NCBI GenBank assembly: GCA_029865945.1
Contig: JARXAH010000020.1
Location: 1 to 63,780 of the forward strand
Reading direction: 5' to 3'
DNA length: 63,780 nucleotides
From: Bacteriovoracaceae bacterium
GTDB taxonomy: Bacteria; Bdellovibrionota; Bacteriovoracia; Bacteriovoracales; Bacteriovoracaceae
Shown here in pieces: positions 1 through 63,780 of this stretch. The notes below the pieces were generated by a model. The model did not search any database. It saw nothing but the letters and a program-made list of their open reading frames with translations, and was not told the DNA's origin. Positions within the stretch are counted from its first letter, which is position 1. Every line of letters begins with the position of its first letter. The position numbers and the translations under genes are program-made.

Positions 1-48
1 ATCAAAAGACGATGGTTTTTGGGGAAAATCTTTGATAACTTTATTCAC
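1..48 (-). CDS. 5' end of an unknown gene running off the left edge
   Basis: On the minus strand a GTG at position 48 opens a frame that stays open to the window edge (16 codons, beginning MNKVIKDFPQKP). An AAGGAG ribosome binding site at 55-60 lies six bases upstream, which is why GTG is preferred over the in-frame ATG at 66, which has no such site. Too little is visible to assign a function. Confidence 0.5.
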   Translation of the reverse strand, partial: MNKVIKDFPQKPSSFD

Positions 49-66
49 GGCGTACTCCTTTTCCAT

Positions 67-403
67 TAAAAAATTTGATCGTTTTATAATGAAAGCGTAC
101 GCCACTTAATTATTCAAACACAACTTTCGGTCATACCTCTATTCAGGAATTGCCTACGCTGTTGTCTAGAAAAAAAAGAGTTCCTATTTAACTAAACTAT
201 GAGCTCGGGAAATCCGTCGGGCCGCTGTCAGGATTCCACTCCTTTTCAACCATGATTTGGCATGCTTCACATTGCGGTTTGGTTTTCACCAAGGTAGCAA
301 AAATTAACAGGGAGCTTATTTTCTACCAGCTTTTTTTATCGTCAGCTGCTTGCTTGATTACGGCAAAAATGAGGCTCGTTTTTAATTGAGAAAGTTAATT
401 CAC
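67..403. other. intergenic stretch without recognised gene
   Basis: About 340 bases between the left-edge gene start and the next stop codon. No open frame with a plausible ribosome binding site was seen. The only structure noticed is a short imperfect hairpin at about 208-237 (arms GGAAATCC and GGATTCC) with no T tract, so it is not called a terminator. A promoter for the left-edge gene must lie here but was not resolved. Confidence 0.4.
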
Positions 404-958
404 TTACTCATAAATACATATGTACTGTAGGGTTCCAAAAGCCGTTTCATTGGTATTGGTATGTAGAAATATGTTACGAGTTAAAATGAGTTTAGTTCCG
501 GACTCAACCAATAATTGATCAAAGTCTGCAGTCGAATATCCATTACTCGGAAATGCAGATAACTGACTCGGACAAATTTGGCGAGGGGAGGCAGAGAAAT
601 TTAATAGCTCTTTACTTGCTAGTGACAGCAAACTCATTTCAAATAACTCGATTCCATTATTCAAAGTAAAAGCTGTATGAAGTGGAAATTTTAAATAAAA
701 AGAACTTCTTGAGGTGTTAAAGGCGTAGCTCACATAAAAGGCACTGCTTAGTATTTTTTCTGGGATTAGAGGCAAACGTGCTAATTTAATTTGCAATGAC
801 GATGGTGATTCCAAATTTAAGTTTGCATTGTTAATACTAATATCAACAAATTTTACCCCTTTAAGTCTTTGAGGTATTGCGTCAACATCTAGAAATTCAA
901 TTTTTTGTGCCATACAAAAAAATGAATACATAAATATGGAAAAATAAAAAAATTTCAT
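404..958 (-). CDS. secreted protein of unknown function
   Basis: Encodes about 184 residues starting MKFFYFSIFMYSFFCMAQ, a short lysine-then-hydrophobic leader that looks like a Sec signal peptide with cleavage near residue 18. The start at 958 is chosen because a GAGGAG ribosome binding site lies just upstream; an earlier in-frame codon at 1006 lacks one. The mature part is a mixed, beta-rich-looking sequence with one cysteine in its middle and one close to its C-terminus (CPSQ, YICIYE) and no recognisable domain. It is transcribed in the same direction as the tRNA upstream. Likely periplasmic or surface-located; I do not recognise the family. Confidence 0.7.
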   Translation of the reverse strand: MKFFYFSIFMYSFFCMAQKIEFLDVDAIPQRLKGVKFVDISINNANLNLESPSSLQIKLARLPLIPEKILSSAFYVSYAFNTSRSSFYLKFPLHTAFTLNNGIELFEMSLLSLASKELLNFSASPRQICPSQLSAFPSNGYSTADFDQLLVESGTKLILTRNIFLHTNTNETAFGTLQYICIYE

Positions 959-1116
959 ATAGTTATCTCCTCGTAATGATGCCACTTTAGCATGTGTGAT
1001 TATCAAAACGAAAAATTTAAATAGTTTTTGAAATAATTACTTTATTTCTCAATGTGAAGCTTTGATTTTCATAAATTCTTTGATTTTTAGGTAGATTAGT
1101 TATCGTAATTTCAAGA

Positions 1117-1193
1117 TGGTGGCCAAGGGCGGGATCGAACCGCCGACCTGCGGGTTATGAATCCGCCGCTCTCACCAACTGAGCTACCTGGCC
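1117..1193 (-). tRNA. tRNA with CAT anticodon (elongator Met or Ile2)
   Basis: On the minus strand the sequence folds as a full cloverleaf: 7-bp acceptor stem (GGCCAGG with CTTGGCC), D arm GCTC...GAGC, anticodon loop TTCATAA, T arm with GGTTCGATCC, and an encoded 3' CCA. The first pair is G-C, so it is not the initiator tRNA. The anticodon stem closes with an A-C mismatch next to the loop. CAT can be read as elongator Met or, after lysidine formation by TilS, as Ile2 (AUA). The tilS gene starts only 93 bases away on the other strand, so Ile2 is a real option; sequence inspection alone did not decide it. Confidence 0.93.
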
Positions 1194-1285
1194 ATGGAAT
1201 AGAAGAATTTTTGATCCATTTTGAAATTTACTTGCAATGCTGTGATTGTGTCCGTAATGGTAAGATATAGTCGAGAGTATTGTCA

Positions 1286-2479
1286 ATGAAATGGCCCCAG
1301 CTACCAAAAAAACTTACCCCCTATACTCTAAAATTTACACAGCATGTGGCGCGTTTTCTTGAATCACAAATGCCATTGGGGAAAGCTGATAAATGGAGAA
1401 AATCTTCTCTCTCTTCTCCGGTCTCGGTAGCAGTCTCCGGTGGCGTTGATTCCGTTTCTTTAGTTTACGTTATTGCCCTCTTGAGAGATCAAGAGCGCAA
1501 GATATTTAAAGGCCAATCTCAATGCTTCGATAAACTCACTAAAGTCAATCTCATTCACGTAAATCACAAATCGAGACCACCTAAGCAACATCAACAAGAG
1601 GCCAACGCCTTAAATGATCTTGCGAAGCAACTGGGAATGGAATTTTCCCTCTATGAATCTCCCACACCCACGGTGGGCCAAAACGAACTGGATTGGAGAA
1701 ATTTAAGAAAAATTATTTTCTCCCACCACGCGCAAACATTTTCCCAAAAGATTTTTCAAGGCCACCATCTCGACGATTCCTGGGAGTGGTCTTTTTTACA
1801 AAATCTCAAAAGTAGTCATCCTCAACATTCTTTGGGAATTCCCTTTAAAAGTGGGCCGCTCATTCGTCCTTTTCTTTGTGTCACAAAAAAACAAATTCTT
1901 CATTTTGCTCGCGACTTAAAAATTCCTTATTTCAAAGATGAAACGCAAACTCATTTAAATTTTGAGCGCAATTTTTTGAGGTCACAAATTACTCCCATTA
2001 TTGAAAAGCGCTATCCAAAATATTTAAAATTTTACGCCCTTCAATCTATGCAAAAGGCCCATGAATACCAGCTATCTTGGAAAAAAATCGCAGGCGGTTC
2101 TTGGTGTCAAATTCAGACCTTCAAAGAACAACAACCCACCGTCTTTATCTGGCGTGCCGACGTGAGAGATAAAAATTCGCTGCTACCCAACTCAGAGATG
2201 CGATCCATGATCGAATATTTATCCAACACTCATCGTGGAAAACATGCGGCCCAGCTAGCGCAATTAAGTGACACTTGGAGAAATCACAAGTCAGGACCAG
2301 TCTCTTTTAGTGGCGGCGTAGAAGCAAAAATCATTAAGGATTTTAAAATTATTTTTTACAAAAGAAGTGAATCTCAGGCCCTAGGCGCCTACCTATCTTC
2401 AGATCCAAAGCTGGCATTACTTGATTTCAAAAAATGGCCGGAATTTTCTCGTTCGTTGCTGAAAAAAAAGCAAGAATAA
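1286..2479 (+). CDS. tilS: tRNA(Ile)-lysidine synthase TilS
   Basis: TilS ligates lysine to C34 of tRNA-Ile(CAU), changing its decoding from AUG to AUA, an essential cytoplasmic reaction using ATP. The PP-loop SGGVDS is at about residue 51, followed by LIHVNHKSR and the GHHLDD motif typical of TilS N-type ATPases, then the linker with IRPFL. Length near 397 residues fits the family. ATG at 1286 is preferred because GAGAG lies eight bases upstream; the TTG at 1280 would be too close to it. The 3' end overlaps the convergent downstream gene by 63 bases. A CAT-anticodon tRNA lies just upstream on the other strand. Confidence 0.93.
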   Translation: MKWPQLPKKLTPYTLKFTQHVARFLESQMPLGKADKWRKSSLSSPVSVAVSGGVDSVSLVYVIALLRDQERKIFKGQSQCFDKLTKVNLIHVNHKSRPPKQHQQEANALNDLAKQLGMEFSLYESPTPTVGQNELDWRNLRKIIFSHHAQTFSQKIFQGHHLDDSWEWSFLQNLKSSHPQHSLGIPFKSGPLIRPFLCVTKKQILHFARDLKIPYFKDETQTHLNFERNFLRSQITPIIEKRYPKYLKFYALQSMQKAHEYQLSWKKIAGGSWCQIQTFKEQQPTVFIWRADVRDKNSLLPNSEMRSMIEYLSNTHRGKHAAQLAQLSDTWRNHKSGPVSFSGGVEAKIIKDFKIIFYKRSESQALGAYLSSDPKLALLDFKKWPEFSRSLLKKKQE

Positions 2480-2947
2480 AACTAAAAAAATGGTGGCGTA
2501 AGTAAATTGCGATAAAACAAAATAAGTAATTTCTTCAGAATTTTCTTTTTTGTTTCGTACTTCCGACCACTCGGAGGCCAGCTGTCTAAACCGAGATTTT
2601 TTTTCAATTTTTGAAGAGGACTCCATGGTTCTATTCACCGCGTATCGCTCGTGATTTTTAAGTCTCATTTGTGCCGTGAGATCGCGCCTGACCTCTGCCA
2701 GCATATAATACAAAATGACTTGTTGGGTTTGATTGGATTCGCTCTTGAGTTGGCCAATTAAGTCTCGTTCATGCTCCAGGAGTGTGGATAAATTATCAGA
2801 AGAAACCACCCGTCCATAACTTTCACTATTCATATCGTCTAAATGGAGGGAATCATTCTCTGTTGCCGCAAAGGACTCACTCACCGAGCTTAATAAAAGA
2901 AACCCTAAGAATAAATTCTTCACATGCACCGTCTTCTTATTCTTCAT
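2417..2947 (-). CDS. secreted or membrane-anchored protein of unknown function
   Basis: About 176 residues. It begins MKNKKTVHVKNLFLGFLLLSSVSESFA, a clear signal peptide, and ends with a hydrophobic segment of about 20 residues (TIFLVLFLLFF) before a basic tail, so it is probably a single-pass inner-membrane protein with a helical periplasmic part rich in Glu, Arg and Lys. Start 2947 is chosen for the GAGGG upstream; an earlier in-frame start at 2977 has a non-signal-like extension. Its last 63 bases overlap the 3' end of tilS tail to tail. No family recognised. Confidence 0.7.
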   Translation of the reverse strand: MKNKKTVHVKNLFLGFLLLSSVSESFAATENDSLHLDDMNSESYGRVVSSDNLSTLLEHERDLIGQLKSESNQTQQVILYYMLAEVRRDLTAQMRLKNHERYAVNRTMESSSKIEKKSRFRQLASEWSEVRNKKENSEEITYFVLSQFTYATIFLVLFLLFFQQRTRKFRPFFEIK

Positions 2948-3024
2948 ACTCACGTCCCTCAATCTTCTTATCGGCATTATTTTAAAAATGCTTGAGTCAT
3001 CTAGTTTTTTTGTAGTTTTTGGTT

Positions 3025-4392
3025 ATGATGTCGTCTTTATCTCTATTTAGAATCGGGGACATTTTGAATTTTAAAGAAAACGCGCGCGCTTTAGCTAAAT
3101 TGGGTTTACCCATTGTGTTGGGGAGTATTGGACATCTACTCATGCACGTGGTTGATCTTGCCTTCCTCGGTAGATTATCGGCGATGGCCATGGGAAGTGT
3201 TGGCCCCTCCATTGCTGTTTTTAGTGCCCTCATGATGCTTGCGATTGGACTTATGGCCGGGCTTGATCCACTGCTTGCTCAAAATATTGGGGCGAATAAT
3301 AAACCTAAGGCCGATGAATATTTTCGCCAGAGTTTTTTGCTCTCCGTCGGTATTTCAGCGTTTTTTAGCTTTATCCTCTTCTTCTTTAGTCGTTCCTTAT
3401 TTGAAATCTTTAAAATTAATCCAGAATTTTTGGAAGTGGCGACCACGTTTTCTAAGATTCTTGGACTATCCATGATCCCCATGATCGTCTTTCAATGCGC
3501 GAGACAGTATTTACAATCCATCAGCAATGTAAAATTTGTGGTTTATTGTATGGTGATCGGAAACATTGTTAATTTTATTTTTAATTATTTTTTTATTTTT
3601 GGATTTTCCTCCTGGAAAGGAGGGGGAGTTGTGGGATCGGCCTGGGCAACTCTTGTCACGCGCATGATCCTCATGGTGATGATTTTATTCTACGCCCGCA
3701 AGCAATTAGATTTTAAAAAACTCCTTCCACGTTCTATCGACATTTTAAAATTAAAAGAGTTACTGCAAATTGGTATCCCGGCAGGATTTCAATTTTTTAT
3801 GGAGGTGGGAATTTTTGCCGCCACCGGACTATTCGCGTCGCGCCTCTCTCCCCAGGAATCTTCGGCCCACTTAATATCCATTAATTTTATGAGCTTGCTC
3901 TATATGATTCCCTTAGGACTTTCAAGCGCCGGCGCCGTTCTTGTCGGAAATTTAATTGGGGAAGGAAAATTGTTGCACGCAAAAAAAATGGGAACAGATG
4001 CTCTCAGTTTTTGTTGTTTGGTCGCTGGGTTCGTCGTTTTTTTTGCCTACCTATTTAAAAATTATGTCGTTGGAATTTACACCAATCAAAGCGATATCAC
4101 GGAGATTGTGTTTAACTTGCTTCCCATCGGACTGATCTTTCATCTCTTTGATGCTTTGCAAGCCGTGGCAACCGGAATTCTGCGCGGGGCCGGGAAGACA
4201 GCGATTCCGGCGGCCTTAAATTTTGTTTGCTATTGGCTGATTGGTTTGCCGTTTGCGTACTATCTGTGTTTCAACCTAAAATTTTCTCTCTACGGACTCT
4301 GGTGGGGACTCGCTTTTAGTTTATTTTTGGTTTCTCTCTTTTTAATTGCTTATTGGAAGAAATTAGAAATTAGGTCTCTCATCTCTAAATAA
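3025..4392 (+). CDS. MATE family efflux transporter (NorM/DinF-like)
   Basis: A 12-helix multidrug and toxic compound extrusion protein, which exports cationic drugs or metabolites using Na+ or H+ gradients. The N-terminus (ALAKLGLPIVLGSIGHLLMHVVDLAFLG) and the internal repeat (LLQIGIPAGFQFFMEVGIFAATGLFA) show the two-fold MATE architecture, with conserved DALQAVATGILRGAGKT in the C-half. About 455 residues, normal for the family. The start is uncertain: ATG codons at 3025 and 3028 both lack a strong ribosome binding site. The stop abuts the stop of the convergent gene with no spacer. Substrate cannot be predicted. Confidence 0.88.
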   Translation: MMSSLSLFRIGDILNFKENARALAKLGLPIVLGSIGHLLMHVVDLAFLGRLSAMAMGSVGPSIAVFSALMMLAIGLMAGLDPLLAQNIGANNKPKADEYFRQSFLLSVGISAFFSFILFFFSRSLFEIFKINPEFLEVATTFSKILGLSMIPMIVFQCARQYLQSISNVKFVVYCMVIGNIVNFIFNYFFIFGFSSWKGGGVVGSAWATLVTRMILMVMILFYARKQLDFKKLLPRSIDILKLKELLQIGIPAGFQFFMEVGIFAATGLFASRLSPQESSAHLISINFMSLLYMIPLGLSSAGAVLVGNLIGEGKLLHAKKMGTDALSFCCLVAGFVVFFAYLFKNYVVGIYTNQSDITEIVFNLLPIGLIFHLFDALQAVATGILRGAGKTAIPAALNFVCYWLIGLPFAYYLCFNLKFSLYGLWWGLAFSLFLVSLFLIAYWKKLEIRSLISK

Positions 4393-4632
4393 TTAATTAA
4401 GTACTCCTCGCACCCTCTTGGAGAACTCCCTGGCCGCCTGATTGATGTCACACTTAAGTTCATCCATGATGGCCCTCACTTCTGCTGCCTGCAAGTAGTC
4501 GCTCATTTGATCGCCTGGATCGTCGTGAGTAGGGACGGGGGCCTTACCCGTTTTTTCAAATTCATCCGCAAAGTGGTTGAGTTCTTCCACTTTATATTTT
4601 TGTGCCAATTCTTTAATAATTTTTATGTCCAT
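4393..4632 (-). CDS. small acidic helical protein downstream of thioredoxin
   Basis: Encodes 79 residues starting MDIKIIKELAQKY, predominantly helical, with an acidic loop THDDPGDQMSDY and one cysteine (LKCDINQ). The start at 4632 follows a GAGGAG site that overlaps the end of the thioredoxin gene 13 bases upstream, so the two are surely co-transcribed and probably translationally coupled. The pairing suggests a thioredoxin-linked role (partner or substrate), but I do not recognise the family with confidence. Confidence 0.78.
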   Translation of the reverse strand: MDIKIIKELAQKYKVEELNHFADEFEKTGKAPVPTHDDPGDQMSDYLQAAEVRAIMDELKCDINQAAREFSKRVRGVLN

Positions 4633-4645
4633 GATTATCTCCTCG

Positions 4646-4954
4646 CTACAATAATCCATTTTTTTGCAAAAATTCTCTAAACGCCTCTTCTTTTGAAGTG
4701 TTGATCAAATCCACTGGTTCGCCATTTTTGAAAATTCCCACCGAGGGTAACCCGGGAAGGGTGATCATTTCTTTCACTTTAATATTTTTTTCAACTTCTA
4801 TTTTATAAATGGGAACCCCGGCCTCAGTCGCCAATCTTGAAAACATTGGCGCAGACATACGACATGATCCACACCAACTGGCGTAAAAATCAACCAAGCA
4901 AACAGCTTGCCCTTCAATCGTGGATAAAAAATTTTCGTCATTAAGTTCGATCAT
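4646..4954 (-). CDS. thioredoxin family protein
   Basis: A compact thioredoxin-fold protein of 102 residues. The redox site is WCGSC with cysteines at residues 28 and 31, preceded by VDFYASW, and the cis-proline loop LPSVGIF is present. The motif is CGSC rather than the CGPC of classical TrxA, which usually shifts redox potential. No signal peptide is seen, so it acts in the cytoplasm. It lies 22 bases downstream of panD and directly upstream of a small helical protein, in the pgsA-serB-panD transcription unit. Confidence 0.88.
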   Translation of the reverse strand: MIELNDENFLSTIEGQAVCLVDFYASWCGSCRMSAPMFSRLATEAGVPIYKIEVEKNIKVKEMITLPGLPSVGIFKNGEPVDLINTSKEEAFREFLQKNGLL

Positions 4955-4976
4955 AAAATTTCCTTTTGTGTTTACT

Positions 4977-5342
4977 CTAAACTACTTTATCTTCTTTATT
5001 TAAGTAGCGAACAAATTGATTTGTCTTATTAACTAAAACATTTTTTGCCATCCAAGGGCGATCACTGAGCGCAAACCCCATAATAATAATTTCATCACCT
5101 TGCTTAATATGGTGGGCCGCCGCTCCATTCATGCATATAATTCCTGATTTGGCATCACCCTCAATCACATAAGTTTCCACTCGTGCTCCACTAGTGTTAG
5201 AAACCACTAACACTTTTTGCCCCGGCCATAAATCAGCATACTTCATGAGTTCACTATCAATCGTGATTGATCCTACATAAGCAAGATTAGCTTCTGTTAC
5301 ATTGGCCTTATGAATTTTTCCGGTTAGTACTTCTCTCAGCAT
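4977..5342 (-). CDS. panD: aspartate 1-decarboxylase PanD
   Basis: Pyruvoyl enzyme converting L-aspartate to beta-alanine for pantothenate and coenzyme A. The self-cleavage site Gly24-Ser25 (YVGSITID) is in place, where Ser25 becomes the pyruvoyl group, and the residues around Arg54/Tyr58 (GARVETYVIEG) match the family. Length 121 residues is typical. It starts 14 bases after serB in the same direction, so serine and beta-alanine synthesis genes are in one unit here. No panB or panC is present in the window. Confidence 0.95.
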   Translation of the reverse strand: MLREVLTGKIHKANVTEANLAYVGSITIDSELMKYADLWPGQKVLVVSNTSGARVETYVIEGDAKSGIICMNGAAAHHIKQGDEIIIMGFALSDRPWMAKNVLVNKTNQFVRYLNKEDKVV

Positions 5343-5356
5343 ACTTTTCTACCTTA

Positions 5357-6586
5357 TCAAAAATTGTGGGGAATACCTAAAAATGTTAATAAATTGGTCA
5401 TGGGGCCGTACGTAAGATGAGACGACGTATTTTTTTTTACTACCTCTTTGGCATGGTAAGCAATACCAAGACCGGCCTTAAGTAGCATTTTTAAATCATT
5501 GGAGCCATCGCCCACCGCTACTACTTGCTGAAGGTGTATGGACTCTGCTTGCGCTAGCGTTTCTAAAATTTCCGATTTCGCGTCCGCATCAATCATTCGC
5601 CCAACAAGTTTTCCGGTAACTTCGCCATTATTCATTTCTAATTCATTGCCAAAAGCGTAATCGAGACCTAATTCTTTTTTTACGTGCTCCACAAAAGGTT
5701 TAAAGCCACCGGAGACCACGGCCGTTTTAAAACCAAGCTGCTTTATCGTTTTCATGAATTCTCTCGACCCACTTGAAAAAACCATGTTTTGCTTAACTTC
5801 TTCGATACTCTCTTGCTTTAGGCCTTTCAATAATGAAACGCGCTGCCTAAGAGACTCGGCAAAATCAAATTTTCCATTCATCGCCTCTCTGGTAATCGAG
5901 CTCACTTCCTTTTCGACGTGATGTATTTTTGCTAATTCATCAATCACTTCGCCTTCGGTGAGAGTGGAGTCCATATCGAAAACAATAAGTCGCTTGTGAA
6001 AGCGAAAGAGGTCGTTTCTCACAAAAGATAAATCATTTTTATACTTATGCCCAAGGGATAGCAGATGAGTTTTGAGTTCATTATTTGAGAGGCGGTGATC
6101 GGTCGGTACGTGCAAAATTATTTCTAGCATTTTTTGTTCAGATTGAATGGCGGGGTGATCGATGCGATAGATATTGATTTTTTCACTGGCAAGAAAGGCC
6201 GTGATTTCTGCGAGCAGCTTTAAGGAAATTTGGGTTTCATCGACCAACGTTAAGGCCCATTCCTCAGAGAGCATTTCATTTCTCTTGGGCGGCGCTTGAT
6301 GATCATTTTGAAAAATTTGAAACTCACAATTTAGGCCTAAGGCCTTGGTATCAAAAAGGATATCTTTAAGCACATCATTTTGGACGCAATTTTTTTCTGG
6401 CGCAACTAAGAGGCTTAATGACAGCAATCCATGAGTTACGTATTGCCCCATATCTAAAATCTGATAATTCGCTTGTGATAAGTGACCTGTTAGCATCGCG
6501 GTAATGCCTGGACGATCTGGCCCAGTGACATGCAAGAGGAGCGAGTAGTTACGACTCGCCGTATTTGGTTTAAGATTAAGGTTCAT
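5357..6586 (-). CDS. serB: phosphoserine phosphatase SerB with N-terminal ACT domains
   Basis: Final step of serine biosynthesis: dephosphorylation of O-phospho-L-serine. The N-terminal part holds two ACT-like regulatory segments (HVTGPDRPGITAML and a second starting near WALTLVDETQ), followed by a HAD phosphatase with motif I DMDSTLTEGEVIDELA (first Asp about residue 204), SGGFKPF and GDGSNDLKML. The architecture resembles the ACT-regulated SerB2 type. ATG at 6586 overlaps the end of pgsA by 11 bases; a GTG at 6601 is possible but adds only five residues. Translational coupling with pgsA is likely. Confidence 0.93.
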   Translation of the reverse strand: MNLNLKPNTASRNYSLLLHVTGPDRPGITAMLTGHLSQANYQILDMGQYVTHGLLSLSLLVAPEKNCVQNDVLKDILFDTKALGLNCEFQIFQNDHQAPPKRNEMLSEEWALTLVDETQISLKLLAEITAFLASEKINIYRIDHPAIQSEQKMLEIILHVPTDHRLSNNELKTHLLSLGHKYKNDLSFVRNDLFRFHKRLIVFDMDSTLTEGEVIDELAKIHHVEKEVSSITREAMNGKFDFAESLRQRVSLLKGLKQESIEEVKQNMVFSSGSREFMKTIKQLGFKTAVVSGGFKPFVEHVKKELGLDYAFGNELEMNNGEVTGKLVGRMIDADAKSEILETLAQAESIHLQQVVAVGDGSNDLKMLLKAGLGIAYHAKEVVKKNTSSHLTYGPMTNLLTFLGIPHNF

Positions 6587-7247
6587 GGTGCATTTTCTCA
6601 CGTTTTTGTTGCTGCCTTAGTTTCACGGCCGCCAACATTTTATCTTTTATTTTGGCCACTAAATGAAAAGAATAAACAATGGATGAGAGTAAGGAAAGAA
6701 ACGTGGCCATAAAAATAAAAATTAATCCCAGCAGCGGAAAATCGAGCCATCCCCATTTTTGATAAATCAACAACATCGGAATGGCGATCATCTGAAAGGT
6801 CGTTTTCCATTTGCCAATATCATTGACGTGAACCGTAATTCCCTCGTGAACTGCAAAGAGCCTTAGACTCATCATATACATTTCCCGAAGAACCAAGACG
6901 ATCACGACCCAATCGGGAACACGTTGCAAGGAAAGTAGCATGATCAAAGTTGAAACGACTAAAAATTTATCTGCGATGGGATCTAAGAAAGATCCAAACA
7001 TCGTGACGATATTTTTTTTCCTAGCGATGTGGCCGTCAAGAAAATCGGTGATGGAAGCAAAAATAAAAATGATCGCTGCGATAATTCCGTAAGTTTTATT
7101 GCTAGTAAAAAAAACCGGAGTGGCCCACTTGGTGGCCAACATACAAAAAAGGACCACGGGAATAAGCACGATACGAAACAGAGTTAATCGGTTGGGCAAA
7201 TTATCTAGTTGCCAATAATCGTGATTCCCATTTTCTAATTGCATCAT
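6576..7247 (-). CDS. pgsA: CDP-alcohol phosphatidyltransferase, PgsA-like
   Basis: Membrane enzyme that makes phosphatidylglycerolphosphate from CDP-diacylglycerol and glycerol-3-phosphate. NLPNRLTLFRI opens the first helix and the CDP-alcohol signature D-G-x2-A-R-x8-G-x3-D-x3-D is complete (FLDGHIARKK...GSFLDPIADK). Several transmembrane helices follow. The start is placed at 7247 (MMQLENGN, AAAGG upstream); an in-frame codon at 7346 would add a 33-residue tail not seen in the family. First gene of the pgsA-serB-panD-trx unit. A different CDP-alcohol acceptor cannot be excluded from sequence alone. Confidence 0.88.
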   Translation of the reverse strand: MMQLENGNHDYWQLDNLPNRLTLFRIVLIPVVLFCMLATKWATPVFFTSNKTYGIIAAIIFIFASITDFLDGHIARKKNIVTMFGSFLDPIADKFLVVSTLIMLLSLQRVPDWVVIVLVLREMYMMSLRLFAVHEGITVHVNDIGKWKTTFQMIAIPMLLIYQKWGWLDFPLLGLIFIFMATFLSLLSSIVYSFHLVAKIKDKMLAAVKLRQQQKREKMHHEP

Positions 7248-7390
7248 TTGGCCTTTAGGGAAAAGAAACTGTTGCTGTATTCTAGCAAATTCTGCCTGCA
7301 GATAACAATTTTTCTTAACATATTTGATAATGAAAGATGTCTGCATCTATAAATTAGTAATTTTTACAATAATTCTTAGGAGACGTAGCC

Positions 7391-8143
7391 ATGTCACACG
7401 GTATGTTAAACAGCATAGGAATAAAAGATCCAGGAATCGAAAGACGAATTTTGCCAAGATATTCCTTTAGCTATCTTACCTTTAAGCTTTTACATCATGG
7501 GGAACAAGTAAAAGCGATGACTTTTGAAGTCAACGACGTGTCAGTAGAAGGGCTATCCTTGGAGACGAAATTTTTTGATCTTCAGAATTTTAGGACTACT
7601 GACTTTATCCACGGAGTCTTGAATTGGGCCGGAGAACGCATCGACGTTAAGGCCAACATTCAATGGATAAAACAAGGCCGCTTCGGCATCAGGTTTGTCC
7701 CCAATAAAAATCTACACGAACGCATCAGAGAATTAACGTCCATCAAGTTGCTTACCCATAAATTAAAATTTTTACATCAAGAATCAGAAAAAATGACGCT
7801 GCCCAAAGGGCTTTGTTATTGGATTCAATCCGAAGGGCCTTTAGAATTTTTTGCATGGAAAACGAGTCCAAAAGAAGTGATTCATCGTCTGCAAATTATT
7901 TATTGGCAAAACTATTTAGAATGGGAAAAAGGCCAGGGATGGTCGACGGGTATGCTACAAGATCGCCATCACTATGGGGCCGCAGGGCCAATGGATTCTT
8001 CCGAATGCGTCGTCCTTTTTGATTCTGCTCTCGATCAGAAAAAATTAAAGACCATGAAAGATATTTTGACTCATTTTCCAGAGGGCGCCTTTGAAAAATC
8101 GGATCAAGAATTTTTACTGCGAAAGCTGATGCTTAGCTTTTAA
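7391..8143 (+). CDS. PilZ domain protein (c-di-GMP receptor candidate)
   Basis: About 250 residues. The N-terminal PilZ domain carries both canonical c-di-GMP motifs: RILPR (RxxxR, Arg19 and Arg23) and DVSVEG (D/NxSxxG, Asp48 to Gly53), so it should bind the second messenger. The region from about residue 125 to the end has no domain I recognise and contains FFAWK, W-rich stretches and an FDSALDQKK segment; it may be an output domain. A good GGAG site precedes the ATG. It is followed after 81 bases by glpX and may be transcribed alone. Target unknown. Confidence 0.85.
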   Translation: MSHGMLNSIGIKDPGIERRILPRYSFSYLTFKLLHHGEQVKAMTFEVNDVSVEGLSLETKFFDLQNFRTTDFIHGVLNWAGERIDVKANIQWIKQGRFGIRFVPNKNLHERIRELTSIKLLTHKLKFLHQESEKMTLPKGLCYWIQSEGPLEFFAWKTSPKEVIHRLQIIYWQNYLEWEKGQGWSTGMLQDRHHYGAAGPMDSSECVVLFDSALDQKKLKTMKDILTHFPEGAFEKSDQEFLLRKLMLSF

Positions 8144-8224
8144 TTCAATAGACAAATTTCAACTGCCATCCTAATTTAAAATAATATCATTTAATTTATG
8201 TAAATTTTATTTCAAGGATCACTT

Positions 8225-9178
8225 ATGAATCGAAATCTAGCTCTCGAATTTGTCCGTGTAACAGAAATGGCAGCAATTGCCTCTGCCCGCCTTATGGGAC
8301 GAGGAGATGAGAAGGCCGCAGATCAGGCGGCTGTTGATGCCATGAGAGCGATGCTCGATTCTGTAGATTGCCAAGGAGTAGTGGTTATTGGAGAAGGAGA
8401 GCGCGATGAGGCCCCGATGCTTTATATTGGTGAAAAAGTGGGGACGGGAAGCGGCCCCGAATTAGAAATTGCTCTCGATCCACTGGAAGGCACCACTATT
8501 TGTGCCAAAGGCGGCCAAAATGCGATTTCAGTTATGGCGATCGCATCCAAAGGATGCTTACTTCATGCACCTGATACTTACATGAACAAATTGGCCGTTG
8601 GCCCAGAGGCCAAAGGTTGTATCGATATTAAACTTTCTCCCACCGAAAATTTAGCGCGCATTGCAGATCGAAAAAAATGCCGTATCCAAGATTTGACTGC
8701 CGTCATTTTAGATCGCCCAAGACACGCGGATTTAATTGCTGAAGTAAGAAAATCGGGAGCAAGAATTCACCTCATTGGTGACGGTGATGTTTCTGCGGCC
8801 ATTGCCACCGCTAATCCTGATTCGGGAGTCGATGTGCTCTTTGGAATTGGGGGAGCACCTGAGGGTGTGATTGCGGCAGCAGCGCTACGTTGTTTAGGCG
8901 GCGAAATACAAGGTCTACTCGTTCCACGTCATCAAGAAGAAATTGATCGCGCCAAAGCGATGGGAATTTTAGATATCACAAAAGTTTTAACCATTGATGA
9001 TATGGCCAAAGGCAATGTGATGTTTTGTGCCACTGGTGTGACTGATGGAAGTTTTTTAGAGGGAGTTCTCTTTAAGAGGTGGGGATGCATTACCCATTCT
9101 ATTGTCATGCGTTCCGAAACTGGAACAATTAGACGCATTAAGGCCGAACATCATTTTGATCGCAAACCAAGATATTAG
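8225..9178 (+). CDS. glpX: class II fructose-1,6-bisphosphatase GlpX
   Basis: Gluconeogenic phosphatase removing the C1 phosphate from fructose-1,6-bisphosphate, Mn2+-dependent and lithium-sensitive family. Visible signatures are VVIGEGERDEAPMLYIGE, the metal site ALDPLEGTT, and GIGGAPEGVIAAAALRCLGG. Length 317 residues is typical. It begins an apparent unit with an SRPBCC protein, a helical protein and a YggS-type protein (gaps of 9 and 5 bases, then an overlap). A class I enzyme (Fbp) is not seen in the window. Confidence 0.95.
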   Translation: MNRNLALEFVRVTEMAAIASARLMGRGDEKAADQAAVDAMRAMLDSVDCQGVVVIGEGERDEAPMLYIGEKVGTGSGPELEIALDPLEGTTICAKGGQNAISVMAIASKGCLLHAPDTYMNKLAVGPEAKGCIDIKLSPTENLARIADRKKCRIQDLTAVILDRPRHADLIAEVRKSGARIHLIGDGDVSAAIATANPDSGVDVLFGIGGAPEGVIAAAALRCLGGEIQGLLVPRHQEEIDRAKAMGILDITKVLTIDDMAKGNVMFCATGVTDGSFLEGVLFKRWGCITHSIVMRSETGTIRRIKAEHHFDRKPRY

Positions 9179-9187
9179 GAAAAAATT

Positions 9188-9634
9188 ATGCCTCAAGTTT
9201 CGCGCACCCAAATTTTTCCCTTTTCGCACGCGAGTATTTTTGAAGTCGTCGCTGATGTTGAGCAGTATCCTGCCTTCGTAGATGGGATGGATAAAATAGT
9301 CATCTTAGAGAGCGATAAAAAAAATAACACCATGAAAGTGGAGTATTCCATCAACATCATTAAAAATTTTCGCTATACCATACTCATGAAACTGGAGCCC
9401 GAGAAATGTATTTCCTGGGAACTAGTGGGTGGAGATTTATTTAAAAAAAATAATGGCCGTTGGGATTTTCGTATCTTGAGCGAAAAAGAAACGGAAGTGG
9501 TTTATTCACTAGACGTGGAATTCAAATTATTTGCACCGTCGTTTATTGTCGATAAATTAGTGTCCCAAAGTCTTCCCCAGATGATGAATGCTTTTGAAAG
9601 TAGAGTGCGCTTTTTAAAAAGAAAGCAGGCATAA
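9188..9634 (+). CDS. SRPBCC/START protein of the RatA-COQ10 family
   Basis: A 148-residue lipid-binding-fold protein. The pattern HASIFEVVADVEQYPAFVDGM at the N-terminus and SQSLPQMMNAFESRVRFL at the C-terminal helix are diagnostic for the COQ10/RatA group, which in proteobacteria bind ubiquinone or affect ribosome subunit joining. Which role applies here cannot be read from sequence. Located in the glpX unit, 9 bases downstream, with its own start near AAAAATT; downstream gene follows after five bases. Confidence 0.85.
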   Translation: MPQVSRTQIFPFSHASIFEVVADVEQYPAFVDGMDKIVILESDKKNNTMKVEYSINIIKNFRYTILMKLEPEKCISWELVGGDLFKKNNGRWDFRILSEKETEVVYSLDVEFKLFAPSFIVDKLVSQSLPQMMNAFESRVRFLKRKQA

Positions 9635-9639
9635 ATCTT

Positions 9640-10008
9640 ATGACTCACGAGGATAAAAAAAGTCAATTTTCTGAGTTGATAAAAAAAGTGATCACCACTG
9701 GCATGGGCGCTGCCTTTATGACAGAAGACGCTATCAAATCTTTACTTGCTGACGGGTCTATTAGCAAAGACGTGCTGAGTAATTTTTTGCAAAACGCCAA
9801 GGGCATGAAAGACGAAGTCGTTGGCCAGGTTCTTCTAGAAATCAAAAACAAATTAGCTCCTTTTAAAATTGATCAAGAAATCGATCGCATCTTACAAAAT
9901 TATGATTTAGAAGTTAAGGCCAATATTCGCTTTCAAAAAAGAAAAGACCCTAAAAACTCTGCTCAAAATGCCAAAAAAAATGATGAAGATGAGAATTCCA
10001 GTAAGTAG
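9640..10008 (+). CDS. phasin-like helical protein of unknown function
   Basis: A 122-residue, almost entirely helical, lysine- and aspartate-rich protein. It has a hydrophobic patch near residues 19-27 (TTGMGAAFM), then amphipathic helices and the segment KANIRFQKRKD followed by a charged disordered tail. This arrangement resembles small phasin-like proteins found next to SRPBCC genes in other Deltaproteobacteria-like genomes, but the match is from general appearance only. Its 3' end overlaps the start of the YggS-family gene, so the two are co-translated. Confidence 0.7.
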   Translation: MTHEDKKSQFSELIKKVITTGMGAAFMTEDAIKSLLADGSISKDVLSNFLQNAKGMKDEVVGQVLLEIKNKLAPFKIDQEIDRILQNYDLEVKANIRFQKRKDPKNSAQNAKKNDEDENSSK

Positions 10009-10708
10009 TGAGCGGGCCCAAATTTTACAATCTAATTATTTGTCTATCAAACAAGTTATTCCCTCCCATGTATGCCTGGTTGCCGTTTCAAAAACGAAAC
10101 CCTTAGAAGAAATCGAATATCTCTATACACTAGGACAAAGAGATTTTGGAGAAAATCATGTCCAAGAGCTTAAGGAAAAATCATTTGAGCTCGCGCATTT
10201 ATCAGAGATTCGCTGGCACATGATTGGCCACCTGCAGTCCAATAAAATAAACGATCTTTTGAAAGTAAAAAATCTTTATGCCCTTCATTCGGTGGATTCA
10301 CTTAAAATTTTGGAACTACTTAAGAAAAAAGAAGCGGGCGCAGTGCTTAGAATTTTTTTGCAAGTGAACATTTCCCGCGAACAAGAAAAATATGGATTTG
10401 ATGGGGATGAAGAATTACTACGCGCGCTCAATGACTATTCTACTTGCGAAAATAAAAAATTATTATTACTTGGCTTAATGGGCATGGCCCCGATCCGAAT
10501 TGATGACAATACAACCACAAAATTGGATGAGGCAAGGTCAGCGTTTCAAAGATTAAACGCCATCAAAAATAAATTAATTTCTTCACCACTGATTGGGCAT
10601 TTTTTAAACTCCAAAATCGAATTGAGCATGGGGATGAGTGATGACTATCAAGTGGCCATCGAGGAAGGGTCAACGTTTGTTCGGGCCGGAAGTATTTTAT
10701 TTCGTTGA
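9989..10708 (+). CDS. YggS/PROSC family pyridoxal-phosphate homeostasis protein
   Basis: Single-domain PLP-binding TIM barrel that buffers free PLP in the cytoplasm. Family hallmarks are VAVSKTKP (PLP lysine), FGENHVQEL, WHMIGHLQSNK, a LLGLMGMAP segment and the C-terminal LSMGMSDDYQVAIEEGSTFVRAGS. The start is uncertain: ATG codons at 9968, 9980 and 9989 all lie inside the upstream gene and none has a strong ribosome binding site, so translation by re-initiation is likely. 9989 is chosen because it leaves about 30 residues before the PLP lysine, as is usual. Confidence 0.93.
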   Translation: MRIPVSSERAQILQSNYLSIKQVIPSHVCLVAVSKTKPLEEIEYLYTLGQRDFGENHVQELKEKSFELAHLSEIRWHMIGHLQSNKINDLLKVKNLYALHSVDSLKILELLKKKEAGAVLRIFLQVNISREQEKYGFDGDEELLRALNDYSTCENKKLLLLGLMGMAPIRIDDNTTTKLDEARSAFQRLNAIKNKLISSPLIGHFLNSKIELSMGMSDDYQVAIEEGSTFVRAGSILFR

Positions 10709-10713
10709 AAAAA

Positions 10714-10766
10714 GCGGAGCTGCAATCGACCAAAATTTCTGGAGGAAACTATCGTTGCAACTCCGC
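10714..10766 (-). terminator. hairpin terminator between convergent genes
   Basis: Inverted repeat with 12-base arms (GCGGAGCTGCAA and TTGCAACTCCGC, one mismatch) and a 29-base loop. Read on the minus strand it is followed directly by a run of six T, so it should end transcription of the oxygenase gene whose stop is at 10787. The plus-strand side lacks a T tract but may still slow readthrough from the YggS unit. Confidence 0.7.
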
Positions 10767-10786
10767 ATTCGCTTGAGAGAGAAAAT

Positions 10787-11782
10787 TTACATCTTCCCTT
10801 CAAGAAGACCTATTTCTGCTAATCTTTGCATTAAAAACTCATGGGAGTTTATAGGGGCGTATTTTTCCCCATTTCCCCTGCATTGGTCAATACATCTAAG
10901 CACAGTTTCTGGGTTTGGATGCACAAAATATGGCATTGAGTAGCGTTCAGTAGCAATATTGTCGGGATTGACGACCCGGTGAGTAGTGGACGGCAGCACA
11001 TCGTTAGTTAAAACCGACATCATATCACCGGTATCGACGATCAATTCGCCTTCCTTCGTATTTACCGGCAACCAAGTCCCATCGTGGTCCAGTAACTCAA
11101 GGCCGCTACTTGTCGCCCCCATTAAAATGGTGATGAGGTTGATATCTTCATGGGCCGCAGAGCGAACGGCGCCCACTGGCATATCCTTCGTGATAGGTGG
11201 ATAGTGAATAGGCCTAAGAATCGAATTTCCGTCTTGGATCATGGATCTAAAATAACTTTGCGGCAGATCAAGGCCCATACCAATGGCATCCAACAACAGT
11301 CCACTTGTCTCATCTAAATCAAAATAGATTTTTTCTAAGGCGGCCTTAAATCCCGGCACTACGTCATCCGGCCAAACATTCTTAGGGTAGAAACTAGAAA
11401 ATTTATGTCCTTCAGGAACTTCTCGGCCCACGTGCCAAAATTCTTTCAAATCAGGAAGCGAGCTCGTTTTTGCATGCTCTTTTCCAAAACCCGTGTAGCC
11501 TCGTTGTCCGCCTGCCTTTTCAGAAATGAAGCGAATTTTTGTTTCCACAGGTAGAGAAAAAAACTGCGCCACTTTCTCATAAGCATTCTTCATGGCCGCT
11601 GCCGTAATAGGGTGGTCTTTAAGGATAATGAAACCGTACTCTTTCAATCCCGCCATGGTTTTATTGACGAAATCTACGCGATCATTGTTTGAACCATTTT
11701 TAAAAGATAATAAAGAAAGCTCGGGAACTTTGCGCAAAGAGTCTTTGGGATTTGTGTTAATATTGGTGTTGTGTATGGCCAT
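10787..11782 (-). CDS. isopenicillin-N-synthase-like 2-oxoglutarate/Fe(II) oxygenase
   Basis: Cytoplasmic non-haem iron oxygenase of 331 residues with an N-terminal DIOX_N-like half (YGFIILKDHPI) and a 2OG-Fe(II) catalytic half. The iron triad is visible as HED (in RSAAHEDINLIT) and the later THRV histidine, and the 2OG-anchoring arginine lies in ERYSMPYF. These enzymes hydroxylate, desaturate or cyclise small molecules; in plants and actinomycetes they act in secondary metabolism. No biosynthetic neighbours hint at a substrate, since ParA and YggS genes flank it. It has its own terminator downstream. Confidence 0.9.
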   Translation of the reverse strand: MAIHNTNINTNPKDSLRKVPELSLLSFKNGSNNDRVDFVNKTMAGLKEYGFIILKDHPITAAAMKNAYEKVAQFFSLPVETKIRFISEKAGGQRGYTGFGKEHAKTSSLPDLKEFWHVGREVPEGHKFSSFYPKNVWPDDVVPGFKAALEKIYFDLDETSGLLLDAIGMGLDLPQSYFRSMIQDGNSILRPIHYPPITKDMPVGAVRSAAHEDINLITILMGATSSGLELLDHDGTWLPVNTKEGELIVDTGDMMSVLTNDVLPSTTHRVVNPDNIATERYSMPYFVHPNPETVLRCIDQCRGNGEKYAPINSHEFLMQRLAEIGLLEGKM

Positions 11783-11878
11783 TGAGATTCCTCCACCTTA
11801 TTCTATCCAATGAGGGATAGGGATAATGAAAGATAACACTATTTTTTCTAATTTTGCTGCTTTTTTTTGGAGGGCCAA

Positions 11879-12703
11879 GTGAGTCAAGAAAAGTCTACAA
11901 AGGTTGTCGCCTTTTTGAACCAAAAAGGGGGAGTGGGTAAGACCACATTGGCCTACAATACCGCCCACGCCTGCGCAAAAGAAGGACTAAAAGTTTTAAT
12001 GGTGGACGTGGATCCTCAGGCCAATCTAACGCAAATGTTTGGCACACTCAGGGGCCCCCAATCTCATCTCTTTCAATTACTCATTAACTCAGTTAAAGAA
12101 CTTAAGGCCCTTCATCACCCAGTTTCCATAAAAGATTGTATTTTAAAACAAGGGGGAGTCGATCTTATCCCGGCCGATCAATTACTTTCTGCCTTTGAAC
12201 TTACCTTTGCTGGCATTCAGGCCCCCAGGCAGTTGGTGCTTAGGAAATTTTTACAATCTTCTGGATTATTTGATGCTTATGACGTCGTTATTCTTGATGG
12301 CCCGCCGACACTCGGGTTACTTATGGTCAATATTTTGTGTGCGGTGCAAGGAATTTTAGTTCCCTTTCTTACGGATCAATTTAGCGAAGCGGCCATCGTG
12401 AATTTTCATGAAGTCTTAGAAAATGTGAGCGAGATGGATTTAGTTGCTGCTCCTAAAATTTTGGCCTACATCCCCAACATGGTGGATGAGAGAAGAAAAA
12501 CGGCCAGTGATTCCATGCTCAGGTTTACCGATTCTTTGCCATCACATCTATTGGTCGGCCCTTTAAAAAATCGCGCCTTGCTCGCCAAAGCGCAATCTGA
12601 GCAAAAATCCATTTATGATTTTAAATCCAAAGATTTTTTAGAGCTGCAAGATTATTTTAATATTCTTGCCAAAAGAATTTGGGACACAGCTTTTTGGCAG
12701 TGA
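11879..12703 (+). CDS. ParA/MinD-type ATPase, orphan
   Basis: Deviant Walker ATPase that positions DNA or other cargo on the nucleoid or membrane. Walker A' is KGGVGKTT near residue 19, the switch region [14 protein letters not shown] follows, and Walker B is [14 protein letters not shown] at 11879 is chosen because GGAGGG lies four bases upstream. No parB or parS-like gene is adjacent; instead a 97-residue lysine-rich protein follows after 49 bases. It is therefore not obviously the chromosome-partition ParA and could act on another cargo. Confidence 0.88.
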
Positions 12704-12752
12704 TATAAGATATACCGATGCACAAATGTGATTTACCACCAGGAGTTTTTTC

Positions 12753-13046
12753 ATGACGACCCCAAATGCAAACACCAGCAGCAGCAGTAACACCAATAAG
12801 AAAAAAAATCCACTATACGTGGTAAACAAAAAAAAGAAATTAGTTGAGCCAGCGAGTTCAGTTCTCGATTACTGGGTTAAAAAATGGGGACTTACTCAAT
12901 ACGTGAAATTTTTAGAAGAACTCTTAAGTACGGCATTAAAGCAAATTAACTCAGCACCTATGATTCATGAAATTATCGAATACTTTCAAAAATTTTTGGG
13001 AAAAATTATCGCCGGATTTAATGCGCTGGGAATAAAATCCGCTTAG
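12753..13046 (+). CDS. small protein downstream of orphan ParA
   Basis: 97 residues. The first 30 are low-complexity Ser/Asn/Thr followed by Lys-rich (a disordered, basic region), and the rest forms two or three amphipathic helices (LDYWVKKWGLTQYVKFLEELL, IIEYFQKFLGKIIAGFN). A CAGGAG site precedes the ATG. There is no signal peptide. Position after the ParA gene suggests a possible adaptor for it, by analogy with other ParA systems; that link is inference and the family is not recognised. Confidence 0.72.
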   Translation: MTTPNANTSSSSNTNKKKNPLYVVNKKKKLVEPASSVLDYWVKKWGLTQYVKFLEELLSTALKQINSAPMIHEIIEYFQKFLGKIIAGFNALGIKSA

Positions 13047-13066
13047 GATTTTTCCCTTATCCAAAA

Positions 13067-13402
13067 CTAAAAATATTGATCCAGATTAATATAGTCCGAG
13101 GTTTCTTCTAACTTCTGTTCTTGCTCCTCGAGCTTTCCCTCGGGCAGAGAATTTTCCATCTTTTTTACTCCAGCTGAACTTGATTGAATGGAATCTTCCT
13201 CAGGTTTTTCGGCCGTTGATGTTGTGGCCGCTGGTTTGGTGGTTAAGACATCAATCTCACTTAACTCGGCCTTCAGTCGCTCGATGGAGGATTGATCTAA
13301 AATATCTTCACTTAAAATACCGGCAAAAGAATTTTCCAGACAAAGAATAAGAGAAATAATAAAAGTAAGGGAGTAGATTGAAATTTTTTTTAATTTGGCC
13401 AT
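13067..13402 (-). CDS. secreted low-complexity protein
   Basis: 111 residues. It has a signal peptide (MAKLKKISIYSLTFIISLILCLENSFA) followed by a short Glu/Ser/Thr-rich, probably disordered mature part (TTKPAATTSTAEKPEED). No domain is recognised and no cysteine remains after the predicted cleavage site, so it is periplasmic rather than a lipoprotein. It reads away from the structured repeat element and queA, convergent with the small gene ending at 13046. Confidence 0.6.
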   Translation of the reverse strand: MAKLKKISIYSLTFIISLILCLENSFAGILSEDILDQSSIERLKAELSEIDVLTTKPAATTSTAEKPEEDSIQSSSAGVKKMENSLPEGKLEEQEQKLEETSDYINLDQYF

Positions 13403-13433
13403 GTGACGATTCCTTTTGTCATTTAGGCATATA

Positions 13434-13556
13434 TACTGATGCAGGTTTGGTTTTCAAGAAGGAGAACGAGCGGTGAGACGCTGAGACGTGCTCCTGCACG
13501 TCGCAAGCGACGAATCCCGAAGTTCGACGCACTGGAAAATCAAAGCCGCATCAGTA
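13434..13556 (+). repeat. structured inverted-repeat element, copy A (5' of queA)
   Basis: A 123-base element ending in inverted arms: TACTGATGC...GGTTTGGTTTTC at the left and GAAAATCAAAGCC...GCATCAGTA at the right, flanked by TA on both sides. Inside, on the plus strand, is CGCT-GA-[GACGTGC tcct GCACGTC]-GCA-AGCG (13479-13509). The outer arms are nearly identical to the copy at 16389-16534, while the inner stems differ but keep pairing. It ends 19 bases before the queA start, so it would form most of the queA leader RNA. It could be a miniature transposable element or a cis-acting RNA. Confidence 0.8.
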
Positions 13557-13575
13557 TAGCTAATTTTAGGATAGC

Positions 13576-14637
13576 ATGAATAAAAAATTATCTCCAGATG
13601 AGGCAATTGATCATCAACTTATGGCCTACGATTATGAATTGCCGCTTAGGTTAATTGCCCAGACTCCTATTTATCCAAGGGAAAATGCCAAGTTACTAAT
13701 TTATAAAAAAAAGAGTGACCAAATTGTTCACACCCATGTATCCCAATTGCCGGAAATTTTGTCCCCCAAGACAAGGCTTATTTTTAATGAATCCAAAGTT
13801 TTTCCTTGCCGAGTATTGTCCAAAAAAATAACTGGAGCATCGGTAGAAATATTTTTTTTAGAAAATAAATTTAATGAAAAGGGAGAAGTTAAGGCCTTGC
13901 TCAAGTCTGCTCGCAAAAAAAAAGTTGGCGAATCCCTCATTCTTCCTCATGTTGAGAAAGAGCTACGTATCATAAGTGAAGCAGGAGAACATGGGGTAGA
14001 ATTTATACTTTTTTGTAAAAATTCTCTATTTAATTTAAGTGAATATTTAAATAAGTACGGAGAACTTCCTCTTCCTCCTTACATTAAGAGGACGGCCAAT
14101 AATAGCGACGCCGTCGATTATCAAAATTATTTTGCCAAGACCACGGGATCGGTGGCGGCCCCCACCGCAGGCCTTCATTTCACCGATTCACTTTTGAAAC
14201 GTCTTTCCACCAATGATATTTTACTCAAATATATTACACTGCACGTGGGCCTCGGCACTTTTCTTCCAGTTAAATCTGGCGACATTAGAGATCATAAAAT
14301 GCACTACGAAAATTTTTTTATCCCTGAAGACGTGTGGCAAGACTTTGTCGCCCATCCGATGCAAACTATTCTGGTGGGGACGACAAGTCTTCGGTCTATA
14401 CAAAGTAAGTGGGAAGGTTTGGATCATTCTACAAATCTTTACTTATATCCGGGGCGGCCGGTGGTTCCCATCAAGGGCCTCATGACCAATTTTCATTTGC
14501 CTAAGTCGACTTTACTAATGTTGGTTAGTGCCTTAATAGGAAGAGAGAAGGTCTTAGAAATTTATCAAAAAGCGATTGAACTCGATTATCGTTTTTTTTC
14601 TTATGGCGACGCCATGCTAATTTTAATGGATGAGTGA
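13576..14637 (+). CDS. queA: S-adenosylmethionine:tRNA ribosyltransferase-isomerase QueA
   Basis: Transfers and isomerises the ribosyl part of AdoMet onto preQ1-modified tRNA to give epoxyqueuosine, the penultimate queuosine step. Diagnostic segments include YDYELPLRLIAQTP, the SVAAPTAGLHFT loop, HVGLGTFLPV and the C-terminal RFFSYGDAMLI. Length 353 residues is standard. It overlaps tgt by 8 bases in the usual queA-tgt-yajC-sec order. The structured repeat element occupies the leader immediately upstream. Confidence 0.96.
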   Translation: MNKKLSPDEAIDHQLMAYDYELPLRLIAQTPIYPRENAKLLIYKKKSDQIVHTHVSQLPEILSPKTRLIFNESKVFPCRVLSKKITGASVEIFFLENKFNEKGEVKALLKSARKKKVGESLILPHVEKELRIISEAGEHGVEFILFCKNSLFNLSEYLNKYGELPLPPYIKRTANNSDAVDYQNYFAKTTGSVAAPTAGLHFTDSLLKRLSTNDILLKYITLHVGLGTFLPVKSGDIRDHKMHYENFFIPEDVWQDFVAHPMQTILVGTTSLRSIQSKWEGLDHSTNLYLYPGRPVVPIKGLMTNFHLPKSTLLMLVSALIGREKVLEIYQKAIELDYRFFSYGDAMLILMDE

Positions 14638-15751
14638 AAAAATGTTTTTTGAATTACAAGCGACCAGCGGCCGGGCCCGCGCTGGAATCATTCATACTGA
14701 ACACGGCGATATCCCGACTCCCATTTTTATGCCCGTGGGGACGAGAGGAACTGTAAAATCCATGTTGCCTTCTGACTTAGAAGATTTGGGTGCCTCCATT
14801 ATCCTAGGAAATACTTATCACCTTTATTTGCGGCCGGGCCATGAGCTCATTGAAAAAAATTTCGGTGGCCTTCACAATTTTAATACTTGGAAGCGCCCCA
14901 TCCTGACTGATTCAGGCGGCTATCAAGTTTTCTCACTTGCCCACATGACGAAAGTAAAAGAAGAAGGTGTGACTTTTCGCTCTCACATCGATGGTTCGAT
15001 TCACCTCCTGTCGCCAGAAAAATCCATGGAGATCCAGCGTGCCTTGGGTAGTGATATTGTCATGGCCTTCGACGAGTGCCCCGCCCTCCCGGCGACCAAA
15101 GAGGATTTAGAGAAGAGCATGCAACTCACACTCAGGTGGGCGAAGCGTTGCCGTGATTATGAGTTAAAACCGCATCAGCACTTATTTGGAATTATTCAGG
15201 GCGGGCTCCACTTAGATTTGCGGCTGCAATGCCTTGAGCAATTAAAAAAAATGAATTTTAGTGGATACGCTTTGGGCGGCCTTTCGGTTGGCGAAAAAAA
15301 TAGTGAAATGCGCCAATTTCTTCATGATTTTGTGGAAAATATGCCGGCCGATCAACCTCGTTACTTGATGGGAGTCGGTAAACCGATGGATATTATGGAT
15401 GCCATCAGATCCGGGATGGATATGTTTGACTGTGTGTTGCCGACCCGAAATGCTCGCAATGGGGGAGTGCTTACTAGTCTTGGGCCCTTGAATATTAAGA
15501 ACGAAAAATTTAGGGAAGATCCCAGGCCCCTCGATCCTAATTGTCAGTGTAAAATTTGCAAACGCTACTCTAGGTCGTTCATTCGACACCTTTTTAACGT
15601 CGGAGAAATGACCGCCGGGATCATGATGACCTATCATAATTTACATTTTTACATCACCATACTAAACGATGCTAGGAATGCTATACTGAAAGGAAATTTT
15701 GACGACTACTATGAAAAGTTTTATAAAGGTTATAATTCATCGATAAATTAA
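14630..15751 (+). CDS. tgt: tRNA-guanine transglycosylase Tgt
   Basis: Exchanges G34 for preQ1 in tRNAs with GUN anticodons. The catalytic loop DSGGYQVFSL, FDECPALP, the GGLSVGE segment, MFDCVLPTRNARNG with the nucleophilic Asp, and the zinc site CQCKICKRYSRSFIRHL are all present. About 373 residues, normal. The ATG overlaps queA by 8 bases, suggesting coupled translation. Together with queA this gives the late queuosine steps; the preQ1-making genes (queC/D/E/F) are not in the window. Confidence 0.96.
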   Translation: MSEKMFFELQATSGRARAGIIHTEHGDIPTPIFMPVGTRGTVKSMLPSDLEDLGASIILGNTYHLYLRPGHELIEKNFGGLHNFNTWKRPILTDSGGYQVFSLAHMTKVKEEGVTFRSHIDGSIHLLSPEKSMEIQRALGSDIVMAFDECPALPATKEDLEKSMQLTLRWAKRCRDYELKPHQHLFGIIQGGLHLDLRLQCLEQLKKMNFSGYALGGLSVGEKNSEMRQFLHDFVENMPADQPRYLMGVGKPMDIMDAIRSGMDMFDCVLPTRNARNGGVLTSLGPLNIKNEKFREDPRPLDPNCQCKICKRYSRSFIRHLFNVGEMTAGIMMTYHNLHFYITILNDARNAILKGNFDDYYEKFYKGYNSSIN

Positions 15752-15761
15752 GGAGTTAGTT

Positions 15762-16127
15762 ATGATATCTACTGCCTCTGCTCAAAATGCCGTTTCTTCG
15801 ACTGCGCCTGCGTCTTCAGCACCTACTGCGCAGCCTGCTTTCGGCATTATGAACTTGCTTCCTTTCGCGATTATATTTTTCATTTTTTATTTTCTTCTCA
15901 TTCGCCCACAAAAGAAAAAAATGGAAAAAGAGCAGTCTTTTTTAAATCAAATTAAAAAAGGTGATGAAATTTATACCCGCTCTGGAATTTTAGGAACCAT
16001 CGTTGGATTAACCGACAAAATTGTTACCCTCGATGTGGGAAGCGGAATTCAATTTAAAGTTCTAAGATCTCAAGTCGCTGGCGAATCTAAGTCAATTTTT
16101 AATCCACAAACAGTCGAAAAAAAGTAA
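15762..16127 (+). CDS. yajC: preprotein translocase subunit YajC
   Basis: Small single-pass inner membrane partner of SecDF. It has an Ala/Ser/Pro/Thr-rich N-terminus of about 30 residues, one transmembrane helix (FAIIFFIFYFLLIRPQKKK), then the conserved cytoplasmic part ending in GDEIYTRSGILGTIVGL and VTLDVGSGIQFKVLRSQV. AAGGAG precedes the ATG. Eleven bases after tgt, in the classic queA-tgt-yajC-secD-secF order, but here followed first by tatA. Confidence 0.93.
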   Translation: MISTASAQNAVSSTAPASSAPTAQPAFGIMNLLPFAIIFFIFYFLLIRPQKKKMEKEQSFLNQIKKGDEIYTRSGILGTIVGLTDKIVTLDVGSGIQFKVLRSQVAGESKSIFNPQTVEKK

Positions 16128-16172
16128 TAATACATTTTGGTGCTCGTCTGGTGCATTTAAAGGGCGGTTAGT

Positions 16173-16370
16173 ATGTTCGGATTAGGCGTTGGCGAAATCA
16201 TGCTTATTTGTGTCGTTGCCTTACTCTTCATTGGCCCTAAAAAAATTCCTGATCTTGCTAAGGGTATGGGAAAAGGAATTCGTGATTTTCAGAAGGCCTT
16301 GAAGGGCGAAGAAGTCGAGGAATCGAAGAAAGATCAAACTAAAATAGAATTTACGGATAAACAAAGTTAG
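16173..16370 (+). CDS. tatA: twin-arginine translocase subunit TatA
   Basis: 65 residues with the TatA/TatE layout: short N-terminus with FGLGVGEIMLI, one transmembrane helix, the hinge FIGPKKIPDLAKGMGKGIRDFQKAL and a charged acidic tail. TatA polymerises to form the pore for folded Tat substrates. Its place between yajC and secD is unusual in the familiar order and puts a Tat pore subunit in the Sec accessory operon. tatB and tatC are not in the window. A structured repeat element follows, 18 bases after the stop. Confidence 0.93.
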   Translation: MFGLGVGEIMLICVVALLFIGPKKIPDLAKGMGKGIRDFQKALKGEEVEESKKDQTKIEFTDKQS

Positions 16371-16388
16371 AGCGAATTTTTTAATATT

Positions 16389-16534
16389 TACTGATGCAGG
16401 TTTGGTTTTCAAGAAGGGTTACGATTCAAAAGCTTGAATCGGAATCAAGGGCGAAGCGCCGAGGCATGCTATTGCATGTCGCAGGCGGTGGGATCTGAAG
16501 TTCGACGCACTGGAAAATCAAAACCGCATCAGTA
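16389..16534 (+). repeat. structured inverted-repeat element, copy B (5' of secD)
   Basis: A 146-base relative of the element at 13434-13556. The first 29 bases are identical to copy A and the last about 40 differ at one base. The core is CGCC-GA-[GGCATGC tatt GCATGTC]-GCA-GGCG (16457-16487), so the inner stems differ from copy A but still pair. An extra hairpin of about 23 bases (CGATTCAA aagc TTGAATCG) is inserted in the left half. It lies between tatA and secD, ends 21 bases before the secD ATG, and would be transcribed in the same direction as copy A. Confidence 0.8.
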
Positions 16535-16555
16535 TAGTCTTGATTGGAGTTGGAT

Positions 16556-18262
16556 ATGAAGCGTAGTTGGTGGTACCGGTTTTCTTTACTTTTGTTTTTT
16601 GTGATCATGTCATTGATGGTTGTGGCCCCCACTTTTGTAAAGTTCAAAGAAAATTCTTGGTTCCCATTTAAGGCACCTATCAATCTAGGATTAGATTTAC
16701 AAGGCGGCCTCTATATTATTTTGGGAATTGATTTTCCAAAAGTATATAAAGATGAAGTGAAAACTTACGCTAATAAAATTATTTATACTCTAAAAGATAA
16801 CTCCATCGTGGCGAACCTAGGAGATATCAATAGCACTAATCTTACTGATCCCTCACAAAAAATTGTGATTACGGATTCTTCCAAAATGGAAGACGCAAAA
16901 CGAATTATTAAAGAATATTACGGGTACCCGCTTCGGCTTGTTAAAGAAGATGGGACCAGTCTTGAGTACGGATTACAAAGTACGCTTAAGACAGAAATAG
17001 AAAAATCTTCCGTTGATAAATCCATTGAAGTTATTCGAAATCGTATTGATGAGTTTGGGGTAACTGAACCAGAAATTATATCTCAAGGAAAAGACCGAGT
17101 TGTGGTTCAACTTCCAGGGATAAAAAATATTGAAAAAGCAAAAGAACTTATTGGGAAAACAGCAAAATTAGAGTTTCGTTTCGTTAATGATACGATCTCA
17201 CAAGCTCAACTAGATCAGTGGGTAGAAAAAGCAAAAGCTGCAGGAATCGTTTACAAGAAAGGGGAGAGTTTTAATAAATTTAATGACCAAATAAATGAAT
17301 TTCTTAAGGCCGATTTGCCAGCAACCCATGAAGTTATGTTTGAGCGCAAAATGAACAAGCGAACGCTCGATTTAGAATACATGATTCCCTATTTAGTGGA
17401 ATCCAATGCTCCACTAACAGGCGATGACTTGCAAGATGCCGGAGTGAGAATCGATCAACAAGAACAAAAACCTTATATCGGGGTCAGCTTTAAGAGTAAT
17501 GCCGTAAAACGGTTTTCTGATGTGACTGAAAAAAATGTGGGCAGACGCATGGCCATCATTCTCGATAAAAATATTTATAGTGCCCCTCAAATCAGAGATA
17601 AAATTTCTGGCGGTGAAGCTCAAATTACTTTGGGTCGCGGTGATTATGATTCCATGCTTGGAGAAGCAAGAGACTTATCGCTCGTCTTAAGAGCGGGAGC
17701 ACTTCCAGTAGAATTAGAATTTCAAGAACAACGTATTGTTGGGCCAAGCTTAGGTGCCGACTCAGTTGCGGATGCGAAATTTGGCACGATCTTGGGATGC
17801 GGATTTTTATTTCTTCTTTTATTTTTGTACTACCGCGTGAGTGGCGTGATCGCAACATTGACTTTAGTACTTAACGTCCTTTTTACATTGGGATGTTTGA
17901 TCGCTATTCAAGCAACCCTTACTCTTCCAGGAATTGCCGGTATTGCGCTGACTGTAGGGATGGCCGTGGATGCCAATATCTTAATTTATGAAAGAATTAA
18001 AGAAGAGCTTCGATCAGGGGGAAGTCCCTTGGCCTCTATGCAAGCTGGTTTTGCTCGTGCTTTTTGGACAATCTTGGATGCCAACATCACGACACTCATT
18101 GCGGGACTTGCTTTACTTAATTTTGGTACAGGGCCGATACGTGGATTTGCGGTGACGTTGATTATTGGAATTATTGTTACTGTTTATACGGCGTATTTTG
18201 TAAGTGAGATTGCTTTTGAATGGTACATGGCCAAAAATAAAGGGAAGAAAATTTCCATTTAG
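16556..18262 (+). CDS. secD: protein translocase subunit SecD
   Basis: Inner-membrane RND-like protein that uses the proton gradient to pull preproteins through SecYEG. GLDLQGGLYIILGID follows the first helix, the large periplasmic P1 domain runs to about residue 390, and the C-terminal five-helix block contains GIALTVGMAVDANILIYERIKEEL. About 569 residues. ATG at 16556 is chosen for TTGGAG just upstream; the TTG or related codon at 16544 would sit on top of that site. It follows the structured repeat element and precedes secF by 50 bases. Confidence 0.96.
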   Translation: MKRSWWYRFSLLLFFVIMSLMVVAPTFVKFKENSWFPFKAPINLGLDLQGGLYIILGIDFPKVYKDEVKTYANKIIYTLKDNSIVANLGDINSTNLTDPSQKIVITDSSKMEDAKRIIKEYYGYPLRLVKEDGTSLEYGLQSTLKTEIEKSSVDKSIEVIRNRIDEFGVTEPEIISQGKDRVVVQLPGIKNIEKAKELIGKTAKLEFRFVNDTISQAQLDQWVEKAKAAGIVYKKGESFNKFNDQINEFLKADLPATHEVMFERKMNKRTLDLEYMIPYLVESNAPLTGDDLQDAGVRIDQQEQKPYIGVSFKSNAVKRFSDVTEKNVGRRMAIILDKNIYSAPQIRDKISGGEAQITLGRGDYDSMLGEARDLSLVLRAGALPVELEFQEQRIVGPSLGADSVADAKFGTILGCGFLFLLLFLYYRVSGVIATLTLVLNVLFTLGCLIAIQATLTLPGIAGIALTVGMAVDANILIYERIKEELRSGGSPLASMQAGFARAFWTILDANITTLIAGLALLNFGTGPIRGFAVTLIIGIIVTVYTAYFVSEIAFEWYMAKNKGKKISI

Positions 18263-18312
18263 TTAGTTTAGTTTTTTTAAAGAATTAATTATTATCATCT
18301 AGGAATAAATTT

Positions 18313-19230
18313 ATGTTACCTCAGTTTAGATTTTCTAAAGCGATTAATTTTGTCTCTATGTTTCCAGTGATGACTGGAATTTCTGCCTTGCTAATGATTC
18401 TCTCTGCTGTTTTATTGGTGACCAAAGGTCTCACTTACGGAGTCGATTTCAAGGGGGGAGCTGAAGTTCAGGTGAAGTTTTCAAAGCCGACGGAAGCAGG
18501 ATTTTTACGCAACACACTTGAAAAAACTGGTCTATCCATTTCCCAAGTTCAGCAAATTGGTGAGCCCATTGAAAACGAATTTTTAATTAAAGTGGCCGCT
18601 AGTGAAAAAGACATTAATGCGGTCGCGCAAAAAGTCTCTCAGGAAGTGACTCAAACATTATCTGATTATGGCCCAGAAATAAGAAAAGTTGATGTGGTTG
18701 GGCCTAAGGCCGGTGAGCAACTGAGAATTTCTGGATTGTGGGCCGTCTTTTGGTCGCTCATTGGAATTATGATTTATGTGGGACTACGGTTTGACATTAA
18801 ATATTCACCGGGAGCGGCGATTTCTTTGGCCCATGATGTGCTTTTAGTTTTAGGTATTTTTTGTATTACGGGTAAGGAATTTAATTTGCAGATTTTGGGA
18901 GCAGTTCTCGCGTTGGTAGGTTATTCCATTAACGATACCGTGGTTATCTACGACCGAATTCGTGAGAATGAAGAGGCCGGTAGGGAAACAAGTCTCAGTA
19001 AATTAATCAATGTGGCGCTTACAGATACGTTGGGGCGAACAATATTAACGTCAGGTTGTACGTTTGTGGTTTGTTTGTTTATGTTCTTGTTTGGTGGTGG
19101 TGTCATTCACGATTTCTTTTTTACATTTTGTTTTGGAATTATCGTCGGAACTTATTCGTCAGTTTTTGTGGCCTCCCCTTTAGTATTGTTTATGTACAAA
19201 TGGTTGGATAGGCGAGGACGAAAAGTTTAG
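18313..19230 (+). CDS. secF: protein translocase subunit SecF
   Basis: Partner of SecD with six transmembrane helices. YGVDFKGGAEVQVKF follows the first helix, and the conserved membrane motif GYSINDTVVIYDRIREN and the C-terminal TLGRTILTSGCTFVVCLFMFLFGG are present. 305 residues, typical. The start follows AGGA. It is the last recognised Sec gene before an uncharacterised membrane protein 9 bases downstream. Confidence 0.96.
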   Translation: MLPQFRFSKAINFVSMFPVMTGISALLMILSAVLLVTKGLTYGVDFKGGAEVQVKFSKPTEAGFLRNTLEKTGLSISQVQQIGEPIENEFLIKVAASEKDINAVAQKVSQEVTQTLSDYGPEIRKVDVVGPKAGEQLRISGLWAVFWSLIGIMIYVGLRFDIKYSPGAAISLAHDVLLVLGIFCITGKEFNLQILGAVLALVGYSINDTVVIYDRIRENEEAGRETSLSKLINVALTDTLGRTILTSGCTFVVCLFMFLFGGGVIHDFFFTFCFGIIVGTYSSVFVASPLVLFMYKWLDRRGRKV

Positions 19231-19239
19231 TATTTCTCG

Positions 19240-19836
19240 ATGTCCTTTTCCTCTCTCATTTTGCCGATTTATTTTCTTTTTTCTTTCGCGATTGCTGATA
19301 CTGCGCTCTCTCAGAGCGTAACCGTGTTTAAGAGTGAGGAAGCGAGGAGAAAAGATACGCGCCCAAATAATGCCTTAAGCGTAAAAGAAGTAAAAAGCTC
19401 CTACGGGGATTTTAAGTCGCTGGCACAGAAATTTAAATCTAATCCGCTATCAACATTATCCCAAGAACAGGCCGAAGAAATTATTAAGCAACAATTCGCA
19501 TCAAGTTTTTGGCAAAAATTCTTTCAAAAATTTCCTAATGCAATTAAATGTTTGGCAGCGATTTTAATTGATCCTCAGGCCTTGCCATCGGCGTTTCAAA
19601 TCTTGGCCAGTGAATCAAAATTGAAAAGTTATGCAACTCTCATTATCTTTTTACAGGTTTTAGTGTTACTGGTGGTGCTATTTTTTTTCAGGATGCATTC
19701 CCCTTTTAAGAGATTTTTTTATCGAGGCCTTTGTGTTTTTTCACTTCAGGCCATTGGGGTTGGATATTTTTATTTTCTCTTTAAGGAAGAACTAACACCC
19801 ATTTTAAAAATTCTTAAGATTTATTTTTTTACCTAA
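19240..19836 (+). CDS. membrane protein downstream of secF, unknown
   Basis: 198 residues. It begins with a signal-like segment (LILPIYFLFSFAIADTALS), then about 100 soluble residues with FKSLAQKFKSNPLSTLSQEQAEEIIKQQF, and ends with two hydrophobic helices (LIIFLQVLVLLVVLFFF and GLCVFSLQAIGVGYFYFLF). It is therefore probably an inner-membrane protein with a periplasmic domain. It starts 9 bases after secF and so is most likely in the same transcript. Its last 8 bases overlap the convergent gene. No family recognised. Confidence 0.7.
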   Translation: MSFSSLILPIYFLFSFAIADTALSQSVTVFKSEEARRKDTRPNNALSVKEVKSSYGDFKSLAQKFKSNPLSTLSQEQAEEIIKQQFASSFWQKFFQKFPNAIKCLAAILIDPQALPSAFQILASESKLKSYATLIIFLQVLVLLVVLFFFRMHSPFKRFFYRGLCVFSLQAIGVGYFYFLFKEELTPILKILKIYFFT

Positions 19837-21226
19837 ATAGTCCGCAGGCCTCAGAGGGAATGAGTTGGAATTCCTCGTTACCACTAGCATAATAAAATTT
19901 TTGCGTTTTGCTATATTTTGAAAAATCATCGATAAATAATTTGTTTTTCTTTTGGTAAATGTAAGCTCGCCCCTTTAACTGTTTAATGCTCACTACCTCA
20001 AAGGCAGATAATTCACTCTTTACCGGTATGCCATAGAACACATAGCTCATGTCGAAATTAAGTGTTTGAGTTTCAGCAATAATAGAGAGCTGCCGACTTG
20101 GGCATTTCCATCCCACAGATTTAAGTAGTACTCCCATATGAGAAAAAGAAGCAGCGCTGTTTTTTAGTACATTTGAATTTCCTTCTGTGTTGTAGCTCAG
20201 TTCTCGATTGGGTTGTAATTTTTTTGGCAAATTAAAAAATTGAGGAAGAGAAAAAGGAGTGAATGCTTCCGCCACAGTCCAACTACTCCATGGTTCTTCT
20301 AATTGCTCCAGTACGGTAGGTAAAGTATAGGAATGGTTTTCTGAAAAAGCAGTTAAAACTAGTTTCATGTTTGAGGAGGGGGCCGTGGAATCATTTTTTT
20401 CTAATTTAGGAAATTCTTTTCGAAATTGTTCGAGAGAGTGGTTTGTTTTTTCAGTGGGCCTCCATCCTGGTGATATCGCCTGCAAAAAGACATCAGAGCT
20501 GTAAACTTCAGCGGTGGTATTTACATAAGGAATGAGTTGATTGGCAAAGTAGGATTTGCTTAAGAGAGGATTCGGAACTACTTCGGACCGCACGTGATCA
20601 TAAGTGAAACTGGCGACTAATTGAGAGAAAATAATATTTAAATGTTCAATTTGAAGCTTGTTTTCTGATGCGTTAAATTTTTCTTGGAAATAAGGAGTTA
20701 AGTCAAATTTAATTTTATTGGTCGACTTTAATCCCGTTACTAGCTCCGTGAGCCCAAGAGTAAATTTTGGCGAAAGAGATTTCCCCAATTGCACGAGAGC
20801 AATATTATTTCCCACAACAAGAAAATTTAAATACAAGTGGGATTCATTAAGCGTATCGGAAACGGAAGGGTAATAGGACATTTTTGTATTATATAATTTA
20901 TTACTATCATAGGGGCTTCGAGTAACAACGAAACTTTTTAGATCATAGGCCATGATGGAATTATTTTTATCTAAATCAGCTGGTGAAAACTTCATCGGAA
21001 GAACTAAATAGATAGAAGATTCGTTGAGTGGCCCATAGTTGTCACAAAGTTGCGTGCAGTGAGGAGTTTCGGGATCAATGAATTTAGCTCCGCATGCACA
21101 GGCTTCATCTTGGATAAAGGAAATTTCTTGTGCATAAGTGCACTTTTCCTTTGAGATGAAGAGCAGGGAAATGATTGTTCCATAAATGAAAAGGAATCGA
21201 AATCCCTTCGCAAGTTTATTTAACAT
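19829..21226 (-). CDS. secreted protein with N-terminal CxC...CxxxC motif
   Basis: About 465 residues. A signal peptide (MLNKLAKGFRFLFIYGTIISLLFIS...) is followed by a compact cysteine motif CAC-x11-CTQLC near the mature N-terminus, then a long beta-rich-looking region and a final WKCPSRQL and SEACGLF pair. The start at 21226 follows GGAG; a codon at 21247 lacks support. It lies downstream of a lipoprotein gene that has the same cysteine spacing at its N-terminus. Likely a periplasmic or outer-membrane surface protein; family unknown. Confidence 0.75.
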   Translation of the reverse strand: MLNKLAKGFRFLFIYGTIISLLFISKEKCTYAQEISFIQDEACACGAKFIDPETPHCTQLCDNYGPLNESSIYLVLPMKFSPADLDKNNSIMAYDLKSFVVTRSPYDSNKLYNTKMSYYPSVSDTLNESHLYLNFLVVGNNIALVQLGKSLSPKFTLGLTELVTGLKSTNKIKFDLTPYFQEKFNASENKLQIEHLNIIFSQLVASFTYDHVRSEVVPNPLLSKSYFANQLIPYVNTTAEVYSSDVFLQAISPGWRPTEKTNHSLEQFRKEFPKLEKNDSTAPSSNMKLVLTAFSENHSYTLPTVLEQLEEPWSSWTVAEAFTPFSLPQFFNLPKKLQPNRELSYNTEGNSNVLKNSAASFSHMGVLLKSVGWKCPSRQLSIIAETQTLNFDMSYVFYGIPVKSELSAFEVVSIKQLKGRAYIYQKKNKLFIDDFSKYSKTQKFYYASGNEEFQLIPSEACGLFR

Positions 21227-21307
21227 ATATTCTCCACAAACGTACAACTAGAGGATCAAATAAGAATCAGTATATAAATTAAAAAATACGTTTCAAAAAT
21301 GATACTC

Positions 21308-23161
21308 TCAGTATGGTTGAAAATAACAACCATAGGTTGGATCAGTTACCACCATGTTGGCTGATGTACATTCTTTTAAATTGGGCGCACTTCCTGGAAC
21401 AATAAAGAGATATTCATTTCCGAAAGCATCTTTAATCGTTAAGTTTCCATTACTCGTAATAAATAATTCTTCTATTTTATTAGACCAAGCATTGAGATTG
21501 TTAGAGAGCGATGCGGCCATGGAATTTTTTTCTTGCGGACTCATGACTAGGCCCCCCACTTTAAGTTCGTATTTGATTCCACTCGTCTTGGTGACCTCTG
21601 CTCGAATTTCTTCAATGGACATTAATTTAAAACTAACAGTTTTGAATTTAAATTCTTCAATGGATTTATATAAAATGGGATCATAGACAGGCTCTATGGC
21701 TAATTCAGCAATTGGTCTACGGCATAGATAATAAAAAGGGTAAGCGTTCACTGTTGGAGGGATGTTATTATTACTTCTACCATCAGGATTAACTGGATTA
21801 CCAAGAGCATAGTTCACTGCATTTAAATCATCGTTGTCATATTCCATGACTAATTCGCGATTGGGGCATGCTTTTTTGTTTCCATTACCAAATACACTTG
21901 GTGCTACCGGTATGGGTTCTAAATAAACGCCTTTAATCGTCACATTGTCCACGATACCAGTTGCAGGTCCCACAATTGGGTTTTGTTCATTTTGTGTAAA
22001 AGGAACGGGGTTGGGAAAGAAAGTAGCGGGATTTAACCACTCGTTATAAAAGCTATTATTATTTTCTCCCATGCTATCGGCTGCAGGTAGATAACGAAAA
22101 TAAGTATTCCAGTAGCTATTGGGAGTTCCCGTATATCCATAAAATTCTTCTTTTATTTCACTGGTAAGTTCATTAATCACTAGATTAAAAGATGTTGAAC
22201 CAACGGCATCATAGATTTTAGTTGTATTGGAGCTACTTGTACTGAGAAGTCTAATCGGATAGTTGTTAGTGGTAGGCAATAGTTCATCTTTACGCAATTG
22301 TGTTGAGGCAAAATTACTTGTTGTCGCATAATAAAATGCGATAGCAGCAGAATTTGGATTATTAATAATTGTGTGGGCACAGGTAGAGGAGCTAAAAGGA
22401 AGTGGGACTGCACAATTAGGATCGTTCACTGTTTTTGGTACAATATAAGATTGGACCGACATGCGTTCATTCAAAGTTACAAATTGGGAAGAGGTATAGA
22501 TAAAATTGGCCTTACCATAAGCATTACTTATAAAAGAGGCGGCATTGTTTTCTTCTGAAAAAGGTCTCCAACTTTGATTTTCGTTAACTTCTAATTGGTA
22601 GCTGAGTTGGTTGCGAGCGTCGTTGTTTAAATATTCTTGTGGCAGTGTAAACGCCAATACGTTGGATGCTAAAAATTTTATTTTCTCACTGTTTATAATT
22701 TTATTTGGTGCTTTGGTAAAATCGGCCGAGTATTTAATTCTGCATAGCTTGTAGCCTGTATTTCCGCCGCCGCAAACTTCTGCCAAAGTTTTATTTCGAT
22801 AATTGTTGCCTAGTTGATAAGTGGCGTAAGCAAAATTTCCGAGGCCAGTTAACTTGGCACAAGCCATTCTACAGGCCTGCCTGGGAGTTAAATTTTGATT
22901 TAGGTTATTACACGCACAAAAACTATTTTTTACAATTCGAGCGCGGTCAGCTTGTATCGGGAAAGCATCAGGGTCAGAAGTAGCGCTGTCGTCTGGAGTC
23001 ACGCCATTTCTTCCTGAAGTTACAGGTATCATGCGGTTAGTTGCTGAATCGAGAAAACAGCCAGAAAGTATACTCATGAATAGGATGGAGAGGAGCAAAA
23101 ATACACCCTGTCCGTGGGACGAGAACTTAAGGTATTGTTTCAATATTGATATTTTATTCAT
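21308..23161 (-). CDS. large lipoprotein with CxC...CxxxC motif
   Basis: 617 residues starting with a lipoprotein signal: hydrophobic stretch then LSGC lipobox (VFLLLSILFMSILSGCFLDS). After about 80 residues comes CACNNLNQNLTPRQACRMAC, the same CxC-x11/12-CxxxC arrangement as the downstream gene. The rest is Asn/Ser/Thr-rich with many beta-like segments and no recognised domain, fitting an outer-membrane-anchored adhesin or surface structure. Followed by the related gene with an 81-base gap; probably one operon. Confidence 0.78.
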   Translation of the reverse strand: MNKISILKQYLKFSSHGQGVFLLLSILFMSILSGCFLDSATNRMIPVTSGRNGVTPDDSATSDPDAFPIQADRARIVKNSFCACNNLNQNLTPRQACRMACAKLTGLGNFAYATYQLGNNYRNKTLAEVCGGGNTGYKLCRIKYSADFTKAPNKIINSEKIKFLASNVLAFTLPQEYLNNDARNQLSYQLEVNENQSWRPFSEENNAASFISNAYGKANFIYTSSQFVTLNERMSVQSYIVPKTVNDPNCAVPLPFSSSTCAHTIINNPNSAAIAFYYATTSNFASTQLRKDELLPTTNNYPIRLLSTSSSNTTKIYDAVGSTSFNLVINELTSEIKEEFYGYTGTPNSYWNTYFRYLPAADSMGENNNSFYNEWLNPATFFPNPVPFTQNEQNPIVGPATGIVDNVTIKGVYLEPIPVAPSVFGNGNKKACPNRELVMEYDNDDLNAVNYALGNPVNPDGRSNNNIPPTVNAYPFYYLCRRPIAELAIEPVYDPILYKSIEEFKFKTVSFKLMSIEEIRAEVTKTSGIKYELKVGGLVMSPQEKNSMAASLSNNLNAWSNKIEELFITSNGNLTIKDAFGNEYLFIVPGSAPNLKECTSANMVVTDPTYGCYFQPY

Positions 23162-23322
23162 AATCTCAATTATTAGAGTACAATGATCAGTTATCTATTC
23201 GGCTGAATTTTAGAAAAGTTGAATGATTTAATTGTGTTAAATAAAGATTCTTTCAAACTATTGATAATCTTGGTGCCCATAAAAATGGTCACTTTTTCTT
23301 TATAACAAATTCAAAAACCAAC

Positions 23323-23328
23323 TATAAT
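23323..23328 (+). promoter_or_regulatory. -10 box for the HU/IHF gene
   Basis: TATAAT in the divergent gap between the lipoprotein gene and the HU/IHF gene, 28 bases before the ATG at 23357. A weak TATAAC lies 16 bases upstream as a possible -35. It would give a leader of about 20 bases containing the GGAG site. Confidence 0.45.
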
Positions 23329-23356
23329 AAAACTATCCACTAGGGCAGGAGAGTAT

Positions 23357-23662
23357 ATGAATAAGGCGGATTTAGTTAATAGTCTCGAAAAGCAGTCTCA
23401 TCTTCCTCATCAAACAGCGGAAAAAATTGTGAATATCACTTTTGATAAGATGATTCAGGCCCTCTTTGATGATGAACGAATTGAGATACGAGGATTCGGA
23501 TCTTTTGCCAATCGCAATTACAAATCCTACGAAGGAAGAAATCCCAAGACAGGCCAAATTGTAAAAGTGACACCCAAAAAAGTGCCTTTCTTTAAGGTTG
23601 GAAAAGAATTAAAAGAGATGGTCGACAACGGAAAAAATCAATTCACCATTCGTGAAGCGTAA
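23357..23662 (+). CDS. HU/IHF family DNA-bending protein
   Basis: 101 residues with the HU fold: MNKADLVNSLEKQSHLPHQTAEKIVNITFDKM, then IEIRGFGSFANRNYKSYEGRNPKTGQIVKVTPKKVPFFKVGKEL. The GRNPKTG arm and PFFKVGKELK are diagnostic. The IEIRGFGSF stretch leans toward the IHF-beta subgroup, but this is not decisive. A TATAAT box lies upstream. It binds and bends DNA in the nucleoid. Its own monocistronic unit between two minus-strand genes. Confidence 0.93.
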   Translation: MNKADLVNSLEKQSHLPHQTAEKIVNITFDKMIQALFDDERIEIRGFGSFANRNYKSYEGRNPKTGQIVKVTPKKVPFFKVGKELKEMVDNGKNQFTIREA

Positions 23663-23706
23663 ATATCTTCTAATTTGAAATAAATAAGTTGAATCGGAGT
23701 TTACTT

Positions 23707-24495
23707 TTAGTAGGAACGGAGTTGGTTGACTCCATTATCTGTTCCTATTTTATACTCCTTATGGAAACGATTGGCGCCTCCAGCAAAACCAGGTGGTGCA
23801 TTAAAAATATAAGACATGGAGTAGACAACAACTAAAGTTTTAGTGGAGTCGATGGAATAGTATTGGGTTAATGTGTAACTAGAGTCGGCCGTTTTTTGAA
23901 ACATGATATTTCCAAAATTGTAGTTATATTGGAAAGTCACAGCTTCTGGTTCCCCGAGCTGACTAAAATCCTTAAAGAAATTTTTTAGGGGCGAGGCGAG
24001 GTTTTGAAAATCGGGAGCAGAGTAAAAGTAAAGCCGAAAGTCCATACTTGGCGTAGTCACGCTGCCAAGAACATGAAAGTTGCAATGGGAATTTTCAGAT
24101 AATTTTAAGGTACTAAGAATTTTTTTTATAAATGAAAAATTACATATCTGGTTTTCTGAAAAAAAAGAAATGGGTTTATTAAGTGAATACACTGTTTTGT
24201 TGAGCCCAACGTATAAGTGATTATTTTTTTGTTTGAATTCTGCGTTATTATCAATGTCTAAATTTTTTAATTTGTTAAACGATTCACTATTGCCGCCGCT
24301 TCGATTAAATTTATTGTCGTCGGGGATAGGAACTAAATTTTGATCTAAAAATTCATAAAAATATTTTACAACTCCTTGATCTAAAACTTGAGAGTCGATG
24401 GCAAAGTTTATGTCTGACATTCTTTGGAGAGAAGCTCCAAAGAGGTCGAAAGTAATCATGAAGGACGCAATGGCAAAGGAGAGTATTTTTTTCAT
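23707..24495 (-). CDS. secreted protein of unknown function
   Basis: 262 residues. It has a signal peptide MKKILSFAIASFMITFDLFGA, then a soluble part with two cysteines (QICNFS, SHCNFH) close enough to form a disulphide, and a C-terminal FAGGANRFHKEYKIGTDNG. The SerThr-rich, aromatic-rich content suggests a beta fold. No family recognised. Convergent with the HU/IHF gene, 44 bases from its stop. Confidence 0.7.
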   Translation of the reverse strand: MKKILSFAIASFMITFDLFGASLQRMSDINFAIDSQVLDQGVVKYFYEFLDQNLVPIPDDNKFNRSGGNSESFNKLKNLDIDNNAEFKQKNNHLYVGLNKTVYSLNKPISFFSENQICNFSFIKKILSTLKLSENSHCNFHVLGSVTTPSMDFRLYFYSAPDFQNLASPLKNFFKDFSQLGEPEAVTFQYNYNFGNIMFQKTADSSYTLTQYYSIDSTKTLVVVYSMSYIFNAPPGFAGGANRFHKEYKIGTDNGVNQLRSY

Positions 24496-24574
24496 GAGGG
24501 ATCCTAGTACTTATTTTGCAAAATAACTAGGCTATTAAGTAAGAATTATTAAAAGTAAGGAAAAAAGTAGAAAG

Positions 24575-25456
24575 TTATTTTAATAATTGAAATTTAATGG
24601 CGAAGCGAAAGGCCCCGGCCATTTCCTTTAAATAAAAAACAAATTCACTTTTTCTTTTTTTTCTAAGTAACACAAAAACATCTCGCCACCATCTTAACAT
24701 AAAAATAATTTTTGCAAAAAAAGCTAAATTTTTAAGAACGATCGCTAAACGATTGCGTTGATAATAATAAAACGTGTAATCACTCAGGTGATGAGTCGTT
24801 TTTCCACCTCCATGTAAAATCATAATGTCCTGGGTGCGGTGATGTTCAACCCCGAGATCATTTAATCTTTTTGACCAATCCACATCTTCCCAAAACGTAT
24901 GAAGCCTTTCATCAAAGGGCCCGAACTTTTCAACCACTCCTCGGTGTACTAAAAAGGCAGAACCAGGAATATAACTATTGGGGTAGGTATGATCAAATCG
25001 CTCACTTCGAGGTTGATTTGGAATTTCTTTGAGATGCTTGAGTACTCCTGTTTGCCAAAAAACCTGTCCTCCGTAAGAATCAATTTTTCGCATGGATCTA
25101 AATTTTATGAGGGGAGCAATGATGGCGTTAGTGGGAAATTGGGACTCCTGAAAATTCCATTGGTGAATTTCGCAATCATTCGTGATGAAAAATAGCCATG
25201 GAAAATTTGCTCTGGCCATCAACCATCTTAATCCCGCGTTGGCACCTCCACTGTAGCCTGCGTTCTTTGAAATCACGAGGTGTTGCGAGGAGGGTAATTG
25301 TTCTAATTCTTGTTTTATGCGACTAATATTTTCTGGCCGTGATCCATTGTGGACAATGAAAATTTGAGAGGCGTGGAAAAAATGGCCCACCGATTTTGCG
25401 CACTTTATGGTAATCTCCGGATGATTGTATGAAAGAATTATTGCCCCAACGTTCAT
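24575..25456 (-). CDS. GT2 family glycosyltransferase (rhamnosyltransferase-like)
   Basis: 293 residues with the GT-A fold. VGAIILSYNHPEITIKCAKSV opens the nucleotide-binding half, KNAGYSGGANAGLRWLM matches the WbbL-like N-x-G-x-x-G-G-N-x-G motif, FITNDCEI takes the place of the DxD site, and AFLVHRGVVEKFGPFDERLHTFWEDVDWSKRLNDLG carries the catalytic acid region. Such enzymes add rhamnose or similar sugars in envelope polysaccharides. The start has AAAGG eight bases upstream. Its first 28 bases overlap the start of the divergent nucleotidyltransferase gene. Confidence 0.9.
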   Translation of the reverse strand: MNVGAIILSYNHPEITIKCAKSVGHFFHASQIFIVHNGSRPENISRIKQELEQLPSSQHLVISKNAGYSGGANAGLRWLMARANFPWLFFITNDCEIHQWNFQESQFPTNAIIAPLIKFRSMRKIDSYGGQVFWQTGVLKHLKEIPNQPRSERFDHTYPNSYIPGSAFLVHRGVVEKFGPFDERLHTFWEDVDWSKRLNDLGVEHHRTQDIMILHGGGKTTHHLSDYTFYYYQRNRLAIVLKNLAFFAKIIFMLRWWRDVFVLLRKKRKSEFVFYLKEMAGAFRFAIKFQLLK

Positions 25457-26136
25457 TAGTTAAGCCTTTACCACTCTTAATTTTGCCTTGCGCTGGACTG
25501 GGAACTCGCGTGGGAAGTCCTGCCAGCAAAGAATTACTTCTATCACCCTTATCGAGCGAACCACTTATTGTCTACTGGTTAAAGCTCGCTTCCTCCTTTG
25601 ATCTTCCCGTTCATGTCATTTCGAGAAAAGGAAAGGATGTCTTGCACGATTTTTTAATGGATTGGAAAATTCAGCACTCCCTCACACTAACCTTGCAAAT
25701 TTTAGAGGGATTGGAAGGAGAGTGGCCAACCACAGTTCTTAAGAGTGAAGAATTTTGGAGAGAAAAAAATATTTTAGGACTACCGGATACTGTTTTTTCA
25801 ACTCTTGATGATTGGAAAAACTTTTTGGCCGTGCTTGACCTAAATCCCTTAACTGTGATGGCCCATGAATTGGAGAAGGGGCAAGACAGTTCCAAGTGGG
25901 GTGTAATTAAAACAATCGATAAAGACAATTTAGCATGGTGTGAAAAGCCATTAAGTTTCAATAGTGAAAAGCTGGTTAGTGCGTGGGGAATTTTTTCATT
26001 TGCAAAATCCATTGGACAAGAATTATTTTTGGCCCTAGAAAATTCGACGCAAAAACATGAATGGCAAAAATTTTCTTTTTCGCACATAGTTCTTAAGCTA
26101 ACATCATTTAAAGATCTTACTAGAGATACCAATTAA
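25429..26136 (+). CDS. sugar-phosphate nucleotidyltransferase-like protein
   Basis: 235 residues. LPLLILPCAGLGTRVGSPASKELL matches the nucleotide-binding start of NTP-transferases (GLGTR with the downstream Lys), and the middle part GLPDTVFSTLDDW resembles the metal-binding D-x-D region. It would make an NDP-sugar from a sugar phosphate. The usual C-terminal part is short. The 5' end overlaps the divergent GT2 gene by 28 bases; no later ATG exists, though a TTG at 25441 could shorten it. Sugar specificity cannot be read. Confidence 0.78.
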   Translation: MKELLPQRSLVKPLPLLILPCAGLGTRVGSPASKELLLSPLSSEPLIVYWLKLASSFDLPVHVISRKGKDVLHDFLMDWKIQHSLTLTLQILEGLEGEWPTTVLKSEEFWREKNILGLPDTVFSTLDDWKNFLAVLDLNPLTVMAHELEKGQDSSKWGVIKTIDKDNLAWCEKPLSFNSEKLVSAWGIFSFAKSIGQELFLALENSTQKHEWQKFSFSHIVLKLTSFKDLTRDTN

Positions 26137-26149
26137 AAAGTGGTGATTT

Positions 26150-26935
26150 ATGATTTTTCTAGCACCTTTGATTCTGATTCACGTGGCCTATTTTATTTCT
26201 CTTTATAAAAAAAATATGGGCCTCATAGATGGATTTTGGGGATTGGGATTTGTAACAATGTCCGTTAGTGCTGTTATCTTGTCCGGTGGAGTGGACATTA
26301 AGCAAAATTTACTTGGATTTCTTTTGCTCCTATGGGGAGGCCGGTTAGCGATTTTTCTCTTCGTCCGAAATTGGAGTAAGCCTGAAGATTTTCGTTATGC
26401 ACAGTGGCGCCAAGATTGGAAAGAAAAAACAGAACTCATTTCCTACTTTAAAGTTTTTCTATTGCAATATTTTTTAATGCTCATGATTGGCACGCCCATT
26501 TGGTGCAGCTATTATTCGCCGTCGGAAATTTCTATTCTTACTTTTATAGGAATCGGAATTTTTTGTTGCGGTTTAATTTATGAAACAATTTCTGATCAAC
26601 AGAAATCACGCTTTAAGAGCGCTCCGGGCAATGAATATAAGTTGTGCAAAATTGGGCTATGGCGATACTCACGACATCCCAACTACTTAGGCGAGATCAC
26701 TTTGTGGTACGGACTAGGAATCATGGCCCTTAATATGAATGGTGGCAGGATGAGTGACCAGATGCTTTGGAATTTTTTGTGTATGCTTGGGCCAATGATC
26801 ATTCATTTTCTCATTCTCAAAGTATCCGGAGTTCCTCTCATTGAGGCCAAGCACAAATCGAATTCAGAATATTTGACGTATATGCACACCACACCTCGGA
26901 TGATACCAAGTTTTATTTTTAAATCCCGCCGCTAA
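26150..26935 (+). CDS. DUF1295 membrane protein (steroid 5-alpha-reductase-like)
   Basis: 261 residues with about six transmembrane helices. LIDGFWGLGF near the N-terminus and RYSRHPNYLGEITLWYGLGIM in the C-half are hallmarks of the DUF1295 / isoprenylcysteine-methyltransferase-reductase fold. Relatives reduce double bonds or are linked to lipid modification. It is the first gene of the run leading to the flavin oxidase, DUF1365, two CFA-type methyltransferases and a desaturase, a set that recurs in other bacteria. Exact reaction unknown. Confidence 0.88.
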   Translation: MIFLAPLILIHVAYFISLYKKNMGLIDGFWGLGFVTMSVSAVILSGGVDIKQNLLGFLLLLWGGRLAIFLFVRNWSKPEDFRYAQWRQDWKEKTELISYFKVFLLQYFLMLMIGTPIWCSYYSPSEISILTFIGIGIFCCGLIYETISDQQKSRFKSAPGNEYKLCKIGLWRYSRHPNYLGEITLWYGLGIMALNMNGGRMSDQMLWNFLCMLGPMIIHFLILKVSGVPLIEAKHKSNSEYLTYMHTTPRMIPSFIFKSRR

Positions 26936-27007
26936 TGAATTTTGTGATTCACAGGGAATTGATCGAATTCATTGAATTATCAGGGGTTTCTAGCATAAAA
27001 TCATTTT

Positions 27008-28333
27008 ATGAAAATTGCAGTCATCGGCAGCGGGATCTCTGGTCTTAGCGCTGCCTATTATTTATCGAACACAAAACATACTAATGGCGAGAAATTTGAG
27101 GTTCATTTATTTGAATCGAGTCCGCGAATCGGTGGGCATACGCACACTGTGGAAGTTTCAAAGTTGGAACAAAAATTTTTAGTCGATACAGGTTTTATTG
27201 TTTGCAATAATCGCAATTATCCCCATTTTTTAAAATTAATGGATGAGATTGGAATTGATCTGCAGGATTCCGAAATGAGTTTTAGTGTCAAGACACAAGA
27301 CGGATCTTTGGAATATAACGGTACTTCAATTAATAGTTTATTTTGTCAGAGAAAAAATTTTCTTAGGCCTTCGTTCTACCGAATGATCAAAGATATATTA
27401 CGTTTCAATTCTGAAGCGACTAGTTATTACGAGCAGATGCAAAACCATCCAGACAAAATTCGTCCTGCCATTACCTTAGAGCAATATTTAAAGGAAAATA
27501 ACTATTCTAAAAATTTTATAGAGTATTATATTATGCCCATGGGGGCCGCCATTTGGTCGGCCTCAAGGCGTGAAATGCGGGATTTTCCCTTAGATTTTTT
27601 CGTTCGTTTTTTTCACCATCACGGCATGCTAACCGTCAATGATCGCCCTCAATGGATGGTTTTGAAGGGAGGATCTAAAAGTTATATCCCAAAATTGTTG
27701 CAACCCTTAGAGGGCCGTGTGCACAAGGGGGCGAGCGTTTTGAAGGTTGGGAGTGAAGTTGGTGCAAAGGGAGAGAGAAATAAAAATTGGATAGAATACA
27801 AAAATGCGGCAACGAATGAAGTTAACAAAGAGTTTTTTGATCAGGTGATTTTGGCCTGTCACGGCGATGAGGCCTTGAAGATGCTGGACCATCCAACAGA
27901 AAATGAAAAAGAAATTTTGGGGGGATTTAGTTATCGTTTCAATGAAACGATTTTGCATCAAGACGAGAAGGTTATGCCCCAATCACTTTTGGGGCACGCT
28001 AGCTGGAATTATTTTATTCCCACCAAAGAGCAAGAATCCATCGCGGTTACTTATTATATGAACCGATTGCAATCCATTTCTGGGCCCGAGAAATTTTTTG
28101 TATCGCTCAACATGCGGCCATACATAGATCCTGCAAAAATTTTGAAAGTCATTGAGTACTGGCACCCGGTTTACAACCATCAAGCAGTTAAATCCCAAAC
28201 GAAATGGGGACAGATTAATGGAACGAGGGGAATTCATTATTGTGGTGCTTACTGGGGAAATGGATTTCATGAGGATGGTGTCGCGAGTGCCCTAAAAGTT
28301 GTCGATAGTATAAAGAGTCTATACCGTGTATAG
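27008..28333 (+). CDS. FAD-dependent amine-oxidase-like flavoprotein (COG2907 type)
   Basis: 441 residues. The Rossmann motif VIGSGISGLSAAYYLS starts at residue 4, with the second dinucleotide-binding element ESSPRIGGHTHTV. FLVDTGFIVCNNRNYPHFLKLMDEIGI and the C-terminal GIHYCGAYWGNGFHEDGVASA are typical of the flavoproteins encoded beside cyclopropane-fatty-acid synthases. They are thought to oxidise or otherwise handle the modified acyl chain. Seven bases separate its stop from the DUF1365 start. Confidence 0.88.
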   Translation: MKIAVIGSGISGLSAAYYLSNTKHTNGEKFEVHLFESSPRIGGHTHTVEVSKLEQKFLVDTGFIVCNNRNYPHFLKLMDEIGIDLQDSEMSFSVKTQDGSLEYNGTSINSLFCQRKNFLRPSFYRMIKDILRFNSEATSYYEQMQNHPDKIRPAITLEQYLKENNYSKNFIEYYIMPMGAAIWSASRREMRDFPLDFFVRFFHHHGMLTVNDRPQWMVLKGGSKSYIPKLLQPLEGRVHKGASVLKVGSEVGAKGERNKNWIEYKNAATNEVNKEFFDQVILACHGDEALKMLDHPTENEKEILGGFSYRFNETILHQDEKVMPQSLLGHASWNYFIPTKEQESIAVTYYMNRLQSISGPEKFFVSLNMRPYIDPAKILKVIEYWHPVYNHQAVKSQTKWGQINGTRGIHYCGAYWGNGFHEDGVASALKVVDSIKSLYRV

Positions 28334-28340
28334 AGAGTCA

Positions 28341-29144
28341 ATGAAAGAGTGTCATGCCTACTTTTATTTTGGACAGGTCCTTCACCGAAGATTTCTTCCG
28401 ATTAAGCATCAATTTCGCTACCGAGTGGCGCAAATTTATATCAACGTGGAAAAAACCAAAGAAGTCTTTAAGTATCCTGGAATTTTTTCTTTAGAAAGCT
28501 TTGGGATTTTTTCTTTTTATCGAAAAAATTATTTAGGAAGTCCCAAAACCTCGATTAAATCTTCTGTCCTCAAGCTTATTGAAAATCATTTTAAAAATGA
28601 TTTTCATCCGGCCTTAGAAGTTGATGTGGATGTTTATTTGCTTACCAATTTATCTGTTTTCGGATTTTGCTTCAACCCAGTGAGTTTTTACTATGTCATT
28701 GAGAAAGAAACGAAAACTTTGCGATACGTGGTTTCTGAAATCACCAATACGCCTTGGGGAGAAAAAAAGCAAAATGTTTTTAGAATCCCAGAGGAAGTTG
28801 AAGATCATACTCGTGCCAGCAATAGGAAGTTTAAATTTCATTTTCCCAAAGATTTTCATGTTTCACCCTTTATCCCGATGAACATTGACTACGAATGGCT
28901 ATTTTCTGTCCCTGAGGGTCGGATTTTTATTCATATGAAAAATCGCTTCAAAAATGAAATCCAGGTAATGTTTGATGCTATTTTAAATTTAAAGAGAAAA
29001 GAAATAAATGGGATAAATGGGATTTATTTTTTTCTCTACTCCCCCTTTGTTACACTAAAAACCATGGTCGCCATATACTTTCAAGCGGCCAGGCTCTACT
29101 TCAAAGGGGCAACATTTTATACTCATCCCAAAAAGGTGGACTAA
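28341..29144 (+). CDS. DUF1365 family protein
   Basis: About 267 residues. Opening ACHAYFYFGQVLHRRFLPIKHQFRYRV-like signature (here CHAYFYFGQVLHRRF), then FGFCFNPVSFYYV and SEITNTPWGEKKQNVF, diagnostic of DUF1365, whose genes sit almost always between the flavoprotein and CFA synthase. Molecular role is not established. ATG at 28341 has GAGAG just upstream and follows the previous stop by 7 bases; the earlier in-frame codon at 28326 lies inside the flavoprotein gene. Confidence 0.9.
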   Translation: MKECHAYFYFGQVLHRRFLPIKHQFRYRVAQIYINVEKTKEVFKYPGIFSLESFGIFSFYRKNYLGSPKTSIKSSVLKLIENHFKNDFHPALEVDVDVYLLTNLSVFGFCFNPVSFYYVIEKETKTLRYVVSEITNTPWGEKKQNVFRIPEEVEDHTRASNRKFKFHFPKDFHVSPFIPMNIDYEWLFSVPEGRIFIHMKNRFKNEIQVMFDAILNLKRKEINGINGIYFFLYSPFVTLKTMVAIYFQAARLYFKGATFYTHPKKVD

Positions 29145-29145
29145 T

Positions 29146-30426
29146 ATGCCAACTCAACTTCTAGAAAATCGCAAATCTTTTAGTGATCTCGTATCCAATA
29201 ACTCTCTTTTGGATAAGTTGTGTAAAAATATATTACTTAAAAAATTAACTCAACTTAAGGTGGGGTTATTTACCATTAGAGATTTTACACAAGACAAAGA
29301 AGAAAAGTTTACTTTTGGTGATCCAGCGGAAAAAGATCTAGTCGCCGAAGTCATTGTTTCCAAAAGCTGCTTTTACTCTCGTTTAATTTTAGGCGGAAGC
29401 ATCGGAAATGCAGAAAGTTATGTGGATCAAGACTGGGAGACCAATGATTTAGTAACTATTGTGCGAATTTTTGTGAGAAACCGAACTCTTCTTCAATCCC
29501 TAGATTCTGGTCTAAGTAATTTGCTCATGAACCCACTCAATCGACTCTTTCACGGACTAAGAAATAATTCCGTTAAGGGGAGTAGGAAAAATATTCATGC
29601 TCACTATGATTTGGGAAATGAGTTTTTTAAATTATTTCTCGACCCAACCATGATGTATTCCAGTGGGATTTTTGAAACCCAAAACGATTCTTTGCAGACA
29701 GCATCCGAAAATAAAATTCGTATCATTTGTGAAAAGTTGAGTCTTAAGAGCAGTGATCATTTGCTAGAAATTGGGACAGGGTGGGGGAGTTTATCAATCT
29801 ACGCGGCCAAAACTTATGGTTGCAAAGTGACCACCGCCACCATTTCTCAAGAACAGTATAACTACGCACAAGAGCAAGTTAAGAAATATCAATTGGAATC
29901 TTTGGTAACCGTACTTCTAGAGGATTATCGGCATTTAGAAGGTACTTTTGATAAGTTAGTTTCTGTGGAAATGATTGAGGCCGTGGGATTAAATTATTTA
30001 GATATTTATTTTGAAAAATGCGCTCAGCTTCTTAAACCTGAGGGAATCATGGCGCTTCAGGCCATCACCATTAGAGATTCCTATTATGAAACGGCCAAAC
30101 GATCGGTGGATTTTATCCAAAGGCATATTTTTCCAGGAAGCGGAATTCCCTCGATTAGCGCCATGATGGATTCAGTAAAACGAAAAACAGATTTAGTGCT
30201 CATTCAACAAAATGATTTTGCCCAAGACTATGCAAAAACTTTGCATGAGTGGTCTAGGAATTTATCATTGAATAAAGATAAAATTGTCTCTTTAGGTTAT
30301 CCCGCTTTTTTGTATCGGATGTGGCAATTTTATTTTGCCTACTGCGAAGGTGGATTTCTCGAGCGATCTATTGGTCTGTCGCAAATGGTTTTAGTTAAAC
30401 CAAATTTTCGTGGGGAGAATTTATGA
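29146..30426 (+). CDS. cyclopropane-fatty-acid synthase family methyltransferase
   Basis: 426 residues. CFA synthases add a methylene from AdoMet across the double bond of phospholipid acyl chains. The AdoMet site LEIGTGWGSLSIYAA (Glu208), the HYDLGNEFFKLFLDPTMMYS segment, and VEMIEAVG (Glu278, matching the bicarbonate-binding acid) are visible, with GGFLERSIGLSQMVLVKP at the C-terminus. Whether it makes a cyclopropane or a methyl-branched product is not decided by sequence. Overlaps the next gene by 4 bases (ATGA). Confidence 0.9.
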   Translation: MPTQLLENRKSFSDLVSNNSLLDKLCKNILLKKLTQLKVGLFTIRDFTQDKEEKFTFGDPAEKDLVAEVIVSKSCFYSRLILGGSIGNAESYVDQDWETNDLVTIVRIFVRNRTLLQSLDSGLSNLLMNPLNRLFHGLRNNSVKGSRKNIHAHYDLGNEFFKLFLDPTMMYSSGIFETQNDSLQTASENKIRIICEKLSLKSSDHLLEIGTGWGSLSIYAAKTYGCKVTTATISQEQYNYAQEQVKKYQLESLVTVLLEDYRHLEGTFDKLVSVEMIEAVGLNYLDIYFEKCAQLLKPEGIMALQAITIRDSYYETAKRSVDFIQRHIFPGSGIPSISAMMDSVKRKTDLVLIQQNDFAQDYAKTLHEWSRNLSLNKDKIVSLGYPAFLYRMWQFYFAYCEGGFLERSIGLSQMVLVKPNFRGENL

Positions 30427-31463
30427 TTAATACACTAATTAATATGATGGAAAAAGGTCATCTTCCAGATGCTGCTATCCGTTTGGGCATTCGAAGACTT
30501 TGCCACTCCCGATTAAGTGAACTTAGTTACGATTCTTTAGATGAAAAATTGAAACGGGAACAAGATTATAAACAGTCGTTACTAAAATCTCCCCTGGCGA
30601 TTCATACCAAGTCGGCCAATGAGCAGCATTATGAGTTGCCACCTTCTTTTTTTAAAGAAGTTTTGGGGACCAATTTAAAATATAGTTCTGGATTTTGGAA
30701 TCACGACACGCGAGACCTTAGCGACGCAGAACACTTAGCATTGACGCAGACGATGGAGCGGGCCGAAATAGAAAATGGCATGCGAATTTTAGAATTGGGT
30801 TGCGGTTGGGGGTCGCTAACTTTAGCGATGGCAAAAAAATTTCCCGATTCAAAAATTGTAGCGATTTCCAATTCCAATCCGCAAAGAGAATATATTCAAT
30901 CTCAACTTGCCCATCATCATTTAAAAAACGTCATGGTGTTGACTCGAGATATTTCTCAGTTAGATAGCTTGGCACTCGAGTTTGAATCTTTTCACCGAGT
31001 GGTGAGTGTGGAGATGTTTGAGCATTTTAAAAATTATGAAATTCTTTTGCATCAAATTTCTAAGGCCCTGATGGATGGTGGAAAACTTTTTGTACATATT
31101 TTTACTCACAAAGAGCACTCTTATCCCTTCGAAGTAGAAGGGGAAGATAACTGGATGGGTAAATATTTTTTTACTGGTGGGCAAATGCCCTCGCATTACT
31201 TGCTCTACGAATTTCAAAAAGATCTTCGATTAGAAAGTTCTTGGGCCTGGAGTGGAATCCATTATCAAAAAACGGCCGAGGCGTGGCTTAAAAATATGGA
31301 TGATAAAAGAGAAATACTGATGCCTACTTTGCGCTCAGTTTACGGAGAGGATTCAGAAATTTGGTTTCAGCGCTGGCGCATTTTCTTTATGTCTTGTGGT
31401 GAGTTGTTTGGTTATCAAAGTGGTAGTCAGTGGGGCGTGTCCCATTATTTATTTAAAAAGTAG
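30423..31463 (+). CDS. second CFA/coclaurine-type SAM methyltransferase
   Basis: 346 residues with the AdoMet motif LELGCGWGSLTLAMAKK (Glu124) and VVSVEMFEHFKNYE, then the extended segment HIFTHKEHSYPFEVEGEDNWMGKYFFTGGQMPSHYLL that marks the branch related to coclaurine N-methyltransferase rather than E. coli CFA. The start overlaps the first methyltransferase by ATGA, so translation is coupled. Having two distinct members of the superfamily side by side suggests two consecutive or alternative acyl-chain methylations. Confidence 0.88.
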   Translation: MINTLINMMEKGHLPDAAIRLGIRRLCHSRLSELSYDSLDEKLKREQDYKQSLLKSPLAIHTKSANEQHYELPPSFFKEVLGTNLKYSSGFWNHDTRDLSDAEHLALTQTMERAEIENGMRILELGCGWGSLTLAMAKKFPDSKIVAISNSNPQREYIQSQLAHHHLKNVMVLTRDISQLDSLALEFESFHRVVSVEMFEHFKNYEILLHQISKALMDGGKLFVHIFTHKEHSYPFEVEGEDNWMGKYFFTGGQMPSHYLLYEFQKDLRLESSWAWSGIHYQKTAEAWLKNMDDKREILMPTLRSVYGEDSEIWFQRWRIFFMSCGELFGYQSGSQWGVSHYLFKK

Positions 31464-31475
31464 GATGGAAAAGCG

Positions 31476-32216
31476 ATGAACTTATTTTTTTATTGCGGTT
31501 TAATTTTTTTGAGCGGCTACATGATCAATATGTTTTATATTACTGTTCTCTATCACCGTGGCCTTACTCATGGGGCCGTGATTTTAAGTCCGGCGGTGTT
31601 AAAGTTTTTAGAATACACCGGTATTTGGGTGACTGGCCTTGATCCTAAGGCGTGGTCGACGATGCACCGCTTACATCATCTTCATTCTGATTCTAAGGAC
31701 GATCCCCATAGTCCCGTTCATCAAGGAGTTTTCGGAGTTTGGGTGGGACAATATAAGTCTTATAAAAATATTATTTCTAGAATTTTAGATAAAAAAGATC
31801 CTGAAATTAATCGAGTGAGTGATGAAATTTCGCTAGAGCTTTCTTGGATTAGTAAGCATGGTTTTTCCAATTTTCCTTATTATCTTCATATTGCCGTTGG
31901 GCTTTTACTTGCTTTTTCATTTGGTTCGGTTTTGTTAGGTTTCGCTTATGTGCTGGGATTACTTAGTCATCCAGTCCAGGGGTGGATGGTGAATTCTTTG
32001 GCCCACCGTTACGGCAGAAGAAATTTTCCGACCAATGATCATTCCAAGAATAATTTGTGGGTGGCCTATTTTGTTTTTGGAGAGGGACTTCAAAATAATC
32101 ATCATGCTCATCCGGGCAGAGCAAAATTTTCCTTTAAGTTTCCAGAATTTGATGCCGGCTACTGGATGTGTTGGTTGGCCGAGAGAGTTGGAATCCTTAA
32201 AATTAATCGTTTTTAA
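31476..32216 (+). CDS. membrane fatty acid desaturase
   Basis: 246 residues with membrane helices and the three histidine boxes of acyl desaturases: HRGLTH (27-32), HRLHH (64-68) and NNHHAHP near residue 209, which bind the di-iron centre. It would introduce a cis double bond, probably at delta-9, providing the substrate for CFA-type methylation or acting after it. It is 12 bases downstream of the second methyltransferase and the last gene of the lipid cluster. Confidence 0.9.
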   Translation: MNLFFYCGLIFLSGYMINMFYITVLYHRGLTHGAVILSPAVLKFLEYTGIWVTGLDPKAWSTMHRLHHLHSDSKDDPHSPVHQGVFGVWVGQYKSYKNIISRILDKKDPEINRVSDEISLELSWISKHGFSNFPYYLHIAVGLLLAFSFGSVLLGFAYVLGLLSHPVQGWMVNSLAHRYGRRNFPTNDHSKNNLWVAYFVFGEGLQNNHHAHPGRAKFSFKFPEFDAGYWMCWLAERVGILKINRF

Positions 32217-32296
32217 CATTTCTGATGGGATCTTTTTGCCTACCTCGTTTCAAAAACCAAACAAAGGGATAATAGACGAGAGTAGGACTTAAGTAC

Positions 32297-33403
32297 ATGG
32301 AAGTAAAAAAACATCCAGAGATTCTCTTTTTTTTTAAATCTCTCTTTTATTATTTTTTTATTTTTCTATTGGGTTGTAGTCCCAATTCTCACGTCAATTT
32401 AGGGGATTCTAGTAATAGGGATTTGTTAATTGCAGGAACACCAGATCCTGGATATGTATCAGGCGGATCAACTCCGGGAGTGATGGTGATGACTCCAACG
32501 GTTACTGCCACGGCAACTGGAACGGCAACGGCAACACCGACTGATGATAGTAATTCAGGAGATAGCACTTCCACGCCGACAGCAACGTCTACTCCAACTA
32601 GCACCTCCAATAGCAATTCAACCAATAGTCCTACTGTCACACCAACGTCAACAGCAACGGCAACAGCAACGGCAACAGCAACGAACGGACAAAATTCTGG
32701 GACGGCAACCTCGACTCCGACAGCGTCGCCGACATCGACTCCTACAAAAACACCAACCATGTGTGCGCCAAGTCCAACGCCTACAAAAACGAATACACCA
32801 AAACCTACTTCCACTCCCACTCCGGGAGTGGCGTGTACTGGTTCTCCTACGGCAACACCTACTCCAACATCGACGGGAGGTGGAGTCGCAAATGATTGCA
32901 GTATGCCTGTTTGCCCAAGTTGTTCCCAAAAAGAATTGGCGAAATCAACGATTAATTGGAGTGGGGTGAAAGGTTGTGGAAATGGATGCAACACAACGCA
33001 CGAGATGGCCTTGATATCACTTAAATCCTACAACAGTGGTGCTCAATATCAATGCACGAGCGCGCCCGACTTTAATGGAAACTGTAACATGTATATTTCA
33101 ACATCCGGATTTTCAGCGACCACTTTTGAAGTGCGTGTAGATTTTGAAACGCCCTCCGGTTTTTACACCGTCTTTAAAGAAACACTGAATATCAATCAAA
33201 GTTCATCGGGCCTAGCGGAATTATTTGTGGAAGAAACAAGTAAGCCTGGCGAAGTTAAATGTAGTGTGAAAGTAAACGGCCAACCAAAGCAGCCTACGTA
33301 CCTAGGGTGCTTGAGTGGAAATTGTTTTGATACCAAAGTGAAAACAAAATTATGTTTTGAGTATGCAGGCGGCCCTACGGTTAATAGCTCAATATGTCAG
33401 TGA
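32297..33403 (+). CDS. lipoprotein with long Thr/Pro linker
   Basis: 368 residues. The signal segment FFKSLFYYFFIFLLGCSPN has an LLGC lipobox. Residues about 55-195 are a Thr/Pro/Ala/Ser-rich linker (repeats like TPTSTPT, TATATAT), very likely extended and O-glycosylation-prone. The C-terminal 170 residues are cysteine-rich (CSMPVCPSCS, CGNGC, CTSAPDFNGNC, CLSGNCF) and look like a small disulphide-stabilised binding domain. Outer-membrane surface exposure is likely; a surface adhesin is a guess. No domain family recognised. Confidence 0.8.
   Translation: MEVKKHPEILFFFKSLFYYFFIFLLGCSPNSHVNLGDSSNRDLLIAGTPDPGYVSGGSTPGVMVMTPTVTATATGTATATPTDDSNSGDSTSTPTATSTPTSTSNSNSTNSPTVTPTSTATATATATATNGQNSGTATSTPTASPTSTPTKTPTMCAPSPTPTKTNTPKPTSTPTPGVACTGSPTATPTPTSTGGGVANDCSMPVCPSCSQKELAKSTINWSGVKGCGNGCNTTHEMALISLKSYNSGAQYQCTSAPDFNGNCNMYISTSGFSATTFEVRVDFETPSGFYTVFKETLNINQSSSGLAELFVEETSKPGEVKCSVKVNGQPKQPTYLGCLSGNCFDTKVKTKLCFEYAGGPTVNSSICQ
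32500..32700 (+). repeat. tandem codon-level repeats in the Thr/Pro linker
   Basis: The linker region of the lipoprotein gene is built from short related units such as ACGGCAACAGCA and ACTCCAACA in tandem, for example near 32651-32684. Unit lengths are multiples of three, so slippage would change linker length without breaking the frame. Antisense reading frames here are long only because of this composition. Confidence 0.6.
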
Positions 33404-33417
33404 AATAGATTAAAAAA

Positions 33418-35232
33418 TTACTTTTTATTTTTCGCCCACACATCTAATTTTTGCTCCATCACTTCTAACGGCATACAACCATCTTTGAGTAGCTCATCAT
33501 GAAATTCGCCAATCGAAAATTTATCTCCTAACTTCTTAGCGTATTTATTTCTTAGCTCCCAAATTTTTAGTGCACCAATTTTATAAGAAAGTGCTTGTCC
33601 TGGGATCGCCATATATCTTTCAATCTCTGCGGTTGCCCCGGCCTCATCGAGGGGTTCATTGGCCATGAGATATTTTATCGCTGCTTCTCTAGACATTCCT
33701 TTGGTATGAATCGCAACATCAACAACTAAGCGAAGGGCGCGGTGCATTTCATCACCCAGAGCACCCATGTATTGATAAGGATCTGTGTAGAGGCCTAACT
33801 CTTTTCCAAGAGATTCTGTATAAAGGGCCCAACCTTCACCGTAAGCACCATACCAACCAAATTTTCTAAATTGCGGTAGACTTTCATTTTCTTGTTGTAG
33901 TGATGTCTGATAATGATGCCCAGGTATCGCCTCATGTAAAAAAACGGATTCCATTCCTGAGGTAATATTAAACTTTTTCGCATCAACGATTGGCATATAA
34001 AAAATTCCAGGGCGAGATCCATCAGGATTTCCTGGCTGGTATTCAGCACTGGCGGTTTCTTGTCTAAAGGCCTCCACTTGCCTAATTTCGAAAGGAGTTT
34101 TGGGAGTGCGAATAAATAATTTTTTTAACTGTGGTGACATCACTTCATGAACTTTGCGAAAGGCCCCCAATACTTCTTCTGGAGTTTTGAAAGGAAAAAA
34201 TTTCGGATCATTTCTTAAATGATCAAAAAATTCTTTTAGACTCCCTTTAAAGTTAACCTCAGCCTTTATTTTTTCCATTTCAGTTTTGATACGTTTCACT
34301 TCCCTTAGACCCAGCTCATAAATTTCTTGAGGGGTCTTGTTAGTCGTCGTCCAACTTTTCGCTAAATAGGAATAATATTTTTTTCCATTAGGCAAACTTG
34401 ATATTCCAGAGGTCAAACGAGCCTTGGGCAAATATTCTGTTTTTAAAAAATGCGCCAGCGATTGATAGGTTGGGTTAACCGTTTCAATAATGGTTTTAAG
34501 ATAGAGGGCCTCTAAATCCGACTTATCTTGGGAGGAAAATGTACTCGGCATTTTTTTGATGGGACTAAAAAATAAACTCTCTTTTGGGTTTGAGGAAATC
34601 ATCTTTTCCATTTGGGGAATCATTTTTAGCACCAGCGATTTAGGCAGAACATAATTTGACTTGATTCCATCGCGAAAGTTTTCGATTGCGGATTGGGACC
34701 AAATTTTAAATTTCTCTAATCTTGAGATCCAATTTTTATAATCTTTTACGGTGGAAAAGGGCTGAACGGAATCTCCAGAACCTAACTGGCCAAAGGTCAG
34801 TGGTATTCCCCAGAATTGATGAAAGGGGATCATCCAAGACTGAAATTTGTCTTCTTCCAGACTCATTTCTAGATCATAGGTTAACATTTCATGACTTATT
34901 TTATCGTTATCATTTAAGGACGTAAGATTGATTGTTTTTAGCGCAAGTAAATATTTTTTATAAAATGTAATTAATCCCTCTCTGTATTCTTTAGTCGCAA
35001 AATTGGGGAATTGGTCGTCAAAGCGGTGATCACCTTGAGCAGTCGCATCCAGAGGAAAAAGTTGAGAGTGTTCTTCCCAATATTCGCTCAGTAATTTTTG
35101 AAAAGGAGTCATCTTTTCTGGTTTCATGCTGGCATCAGAGGAAGAATGGGGATTTTTCGATAACTGAGAGCATGAAAAAGGCGTGACCATGAGTAATGAA
35201 AAAACTAAAACGAAATTTATTTTTTGAAACAT
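33418..35232 (-). CDS. DUF885 lipoprotein, putative metallopeptidase
   Basis: 604 residues. The lipobox is TPFSC after a hydrophobic leader. The DUF885 domain fills the rest; the HEAIPGHH motif (HExxH-like with extra histidine), EGWALYTESLGKELG and AGATAEIERYMAIPGQALSYKIG are its signatures and imply a zinc peptidase acting in the periplasm or on the outer membrane. GAGGA precedes the start. It is convergent with the Thr/Pro lipoprotein gene, 14 bases between stops. Confidence 0.88.
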   Translation of the reverse strand: MFQKINFVLVFSLLMVTPFSCSQLSKNPHSSSDASMKPEKMTPFQKLLSEYWEEHSQLFPLDATAQGDHRFDDQFPNFATKEYREGLITFYKKYLLALKTINLTSLNDNDKISHEMLTYDLEMSLEEDKFQSWMIPFHQFWGIPLTFGQLGSGDSVQPFSTVKDYKNWISRLEKFKIWSQSAIENFRDGIKSNYVLPKSLVLKMIPQMEKMISSNPKESLFFSPIKKMPSTFSSQDKSDLEALYLKTIIETVNPTYQSLAHFLKTEYLPKARLTSGISSLPNGKKYYSYLAKSWTTTNKTPQEIYELGLREVKRIKTEMEKIKAEVNFKGSLKEFFDHLRNDPKFFPFKTPEEVLGAFRKVHEVMSPQLKKLFIRTPKTPFEIRQVEAFRQETASAEYQPGNPDGSRPGIFYMPIVDAKKFNITSGMESVFLHEAIPGHHYQTSLQQENESLPQFRKFGWYGAYGEGWALYTESLGKELGLYTDPYQYMGALGDEMHRALRLVVDVAIHTKGMSREAAIKYLMANEPLDEAGATAEIERYMAIPGQALSYKIGALKIWELRNKYAKKLGDKFSIGEFHDELLKDGCMPLEVMEQKLDVWAKNKK

Positions 35233-35359
35233 TTTTTATTCCTCGAATGATATTTTTTTATTCTCTGGGAGTGAAAGAGTTTTGTAAATGTTATATTTAA
35301 ATTTCATTTTAAAAGAAAATTTGAATTTTTTATTGTGCTCATTGTGTTAGTCTCAGGGC

Positions 35360-37201
35360 ATGTTGCAAATATCCAATTTATCTAAATCTTATGGTTCTCG
35401 AACTTTATTAGAGGGCGTCACTCTGCAAATGGGGCCAGGCGAACGCTTAGGCCTGGTTGGCCGAAATGGACACGGCAAATCCACACTCATCAAGATGATT
35501 TTAGGAGAGGAAAATTACGATCAAGGCCACCTCACTTTTCCAAAAAATTATCAAGTGGGACACCTTGCCCAACATATTAACTTTACGATGCCCACCGTAT
35601 TAGCGGAAGCCGCTCTTGGACTTAAAGAAGAAGAGCGTGATCACTTATATAAAGTTGAGGCCATACTATTTGGTCTTGGTTTTACAAAAGAAGATTTAAG
35701 TAAATCACCCAATTCTTTTTCTGGTGGTTATCAAATTCGTATCAATCTTACGAAAGTTTTAGTGGCCGATCCTGACCTCCTTTTGCTAGATGAACCAACC
35801 AATTATCTAGATATTATTTCCATTCGTTGGTTGGGTCGTTTTTTGCGTCAGTGGAAAGGTGAGCTGATTATTATTTCCCACGATCGAGACTTTATGGATT
35901 CGGTCACTACCCACACAGCGATGATTCACCGAACCAAGATTAAAAAAATTCCGGGGAATACCCAAAAGATTTTTGAGCAAATCGCAGTAGAAGAAGAGGT
36001 TTATGAAAAGACGAGAGTTAACGAAGATAAAAAGCGAAAAGATATAGAAGATTTTGTGAACCGATTTCGCGCTCAGGCCAATAAAGCGACCCTTGTTCAG
36101 TCGCGAATCAAGCTGCTTGAAAAAATGCCCTCAAGAGATGAGTTGGCCGACATTCAAAGTTTAGGATTAACGTTTCCCTATCAACCCATCGCAGCGAAGC
36201 AAATTTTAGAATTAAGTGAAATTAGTTTCGGTTATGAAGGCATGACGCAAAAACTTATCGAAAATTTTTCTCTTAGCGTAAAGAATGGCGAAAAAATTGC
36301 GATCATTGGAAAAAATGGGAAAGGAAAAAGTACATTGCTCAATTTAATGTCAGGCGTTCTCACTCCTCTCAAAGGGGAAGTGCGGCCGCATGTAAATTTG
36401 GCGATCGGTCATTTTGGTCAAACTAATATTGCAAGATTAAATTCGAAAATCACTGTCGAAGAGGAAATTTCAAGCGCCAATACTGACTTATCTAAAACGC
36501 ATGTAAGAAGTATTTGCGGATCCATGATGTTTACCCAAGATGATGCGCTTAAAAAAATTTCGGTACTATCGGGAGGCGAAAAGAGTCGCGTGCTCCTTGG
36601 AAAAATTTTGGCAAAAAATTCTAATATTTTATTTTTAGATGAGCCCACGAACCATTTAGATATGGATTCCATCGCGGCCTTAGTCGAGAGTTTAAAAGAA
36701 TTTGCGGGCGCAGTGGTCATCGTAACGCACAGTGAAATGATTTTGCGAGAACTACCCACCAAATTTGTGGTCTTTCAAGCAGACGGCCCTAAGATTTTTG
36801 AAGGATCTTATGAGGAATTTTTAAGCAAAGTGGGATGGAGCGAAGAGATCAATGATGAAACGGAAACAAGTGAATCCCAACCATTGCTCAGTAGAAAGGA
36901 AATGGCCCATAGAAAGGCCCAATTAGTGAAAGAACGCTCGCGGCTACTAAACCCACTCAAGATGAAGTGTGAAAAATTGGAAAAAGAAATTATCACTCTT
37001 GAAGCGTTGATCGAAGAAAATAATCATAAAATTATTGATTTCGCTAGTAGCGGAAAAAAGGAAGCGATCGCAGAGTTATCCATTCAAAGTAAAAAGGCGA
37101 AAGATTCCGTAGAAAAATTATTCCAAGAATTAGAAGTAGCGATGAACGAAATGCAAAAGATTCAAGAAAAATTTGACATTGAGATTAAGGAGATGGAGTA
37201 A
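35360..37201 (+). CDS. ABC-F family ATPase (Uup/EttA type)
   Basis: 613 residues, two ATP-binding cassettes and no membrane helices, so a ribosome-associated ABC-F protein. First Walker A GRNGHGKST (34-42), Walker B LLLLDEPTNYLDI; second cassette with GKNGKGKST, LSGGEKSR and ILFLDEPTNHLDM. A lysine/glutamate-rich linker follows the first cassette and a C-terminal coiled coil (RKAQLVKERSRLL to the end) resembles Uup. It affects translation elongation or rescue, or antibiotic protection. AGGG precedes the ATG. Confidence 0.92.
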   Translation: MLQISNLSKSYGSRTLLEGVTLQMGPGERLGLVGRNGHGKSTLIKMILGEENYDQGHLTFPKNYQVGHLAQHINFTMPTVLAEAALGLKEEERDHLYKVEAILFGLGFTKEDLSKSPNSFSGGYQIRINLTKVLVADPDLLLLDEPTNYLDIISIRWLGRFLRQWKGELIIISHDRDFMDSVTTHTAMIHRTKIKKIPGNTQKIFEQIAVEEEVYEKTRVNEDKKRKDIEDFVNRFRAQANKATLVQSRIKLLEKMPSRDELADIQSLGLTFPYQPIAAKQILELSEISFGYEGMTQKLIENFSLSVKNGEKIAIIGKNGKGKSTLLNLMSGVLTPLKGEVRPHVNLAIGHFGQTNIARLNSKITVEEEISSANTDLSKTHVRSICGSMMFTQDDALKKISVLSGGEKSRVLLGKILAKNSNILFLDEPTNHLDMDSIAALVESLKEFAGAVVIVTHSEMILRELPTKFVVFQADGPKIFEGSYEEFLSKVGWSEEINDETETSESQPLLSRKEMAHRKAQLVKERSRLLNPLKMKCEKLEKEIITLEALIEENNHKIIDFASSGKKEAIAELSIQSKKAKDSVEKLFQELEVAMNEMQKIQEKFDIEIKEME

Positions 37202-37218
37202 CGATAGGGAGGGGGAAA

Positions 37219-37247
37219 GCCTCGACCACATATTTAGTGGTCAAGGC
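37219..37247. terminator. hairpin between convergent genes
   Basis: Inverted repeat with 11-base arms (GCCTCGACCAC and GTGGTCAAGGC, one mismatch) and a 7-base loop, placed 18 bases after the ABC-F stop and 20 before the stop of the minus-strand gene. Neither side has a strong T run (the minus side has TTT then C-rich), so it is a probable but not textbook terminator for both genes. Confidence 0.55.
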
Positions 37248-37266
37248 CATACATTAACTGAGTATC

Positions 37267-38085
37267 TTATTGTTTTTTTCCAATTTGCGAAATTCTCTTC
37301 ATGAGTTTTTTAAAACCCTCTCTGAAATTTGAAGTTGGTTTTGGCGCTGCGGCCGCAACTTCTGGTGTTAAGTACTTTTTACAAGTTCTTGAAACATGTT
37401 CTGCAAGGTATTTCTCTTGTGAAACATCAACGAGTTCTAATTTTTCTTTAAGCTCTCTCAGGGAATAACTTTCGATCGCTACTAATTCTGAAGTAAGAGG
37501 ATGAGAGTTGGGAACCACTTGAAATTCTATCTCAGTCTGATCAATCGCAAAACTATAACTTAGGGCACTATCTTTATCTGAGTAGAGCTTTAGCTTCGAT
37601 TGAATCGCTCCTTTCTCAATATAGAAATTATCTACATGAATGACATTGTTGTTGTAATCAACAACTTGCTTTAAATAACTGTACTCAGGCGTCGGATTGA
37701 TCTGATTAATTAGGGAAACAAAACCCTTAATAGGGGATGAAAGATCGTCATTAATTCTATTGAGAATGGTATAGTCATACTGATCAATCCCTTTAGTCAC
37801 AGATTTGTATTTTGTAATATAAGTTGCAATTTGTTGTAATTGAGTTGATGTCAATTTTTCGTTTACTTTAGAAATTCCAAACTTATAAAAATCCAATTTC
37901 TTATTAATGGCCGCAAGTATAGTTTGCTTGTCGGAGATAAGAACTTGGTGTTCCGCTTTAAGATCTTCAATCTCTTCTAAGCAATAATCTTTTACAGTTT
38001 TAGTTGGAACATTTGTTACTTGTGCATGAAGCGACAAATTGAGGAAAAATGTAGAAATAAATACTGGCAACAGAATTGTTTTCAT
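37267..38085 (-). CDS. secreted coiled-coil protein, unknown
   Basis: 272 residues starting with a signal peptide (MKTILLPVFISTFFLNLSLHA). The mature part begins with a helical, Leu/Lys/Glu-rich stretch (LEEIEDLKAEHQVLISDKQTILAAINKKLDFY) and ends in a basic region AAPKPTSNFREGFKKLMKRISQIGKKQ. Two cysteines (DYCLEE, RTCKKY) could form a disulphide. No domain recognised. Monocistronic by position. Confidence 0.7.
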   Translation of the reverse strand: MKTILLPVFISTFFLNLSLHAQVTNVPTKTVKDYCLEEIEDLKAEHQVLISDKQTILAAINKKLDFYKFGISKVNEKLTSTQLQQIATYITKYKSVTKGIDQYDYTILNRINDDLSSPIKGFVSLINQINPTPEYSYLKQVVDYNNNVIHVDNFYIEKGAIQSKLKLYSDKDSALSYSFAIDQTEIEFQVVPNSHPLTSELVAIESYSLRELKEKLELVDVSQEKYLAEHVSRTCKKYLTPEVAAAAPKPTSNFREGFKKLMKRISQIGKKQ

Positions 38086-38230
38086 AGGCCTCCTTATGGA
38101 AATTTATGGAAGTAGCTTTTTAACATAACGTTTAAATAATGACCAGTGTGTCTAAGGAAAATACATAAGATACATTGTAAATTTTTCTAGAGGTAAGAAT
38201 TTTGGAATCAAGGAAAATGAATCAAAAAAC

Positions 38231-39793
38231 TTAATGAGCGTCGACGACTTTTACTTTGCGGTTTCTATTAATTTTTAAAAGAAACAGGGGAATAAAGGTA
38301 AACGCAAAAATGATAATCAAATAATAAACCAGTTGATTCGTACTCATCATAAATACTTGTTCATCCACTTTGTGTTTGATTGTTTGAATCGCGCCATGAT
38401 TGAGAGCATCCATTCCGGTAAGTGTTCCAAGTTTATGATCTAAGCTTTGATCTAGTTGTTGGAACAATTGCTGCGTTTGAGTATTTAATAAAGATACGTG
38501 AGAGCGCAAATCTAAATAATTTTGAGCACTGTTTTTAGTAAGCATCGTCGCCACGAAAGCAACTCCAATACTTCCTCCAATTTGCCTGAAGAGATTCAGT
38601 AGCCCTGATACTTGTGCGAGCGCCGCGCCCTTAAATTCACTTAGGATGCTCGAGTTGATGGGAACAAACAAAAACGCGAGAGCAAAGCCGCGCATGAAGA
38701 GCATCGCGAGAACTTCTTGGGAATTCGTGAGTGAAGAAAAATGGGTCATCATATAGAGACAAATTTCCACAGAAATGAGTCCTATAAAAATTAATATTTT
38801 GGGGTGAACGCCTTTATTCATCGCATTTCCAATAAAGGGCATCATCATCGCCGTAAGGATTGACCCGGGAATAAAAAACATTCCCGTTTGAGTGGCACTA
38901 TAGTGAAAGGAGCGCGTGAGAAAAACCGGAATAAGTAAAATAACAGAGTAGAGAAAAAATCCTAACCCCATCATGAGGCCAACACCATTAGTGACAATTC
39001 CATTTTTGAAAAGTCTAATATTAATAATCGGATTGGGAATTTTTAATTCCCACCAAATAAAAGTCGGAAGACTTACGATAAAGATGATGGAATTGAAAAT
39101 GATAGTCTTTGATGCAAACCAATCGTCGGCCTCTCCGCGCTCTAACACAAATTGTAAACAACCCACACTTAATATTAGCAGCACCAATCCAAAGACATCG
39201 AGCTTTTGATTTTGGGCCGCTTCTCCCTCTAATTTTGGACGGTCCACAATGTAGAGAGAACCCAAAAAGAAAGTGATGAGTCCAAGAGGTAAATTAATAT
39301 TAAAGATTGATCGCCAACCTAATTGATCAGTTAAATATCCTCCCATCACGGGCCCAAGTGTGGGCCCAATCATGACACTCATTCCAAAAATTGCTCCCGC
39401 AATGCCGGCCTTTTCTTTGGGAAACTGTTCGTAAATGAGCGCTTGAGATGTGGGGAGGAGCGCACCACCCATGAATCCTTGAACAATTCTAAAGAGAGTG
39501 AGTGTAAATAAGTTAGGAGCAAGTCCACAGGCAACGGAAGCTGCGGTGAACGCAAGGATGCAACTTAAATAATATTTTCTTCTGCCCACGCGTTCACTGA
39601 GCCAACTGGAAAAAGGAAGAACGATGGCATTAGCAATAGCGTAGCCAGTGATCACCATACTGATATCTTCGAGGGTCGCTCCTAAATTTCCCATCATGGT
39701 TGGAAGGGCCACGTTCACGATAGACGTATCGATGATTTCTAAGAGAGAGGCCATGACGGCCACTAAAATAATATACGGTGCGTTTTTATTCAT
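38231..39793 (-). CDS. emrB: EmrB/QacA-type (DHA2) multidrug MFS transporter
   Basis: 520 residues, 14 transmembrane helices. MLEIIDTSIVNVALPTMMGNLG-like start (LLEIIDTSIVNVALPTMMGN), SSWLSERVGRRKYY between helices 2 and 3, and motif C GMSVMIGPTLGPVMGGYLTDQLGWR mark the DHA2 drug:H+ antiporters. It works with the EmrA-type adaptor encoded five bases upstream and the TolC-like channel to export drugs across both membranes. Confidence 0.92.
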   Translation of the reverse strand: MNKNAPYIILVAVMASLLEIIDTSIVNVALPTMMGNLGATLEDISMVITGYAIANAIVLPFSSWLSERVGRRKYYLSCILAFTAASVACGLAPNLFTLTLFRIVQGFMGGALLPTSQALIYEQFPKEKAGIAGAIFGMSVMIGPTLGPVMGGYLTDQLGWRSIFNINLPLGLITFFLGSLYIVDRPKLEGEAAQNQKLDVFGLVLLILSVGCLQFVLERGEADDWFASKTIIFNSIIFIVSLPTFIWWELKIPNPIINIRLFKNGIVTNGVGLMMGLGFFLYSVILLIPVFLTRSFHYSATQTGMFFIPGSILTAMMMPFIGNAMNKGVHPKILIFIGLISVEICLYMMTHFSSLTNSQEVLAMLFMRGFALAFLFVPINSSILSEFKGAALAQVSGLLNLFRQIGGSIGVAFVATMLTKNSAQNYLDLRSHVSLLNTQTQQLFQQLDQSLDHKLGTLTGMDALNHGAIQTIKHKVDEQVFMMSTNQLVYYLIIIFAFTFIPLFLLKINRNRKVKVVDAH

Positions 39794-39798
39794 AGAAA

Positions 39799-40647
39799 CT
39801 AATTTTTTCTTATTTTTACTTCTGCCGATAGCCCCAATTTTAAAATCTCAATATCACTTTCGTTTAAGTTTTGAAGCAAAATGTGAACGGGAATTCTTTG
39901 AACAACTTTGGTAAAATTTCCCGTTGCGTTATCTGGTGGAAGAAGGCTAAAGAGGGATCCCGTCGCAGCACTAATACTTTCTACAACACCAAAATATGTT
40001 TTTCCGGAATAAGCATCTATTGATACTTCGGCCTTACTTCCCGGATGAATGGATTCAATTTGGGTTTCTTTTAAATTGGCCACCACCCATCTTTGTTTTG
40101 ATCCCACGAAGCCAAAGAGGGGAGTACCGACAGAGGCAAGTTGCCCTTCTTCAACGGATTTTTTGGCGATGAATCCATCCATCGGCGCCTTAATGAAAGT
40201 GTTTTCTAAATTAAGTTTCGCTTGTGAAACGCGAGCACTTAAAGATTCGTAACTCGCCTGACTTTCAAGCATCAATGATCTCGCTGCGTCTCTTTGTTGC
40301 TGGGAGACAGCGCCACTTGCAAAAAGAGAAATCATACGTTGGGCATTTTTTTTTGCATCCTCGAGGGTGGCCTGCTTTGAAACCATTTCTCCTTGCATTT
40401 GATCGAGTGAATATTGAAAATCTCTGGCATCAATTTCTACTAAGACATCACCTTCTTTCACTTTCTGCCCTTCTTTCACGTGCACTTTTTTGATAAAGCC
40501 ACTAACTTTGGGCGCAAGCATAAAAAAATGGCCATCAATTTGTGCATTATCCGTCGTCTCATAAAGCATGTGTTGAATAATGAAGTAGGCGCTGATAGCA
40601 CTAAAGAAAAGAAGAAGGGAGAGCATAATTTTTTTTTGTTTTTTCAT
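39799..40647 (-). CDS. emrA: EmrA/HlyD-type periplasmic adaptor
   Basis: 282 residues. One N-terminal membrane anchor, then TTDNAQIDGHFFMLAPKVSGFI, the lipoyl-like halves and the helical hairpin, followed by IKAPMDGFI and the highly conserved SAATGSLFSLLPPDNATGNFTKVVQR. It bridges the MFS pump and the outer-membrane channel. Lies between tolC-like and emrB in one operon. Confidence 0.92.
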   Translation of the reverse strand: MKKQKKIMLSLLLFFSAISAYFIIQHMLYETTDNAQIDGHFFMLAPKVSGFIKKVHVKEGQKVKEGDVLVEIDARDFQYSLDQMQGEMVSKQATLEDAKKNAQRMISLFASGAVSQQQRDAARSLMLESQASYESLSARVSQAKLNLENTFIKAPMDGFIAKKSVEEGQLASVGTPLFGFVGSKQRWVVANLKETQIESIHPGSKAEVSIDAYSGKTYFGVVESISAATGSLFSLLPPDNATGNFTKVVQRIPVHILLQNLNESDIEILKLGLSAEVKIRKN

Positions 40648-40676
40648 AGAAGTCCCGTTTTATGTAATGGCATTTT

Positions 40677-42065
40677 TTAATTGGTCGAAAAGGTATACAA
40701 CTCTCGCCCAGACGTTAATTCCAATTGGATGAGGGCATCAATGGCATTGGTGTTGGCCTCAACTTCGGCTGCTTTGGCGCGGTAGAGTTCATTTTCCGCA
40801 TCTAATAAATCTTTATTGGTTCGAGTTCCGACGCGCGCACCTGCTTTGGCAAGACGTAAACTTTCAGTAGATTTTTTTACTTCTTCGGATTTAGATTGAG
40901 AGAGTAAATGATAATATTGAAATTTGCGCTTCCATAGTTCTAAATTTTGTTTCGTTTTTGTTTGTTCTTCTTGGAGCGTGACTTGCATTTTTATTTTTTG
41001 CTGAAGAGCAATTTCTGATTTTGCCGTCGAGGCCAGGCCATCAAAAATAGTCCAAGATAAAGTGACTCCCACTTGATAAGCGTCTCTATATTTATCAAAG
41101 TCTGAGAAACTTTCTGAGCGGTTATTGTAACTTTGATATTGGCCAAATAAATAAATTCTGGGAATCCAGTGATTTTGCGCCGCCGTGTTTAGATGTTCAT
41201 AGGCCCGTAATTTGCTTTGCAAGGAGATCAAATCGAGTCGATGTAAGTGATCTTCTCGTGTCTCGTTAGATAAAGAATTTAAGATATGAGAAACGGTAGA
41301 CTGAGAAAAGTGGGGCAGATCACCTCCCAATTTTCGATCTTCGGTAGAGCGGCCCATGATTTCGGCCAACTTATTTTTCTCCATTACCACATTATCTTCG
41401 GAATTTAATACTTCTGCTTTGGCCTCACTCAATTGAACTTCTACCTTAAGCACATCAAAATTGGTGGCAGATCCTACTTTTTTGATGAGAGAAATATTTT
41501 TGAGATGATCTTCAAGGGTTATTACATTTTGTTTGGATACTTCTACAAGTTTTTCTCGTCCTATGACTTTATAAAATTGCAAAATGAGAAGCCTTGAATT
41601 TTTAAATTTACTCCACTCTAAAGAATTCATCGACGACGATTCAAAAGATTTGGCCGCGGCATAACGTTGGGATGTCATCCATCCATCAAAGATGGGAAGA
41701 GTAGCATTGAGCGAAAAACTTGAATTAGGAATAATTTGAGGAATAGTGGAAGGGGATCCTGCGATGGAAACATCTGTATAGGCATAACGTGTCTCAAAGA
41801 GGTCTGTGATGTTGAGACCTAAGGTGGGCAAAAAAGCGGCCCTGGCCTCTTTGACTTTAGCTGAATCTTCTTCGTGCCCTGCCGTTTCTTTTTTAATATC
41901 GAAAGATCCCAGATTCATTTCATTAAGCGCGGCCTTCAAATTTAAATCCGTAGCTTGGTTGTTTTGGGTCTGATTGTCTTGGGAGAATGATAGCTTTGCT
42001 GAAATGGAAGAAAATAAAAAAAAGGCAGCTATCAACTTGCAAATAAAAGAGAAAAAATATTTCAT
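40677..42065 (-). CDS. TolC family outer-membrane efflux protein
   Basis: 462 residues with a signal peptide (FICKLIAAFFLFSSISAKLSFS). Two OEP repeats are visible: ARAAFLPTLGLNITDLFETR and the second with HWIPRIYLFGQYQSYNNRSES, each ending in long coiled-coil helices (LRLAKAGARVGTRTNKDLLDAENELYRAKAAEVEAN). Trimeric channel through the outer membrane for the EmrAB pump. First gene of the efflux operon, divergent from marR. Confidence 0.92.
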   Translation of the reverse strand: MKYFFSFICKLIAAFFLFSSISAKLSFSQDNQTQNNQATDLNLKAALNEMNLGSFDIKKETAGHEEDSAKVKEARAAFLPTLGLNITDLFETRYAYTDVSIAGSPSTIPQIIPNSSFSLNATLPIFDGWMTSQRYAAAKSFESSSMNSLEWSKFKNSRLLILQFYKVIGREKLVEVSKQNVITLEDHLKNISLIKKVGSATNFDVLKVEVQLSEAKAEVLNSEDNVVMEKNKLAEIMGRSTEDRKLGGDLPHFSQSTVSHILNSLSNETREDHLHRLDLISLQSKLRAYEHLNTAAQNHWIPRIYLFGQYQSYNNRSESFSDFDKYRDAYQVGVTLSWTIFDGLASTAKSEIALQQKIKMQVTLQEEQTKTKQNLELWKRKFQYYHLLSQSKSEEVKKSTESLRLAKAGARVGTRTNKDLLDAENELYRAKAAEVEANTNAIDALIQLELTSGRELYTFSTN

Positions 42066-42096
42066 AAGTTGCCTTTAAAGATAGTTTTAAGGGGAA

Positions 42097-42117
42097 ATGG
42101 TTTGTAGTGCAAACTAT
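42097..42117. promoter_or_regulatory. palindromic operator candidate for the MarR regulator
   Basis: In the 102-base divergent gap between the TolC gene and the marR-type gene lies ATGGTTTGTAGTGCAAACTAT, an interrupted palindrome (ATxGTTTG-N5-CAAACxAT). MarR dimers typically bind palindromes of 16-20 bases in such divergent promoters. It lies 31 bases upstream of the TolC start and 50 before the regulator start, so binding could block both. Confidence 0.65.
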
Positions 42118-42167
42118 TTGATATTTTAGCTATTATTGTTTAAAATCTTGAAAATGGGAATAAAGAA

Positions 42168-42659
42168 GTGAAAAAAAGAATAGTTAAGACAAAAAAAAGA
42201 AATCCGCAATTAGACTTAAATAAACTAAACATTGAAAGTACAAAATATCATCCCATCTTGTGCAAGTGTTTTTCCTATGTGTTTTATAAGTCTGCCATCA
42301 AAATGCGATATTTGCTTAATGATCAATTCTTAAAACATAATTTAATTCTGCCTCAACTAGGCTTACTCATGCTTTTGAAGGAACTGGGGCCAATGAGTCA
42401 AGTAGATCTAGGAATGGAACTGGACATTGACAAGACCACAATGGTCAAACTTATAGATGATCTAGAGATTAATAAATTTGTTGCAAGAACAAGCTCCCAA
42501 ACAGATCGCAGAATTAATATGCTTGAAATTACAACGATGGGACTTCGAAAATTGGAAAAAGCCTCCGGCGTTCGTCTTAATTTTGAAAAAGATTTTCTTT
42601 CCAAGCTTACTTCAATAGAAAAGAAAATTTTAATAGACTCAATTGCTAAACTTTTATAG
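42168..42659 (+). CDS. MarR family transcriptional regulator
   Basis: 163 residues. Winged-helix core: LNDQFLKHNLILPQLGLLMLLKELGPMSQVDLGMELDIDKTTMVKLIDDLEINKFVARTSSQTDRRINMLEITTMG, with the wing DRR motif typical of MarR. A Lys/Arg-rich N-terminal extension precedes it. The start is GTG. It is divergent from the efflux operon, so it likely represses it and is relieved by a ligand; the palindrome at 42097-42117 is the candidate operator. Confidence 0.92.
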   Translation: MKKRIVKTKKRNPQLDLNKLNIESTKYHPILCKCFSYVFYKSAIKMRYLLNDQFLKHNLILPQLGLLMLLKELGPMSQVDLGMELDIDKTTMVKLIDDLEINKFVARTSSQTDRRINMLEITTMGLRKLEKASGVRLNFEKDFLSKLTSIEKKILIDSIAKLL

Positions 42660-42732
42660 GTGTCTTGAATAGTTAGATATTTTTATAAAATACCCAGCAT
42701 CATTTAGAAATAAATTTATCCCTTTCAATTCC

Positions 42733-42741
42733 TGATATAAT
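42733..42741 (+). promoter_or_regulatory. extended -10 promoter, possibly leaderless transcript
   Basis: TGATATAAT (extended -10, TGnTATAAT) ends only seven bases before the ATG at 42749. The usual +1 distance would place the transcript start on the A of the start codon. No ribosome binding site is present, which fits a leaderless mRNA for the first gene of the polyprenyl-phosphate-sugar cluster. The -35 region is weak. Confidence 0.5.
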
Positions 42742-42748
42742 TAACTCC

Positions 42749-44188
42749 ATGGCATTGTCGATAATAGAAAATTCTATGGAAGGCCTAAGGCCACTTTGTG
42801 TGGATTTAGATAACTCCTTTATCAAAAGTGATCTATCCGTAGATGCCATCATCTACCTCATCAAAAATCGACCTTCTACTATACTTAAATTGTTCATCCT
42901 TCTCTTTAAATCCCGCTCCCTTTTAAAAAATTATTTGGCCGGCCAATACACTCCAGATGTAAAGACATTGCCGATTAATCAATCCTTAAAAACTTATATT
43001 TTGCAAGAAAAGGACAAGGGGAGAAAAATTGTACTAATTACTGGCTCTCCCCAAAACTGGGCCGAGCAAATTGCCAATGAGTATCAATGTTTCGATGAAG
43101 TCATTGGGACTGAGGGCAATATAAATTTAGTGGGAATAAAGAAAACAGAAATTTTAGTGGAAAGATTCGGCATGAATCAATTTGATTATGTTGGGGATTC
43201 CTTCGTGGATCGTCGTGTTTGGGAAAAATCAGCAATGAAGATTTTGGCCTTTCCATGGCCATTAAGTTTATTTAAAGATCAATTTGATCTAAAAATTTTT
43301 GAAAAAAAATCATTATCTACGATTATCTTTAGAATGCTTCGGTCTCATCAGTGGGTCAAAAATTTTCTTCTCTTCGTCCCCTTGCTTACGGCCCACCTTT
43401 TTTCTTTGGAGAAATGGGGGATTGCAACACTTGCCTTTGTTTCCTTTTGCTTATGTGCATCCAGTGGTTACATCATTAATGACATCCTAGATATTCACAG
43501 TGATCGCAAGCATCCGAAAAAGAAATATCGTCCCATCGCGTCAGGTGATATACCCATTCCTTATGCCTTAGGAATCTTTGTCTTTCTTTTGGGTTCTTCT
43601 TTTCTCATCGCTTCACAATTGAAACCTCTTTTTTCATTTGGACTATCCGTTTATTTTATTTTAAGTTTGCTTTATTCCTTTAAATTAAAAAATATTTTGC
43701 TACTTGATACGTTTGTCTTGGCAGGACTTTATACTTTAAGGCTTTACTGCGGGGGGATAGTCGTATCAGTGGTCGAGTCATCTTGGTTGCATATTTTTTC
43801 TGCCTTTTTTTTCCTAGCACTGGCTTTTTTAAAACGTTTTATCGAACTCAAAAGTTTTGTGGGAGGGGAAGATGATCGCCTGCCAGGACGGAGCTACCAT
43901 AAGCAAGATATGGTCACCATTTTTGCTTTAGGGATATGTAGCAGTTTTGCATCCGTCATAGTGTTCTCTTTATATATTTATCAAGATTCAACCCGTGCTT
44001 TGTACTCCTATCCAGAAATTCTTTGGGTTGTCTGTTTTTTGTTATTGATGTGGATCAACCGGATCTGGATATTTGCACAGCGTAACATTCTAGATCACGA
44101 TCCCATTAGTTTTGCCATAAAAGATAAAGTTTCATGGTTGATACTTTTTTTGGTCTCACTAACTTTAATGCTGGCAAAATATTTATGA
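42749..44188 (+). CDS. HAD phosphatase-UbiA prenyltransferase fusion (DPPR synthase-like)
   Basis: 479 residues in two parts. Residues 13-190: HAD phosphatase with VDLDNSF (Asp19, Asp21), LITGSP, Lys in KKTEIL and YVGDSFVD (Asp150). Residues about 195-479: UbiA membrane enzyme with RSHQWVKN, NDILDIHSDRKHPKKKYRPIASG (Asn244-Asp245 site) and LLDTFVLAGLYTLRLYCGG. The latter pattern is that of 5-phosphoribose:polyprenyl-phosphate transferases (Rv3806c type). The HAD part would remove the 5-phosphate from the product, as a separate phosphatase does in mycobacteria (inference). First gene of the cluster; overlaps the next by ATGA. Confidence 0.9.
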   Translation: MALSIIENSMEGLRPLCVDLDNSFIKSDLSVDAIIYLIKNRPSTILKLFILLFKSRSLLKNYLAGQYTPDVKTLPINQSLKTYILQEKDKGRKIVLITGSPQNWAEQIANEYQCFDEVIGTEGNINLVGIKKTEILVERFGMNQFDYVGDSFVDRRVWEKSAMKILAFPWPLSLFKDQFDLKIFEKKSLSTIIFRMLRSHQWVKNFLLFVPLLTAHLFSLEKWGIATLAFVSFCLCASSGYIINDILDIHSDRKHPKKKYRPIASGDIPIPYALGIFVFLLGSSFLIASQLKPLFSFGLSVYFILSLLYSFKLKNILLLDTFVLAGLYTLRLYCGGIVVSVVESSWLHIFSAFFFLALAFLKRFIELKSFVGGEDDRLPGRSYHKQDMVTIFALGICSSFASVIVFSLYIYQDSTRALYSYPEILWVVCFLLLMWINRIWIFAQRNILDHDPISFAIKDKVSWLILFLVSLTLMLAKYL

Positions 44189-45519
44189 AAAAATTGAGTT
44201 CTTCCTGGGGGAACAATTGCAAACAGATGAGTGATTGGATTTCTCTTGATTGGCAAGATGAAATCGTAGATTTTAATATATACCCAAGTTATCTCGTCCA
44301 AGGACAAGGTAGAAGTTATGGCGACGAATCATTAAACTCGCGTGGAGCTATCCTATCGACAAGAAATTTAAATAAATCGTTAGGTTTCAATTTTGAAGCA
44401 AGAACTTTTTGCGCTGAGGCCGGAATCACCTTAAGTGAAATTTTGAAAATGATCGTTCCTAAAGGATTTTTCTTGCCAGTCACACCAGGAACCAAATGGG
44501 TTTCTTTGGGCGGTGCCATTGCTAACGATGTTCATGGTAAGAATCATCACTCAAAAGGCACTTTTGGAAATTTTGTTGTCCGATTGGAGCTACTTAGATC
44601 TGACGGAAAAAAATATCTTTGTAGCGCAGATCAAAATTCCGAATACTTTTATGCAACCATAGGAGGGATGGGCCTAACCGGAATTATCCTGTGGGCCGAA
44701 TTCAGGCTCCAGCCCATCGAATCTTCAGATATCGAGTTAGAAGAGATTAAGTTCAGTAGCTATGAGGAATTTTTATCTTTAAATGAACAATCGAATAAAA
44801 ATTTTGAATATACCGTTGCCTGGTTTGATGGCCATTATTTCTTAAAATCCCAGGGAGAACTACAAGGGATTTATATGAGAGGTAATCATGGTTCTTCTCT
44901 TAAGTTAAATCAGAATTCACCTCTGCAATCACACCAGGATCCAAAATGGAGTATTCCATGCTTTTTGCCGAACTGGTTTTTAAACAAGAAATTATTGAAC
45001 GCCATGAATTTTTGTTTTTTTCACAAACGCCTAGCGAAAATCGTAAAGAAAAGAGTTCATTATGATCCCTATTTTTACCCACTGGATGGAATTAATCATT
45101 GGAACAGGGCCTATGGTGAAAAAGGTTTTTATCAACTTCAAAGCGTTTTTCCGATAAATTCGGGAAGAAAAACATTGCAAGAAATTTCAAGAACAATTAA
45201 AAAATTTGATCAAACCTCTTTTATAAATGTTTTAAAAACATTTGGTGAAATTCCGTCTCATGGCCATTTAAAATTTTCTAGGCCAGGGATTACGCTTTGT
45301 ATGGATTTCAAAAATGAGGGAATTTCCACATTAAAGATGCTTCAAGATTTAAATGAAATCACCTTCAATGCTGGAGGATGTCTTAATCCATCAAAAGATT
45401 CCACGATGAATAAAGAACAATTTAAAAAACTTTTTCAGAAAAAAGAAAGCGAAGTTAATTTTTTTAAAATGATCGACCCAAAATTTTCATCAGATTTATT
45501 TCAAAGGGTAAGGGCTTGA
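44185..45519 (+). CDS. DprE1-like FAD-linked polyprenylphosphoryl-ribose oxidase
   Basis: 444 residues, VAO/PCMH flavoprotein. QGQGRSYGDESLN and TPGTKWVSLGGAIANDVHGKNHHSKGTFGNFV form the FAD site. The C-terminal part matches mycobacterial DprE1: LKTFG, then GITLCMDF with Cys372 at the place of the Cys387 targeted by benzothiazinones, and GGCLNPSKDSTM with the catalytic Lys, ending DPKFSSDLFQRVRA. It would oxidise the ribose C2' of the lipid-linked sugar. Start 44185 overlaps the upstream stop (ATGA). Confidence 0.88.
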   Translation: MKKLSSSWGNNCKQMSDWISLDWQDEIVDFNIYPSYLVQGQGRSYGDESLNSRGAILSTRNLNKSLGFNFEARTFCAEAGITLSEILKMIVPKGFFLPVTPGTKWVSLGGAIANDVHGKNHHSKGTFGNFVVRLELLRSDGKKYLCSADQNSEYFYATIGGMGLTGIILWAEFRLQPIESSDIELEEIKFSSYEEFLSLNEQSNKNFEYTVAWFDGHYFLKSQGELQGIYMRGNHGSSLKLNQNSPLQSHQDPKWSIPCFLPNWFLNKKLLNAMNFCFFHKRLAKIVKKRVHYDPYFYPLDGINHWNRAYGEKGFYQLQSVFPINSGRKTLQEISRTIKKFDQTSFINVLKTFGEIPSHGHLKFSRPGITLCMDFKNEGISTLKMLQDLNEITFNAGGCLNPSKDSTMNKEQFKKLFQKKESEVNFFKMIDPKFSSDLFQRVRA

Positions 45520-46268
45520 AAAAAATTTTAGTCTTGGGGGCCACTTCTACTGTTGCCGTCAAGGTGATGGAATTATTCTCCTTAGAAGAAACTCATTTAT
45601 TTCTCATGGGAAGATCAAAAGAGAGACTTGAAAATATTGGCAAACATCTAAAGTGTTCTCCTACTTGGCATAAAGAATCCATCCTCGATTATCAAGTTGT
45701 TGAAAATGTTTTAATCTTTGAGAAACATCATGACTTTATTCACGAAGTAATCAAAAAGATGGGAGGTTTAGATCTCGTCTTTGTTGCCTATGGGCATTTA
45801 GGCGAACAAAAAAATAGCGAAAAAAGTGGGAGTGAATTTTTAAAAGAGATACAAGTAAATTTTTTATCGATTGCCTCTTACTTACACACAGTTGCTAATT
45901 ACTTTGAATCTCAAAAAAACGGACAGATTTGTGTCATCACCTCTGTGGCAGGGGATCGTGCTCGCAAAAGTAACTATACCTATGGCGTTGCCAAGGGGGC
46001 GCTATCGCTTTATCTCCAAGGTCTAAGAAATAGATTATTTACGTCCAACGTTTCTGTAACTGATATTAAATTAGGTTTTGTAGATACTCCTATGACTGAA
46101 AAATTGACCCAGCGATTGCTCATGGCCTCGCCAAAATATGCTGCGATGAAGATTGTTAGTGCTATTTCTCAAAAGAAAGAAATAGCTTATGTTCCGTTTT
46201 ATTGGAGATACATCATGCTGGTCATCAAAGGGATTCCAGAAAGAATATTCAAAAAATTAAATATGTAG
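45516..46268 (+). CDS. DprE2-like short-chain dehydrogenase
   Basis: 250-residue SDR with KKILVLGATSTVAVKV as the NAD(P) site, NFLSIASYL and the catalytic ITSVAGDRARKSNYTYGVAKGAL (Ser, Tyr-x3-Lys). The SVAGDRxRxSNYxYG form is the DprE2 signature. It would reduce the 2'-keto intermediate to the arabinose epimer. TTG start with AAGGG upstream; it overlaps the DprE1-like stop by four bases, so the pair is translationally coupled like dprE1-dprE2 elsewhere. Confidence 0.88.
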   Translation: MKKILVLGATSTVAVKVMELFSLEETHLFLMGRSKERLENIGKHLKCSPTWHKESILDYQVVENVLIFEKHHDFIHEVIKKMGGLDLVFVAYGHLGEQKNSEKSGSEFLKEIQVNFLSIASYLHTVANYFESQKNGQICVITSVAGDRARKSNYTYGVAKGALSLYLQGLRNRLFTSNVSVTDIKLGFVDTPMTEKLTQRLLMASPKYAAMKIVSAISQKKEIAYVPFYWRYIMLVIKGIPERIFKKLNM

Positions 46269-46276
46269 GAACAAGA

Positions 46277-49200
46277 ATGCAGCTGCTGAATAAATTTCTT
46301 TCCAGGCCAATAATTTGTCTTTCCGTTCTCGTATTTTTCGCCTTCGCTATCAGATTATTAACGATCTATCATGGAATTTCGGCGCACCCAGATGAGCGAC
46401 ACATCATCATGTCAGTCATGAATATGAATTGGGGTTGGAACGAAATGAATCCGGGTTCATTTGCTTATGGTAGTGTGCCTTTTTATTTGCTTTTTTTTGT
46501 CAAAGAATTTTTAAGAAAGTTAGGGTTTGCAATTGGTTATGATCAACTTTTTTTAGTTGGTAGATCTCTATCTGCTCTCGTGGGAAGTTGCACGCTCCTT
46601 GTCTTATTTCATCTAGCAAATAAAATGTTTGACTCTCTTAAATGGTCTTTGCTTCCTTGCGTATTATTATTTTTCAATTGGTTTTTTTTTCAGAATTCTA
46701 GATTCTATACCGTTGATATTTTTCTCACCTTTTTTGCCTTGATTTCCATATTAAAGTTTATGGATTTTATTCAAATCCCTTCTGCTAAAAATTTTTTCTT
46801 GATGGTGACTTTTTTTGCATTATCTTTTTCTTGCAAGGTGAGTGCTCTCTCCTTAGGTGTTTTTATAACCGCCACGCCAATGATCTTGTATTTACAAAAA
46901 AAAATTTCCCTTAGAAATGTGGCCATGTATTTCATTTTGTTTTCCATTCTTTCATTGCTTTTGATGGCGTGCTTACAACCTCACGCTTTTGTGAATTTTT
47001 CCCATTTCTTTTCTGATGTCATGAGAGAAAGTTCCATGGTGCGCGGAGATTATGTTCCTCCCTATACCCTACAGTATGTGGGTACGATGGCGTATTTCTA
47101 TCCGCTCAAGCAAATGGCCATTTATACTATTGGGCCACTGGTCTTTCTTTTATTATTTTTGGGAGTGTTGGAATTAATCAAAAACTATAAGCTTAAAGAA
47201 AATTTGGGAATGTATTTATTTTTTTTCTGGATGTTGGCGACTTTCTTGGTGGTTGGCGCTTTTCAAGTTAAGTTTCCTCGCTATTTACTACCCATTTATC
47301 CAGGATTGATGATTGTCGCTTCGTTAGGTATACAGTACCTCGTGTCGTGGATAAAAAAAAGAAAGTTGAAGCTTTCGCTCAAGCGAATTTTCTACGTTCT
47401 TATCTTTGCTTTAACCTTACTTCAACCTGCTCTCTATTTTCTATCTTACTTAAATATTCTCTCGGAAGAACATAGCTCCATTACGGCCAGCCTTTGGATG
47501 AAACAAAATATTAGTAGGGACGAATTGGTCCTGCAGCCTCATTGGGATGACTGGCTACCAACATCGATCCCTTTAGATTTTCATTTCAAAGTGGAAGAAT
47601 TTCCCATCTATGATGCTAGGGAAGTAAATAACTGGGGCCACCTTTCTGCTAAATTAGCGGCTTCAGACTATTTAATTTTTCCAACTCAAAAAATTTTTGA
47701 TTCCTATGTTTCTACAGGAGACGAGGACAAATTACCAAAAAATTTTATTTTAAAATTATTTTCGGGAGATCTTGGCCACTCACTTGTAAAATCAATCAAA
47801 GCAGAGTTTAGATTTTTATTTTTTAAGTTAGATTTCCAGAGCGCCGATGAAAGTCTTTCTGTTTATGATGCACCTAAAATCAGTATATTTAAAAATCAAA
47901 AAAAGCTTGATGCCGACGTCATAAAAGACTTAGTTACAAACAAATTTCATTCCACTGAAAAATATTCTGAACTTCTAAGGAAAGAAGTCAATGTGAGTCA
48001 CTTCCCTCAAACGATAAATTGGATAATTTTGTGGATGGCCATTTTATATCTGCTTCAGTTTATCTCCTTACCTCTGATAAGCTTTTTTTTGAAGTCCTTG
48101 CCGGACCAGGGTTATAGCATCAATAAAATTTTAGGGCCCACTTTTTTTTGTTATCTTGCTTGGTTACTTGTGCGCATAAATCTTCTTTCCTTTAATCGTA
48201 CTTCCTTGTGGATGTTGATCCTTGCCTTTACGATTTTAAGTTTCATTTTTGTAGCGCTTAAAAAATTTAGCTACCGTGAATTTCTTTCGAAAAATCGCCC
48301 TCATATCATCAGTATTGAAATCCTGTCGCTTTTGATCTTTGGTATTTTTTGCATCTTAAGAATGGGTTTTCCAGAAATATTTTGGAGCGAAAAACCCATG
48401 GATTTTACTTTTTTAAATTATTTTATTCGAGCAACAGATTCTCCTCTACCTCCTCAGGATCCCTGGGCCGCCGGAAGTTTAATGAAGTACTACTATTTTT
48501 CTAGTTTCTTTTTGGCCACGATTCATAAATTAATTCAATTACCCTCTACTATTGGGTTTAACTTAAGCTTAATACTTATTCCCTCCTTCTTAGGTGTGGC
48601 GGGTTACGGATTCTTAATTAACTTTACCAAAAAACGTCTCTATGCCGTTGTTGGCGCCATGGTTCCCATTTTTTACTGTAATGTTCAGTCGATCAAAGAG
48701 GCCTTCTTCGATAAAAGGGATTTGGATTTTCATCTCTTTTGGAGAACGTCGCGGCTGCTATCCGAGCCGGGATTTGTGGAATTTCCTTTGTGGTCTTTTT
48801 TATTTTCCGATGTCCATGCCCATGTGTTTGCCTTGCCTTATACAATCATTTTTATCACGTTAATATTTCATTTTTGGAAAGACGCCATTGCGGTACCTTT
48901 AAAAATTCATTTTCGACTCACTTTCATAACTGCCTTTTCCTGGTCCTGCCTAGCGTTGATTAATGGATGGGATTTTATTTTTTATTCTTTTTTAGTGGCG
49001 TTTTTGGCCATCTTTTCCTTTTTTGCCTTTGAGCAAAGTTCATTAAAAAAGAGTTTATTTTTTATTGGAAAATTTGTGATTCTTGAATTGATAGTGGTCG
49101 CCTTCATTCTCCTTTATCTAAAAGATTTATCCGGCCCAAATAAAACTCATCTCTTTATCCAGAATAATTTAAATGAACTTAATTCTATTTCTCAGATGCT

Positions 49201-50200
49201 AAAACACTATGGCCTCATCTGGATTTCTTTAATGGGAGGTTTGTTTTTACTCGTTTATAGGCGAATTAAATTTTTAAATTCCCAATTTTATTCGACCCTA
49301 GCATTTGTTTTGTTTTTGCCCTTTCTCCTCTTGTTGGTTATTTATTTTAATCATTCCTTATCGTCGATGAATTGGGGTATATTTTCTTTGGCCATTTTTC
49401 TCCTTTTCGTCTTATCCACTGCTCTCTCTCTTTATTCCAAATCTTGGACAATCATTTTTGTATTGCTGGCCACTGCCTATTCATCGCTATCTATTTTTTT
49501 TTGGGAGCAAGTGGTTTTTATTGACCGCATGAACTCTATTTTTAAGTTTCATTATCCCATTTGGATGCTGACCATGTTTTGCACACTGGCCATTATTCTC
49601 AGTTCTTCTTTTTCTCTACAAAATGAATCCATAAAAAAAATGAATTCATTTATGAAGCGCTACCGAATAACGTTTTTTTATCTTCCTCTCACCGTATCTC
49701 TTATCGCGGCGTCTATTGATATAGGAATTATGTTCAAACATAATTGGAGACCACCACTAAAGACTACGTTAGATGGGTTAGATTATTTACGGCTCGACAA
49801 CCCAGATGAATACGATTTTATTAATTGGATCAATCAAAATATAAAAGGGGTTCATGTCATTGCCGAAGCGCACGGGACATCCTACGCCGATTACAATCGC
49901 ATCTCCATGCATACTGGCCTTCCGACAGTACTGGGTTGGTGGCATCATGTGTATCAGCGTGGCCTATCAAATGAGGATGCCAATCAACGACTCCTAGATT
50001 TGAAAAATCTCTACGGCCATGGAGATGACTTAGTGAAACGATCGATTATTGATAAATATAGAATTGATTATGTGGTCATTGGATTAGTAGAACAGAGAAC
50101 TTATGGGGAAGGACTTATTAACGAATTTCTTCATAAGGAAAAATTATTTCAAATTATCTACAAAAATAAACACTACGCAATTGCAAAAGTAGTAAAATAA
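46277..50200 (+). CDS. double GT-C glycosyltransferase: PMT_2-like plus DUF2298 (YYY)
   Basis: About 1,307 residues with two multi-helix halves. Residues 1 to about 540: GT-C (PMT_2-like) with the catalytic HPDE motif (Asp39-Glu40) after helix 1, then a periplasmic segment ending VYDAPKISIFK. Residues about 590-1307: Chlor_Arch_YYY/DUF2298 with SEKPMDFTFLNYFIRA, PPQDPWAAGSLMKYYYFSSFF (YYYF 738-741) and the C-terminal VIAEAHGTSYADYNRISMHTGLPTVLGWWHH. Such proteins use polyprenyl-phosphate sugars outside the membrane. Start 46277 chosen with TAGGAA upstream; an earlier codon lies inside the SDR gene. Acceptor unknown. Confidence 0.88.
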   Translation: MQLLNKFLSRPIICLSVLVFFAFAIRLLTIYHGISAHPDERHIIMSVMNMNWGWNEMNPGSFAYGSVPFYLLFFVKEFLRKLGFAIGYDQLFLVGRSLSALVGSCTLLVLFHLANKMFDSLKWSLLPCVLLFFNWFFFQNSRFYTVDIFLTFFALISILKFMDFIQIPSAKNFFLMVTFFALSFSCKVSALSLGVFITATPMILYLQKKISLRNVAMYFILFSILSLLLMACLQPHAFVNFSHFFSDVMRESSMVRGDYVPPYTLQYVGTMAYFYPLKQMAIYTIGPLVFLLLFLGVLELIKNYKLKENLGMYLFFFWMLATFLVVGAFQVKFPRYLLPIYPGLMIVASLGIQYLVSWIKKRKLKLSLKRIFYVLIFALTLLQPALYFLSYLNILSEEHSSITASLWMKQNISRDELVLQPHWDDWLPTSIPLDFHFKVEEFPIYDAREVNNWGHLSAKLAASDYLIFPTQKIFDSYVSTGDEDKLPKNFILKLFSGDLGHSLVKSIKAEFRFLFFKLDFQSADESLSVYDAPKISIFKNQKKLDADVIKDLVTNKFHSTEKYSELLRKEVNVSHFPQTINWIILWMAILYLLQFISLPLISFFLKSLPDQGYSINKILGPTFFCYLAWLLVRINLLSFNRTSLWMLILAFTILSFIFVALKKFSYREFLSKNRPHIISIEILSLLIFGIFCILRMGFPEIFWSEKPMDFTFLNYFIRATDSPLPPQDPWAAGSLMKYYYFSSFFLATIHKLIQLPSTIGFNLSLILIPSFLGVAGYGFLINFTKKRLYAVVGAMVPIFYCNVQSIKEAFFDKRDLDFHLFWRTSRLLSEPGFVEFPLWSFLFSDVHAHVFALPYTIIFITLIFHFWKDAIAVPLKIHFRLTFITAFSWSCLALINGWDFIFYSFLVAFLAIFSFFAFEQSSLKKSLFFIGKFVILELIVVAFILLYLKDLSGPNKTHLFIQNNLNELNSISQMLKHYGLIWISLMGGLFLLVYRRIKFLNSQFYSTLAFVLFLPFLLLLVIYFNHSLSSMNWGIFSLAIFLLFVLSTALSLYSKSWTIIFVLLATAYSSLSIFFWEQVVFIDRMNSIFKFHYPIWMLTMFCTLAIILSSSFSLQNESIKKMNSFMKRYRITFFYLPLTVSLIAASIDIGIMFKHNWRPPLKTTLDGLDYLRLDNPDEYDFINWINQNIKGVHVIAEAHGTSYADYNRISMHTGLPTVLGWWHHVYQRGLSNEDANQRLLDLKNLYGHGDDLVKRSIIDKYRIDYVVIGLVEQRTYGEGLINEFLHKEKLFQIIYKNKHYAIAKVVK

Positions 50201-50204
50201 GTTC

Positions 50205-50942
50205 ATGACTCATGAAAGAAATAAAATACTGTTAATTATTCCTTGCTTCAATGAAGAAAAGAGACTTAATTTAGAAAAATTTGCACACCTGGAAAGTGTA
50301 GATTTTTATTTCGTCAATGACTGTTCCACAGATGAAACGGGAACATTATTACAAAATTTTGTCCAACAGTTTCCTCAACATCGCCTGCTGCAGTCGATGA
50401 AAAATGTAGGTAAAGGTGAGTCCATACGTAGCGCAGTTTTAAAATTATCAGATAAGGATCTAAGTCACTATACCTGGTTTGGATTTTGGGATGCAGACTT
50501 GGCCACACCTTTTTTTGAGCTCGAAAATATGCTGAAGTATGAAAAAATATATTCTTCACCTGCGAAAAGCATTCAAGGAATTTTTGGAAGTAGAGTGATT
50601 CGTCTTGGAAGTAACATTCAGCGTACATTTCATCGCAAGTTGCTGGGTCTTTTGTTTAAACAAGTGGTGGAAATTTTACTGAAAGTAAGATCTTACGACA
50701 CCCAGTGCGGAGCAAAATTATTCCACACTAGCATCGTGCGAGAAGTTTTTTTGGAACCCTTTATTTCACGCTGGGTTTTTGATTTAGAATTGATTATGAG
50801 AACGAGGGATCATTACACGGTGGAGTACCCACTCATCGAGTGGATTGATGTCCCAGGAAGTAAGTTAAAAATATTTCGCGAGGCCTTCCGAATTGCTAGT
50901 GATATTTACAAAATCAAACGGGCCTACTCCCAGTTAAATTAA
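50205..50942 (+). CDS. GT2 polyprenyl-phosphate sugar synthase (ALG5/DPM1-like)
   Basis: 245 residues, GT-A fold: LLIIPCFNEEKRL, VNDCSTDETGTLL, NVGKGESIRSAVL, WDADLATPFFELENML (the D-x-D site) and SYDTQCGAKLFHTSIVREVF, RWVFDLELIMR. This is the dolichyl-phosphate beta-glucosyl/mannosyl transferase group without C-terminal membrane helices. It would charge polyprenyl phosphate with a hexose for an extracytoplasmic GT-C enzyme such as the preceding one. Four bases separate it from the GT-C gene. Sugar not predictable. Confidence 0.88.
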   Translation: MTHERNKILLIIPCFNEEKRLNLEKFAHLESVDFYFVNDCSTDETGTLLQNFVQQFPQHRLLQSMKNVGKGESIRSAVLKLSDKDLSHYTWFGFWDADLATPFFELENMLKYEKIYSSPAKSIQGIFGSRVIRLGSNIQRTFHRKLLGLLFKQVVEILLKVRSYDTQCGAKLFHTSIVREVFLEPFISRWVFDLELIMRTRDHYTVEYPLIEWIDVPGSKLKIFREAFRIASDIYKIKRAYSQLN

Positions 50943-50978
50943 TTTCTTGTTAAAGCGGTCTTTCTTTTCATTCAAACG

Positions 50979-51007
50979 TTGACTTTTAAAAATTCCCAAT
51001 GTATCTC
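50979..51007 (+). promoter_or_regulatory. sigma70-like promoter candidate
   Basis: TTGACT at 50979-50984 and TATCTC at 51002-51007 with a 17-base spacer, upstream of the secreted protein gene starting at 51056. The -10 is imperfect, so confidence is limited. It would separate this gene from the glycosyltransferase cluster. Confidence 0.4.
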
Positions 51008-51055
51008 CAATCTCACAGTACCAACAAGGCTAGAACTTTAACCAAAAGGAAAAAA

Positions 51056-51613
51056 ATGAAATTAAAAATTTTCACGATCACACTTTCGGCGCTCATCATG
51101 AACCTGACAATGGCCGCCCCCCTCGATGTGTATGGAGAAGGTGATAAGTTTATTAAAGTGACCCGCTATGATGATATCCAGAAGATAAGATTTGAACTTT
51201 GCTTGAAATACAATACTGAAGTTTGTAATCAAATTGGAAGTAAAGTACTTTATGATATTTCAAAGATTGAGGCCTTGCGAACAGGTCAAAATTGGGAAGT
51301 TGCTGCTGCTGCGGGTTTAGATATTGTTGCTGTTGTATTTACTTGGTATGCCGGTGCAATTATAGGTGTCGCTTCTGTAGGTAATATTTACTTAGCAAAT
51401 TCTATCCCGGCCAGTTTGGCAGGAGGAGTAACTGGATTAGTTTTAGGTGGTGGTACAGCGATCTATAGCATCAATTCCCTTAATCCGTGGGAACAATACA
51501 AGCAATTAGAAACGATCAGTCCTGCAGTCTTAGCGGATAGTAATGTATTTACTTCCACTAATTCAGATACGTTTGCTCAGAGACTTGCCGTTGTTCTAGA
51601 CTCTTTGAACTAA
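51056..51613 (+). CDS. secreted protein with Gly/Ala-rich membrane-like segment
   Basis: About 185 residues. Signal peptide MKLKIFTITLSALIMNLTMA, then two cysteines (ELCLKY, EVCNQ) and a long Ala/Gly/Val-rich hydrophobic stretch (VAAAAGLDIVAVVFTWYAGAIIGVASVG and SLAGGVTGLVLGGGTAIYSI) that could form two helices or a hairpin in a membrane. Start 51056 is chosen because AAAGGA lies just before it; an upstream in-frame ATG at 50999 gives no signal peptide. Family unknown. Confidence 0.68.
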   Translation: MKLKIFTITLSALIMNLTMAAPLDVYGEGDKFIKVTRYDDIQKIRFELCLKYNTEVCNQIGSKVLYDISKIEALRTGQNWEVAAAAGLDIVAVVFTWYAGAIIGVASVGNIYLANSIPASLAGGVTGLVLGGGTAIYSINSLNPWEQYKQLETISPAVLADSNVFTSTNSDTFAQRLAVVLDSLN

Positions 51614-51645
51614 TTTTTTTCACCACTAAGTTAAATATGTAAAAC

Positions 51646-51673
51646 AGCGGCGCAGTAAAATCGCGCCGCCGCT
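51646..51673. terminator. GC-rich hairpin between convergent genes
   Basis: AGCGGCGC and GCGCCGCCGCT form a strong stem with a three-base bulge around a short A/T loop. Flanked by AAAA on the left and TAAAA on the right; read on the minus strand it is followed by GTTTTA, so it most likely ends the protease gene, and it may act in both directions. Confidence 0.65.
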
Positions 51674-51704
51674 TAAAAGAAACTTCTCTCTTTAAATCCA
51701 AACC

Positions 51705-54035
51705 TTAAGCTTTCGTCTTAATTCTTAAATAAAATCTTTTCTTTGCACTCGGTTTATTGGTGTCGTCTTTATTAAAAATCTGCACATAAGCATAATCTTT
51801 ACATGTGCCGTCTTCTTGATTAACAGATTCACATGTTCCATAAGCTGTCACCGGAATGTTGACCGTTTCATTTTCGGAATTGAGGGTATAGGTAAGCGGA
51901 TTGCGTTCTTCCCCATTCCACCGAATCGCACCCTGTAAGGCCCCTTTCTTGAATTCTAATTTTACTGTTACGGGATATTTAAACTGATAAGTATCCGTGC
52001 TCTTCAATTGCACTTTAAGAAAATAGGTGGCCGTCTCAAAGGGTTTCATATTTAAGCGAATCGCATTTTCTCTTGATCCACGAGAGGTACTGGTAAGTTC
52101 CGTGTTGCTATTCAAATTGGTTATAACCAAAGATGCAGGATCTTTTCCTTCCATCGAAAAATTTCTTCCCGCCAGTGATTTCAAAATTAAATCTTTCATA
52201 TCACCCACTCTGCGATATCTACTTTTCCTTTCATCGGCAAAAAGCATATGAGAAAACCAAGATTGCGCCGTCAGTCCGGGATTGTTCCTCGTTAAACGCA
52301 TGGTCTCCATGGTCAGGTCAGTCATTTTGGCAAGGCCAGCATCTTGTCCATATTTCATTATTGAAGCGACCAAAATATCGCGCATGGTTCCGCCGTAGGC
52401 CTCACCGTCATCGTGGACTTCATTGGTTAAGAAAAATCCCGTGTGATTAATAATTCGGTAATCTTGATTGCCTGGATACTCTTGATCGCGCATGACCGAT
52501 TGAACCACTAGCGCCGCACAAAAATCTGCCATCCCTTCAGACAGCCCGCCCGTATCGGCCAACTTAATAAAGTCTCCCATGAGTCGATCCATCACCCCGT
52601 GCCCGAGTTCATGCCAGATCGTAGAGTTGTCTCTCGCATAATTTATTGCTTTGGGAGAATAGGTCGTAAAATTAATGGTATCATCTGTGTAGTAGGCATT
52701 ATCACGCATGCCAATATCTGGATCGTAGAGATAAGCATTAAAGGGACGAGTAGATAATTCTTTATCTGTGTAACCAAATTTTCTTAATCGCTCAACAAAA
52801 GTAGTAATTGCCCAGTAAACTTGCACTTCATCAAAACCATCATTGATGTAGGAAGTGGGATCATGATCAGCAAGTCTGCGCGCAGGACGGGCCAGAAGTT
52901 CTTCTTCTGATTGGATGAGTTTTCCTAAGTCACCGGATTGAGGAATGACTTCATAATCAAGACCAGATTCTACCCACCATGGAATAAATTGTATGGAGTG
53001 CGCTGGTTTAAAACTCATACCCGTAAATTTTACTTTCGCCTGAGGATGCAAATTAATGGTTGCATACCTTCCATCAAGGATGAGCCCACCATTATTTGAA
53101 AAACTATTTTCTACTTTATCGATACTATCAGCAATGTATTTAGCTTTGCGCTTCAATAGGGGAGTGGACCAGTATCCTTGCTCGCGGCCAGCTTCTGTTT
53201 CAGCTAGTAGCACATTATATTTTACACCTTTATACTTTCTTGCACGCATGACTTCGTAGGGATCTTTATCAGCGACGGCCACTTCCTCATGGATATATTT
53301 TAATTCCGAGTCAACGCGACTTAAAATTTCGTGATTTTCTTCCGCTTCTTCATAGATAGGATAAATTTTTGCTGGCAAGGTGATATCAGTTTGAGGAAAT
53401 TCTTGGTAAGACGAAGAAACTAACTTTTGTGTCAATAATGAAACGTTAATAATATGCTTCCCGCGCCTCGCCTTAACAGTCACAGTTCTTACAAGGTCTT
53501 GATTGATCCATTGATCAAGAGATTCAGAGCTCATAAATTGCTTATCATCACTATTTTTAACAATGGATTTTACTTGCTCCATTATTTTTTCAGATACCTG
53601 TGAAGATGTGAGCGAATTTGGGTTAAATAAAATGGAATTGTAGGATATTAAATTCTTATTTTTATCCTTATTTTTATCTTTGGGTTTTACCTTTGCGTCG
53701 GTATCAACTGTTATTTCGGCCTGTATTAATTTATCATTAAGCCCCAAAAATCCTTTTTTCTTCCAGATTCGAATGCTCTTATTCGCTATGGGGATTCCTT
53801 TCACCACTTGGGAATACATACTAAAATGTGATGTGGCCAAATCTCTATCTTCAATGAGCAAGAAATCCTTTTTCGTAAATTTTAATTTTGTTTCTCTGTT
53901 TATCGTTTCAATCATGTAACTAAGTTTGGCATGCTTAGTGTCCTTAAATGTTAAGCGCTTTTGATAAAGAGATTCTGCATAAAGAGTGCTGGCGCTGATC
54001 AGGTAGGCCATGAGAACGATGAGAGATTTTTTCAT
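51705..54035 (-). CDS. secreted M36/thermolysin-like zinc metalloprotease
   Basis: About 776 residues. Signal peptide MKKSLIVLMAYLISASTLYA, an FTP-type propeptide (SHFSMYSQVVKGIPIANKSIRIW), then the protease with HELGH (His475) and the downstream GLSEGMADFCA carrying the third zinc ligand Glu, the fungalysin-like arrangement. A C-terminal beta domain of about 120 residues follows (TATYFLKVQLKST, TYGTCESVNQEDGTCKDYAYVQI). Start 54035 has AAGGA upstream; a codon at 54086 gives a worse leader. Secreted peptidases of this type fit a predatory or degradative lifestyle, which is inference. Confidence 0.88.
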   Translation of the reverse strand: MKKSLIVLMAYLISASTLYAESLYQKRLTFKDTKHAKLSYMIETINRETKLKFTKKDFLLIEDRDLATSHFSMYSQVVKGIPIANKSIRIWKKKGFLGLNDKLIQAEITVDTDAKVKPKDKNKDKNKNLISYNSILFNPNSLTSSQVSEKIMEQVKSIVKNSDDKQFMSSESLDQWINQDLVRTVTVKARRGKHIINVSLLTQKLVSSSYQEFPQTDITLPAKIYPIYEEAEENHEILSRVDSELKYIHEEVAVADKDPYEVMRARKYKGVKYNVLLAETEAGREQGYWSTPLLKRKAKYIADSIDKVENSFSNNGGLILDGRYATINLHPQAKVKFTGMSFKPAHSIQFIPWWVESGLDYEVIPQSGDLGKLIQSEEELLARPARRLADHDPTSYINDGFDEVQVYWAITTFVERLRKFGYTDKELSTRPFNAYLYDPDIGMRDNAYYTDDTINFTTYSPKAINYARDNSTIWHELGHGVMDRLMGDFIKLADTGGLSEGMADFCAALVVQSVMRDQEYPGNQDYRIINHTGFFLTNEVHDDGEAYGGTMRDILVASIMKYGQDAGLAKMTDLTMETMRLTRNNPGLTAQSWFSHMLFADERKSRYRRVGDMKDLILKSLAGRNFSMEGKDPASLVITNLNSNTELTSTSRGSRENAIRLNMKPFETATYFLKVQLKSTDTYQFKYPVTVKLEFKKGALQGAIRWNGEERNPLTYTLNSENETVNIPVTAYGTCESVNQEDGTCKDYAYVQIFNKDDTNKPSAKKRFYLRIKTKA

Positions 54036-54169
54036 AATTTCCTTTTCATGAAATAAATGGAGCGAACAACTCAAATATTGGAGCATGCAAAGCGTTTCCT
54101 TTCAAGAGATGAAGGGAGATATGTGATTTCTTTGGGAAATGTAACTAAATTTAAGATTAAATGAAAAAA

Positions 54170-54811
54170 TTATTCATTCATTAAAGAATTGAGAAAGTCT
54201 AATTGTGTAAGCGGCCCATTGTGTTCGAAATGAAACGTTTGTAATTTTACTTCTCTCGCAACTTCAATATTGGGAAGCGTATCATCAATGAAAAGCGTTT
54301 CTGTGGGATCAATCCCGCAACGCTTAATCACTTCCAAATAGGATTCTATTTTTGGTTTGCGAATGCCAAGGGTATGGGAATAATGCAGTTCTTTAAAATA
54401 GCTCTCCAAAACCTGAAAAGAACTAGTTGCCGGATAGCTTCGCTTTATGGACGACAAGTGCATCTCATTATTGTTACTGAGTAAATATAACTTATATTTC
54501 TTGGATAGCTTTTCTAGTACTTCTTTCCAGCCTGGAGCGGGGCCAACAAGAATTTTATCCCATGCTTCCATGATCGCTTGGTCTGTGACATGGGGATAGA
54601 TTTCAACAAGTTTACGGATGGCCGGTAAAAATTCTCTTTCGGAAATTTTCCCTTCATCCACTTTATTTAAAAGATCAGATTGCGCAAGTTGTTTGAAGTG
54701 AGTTTCAAGGGGAATTTTGGCAATTTCTTTAAAGGCATCAAAGCAGTGCTGATAGCTAATATGAAAGAGCACGCCTCCTAAATCAAAGAGAATATTTTTG
54801 ATAGGTTTCAT
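54170..54811 (-). CDS. HAD-IA hydrolase (YihX/epoxide-hydrolase-N-like)
   Basis: 213 residues. Motif I FDLGGVLF (Asp10) has Gly where other HAD phosphatases have the second Asp, as in the YihX and soluble-epoxide-hydrolase N-domain branch; LYLLSNNNEMHL, GIRKPKIESYLEV and TLFIDDTLPNIEVA are motifs II-IV. Cytoplasmic phosphatase of small sugar phosphates in relatives. Overlaps the transporter gene by 4 bases, so both are co-translated, which suggests the transporter and phosphatase handle related phosphorylated compounds (inference). Confidence 0.88.
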   Translation of the reverse strand: MKPIKNILFDLGGVLFHISYQHCFDAFKEIAKIPLETHFKQLAQSDLLNKVDEGKISEREFLPAIRKLVEIYPHVTDQAIMEAWDKILVGPAPGWKEVLEKLSKKYKLYLLSNNNEMHLSSIKRSYPATSSFQVLESYFKELHYSHTLGIRKPKIESYLEVIKRCGIDPTETLFIDDTLPNIEVAREVKLQTFHFEHNGPLTQLDFLNSLMNE

Positions 54812-55995
54812 CTTTTAAGCACCCCAAATCGCCTTGCAAGAAACGCAAAACTAAAGAGCCATCCAGTCGCAGTGGCCACGCCCATGATGGGAAGAAATTG
54901 TTCAATGGCCGGGATGGAAACCTTAACCACACCTAGGACTGTATTAAATAAACTTCCCGCCATCCGGTATCCAAAAACATCAATTAATTGTTTCGATCTA
55001 AAGCGCGCATCATAAGTTAATGATTCGTAAAATGTTTCTTTTACACAGCGAAATAAAGAATAATCAAGGGATTTAAAAAAGAGGGCCGAGTACATAATGA
55101 GGGAAAAGGAAGGGGAGAAAAAAGCAAAATATTGAAGCCCGCAGTTCGCAAGAATAACGATTAACAATAAATAACCCGGCGCCAAGAATTTTAGTAACAA
55201 CGGGGCCGCAAAAAACTGAAAAATTCCCGCATATAAATTGATATAGGAATAAAAACTTCCGTACTCAGAAGTTTGCTTCGCCACATCGGGAAATTGATCG
55301 GCCATGTGAATTTGAAAATTAAGCATGCTCAAAGTTCCCAGCACTTGGGAAAAAACAACCAAAATAAAAAGAAGTTTGAGAATGGGAAAACGGTGAAATT
55401 CTTTGATTCCAAATTTCTCGACTTTTGTAGATTTAATTTCATCTACTGGTTGATGACGATAAGCAATATTCATAAACAAAAGGGAGGGAAGAAGAAAAAC
55501 TCCCGTTAAAAAAAATAAAGCATAAGGATGCCAATGATCGGAAATCCAGCTTGCGCCAAAACCAGACAGGATCGGCCCAAAACTAGCAACTCCGGTCATG
55601 ATACCCACATAAAGTTTGTGTTTTTTTCCATGAAAGGTGGAATTAAAATAGGACCAAATTTGCTCGACGATCATGACGATGTAAATTTCTTTAAAAACGT
55701 TGATCGCGTAAATGATGGGCCCAATCTTATAAATCGCCGCTAACGTTCCAAGGGAAAAAAAGATGGCAAAAAAAAGTTGAGTAAAAAAAAGCGTTTTTTT
55801 GGGGCCAAGCTTACTTAGCATTAAGTTATAGAGGTAGAGTGTAACGACCAGGGCCACCCCCATGACGGCCTGGGCCTCAATTATGCGTCCCTTGCCAAAC
55901 ATTTCAATAAAGACTGGCACCGAAACGCTGCGAATAAAATTATATCCCGCAAGAACAAAAAAACCTGAGAGAGAAATTAGCCAAAAAGAATTCAT
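54808..55995 (-). CDS. MFS-fold transporter resembling ATP/ADP (Npt/TLC) carriers
   Basis: 395 residues, about 12 membrane helices. The segment VFKEIYIVMIVEQIWSYFNSTFHGKKHKLYVGIMTGVASFGPILSGFGASW and the later CVKETFYESLTYDARFRSKQLIDVFGYRMAGSL resemble the helix 4-5 and helix 10 regions of Npt-type nucleotide transporters, where KE-x-LYxPL and IDVxGxR are typical. Ordinary MFS is the alternative. If a nucleotide carrier, it could import host nucleotides in a predator or symbiont; that is speculation. Confidence 0.75.
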   Translation of the reverse strand: MNSFWLISLSGFFVLAGYNFIRSVSVPVFIEMFGKGRIIEAQAVMGVALVVTLYLYNLMLSKLGPKKTLFFTQLFFAIFFSLGTLAAIYKIGPIIYAINVFKEIYIVMIVEQIWSYFNSTFHGKKHKLYVGIMTGVASFGPILSGFGASWISDHWHPYALFFLTGVFLLPSLLFMNIAYRHQPVDEIKSTKVEKFGIKEFHRFPILKLLFILVVFSQVLGTLSMLNFQIHMADQFPDVAKQTSEYGSFYSYINLYAGIFQFFAAPLLLKFLAPGYLLLIVILANCGLQYFAFFSPSFSLIMYSALFFKSLDYSLFRCVKETFYESLTYDARFRSKQLIDVFGYRMAGSLFNTVLGVVKVSIPAIEQFLPIMGVATATGWLFSFAFLARRFGVLKR

Positions 55996-56007
55996 CGCAA
56001 GGGATTC

Positions 56008-56415
56008 TTAATTAGCTTTAGAGGGAGCTTTTTTGGCGGTCGTTCGTTTTATTTTCTTAACTTTTACTTTAGTCGTGCGTTTTACTTTTTCAATTTTCTT
56101 TTCGCCAAAACTCTTGAGAGAATTTTGTAATTCTCCTAATTCTACTTTTTTCTCTGCCCAGTATTTTTTAATGAGCGTCATGTCTTTGTTGATCGCCTTA
56201 TCAATAGATACTTCTAATTGTTTAATTTCTTTTTCTACACGCAATTTAATTTTTTTGATATCTGAGTGATTGACGAGTTGGGAAATATCTTTCATGCCTT
56301 GGTCGTAAACGTGCCTCGCTTGTTTTAAATATTGATCAAAATTTTTTGTTGGTAAATACTTACCGAGAGTTTCCTTCAAGTTCCAATCCTTTAAATCTTT
56401 TAAATTCCATGTCAT
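56008..56415 (-). CDS. helical protein with histone-like basic tail
   Basis: 135 residues. The first half is amphipathic helix (LKDWNLKETLGKYLPTKNFDQYLKQARHVYDQG), then a long lysine-rich helix, ending in a KKIEKVKRTTKVKVKKIKRTTAKKAPSKAN tail of repeated K-x-T-T/K units like histone H1 tails or AlgP-type proteins. It probably binds DNA or RNA, or anionic polymers. It precedes the transporter start by 12 bases. No family recognised. Confidence 0.7.
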   Translation of the reverse strand: MTWNLKDLKDWNLKETLGKYLPTKNFDQYLKQARHVYDQGMKDISQLVNHSDIKKIKLRVEKEIKQLEVSIDKAINKDMTLIKKYWAEKKVELGELQNSLKSFGEKKIEKVKRTTKVKVKKIKRTTAKKAPSKAN

Positions 56416-56456
56416 TTAAAACTCCTTTGGTTAATGTTCTCTTTCTCTCTTAGGAA

Positions 56457-58259
56457 TTATGCACTATATCCATTCGATTTGCCTATGGGAACTCGGTGCC
56501 CAAAACCAAAACTTTTTGGAAAGACTTTTAAGATGGGAGGAAACTGTTGTCGCTTGAATTCACTTTGCTGAAGTAGTTTACAAATTCTCTCCACCTCTTC
56601 CACTGGCGCACCTAATTTTGCAACATCGGATTTTGATAATTGGTCATCAAAGAGGGCAGACAAAATAAAATCAAGTAAAGAATAGGGCGGCAAGCTATCA
56701 CTATCTTTTTGATCACTTCTTAACTCTGCACTTGGCTCCCTTGAGATAATTCCCTCGGGGATGAGAGCGCCATTTTCGCGCCGATTAATATAGTTGGCCA
56801 ATTGATAAACCCAAGTTTTGTAGAGATCACCAATAACCGAAATCGCACCGACACTGTCGCCATAGAGAGTGCTATATCCCACCGCAATTTCTGATTTATT
56901 GGAAGTGTTGAGAACCATCGCATTGAGTTGGTTCGCAAAAACATAAAGTAATGTACCTCGCAAGCGACTCTGTACATTTTCGTCGGTTAATTTTTTTACT
57001 TCAAACCCGAGATGATCCTTGATCATATTTTTAGTGGTGGAGTGCAAAAATTTTATTGGCAAATGAGAGAGAGGCGTTTGCAAATTGAGACACAATTGCT
57101 TGCTTAGCTGAAAGCTCATTTCTTGGGAAAAAAATCCCGGCATATAAAGCGCAAAAAGTTTATATTCGCTTGAGGGGAGCGCAATCTTGGCAATTGTGAG
57201 AACTATGGCCGAATCGATTCCCCCCGAAAGGGCCACCAGCCAATTTTTGAGATGGGACCGCTTAGCGTACTCTTGAATGCCCAAGATAAGTGCTTGCAAA
57301 ATTCTTTCTAATTCTCTCTCGCTGAGCATTCTTAAATTTATTTTTTTTTCATCTCTAAGTTTAAAGCGCTCTTTTGAATAATATAAATTTTTATTTTCTA
57401 ATAATGGATCTACGGTTGTTTCTTTAAGCACAACTGAGATTTGATCTTCTTTAAATTCTTGAGCGCAAGAAAATTTATCAAGAGAAGGTTGATAAAAAAT
57501 ACTACCACCATCAAAAACTAACTCATCATCAGCAGAAACTTTATTTGCATAGGCAACATCGCACCCAAAGGTGCTGGCCAACTGCTTTACGCGATCTTTT
57601 CTTAAATCATTTTTTGATAGGTCAAAAGGACTTGCACTGAGACAAATAAGCAAATCTAATTTTGAATTTTCATCCTTTAAATTTTCACCTTTTAAACTTT
57701 TATTCCTGCAGATTTGTTTCAAAAGTGATAAGGGATTCTCTTTTGTTTCGATGCCCGAAGTTGCCCAGATATCTTCACATATTAAAACCCCAATACATTT
57801 GCCATGCCAATGCCAAATTTTTACGGATTTTCCGGGACTAAAATATTTTTTTTCATCGAAGATATCATCATTGGGCAGCAACATTTTTTGATGTAAAACC
57901 TCAATCAATTTTCCAGGTTGAATGAGGAAGGCCACATTCCCAGGCATTACCTCTCCCTCTACATACCTAAGACCACCGACAACAAAAGAAAGTTGGGGTG
58001 TCTCTTTCAAATTTTTAATTTCAGTGCTTAAAATTTCGAAATGTTTTTGATAGGAATTTCTAAATTCCCCGTTGAGAATTAAATCTTTTAAGGGATAACC
58101 GGACAAATACAATTCTGGATAAATAATTAATTTAGTATTTCCTGTGGAATTGGAAAGGGCGACTTCCTCTTTAATATGTTGCAGCAAGCGGGTAAACAGG
58201 TGGGGGAGATCCGCAAGTTGATCCAGAGGCTGGTGCAAAATTATATTCCAAGGCCGCAT
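56457..58259 (-). CDS. nadE: glutamine-dependent NAD+ synthetase NadE
   Basis: 600 residues with two domains. N-terminal nitrilase-type glutaminase: Glu49 in IIYPELYLSGYP, Lys in HQKMLLPND, Cys in VLICEDIW. C-terminal NAD synthase: PP-loop LVALSGGIDSAIVLT, TSNKSEIAVGYSTLYGDSVGA and PSAELRSDQKDSDSLPPY. It makes NAD+ from nicotinic acid adenine dinucleotide, glutamine and ATP in the cytoplasm. Monocistronic with a 91-base divergent gap to trmFO. Confidence 0.95.
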   Translation of the reverse strand: MRPWNIILHQPLDQLADLPHLFTRLLQHIKEEVALSNSTGNTKLIIYPELYLSGYPLKDLILNGEFRNSYQKHFEILSTEIKNLKETPQLSFVVGGLRYVEGEVMPGNVAFLIQPGKLIEVLHQKMLLPNDDIFDEKKYFSPGKSVKIWHWHGKCIGVLICEDIWATSGIETKENPLSLLKQICRNKSLKGENLKDENSKLDLLICLSASPFDLSKNDLRKDRVKQLASTFGCDVAYANKVSADDELVFDGGSIFYQPSLDKFSCAQEFKEDQISVVLKETTVDPLLENKNLYYSKERFKLRDEKKINLRMLSERELERILQALILGIQEYAKRSHLKNWLVALSGGIDSAIVLTIAKIALPSSEYKLFALYMPGFFSQEMSFQLSKQLCLNLQTPLSHLPIKFLHSTTKNMIKDHLGFEVKKLTDENVQSRLRGTLLYVFANQLNAMVLNTSNKSEIAVGYSTLYGDSVGAISVIGDLYKTWVYQLANYINRRENGALIPEGIISREPSAELRSDQKDSDSLPPYSLLDFILSALFDDQLSKSDVAKLGAPVEEVERICKLLQQSEFKRQQFPPILKVFPKSFGFGHRVPIGKSNGYSA

Positions 58260-58350
58260 AAGTATCCTTTTGACACTTCAATTCATTAAAAATTCTATGA
58301 AAATATTTCGATTTGGACTTTTAGTTTAATTTCACTTAAAAACTGAGGTC

Positions 58351-59808
58351 ATGATAACACGCCCGATAGATCTTTCCCAATTTTCTGAAGCTGATTCGAA
58401 ATCTCAATCTGATTCCAATAGAGAATTATCAAAAAATCCGCGTGTCATTGTGATTGGCGCTGGAATGGCAGGAACAGAAGCGGCCTGGATGTTGGCCAAT
58501 CATGGAATTGAGGTGCTCCTTTTTGAATCCAAAAGAATCAAAGCGACAGACGCGCAAAAATCGCTTCATTTTGCTGAACTGGTTTGCACCAATTCTCTCA
58601 AATCTTTAGACCCCATGTCAGCTCACGGATTATTAAAAGAAGAAATGGAGCAGTTGGGTTCCCTCATTTTGAAGCAGGCCAAAATTTTTGCTGTCCCCGC
58701 TGGACAGGCCTTGGCGGTAGACCGAGAACCTTTCGCCGCTTCAATTACGAAACTCTTAGAAGATCACCCACGAATAAAGATTATCGACGAAATTGTAATT
58801 AATCCAAGCGAGCTATTGCAAAAATATGATGCGGCCTTTGCCATCGTCGCCACCGGCCCACTAACTCATGAGGGCCTCACCACCTGGATGCAAAAGGAAA
58901 TAAGCGGTGAGGAAAATCTCTATTTTTATGATGCGATTGCCCCCGTCGTAGATGGAGACTCGCTCGATTACTCAAAACTATATTTTAAAGATCGCCACCT
59001 TGATCCGGCCTTGAGTGCCGACTATTTAAATGCCCCTTTTCATGACAAGGCCGATTACGAAAAATTTATGCATGCACTCGCAGAGGCCCCTCGAGTGGAT
59101 TTAAAAAGTTTTGAATCTCCTATTTATTTTGAGGCCTGTTTACCCATCGATGAAATGGCGAGACGAGGAATTCATACGGCGCGCTTTTCCTGTATGAAAC
59201 CTATCGGACTAGACCAACCTGGAATAAGAACTCCTTACGCCGTTGTGCAACTGCGAAAAGAAAATCTGAAAGGCACGTCCTTCAATATGGTGGGCTTTCA
59301 AACTCGCTTAACTTACGGGGCACAGCTAGAAGTTTTTCGGATGATACCAGGATTTGAGAATGCTCAATTTTTGAAACTAGGATCCATTCACCGCAATACT
59401 TATTTGCATGCAAAAAAAACATTAAATGATGATATGAGTTCTAAAAAATTACCTAGAATTTATTTTGCAGGACAGATGACGGGAGTGGAGGGTTACACGG
59501 AGAGCGCGGCCAGTGGACTTTTTGCGGCCATAGAAGTGTTACGACAATTGTTTCAAAAATCAGACGATGAACGATATTCCCTCACGTCTAAAACCATGAT
59601 GGGCGCGCTCATTTCGGCCATTAGGCAAATGGATAAACCAGTTCCTACTAATGCGAATTTTGGACTCTTTGAATCGCCGTCCATTCCCGTTGAATTATTG
59701 AAACAAAAGGGTGGGATTGATCGCAAAAAATATCGAAAAGAAATTATTATTGGTGAAGCGAGGATGGCCTTTAAGTCCTGGTACTCATATTGGCAAAAGA
59801 TAACATGA
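58351..59808 (+). CDS. trmFO: tRNA U54 methyltransferase TrmFO
   Basis: 485 residues. The folate- and FAD-dependent enzyme making m5U54 in the T loop of tRNAs. VIVIGAGMAGTEAAWMLANHGIEV is the FAD site; FAELVCTNSLKS carries the catalytic cysteine region, and LPRIYFAGQMTGVEGYTESAASGL is diagnostic of the TrmFO/Gid family. An N-terminal extension of about 27 residues is rich in Ser and Asp. GAGG precedes the ATG. Confidence 0.95.
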   Translation: MITRPIDLSQFSEADSKSQSDSNRELSKNPRVIVIGAGMAGTEAAWMLANHGIEVLLFESKRIKATDAQKSLHFAELVCTNSLKSLDPMSAHGLLKEEMEQLGSLILKQAKIFAVPAGQALAVDREPFAASITKLLEDHPRIKIIDEIVINPSELLQKYDAAFAIVATGPLTHEGLTTWMQKEISGEENLYFYDAIAPVVDGDSLDYSKLYFKDRHLDPALSADYLNAPFHDKADYEKFMHALAEAPRVDLKSFESPIYFEACLPIDEMARRGIHTARFSCMKPIGLDQPGIRTPYAVVQLRKENLKGTSFNMVGFQTRLTYGAQLEVFRMIPGFENAQFLKLGSIHRNTYLHAKKTLNDDMSSKKLPRIYFAGQMTGVEGYTESAASGLFAAIEVLRQLFQKSDDERYSLTSKTMMGALISAIRQMDKPVPTNANFGLFESPSIPVELLKQKGGIDRKKYRKEIIIGEARMAFKSWYSYWQKIT

Positions 59809-60698
59809 CCTCATCCATACTTATTATCATCGCAAGTTTTCTTTGGGCCCTTGATACCATCTGGCGCTATCCTCTTCTTGGAAAAGGCTTTGGCCCATTT
59901 ACCATTGTTCTCTGGGAGCATTTACTGGCCCTCTTTTTGCTCGCTCCCTTTTTTTGGGCAATCTTTTTAGAAAAAAAGCTCTATCAAGGTAAAATTATTT
60001 TTGCCCTTTTTTTTATTGGAATCTTTGGTTCGTGTTGGGCAACCTTGGCCCTCACCGCTGCTTTTCAATATTTAAATCCCTCCATTGTGATCTTGCTCCT
60101 TAAAATTCAGCCCATCGCTGTGGTACTGCTTGCGAGTATTTTTTTAAAAGAAAAAATTGGCCCGCAATTTTTAGCGTGCTTTCTTCTCTCCATGGTGGGG
60201 GTGGTGCTGATTTCTTATACGGGAGAAGATTTTTTTCCTTCCTTCAATAAGGATTCGGCCACGGGCTATTTACTAGGAATTTTTGCGGCCATCTCTTGGG
60301 GGATCACCACGGTTCTCGGACGCTACTTGGCGCTCAATACTTTTTTGCCCACCCAAATTGCGGGACTTCGCTATTTTTTTGGTCTGATTGGTTGCTTAAT
60401 GATCGTCAATTTTCAAGATAAATCCTTCCATCAACATTTGTCGGCGATCAAAGATTGGAATTTTTCCCAATCCATCCTCGTTATTGTTTCCATGACGGCC
60501 TTGACTTCGATGTTTATCTACTACAAAGGGCTCAATAAAACTCCGGCCAAGGTGGCGAGTATATTAGAAATGTTTTTCCCTCTCTTTGCAGTCGTCATCA
60601 ATTATATCGCTCTCGGAATTAAGCTCAACCCATATCAAATCGTGGGCGGACTCATTTTAATTTTTTCTGCATTTGTCATCCAACGCAAAAGCGTATAA
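59805..60698 (+). CDS. EamA/DMT family transporter
   Basis: About 297 residues with ten membrane helices in two EamA repeats, MTSSILIIIASFLWALDTIWRYPLL first and GYLLGIFAAISWGITTVLGRYL second. ALTAAFQYLNPSIVILLLKIQPIAVVLLASIFLKEKI is a typical EamA helix 3-4 segment. Exporter or importer of metabolites; substrate unknown. Start at 59805 overlaps trmFO (ATGA), so the pair is coupled. Confidence 0.88.
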   Translation: MTSSILIIIASFLWALDTIWRYPLLGKGFGPFTIVLWEHLLALFLLAPFFWAIFLEKKLYQGKIIFALFFIGIFGSCWATLALTAAFQYLNPSIVILLLKIQPIAVVLLASIFLKEKIGPQFLACFLLSMVGVVLISYTGEDFFPSFNKDSATGYLLGIFAAISWGITTVLGRYLALNTFLPTQIAGLRYFFGLIGCLMIVNFQDKSFHQHLSAIKDWNFSQSILVIVSMTALTSMFIYYKGLNKTPAKVASILEMFFPLFAVVINYIALGIKLNPYQIVGGLILIFSAFVIQRKSV

Positions 60699-60709
60699 TT
60701 ATTGGATCT

Positions 60710-61675
60710 ATGCAATTTTCCATCGATTTTTTATCCGTAACGGGACAACTTTCTCACGCGCTTAGGCTATGTACGGCCTTTGATCCCGAAGGAAAAATTT
60801 CCACACTTAAAATGGAGATAGGGGAGGAATCCGCCGGGGATCAGCTGCTCCAAAAAATGATCGTACAATCTCCCTGGGATAAATTTGAGTGGCTAAGAAA
60901 AGTTCCATTTTTGAAATCCTTAGGCCATCAAATTCCCGCACTCATTTTAAAAAAATTTTCGACAAATTCTTCACTCATTTTTAGTGAAGGAAATATTCCT
61001 CCCGCTCCTAGCGACCTTCTTTACCTCTATGATCTTAAGTCGCTCTACTTTTTAAGAGCTCTAAGGAATCACAATCCTGCCAAAATGGCGGTTAGCTCTC
61101 AATACTTAAAAGAGGCCGCCGGACTTAAAGCTGAAGTTCGTGTCATCCCGCCGCCTATTCCGACCGAAGATTTTCCTTATATTGAGGTCATCACCAATAA
61201 AAAATCGATTGCGGTTTTACTTCCTAAAAATGCTCATCACGATCTCACTTGGCTAAACCATTATCCTTCCACTCAAGATATTTTAATCTTGGGAGGAAGT
61301 CCTGATTGTGTAGTTCCTCTTCAAGATAGTATTAAGCGGCAAATTGAATTTTGCCACGGAACCATTCAGGCGGCCTATCTAGAATCTTTTTTAGTTTTTG
61401 ATTTTCTCTCCACCAGTGCGCTGCCGACCTATGGCCTATTGGCACTTGCTCATCAGTGTGTGGTGGCCACCAAAAATTCTGCCGTCATTCATGAATTTTT
61501 GCCCATGAGTGCGACCTTTACTTTTTCGAGAGATCCTTTGGAATTAGTGGATTCGCTCAATCTCATGAAGCAAGTTTACTTGTCGTTGGATTGGTCTGAG
61601 ATGCGCCGCTACGCCCTTCGCTTTAATGAAAAAAACTTTAAACAAAAAATGGAAAAATGGATATTTCCCGCATGA
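60710..61675 (+). CDS. GT-B-like glycosyltransferase, degenerate
   Basis: 321 residues. It has an N-terminal half with LLYLYDLKSLYFLRALRNH, then VSSQYLKEAAGLKAEVRVIPPPIP at the interdomain point where GT4 enzymes have VIPNG, and a second half with DFLSTSALPTYGLLALAHQCVVATKNSAVIHEF, resembling the E-x7-E region but with ALPTYG in place of the usual acid pattern. So the fold looks like GT-B while key residues differ. Overlaps the next gene by ATGA. Confidence 0.6.
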   Translation: MQFSIDFLSVTGQLSHALRLCTAFDPEGKISTLKMEIGEESAGDQLLQKMIVQSPWDKFEWLRKVPFLKSLGHQIPALILKKFSTNSSLIFSEGNIPPAPSDLLYLYDLKSLYFLRALRNHNPAKMAVSSQYLKEAAGLKAEVRVIPPPIPTEDFPYIEVITNKKSIAVLLPKNAHHDLTWLNHYPSTQDILILGGSPDCVVPLQDSIKRQIEFCHGTIQAAYLESFLVFDFLSTSALPTYGLLALAHQCVVATKNSAVIHEFLPMSATFTFSRDPLELVDSLNLMKQVYLSLDWSEMRRYALRFNEKNFKQKMEKWIFPA

Positions 61676-62787
61676 ATCAAGAACTTCTCCATGAAATTCA
61701 GCAGCTAAAATCCCATTTTGCTTGGTTTTCCGTAAACGCTGGAAGTGAAAAACATCTCATTGATGAAATTCGTGGACGTTTTCCTCAGTGGCGTTTTGCT
61801 TACTCACGGCCGGGAATGGTGACGTTTCGATTACCTTACCCGATGTCTGCCGAGGAATGTTTTTTTTATACCCCCTTTTTTGCTTTCGCCAGGAGATGGG
61901 GAGTCAGTTGGGAGCACGGAAGTTTTGAGCATATCGTTGAATTTTTGAAACAATTTAAAAATAGCGGCCATTGGCAGATCCATTTCTGGGAACAAGAATT
62001 ACTTGGGTTCGATGATGACATCATGAAGACTCTTGGCCAATTTTTAGTCCAAGAGACAAAGGCCACACTCAATCAACCCCCGTCCCCTGGGCCATTGGTT
62101 CACATGATTCGAATTTTGCGAGACGAATTTTGGCTCTCCATTCAATATTTCGGTCCCTCTCATGTGGGCGGTGTAGGAGGTGGGCCGTGGCCGGAATCCA
62201 ACCTTAACGAACCGATATTTTCCCCTCCCATCTCAAGAGCGTACCACAAGATAAAGAGTTCTTGGGCGATCCTAAGTCCTTCTGAACGACGAGGGCACTG
62301 GGTGGAGCTGGGGTGCTCTCCCGGTGGCGCCTTTCAATTTTTAGGAGAACAACAAAATAAAGTGACGGGGATCGATCCGGGAAAAATTGATGAACGAATC
62401 CTCAATTTCTTTGTGGAAAAAAATCCACAATCATTTCATTTTTTAAACGTTTCTGCCCAAAATCTTAATCCTCAATCCCTTCAATCCCAACTCGGATCAG
62501 TGGATTGGTTGGCGATTGATATGAACTTATCAGTCAAGCAGTCACTTAGTTATTCTGAGGCCATTATTCGAGAATTTAGCTCTCTAAAAGGTATTATTTA
62601 CACCTTTAAAATTTCTCATCCTGATATGATTCAACAACTTCCGGGAATTCAAATGAGGTTAAAGGATTATGGATTTCCTTATCAACTTTCCTTTCAGTGG
62701 GTATCCCACCGCAAAGAGTTTCTTCAGTTGGCGCTCAAGCAGAAAAATTTTACAACTATCTTGCCTAAAGACCTGTCAAGAGTATAG
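61672..62787 (+). CDS. RlmM/FtsJ-like rRNA ribose methyltransferase
   Basis: 371 residues. The N-terminal 180 residues look like THUMP-related RNA-binding (FAYSRPGMVTFRLPYPM); the C-terminal part is a RrmJ-type AdoMet fold with VELGCSPGGAFQFL, VTGIDPGKID, LAIDMNLS and a Lys in YTFKISHPDM, the acceptable D-K positions of the K-D-K-E set. RlmM makes 2'-O-methyl-C2498 of 23S rRNA in E. coli. Start 61672 overlaps the GT-B-like stop. Target not proven. Confidence 0.78.
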   Translation: MNQELLHEIQQLKSHFAWFSVNAGSEKHLIDEIRGRFPQWRFAYSRPGMVTFRLPYPMSAEECFFYTPFFAFARRWGVSWEHGSFEHIVEFLKQFKNSGHWQIHFWEQELLGFDDDIMKTLGQFLVQETKATLNQPPSPGPLVHMIRILRDEFWLSIQYFGPSHVGGVGGGPWPESNLNEPIFSPPISRAYHKIKSSWAILSPSERRGHWVELGCSPGGAFQFLGEQQNKVTGIDPGKIDERILNFFVEKNPQSFHFLNVSAQNLNPQSLQSQLGSVDWLAIDMNLSVKQSLSYSEAIIREFSSLKGIIYTFKISHPDMIQQLPGIQMRLKDYGFPYQLSFQWVSHRKEFLQLALKQKNFTTILPKDLSRV

Positions 62788-62843
62788 TATGAAGCATCCC
62801 AAATTTTTTGGAAAATTCCGTTAACTTTTCTTTAGGAGATTTT

Positions 62844-63083
62844 ATGAAGAAAATTTTAGTTCTTATGGTCGCTGCTTTATTAACAACTTCTTGTTTTAAC
62901 AAAGAAGAAGCAACTACTTCAACTACTGATGCTGCAAATACAAATGCTGCTGCACCACAAGCTGCTGTAGGCGCTGAACAAGCTCCAGCTACTGCTGATC
63001 AAGCTGCTGCTGACCAAGCTGCTGCTCCTGCTGATCAACAAGCTGCTGCTCCTGCTCAAGAAGCTGCTCCTGCTACTCACTAA
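62844..63083 (+). CDS. small Ala/Gln-rich lipoprotein
   Basis: 79 residues. MKKILVLMVAALLTTSC is a lipoprotein signal with TTSC lipobox; the mature part is a low-complexity Ala/Gln/Pro/Asp sequence with repeated AADQ/APAD units (QAAADQAAAPADQQAAAPAQEAAPATH). It is probably an extended outer-membrane spacer. AGGAG precedes the ATG at 62844; an earlier in-frame codon at 62808 lacks a site. Hairpin terminator follows. No function assigned. Confidence 0.8.
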   Translation: MKKILVLMVAALLTTSCFNKEEATTSTTDAANTNAAAPQAAVGAEQAPATADQAAADQAAAPADQQAAAPAQEAAPATH

Positions 63084-63108
63084 AAATTAAATTAATTTTT
63101 AATCAACA

Positions 63109-63149
63109 CTTTGTGGTCAAAAAAATATATTTTTTTCTTGGCCACAAAG
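63109..63149 (+). terminator. hairpin after the Ala-rich lipoprotein gene
   Basis: Twelve-base arms CTTTGTGGTCAA and TTGGCCACAAAG (one G-U pair) enclose a 17-base A/T loop, starting 26 bases after the stop codon at 63083. The T tract lies in the loop rather than after the stem, so it is a probable terminator or RNA-stabilising hairpin. Confidence 0.55.
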
Positions 63150-63216
63150 CTGATATTACTTTTCAAGTTTGCCTTTCCTCATTAAAATCAAATCAAATTT
63201 TCAAATGATCCTCAAA

Positions 63217-63222
63217 TATAAT
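63217..63222 (+). promoter_or_regulatory. -10 box candidate for the acidic protein gene
   Basis: TATAAT 30 bases before the ATG at 63252, with only a weak -35 upstream. It would give a leader of about 23 bases containing the CAGGAGAG site. Confidence 0.4.
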
Positions 63223-63251
63223 TTTTTCTTTAAACGTATCAGGAGAGTTTT

Positions 63252-63629
63252 ATGTCTTCTTCCGCCTCTTTGCCTCCGTCATCATCCAAGTCTGAATTGA
63301 TTCCAGAGTCTCCATCTGCGCCGGTTGTGCTCTTTAATTGGAGTGAATTATTTCAAATAAATGAAACCGTTTTAGAAGTACCAAAAAAATCTCCCTCAAA
63401 AGAAGAAGGTGAAGATGAAGATGAAGATGATGATTGGGATGAGGAAGACGAAGACGACACTGATGATGAAACTGAAGAAGATGATGAAGATGAAGAATGG
63501 GACGATGAAGAAGACGAAGACGAAGAAGATGACGACTGGGGCGATGATGAAGATGAAGACGATGATTGGGATGATGAAGATGAAGAAGATGAGGACGAAG
63601 ACGAATCGCCAAAACCCAAAAAAAAATAA
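63252..63629 (+). CDS. extremely acidic Trp-punctuated protein
   Basis: 125 residues. After a Ser/Pro-rich start and VVLFNWSELFQINE, residues 51-118 are almost all Asp and Glu, interrupted by tryptophans at 62, 83, 96 and 106 in D-x-W-D/G-D/E contexts, and the chain ends in the basic PKPKKK. No domain is known to me; possible roles are a cation sink, DNA/RNA mimic or histone-like-protein partner. The GAT/GAA/GAC repeats make antisense frames look long but those are composition artefacts. CAGGAG precedes the ATG. Confidence 0.78.
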   Translation: MSSSASLPPSSSKSELIPESPSAPVVLFNWSELFQINETVLEVPKKSPSKEEGEDEDEDDDWDEEDEDDTDDETEEDDEDEEWDDEEDEDEEDDDWGDDEDEDDDWDDEDEEDEDEDESPKPKKK

Positions 63630-63664
63630 AAACTATTTCGTATCTACCTACGTGGTTTTGTAAC

Positions 63665-63780
63665 TACCTAAGGCCCTCTGGAAATTTCGTCACGACTAGG
63701 ACGACGTTTCGAGGCTTGCTCCTGGCAAGCCGCAGAAAAAGGAGTCCGTAGAGTGGCGAAATTTACGAGGGACCTAGGTA
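63665..63780 (+). repeat. structured inverted-repeat element, copy C
   Basis: A 116-base element whose right end coincides with the window edge. The outer arms (TACCTAAGGCCCTC...AAATTTCG and CGAAATTT...GAGGGACCTAGGTA) differ from copies A and B, but the core TTTC-GA-[GGCTTGC tcctg GCAAGCC]-GCA-GAAA (63707-63738) keeps the same GA/GCA internal loop and a seven-pair stem. A further pair of segments, CTAGGAC and GTCCGTAG, extends the stem. It lies 35 bases downstream of the acidic protein gene, in the same orientation as the other copies relative to plus-strand genes. Confidence 0.65.

Follow-up and report, generated by a model that had tools for sequence, protein, structure and literature searches.

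The stretch of DNA analysed here (the window) is 63,780 nt long and belongs to contig JARXAH010000020.1 of a Bacteriovoracaceae bacterium, the genome of which (G000; 3.08 Mb in 103 contigs) is 96% complete. Five co-directional genes, g1 to g5, occupy positions 42749-50942 of its forward strand:

42749-44188, + strand: g1, 479 aa, ATG start; predicted HAD phosphatase (PRP) fused to a UbiA-type polyprenyl-phosphate phosphoribosyltransferase (PPPRS)
44185-45519, + strand: g2, 444 aa, ATG start; DprE1-like FAD oxidase, predicted to act on polyprenyl-phosphate-ribose
45298-45300, + strand: Cys372 codon of g2; the residue aligns with the cysteine that benzothiazinones target
45516-46268, + strand: g3, 250 aa, TTG start; DprE2-like SDR reductase
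46277-50200, + strand: g4, 1307 aa, ATG start; membrane protein with a PMT_2/TIGR03663-like N half and a DUF2298 (Chlor_Arch_YYY) C half, putative terminal glycosyltransferase
50205-50942, + strand: g5, 245 aa, ATG start; GT2 that is soluble, has no membrane anchor and is predicted to make polyprenyl-phosphate-hexose

All ORFs were found at these places and on this strand, and together with the family searches they confirmed the gene order and position given in an earlier note on this DNA. Chance ORFs were ruled out by the family scores. The same note had described the whole set as tightly overlapping, which holds for g1/g2 (ATGA, 44185-44188) and g2/g3 (TTGA, 45516-45519), but gaps of 8 nt between g3 and g4 and 4 nt between g4 and g5 mean that overlap is not found at every junction. 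The start of g2 at 44134 in the ORF list is merely the most upstream one. The G+C content of the operon is 35.4-37.4% compared to 38.8% for the window, a difference that points weakly, if at all, to foreign origin. Promoter and terminator scans gave no signal above chance. The MarR gene found 89 nt upstream diverges from an efflux set and probably has nothing to do with the operon.

Sequence comparison gives good support to g1 as a predicted polyprenyl-phosphate-phosphoribose synthase with a built-in phosphatase. It scored 511 bits against NCBIfam PRK08238 (HAD-UbiA, curated cut-off 351) over residues 10-477, thus covering both domains, and the nearest PDB entry was the DPPR synthase of M. tuberculosis (8j8j, 8e-26). 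When 15 sequences from the phylum were aligned, D19/D21 of the HAD motif, N244, D245, D248 and D252 of the UbiA motif NDxxDxxxD and R363 of loop IV were invariant, and E366 of the same loop was near-invariant. The spacing equals that of Citrobacter ORF15 (N247 D248 D251 D255, R366, E369), as judged from the positions, ORF15 itself being outside the alignment. Residues at these positions of ORF15 have been probed by mutation, and the protein has been shown to produce polyprenyl-phosphate-ribose with farnesyl phosphate as the acceptor (PMC11127046).

The PDB search with g2 found DprE1 at 6e-62 and the next family, cytokinin dehydrogenase, at 2e-8, more than 50 orders of magnitude apart, on which ground we rejected the idea that g2 is a general FAD sugar oxidase with no relation to DprE1. 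Against the mycobacterial DprE1 equivalog NF053785 of NCBIfam g2 reached 308 bits; the cut-off is 500, and the other Gram-negative homologues tested also missed it (310-406 bits). We aligned g2 with 50 homologues and the DprE1 of M. smegmatis, and took the numbering of M. tuberculosis DprE1 to be that of M. smegmatis minus 7. In M. tuberculosis numbers, the FAD and substrate-pocket residues Y60, G117, H132, K134, W230, Q334, Q336, K367 and K418 are identical in g2, whereas Ser228 is replaced by Val, Tyr314 by Phe and Asn385 by Thr. In the Gram-negative set the first of these positions is Val in all, the second mostly Phe and the third Thr in most. With these changes, the sugar or the lipid may be a different one. 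The earlier note had stressed that g2 retains the benzothiazinone-target cysteine. The residue is real, and Cys372 aligns with Cys394 of M. smegmatis, equal to Cys387 of M. tuberculosis, but it is not a family mark: Ala stands at this position in 46 of the 51 Gram-negative homologues, Thr in three and Cys in two, the window and locus L083. These two also have unusually long branches in the tree, and their cysteine, which may have been kept or regained, should not be taken to mark the group. That most of the sampled Gram-negative DprE1 homologues carry Ala at this position is useful when comparing these enzymes as drug targets.

For g3, the sole PDB match at 1e-15 was DprE2 (21gq_C, 1.6e-22), and the SDR catalytic residues S143, Y156 and K160 are invariant. 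The scores were below the cut-offs both for PRK07102 (236 bits) and for the NCBIfam DprE2 equivalog NF053786 (140 bits, cut-off 250); Gram-negative relatives of g3 that were tested against the latter obtained 172-195 bits, likewise under 250. Phylogeny of the oxidase and the SDR, on which the earlier note had staked its reading, agreed with it. In a quick tree search with poorly resolved deep branches, g2 fell among DprE1 homologues with the actinobacterial DprE1 inside the group. The g3 of the window, on a long end branch, was grouped with DprE2-like proteins of the same phylum (82% support) in a tree that included one non-DprE2 SDR and therefore places g3 among its relatives without being a hard clade test. 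Taken together, the searches, the conservation of catalytic residues and the order of the genes give good support to the assignment of g1-g3, proposed in the earlier note, to a predicted synthesis of polyprenyl-phosphate-arabinofuranose by synthase and phosphatase followed by DprE1/DprE2 epimerisation.

This donor-making route is already known from many Gram-negatives, and the novelty of the operon is not in g1-g3, which extend a widespread pentofuranose pathway to a further species. Its occurrence outside Actinobacteria had been presented as noteworthy, but it is common and has been published: DprE1/E2 homologues are reported in Gram-negatives with arabinofuranose-containing glycans, and a survey links them to Araf polysaccharides (PMC11127046). 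A literature search for Bdellovibrio with arabinofuranose or DprE1 found nothing useful. Among 241 genomes of the phylum, g1 was present in 25 and g2 in 19, the latter all outside the family of the window save the window itself. Within the phylum, g2 and g3 were also seen as a pair in three further families (f3, f6 and f11); g1 comes directly before the pair in most loci of f6 and in part of those of f3 and f11. Eighty named HAD-UbiA loci, which were the best matches to the g1 query so that shares among them are no census, held g2 in 47 cases and adjacent g2-g3 in 40; neither g4 nor g5 was present in any of the 80. Loci of the g1-g2-g3 type occur in Pseudomonadota, Acidobacteriota, Myxococcota, KSB1, Ignavibacteria and Chlorobiota, among others, and in those inspected either g1 and g2 are separated by GtrA or the set is followed by a PMT_2 protein. 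A scan of viral contigs gave one distant DprE1-like match and none to the halves of g4.

The most unusual element of the operon is g4, a fusion of PMT_2-like and DUF2298 halves, which the earlier note had missed. Pfam gave matches to DUF2298 (PF10060, 1.5e-49) and PMT_2 (PF13231, 7.4e-6), and about 20 hydrophobic segments are present. The C half belongs to its family, with 172 bits against PF10060 (cut-off 27.8) and 321 bits against TIGR03662 (cut-off 300), and it keeps the residues that are invariant in 12 family relatives, e.g. EKxMD, YYY, ExPxW, DxHxH and DxxNxxFK, with the conserved acidic and His residues intact. In the N half the match to PMT_2 is marginal (28.2 bits, cut-off 26.1), and residues 16-365 are weakly similar to TIGR03663 (17.4 bits, E 0.0018), below the cut-off of 126. 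The protein had been called a double GT-C transferase, a label that has partial support at most: the N half is weakly PMT_2-like, no match of the DUF2298 half to further GT-C profiles could be detected, and PDB searches with the DUF2298 profile and with g4 gave no match. Neither an hhalign comparison of DUF2298 with sets of GT22 and PMT_2 nor BLASTP of the two halves indicated convincing homology. Single-sequence structure models of the halves (mean pLDDT 43.8 and 40.8) were too poor for use, and the literature on DUF2298 yielded nothing useful.

The full-length g4 was absent from all other genomes searched (129 of the family, 241 of the phylum and a plasmid collection). The fusion may be present elsewhere, beyond these collections. 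Its own genome has no other PMT_2 gene and no further DUF2298 gene. DUF2298 homologues in the family, which share the invariant motifs with the C half, stand alone and are roughly 570-760 aa long, and where the neighbourhood was read their genes lie near dnaE and pyrD (assigned by sequence), away from any g1-g3 set; in contrast, the DUF2298 half of g4 is fused behind a second membrane half of 574 aa and stands in a pentose operon. DUF2298 is also found in Haloferax and Methanosarcina.

The last gene encodes a GT2 (PF00535, 2.8e-10) in which no hydrophobic segment, and hence no GtrB-like membrane anchor, is present; a PDB search gave no match. Homologues of g5 occur in 61 of the 241 phylum genomes, and in three (G157, G176 and G212) one lies within about 6-16 kb of g1-g2-g3. 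Several adjoin or stand near GT22 or DUF6056 membrane proteins. These neighbourhoods fit the prediction that g5 makes polyprenyl-P-hexose for a membrane transferase.

The earlier note had also suggested that the system is self-contained, but a search of the genome gave no GtrA gene, the operon has no flippase gene of GtrA or MATE type, and flippase and acceptor must come from elsewhere. Two MatE genes, one at positions 3019-4392 of the window and one on contig 23, are unlinked flippase candidates, as is the Polysacc_synt_3 gene of contig 37. None of these is tied to the operon by evidence.

It seems rather likely, judging from the sequences, that the operon makes and uses lipid-linked D-arabinofuranose, with decoration of the cell surface as the probable purpose. 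Homology, the conservation of catalytic residues and the content and order of the genes are observed; from these we infer all enzyme activities, the identity of the sugar, the transferase role of g4, the flippase and the acceptor. Polyprenyl-phosphate-phosphoribose would be made by g1 and dephosphorylated by its fused phosphatase, after which g2 would oxidise C2 of the lipid-linked ribose and g3 would reduce the 2-keto intermediate to polyprenyl-P-arabinofuranose at the cytoplasmic face. The lipid-sugar would then be exported by an unlinked flippase, and g4, probably the terminal transferase of the operon, would act beyond the inner membrane and pass the sugar on to an acceptor, be it a glycan, a lipid or a protein. 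The polyprenyl-P-hexose from g5 could be used by the second half of g4 or by a separate enzyme. In the former case g4 might be a single-chain two-donor transferase, one half using the polyprenyl-P-arabinofuranose of g1-g3 and the other the polyprenyl-P-hexose of g5, so that two sugars would be added in order to one acceptor; we regard this as unlikely, but if it were true, DUF2298 would gain its first function. Should g4 be an arabinosyltransferase, the uncharacterised DUF2298 family would be tied to a defined lipid-linked sugar and its function would become testable.

Several observations speak against the arabinofuranose reading. Both g2 and g3 are under the mycobacterial equivalog cut-offs, as are the other Gram-negative homologues tested, and to this can be added the pocket changes, the lack of GtrA, the marginal PMT_2 match of g4 and a DUF2298 half without known function. 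The first steps could be the same and the product another pentofuranose or a mixture, if g2 and g3 act on a differing stereocentre or if only ribofuranose is transferred. The three substitutions in the pocket and the long end branches of g2 and g3 would agree with this, and in Citrobacter O2 a differing SDR yields xylofuranose. However, that xylose system consists of one GalE-like SDR without the combination of FAD oxidase and SDR, the survey ties DprE1/E2 pairs to Araf (PMC11127046), and the same pocket changes are found throughout the Gram-negative group. Another product is, in our view, distinctly improbable.

The operon could also be composite, with g1-g3 as an arabinose module, g4-g5 as a separate downstream polyprenyl-P-hexose system and the arabinosyltransferase elsewhere in the genome. 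Homologues of g5 beside or near GT22/DUF6056 genes without g1-g3, and the stand-alone DUF2298 genes of the family near dnaE and pyrD, apart from g1-g3 sets, are in line with such a division, but the close packing of g3, g4 and g5 (gaps of 8 and 4 nt), the lack of any PMT_2 gene other than g4 in the genome and the large protein that follows other g1-g3 operons at the same place make it quite unlikely. A role of g4 as partly a lipid-sugar flippase or flippase aid is highly improbable. It would explain the absence of GtrA, and the TIGR03663 model weakly matched by the N half is named 'flippase activity-associated protein Agl23', but the score is far under the cut-off, a model name is no proof of transport, the N half also matches PMT_2 and the genome has other transporters.

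The arabinofuranose reading can be set beside known systems. The mycobacterial decaprenyl-P-arabinose pathway (Rv3806c, Rv3807c, DprE1, DprE2, Rv3789, Emb/Aft) has homologous PPPRS, oxidase and reductase, which the operon holds in pathway order. The phosphatase is fused to the PPPRS in the window, whereas mycobacteria have the separate Rv3807c, and the window differs also in having neither a GtrA (none found) nor an Emb-type transferase in the operon and in the changed pocket residues. The three-component pentofuranose system of Citrobacter youngae comprises ORF15 (PRP-PPPRS), ORF14 (MATE) and ORF12 (GT136) (PMC11127046). It shares with the window the N-terminal HAD phosphatase fused to a UbiA PPPRS with equal catalytic spacing, the polyprenyl phosphate donor and a membrane transferase expected to act outside. 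In contrast, the operon of the window adds DprE1/DprE2, is without a flippase gene and ends in the PMT_2-like/DUF2298 fusion as the terminal protein. On plasmid pWSM1455_2 of Rhizobium laguerreae (L208), the annotated order is UbiA-GtrA-FAD oxidase-SDR-hypothetical protein. The three core genes thus follow the same order as in the window, and a large hypothetical protein stands at the place of the transferase. Unlike the window, L208 has GtrA and no adjoining GT2, and its downstream protein, likened to g4 by position, is 519 aa long.

At locus L083, in a genome from a different family of the same phylum, lies a homologue of the window's oxidase g2:
L083:8027-9322, DprE1-like protein
It carries cysteine at the benzothiazinone position, as g2 does, and its branch in the tree is as long as that of g2. 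At L117 and L075/L081 (G051), the homologue of the HAD-UbiA synthase g1 is made up of two ORFs and the match contains internal stops, with open g2 and g3 homologues adjoining it; the synthase at these loci is either decayed or misassembled.

Genes for g5-type GT2 proteins at L224, L234 and L236 have DUF6056 membrane proteins (459-492 aa) adjoining or nearby, and this proximity hints that DUF6056 may be a lipid-sugar-dependent transferase. By similarity, L230 and L233 belong with these loci. In the window's family, stand-alone DUF2298 genes (L104, L106-L109, L111-L115 and others) lie in a conserved neighbourhood, apparently with dnaE and pyrD. This setting suggests that their role is a core one with no connection to O-antigen loci.

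Next to the arabinose operon, a gene set and a regulator gene are divergent from each other:
38231-42065 (-), MFS transporter, membrane-fusion protein and TolC-like outer membrane protein, one set
42168-42659 (+), MarR regulator (Pfam)
The set, whose genes were identified by sequence only, is probably a drug-efflux operon. Elsewhere in the window are:
3019-4392, MatE transporter (192 bits)
29146-31463, two CMAS-type (cyclopropane synthetase-like) methyltransferases, side by side
The MatE transporter, unlinked to the arabinose operon, is a conceivable candidate flippase. Upstream of the methyltransferase pair, at 27008, is a gene for an amine-oxidase-like flavoprotein.
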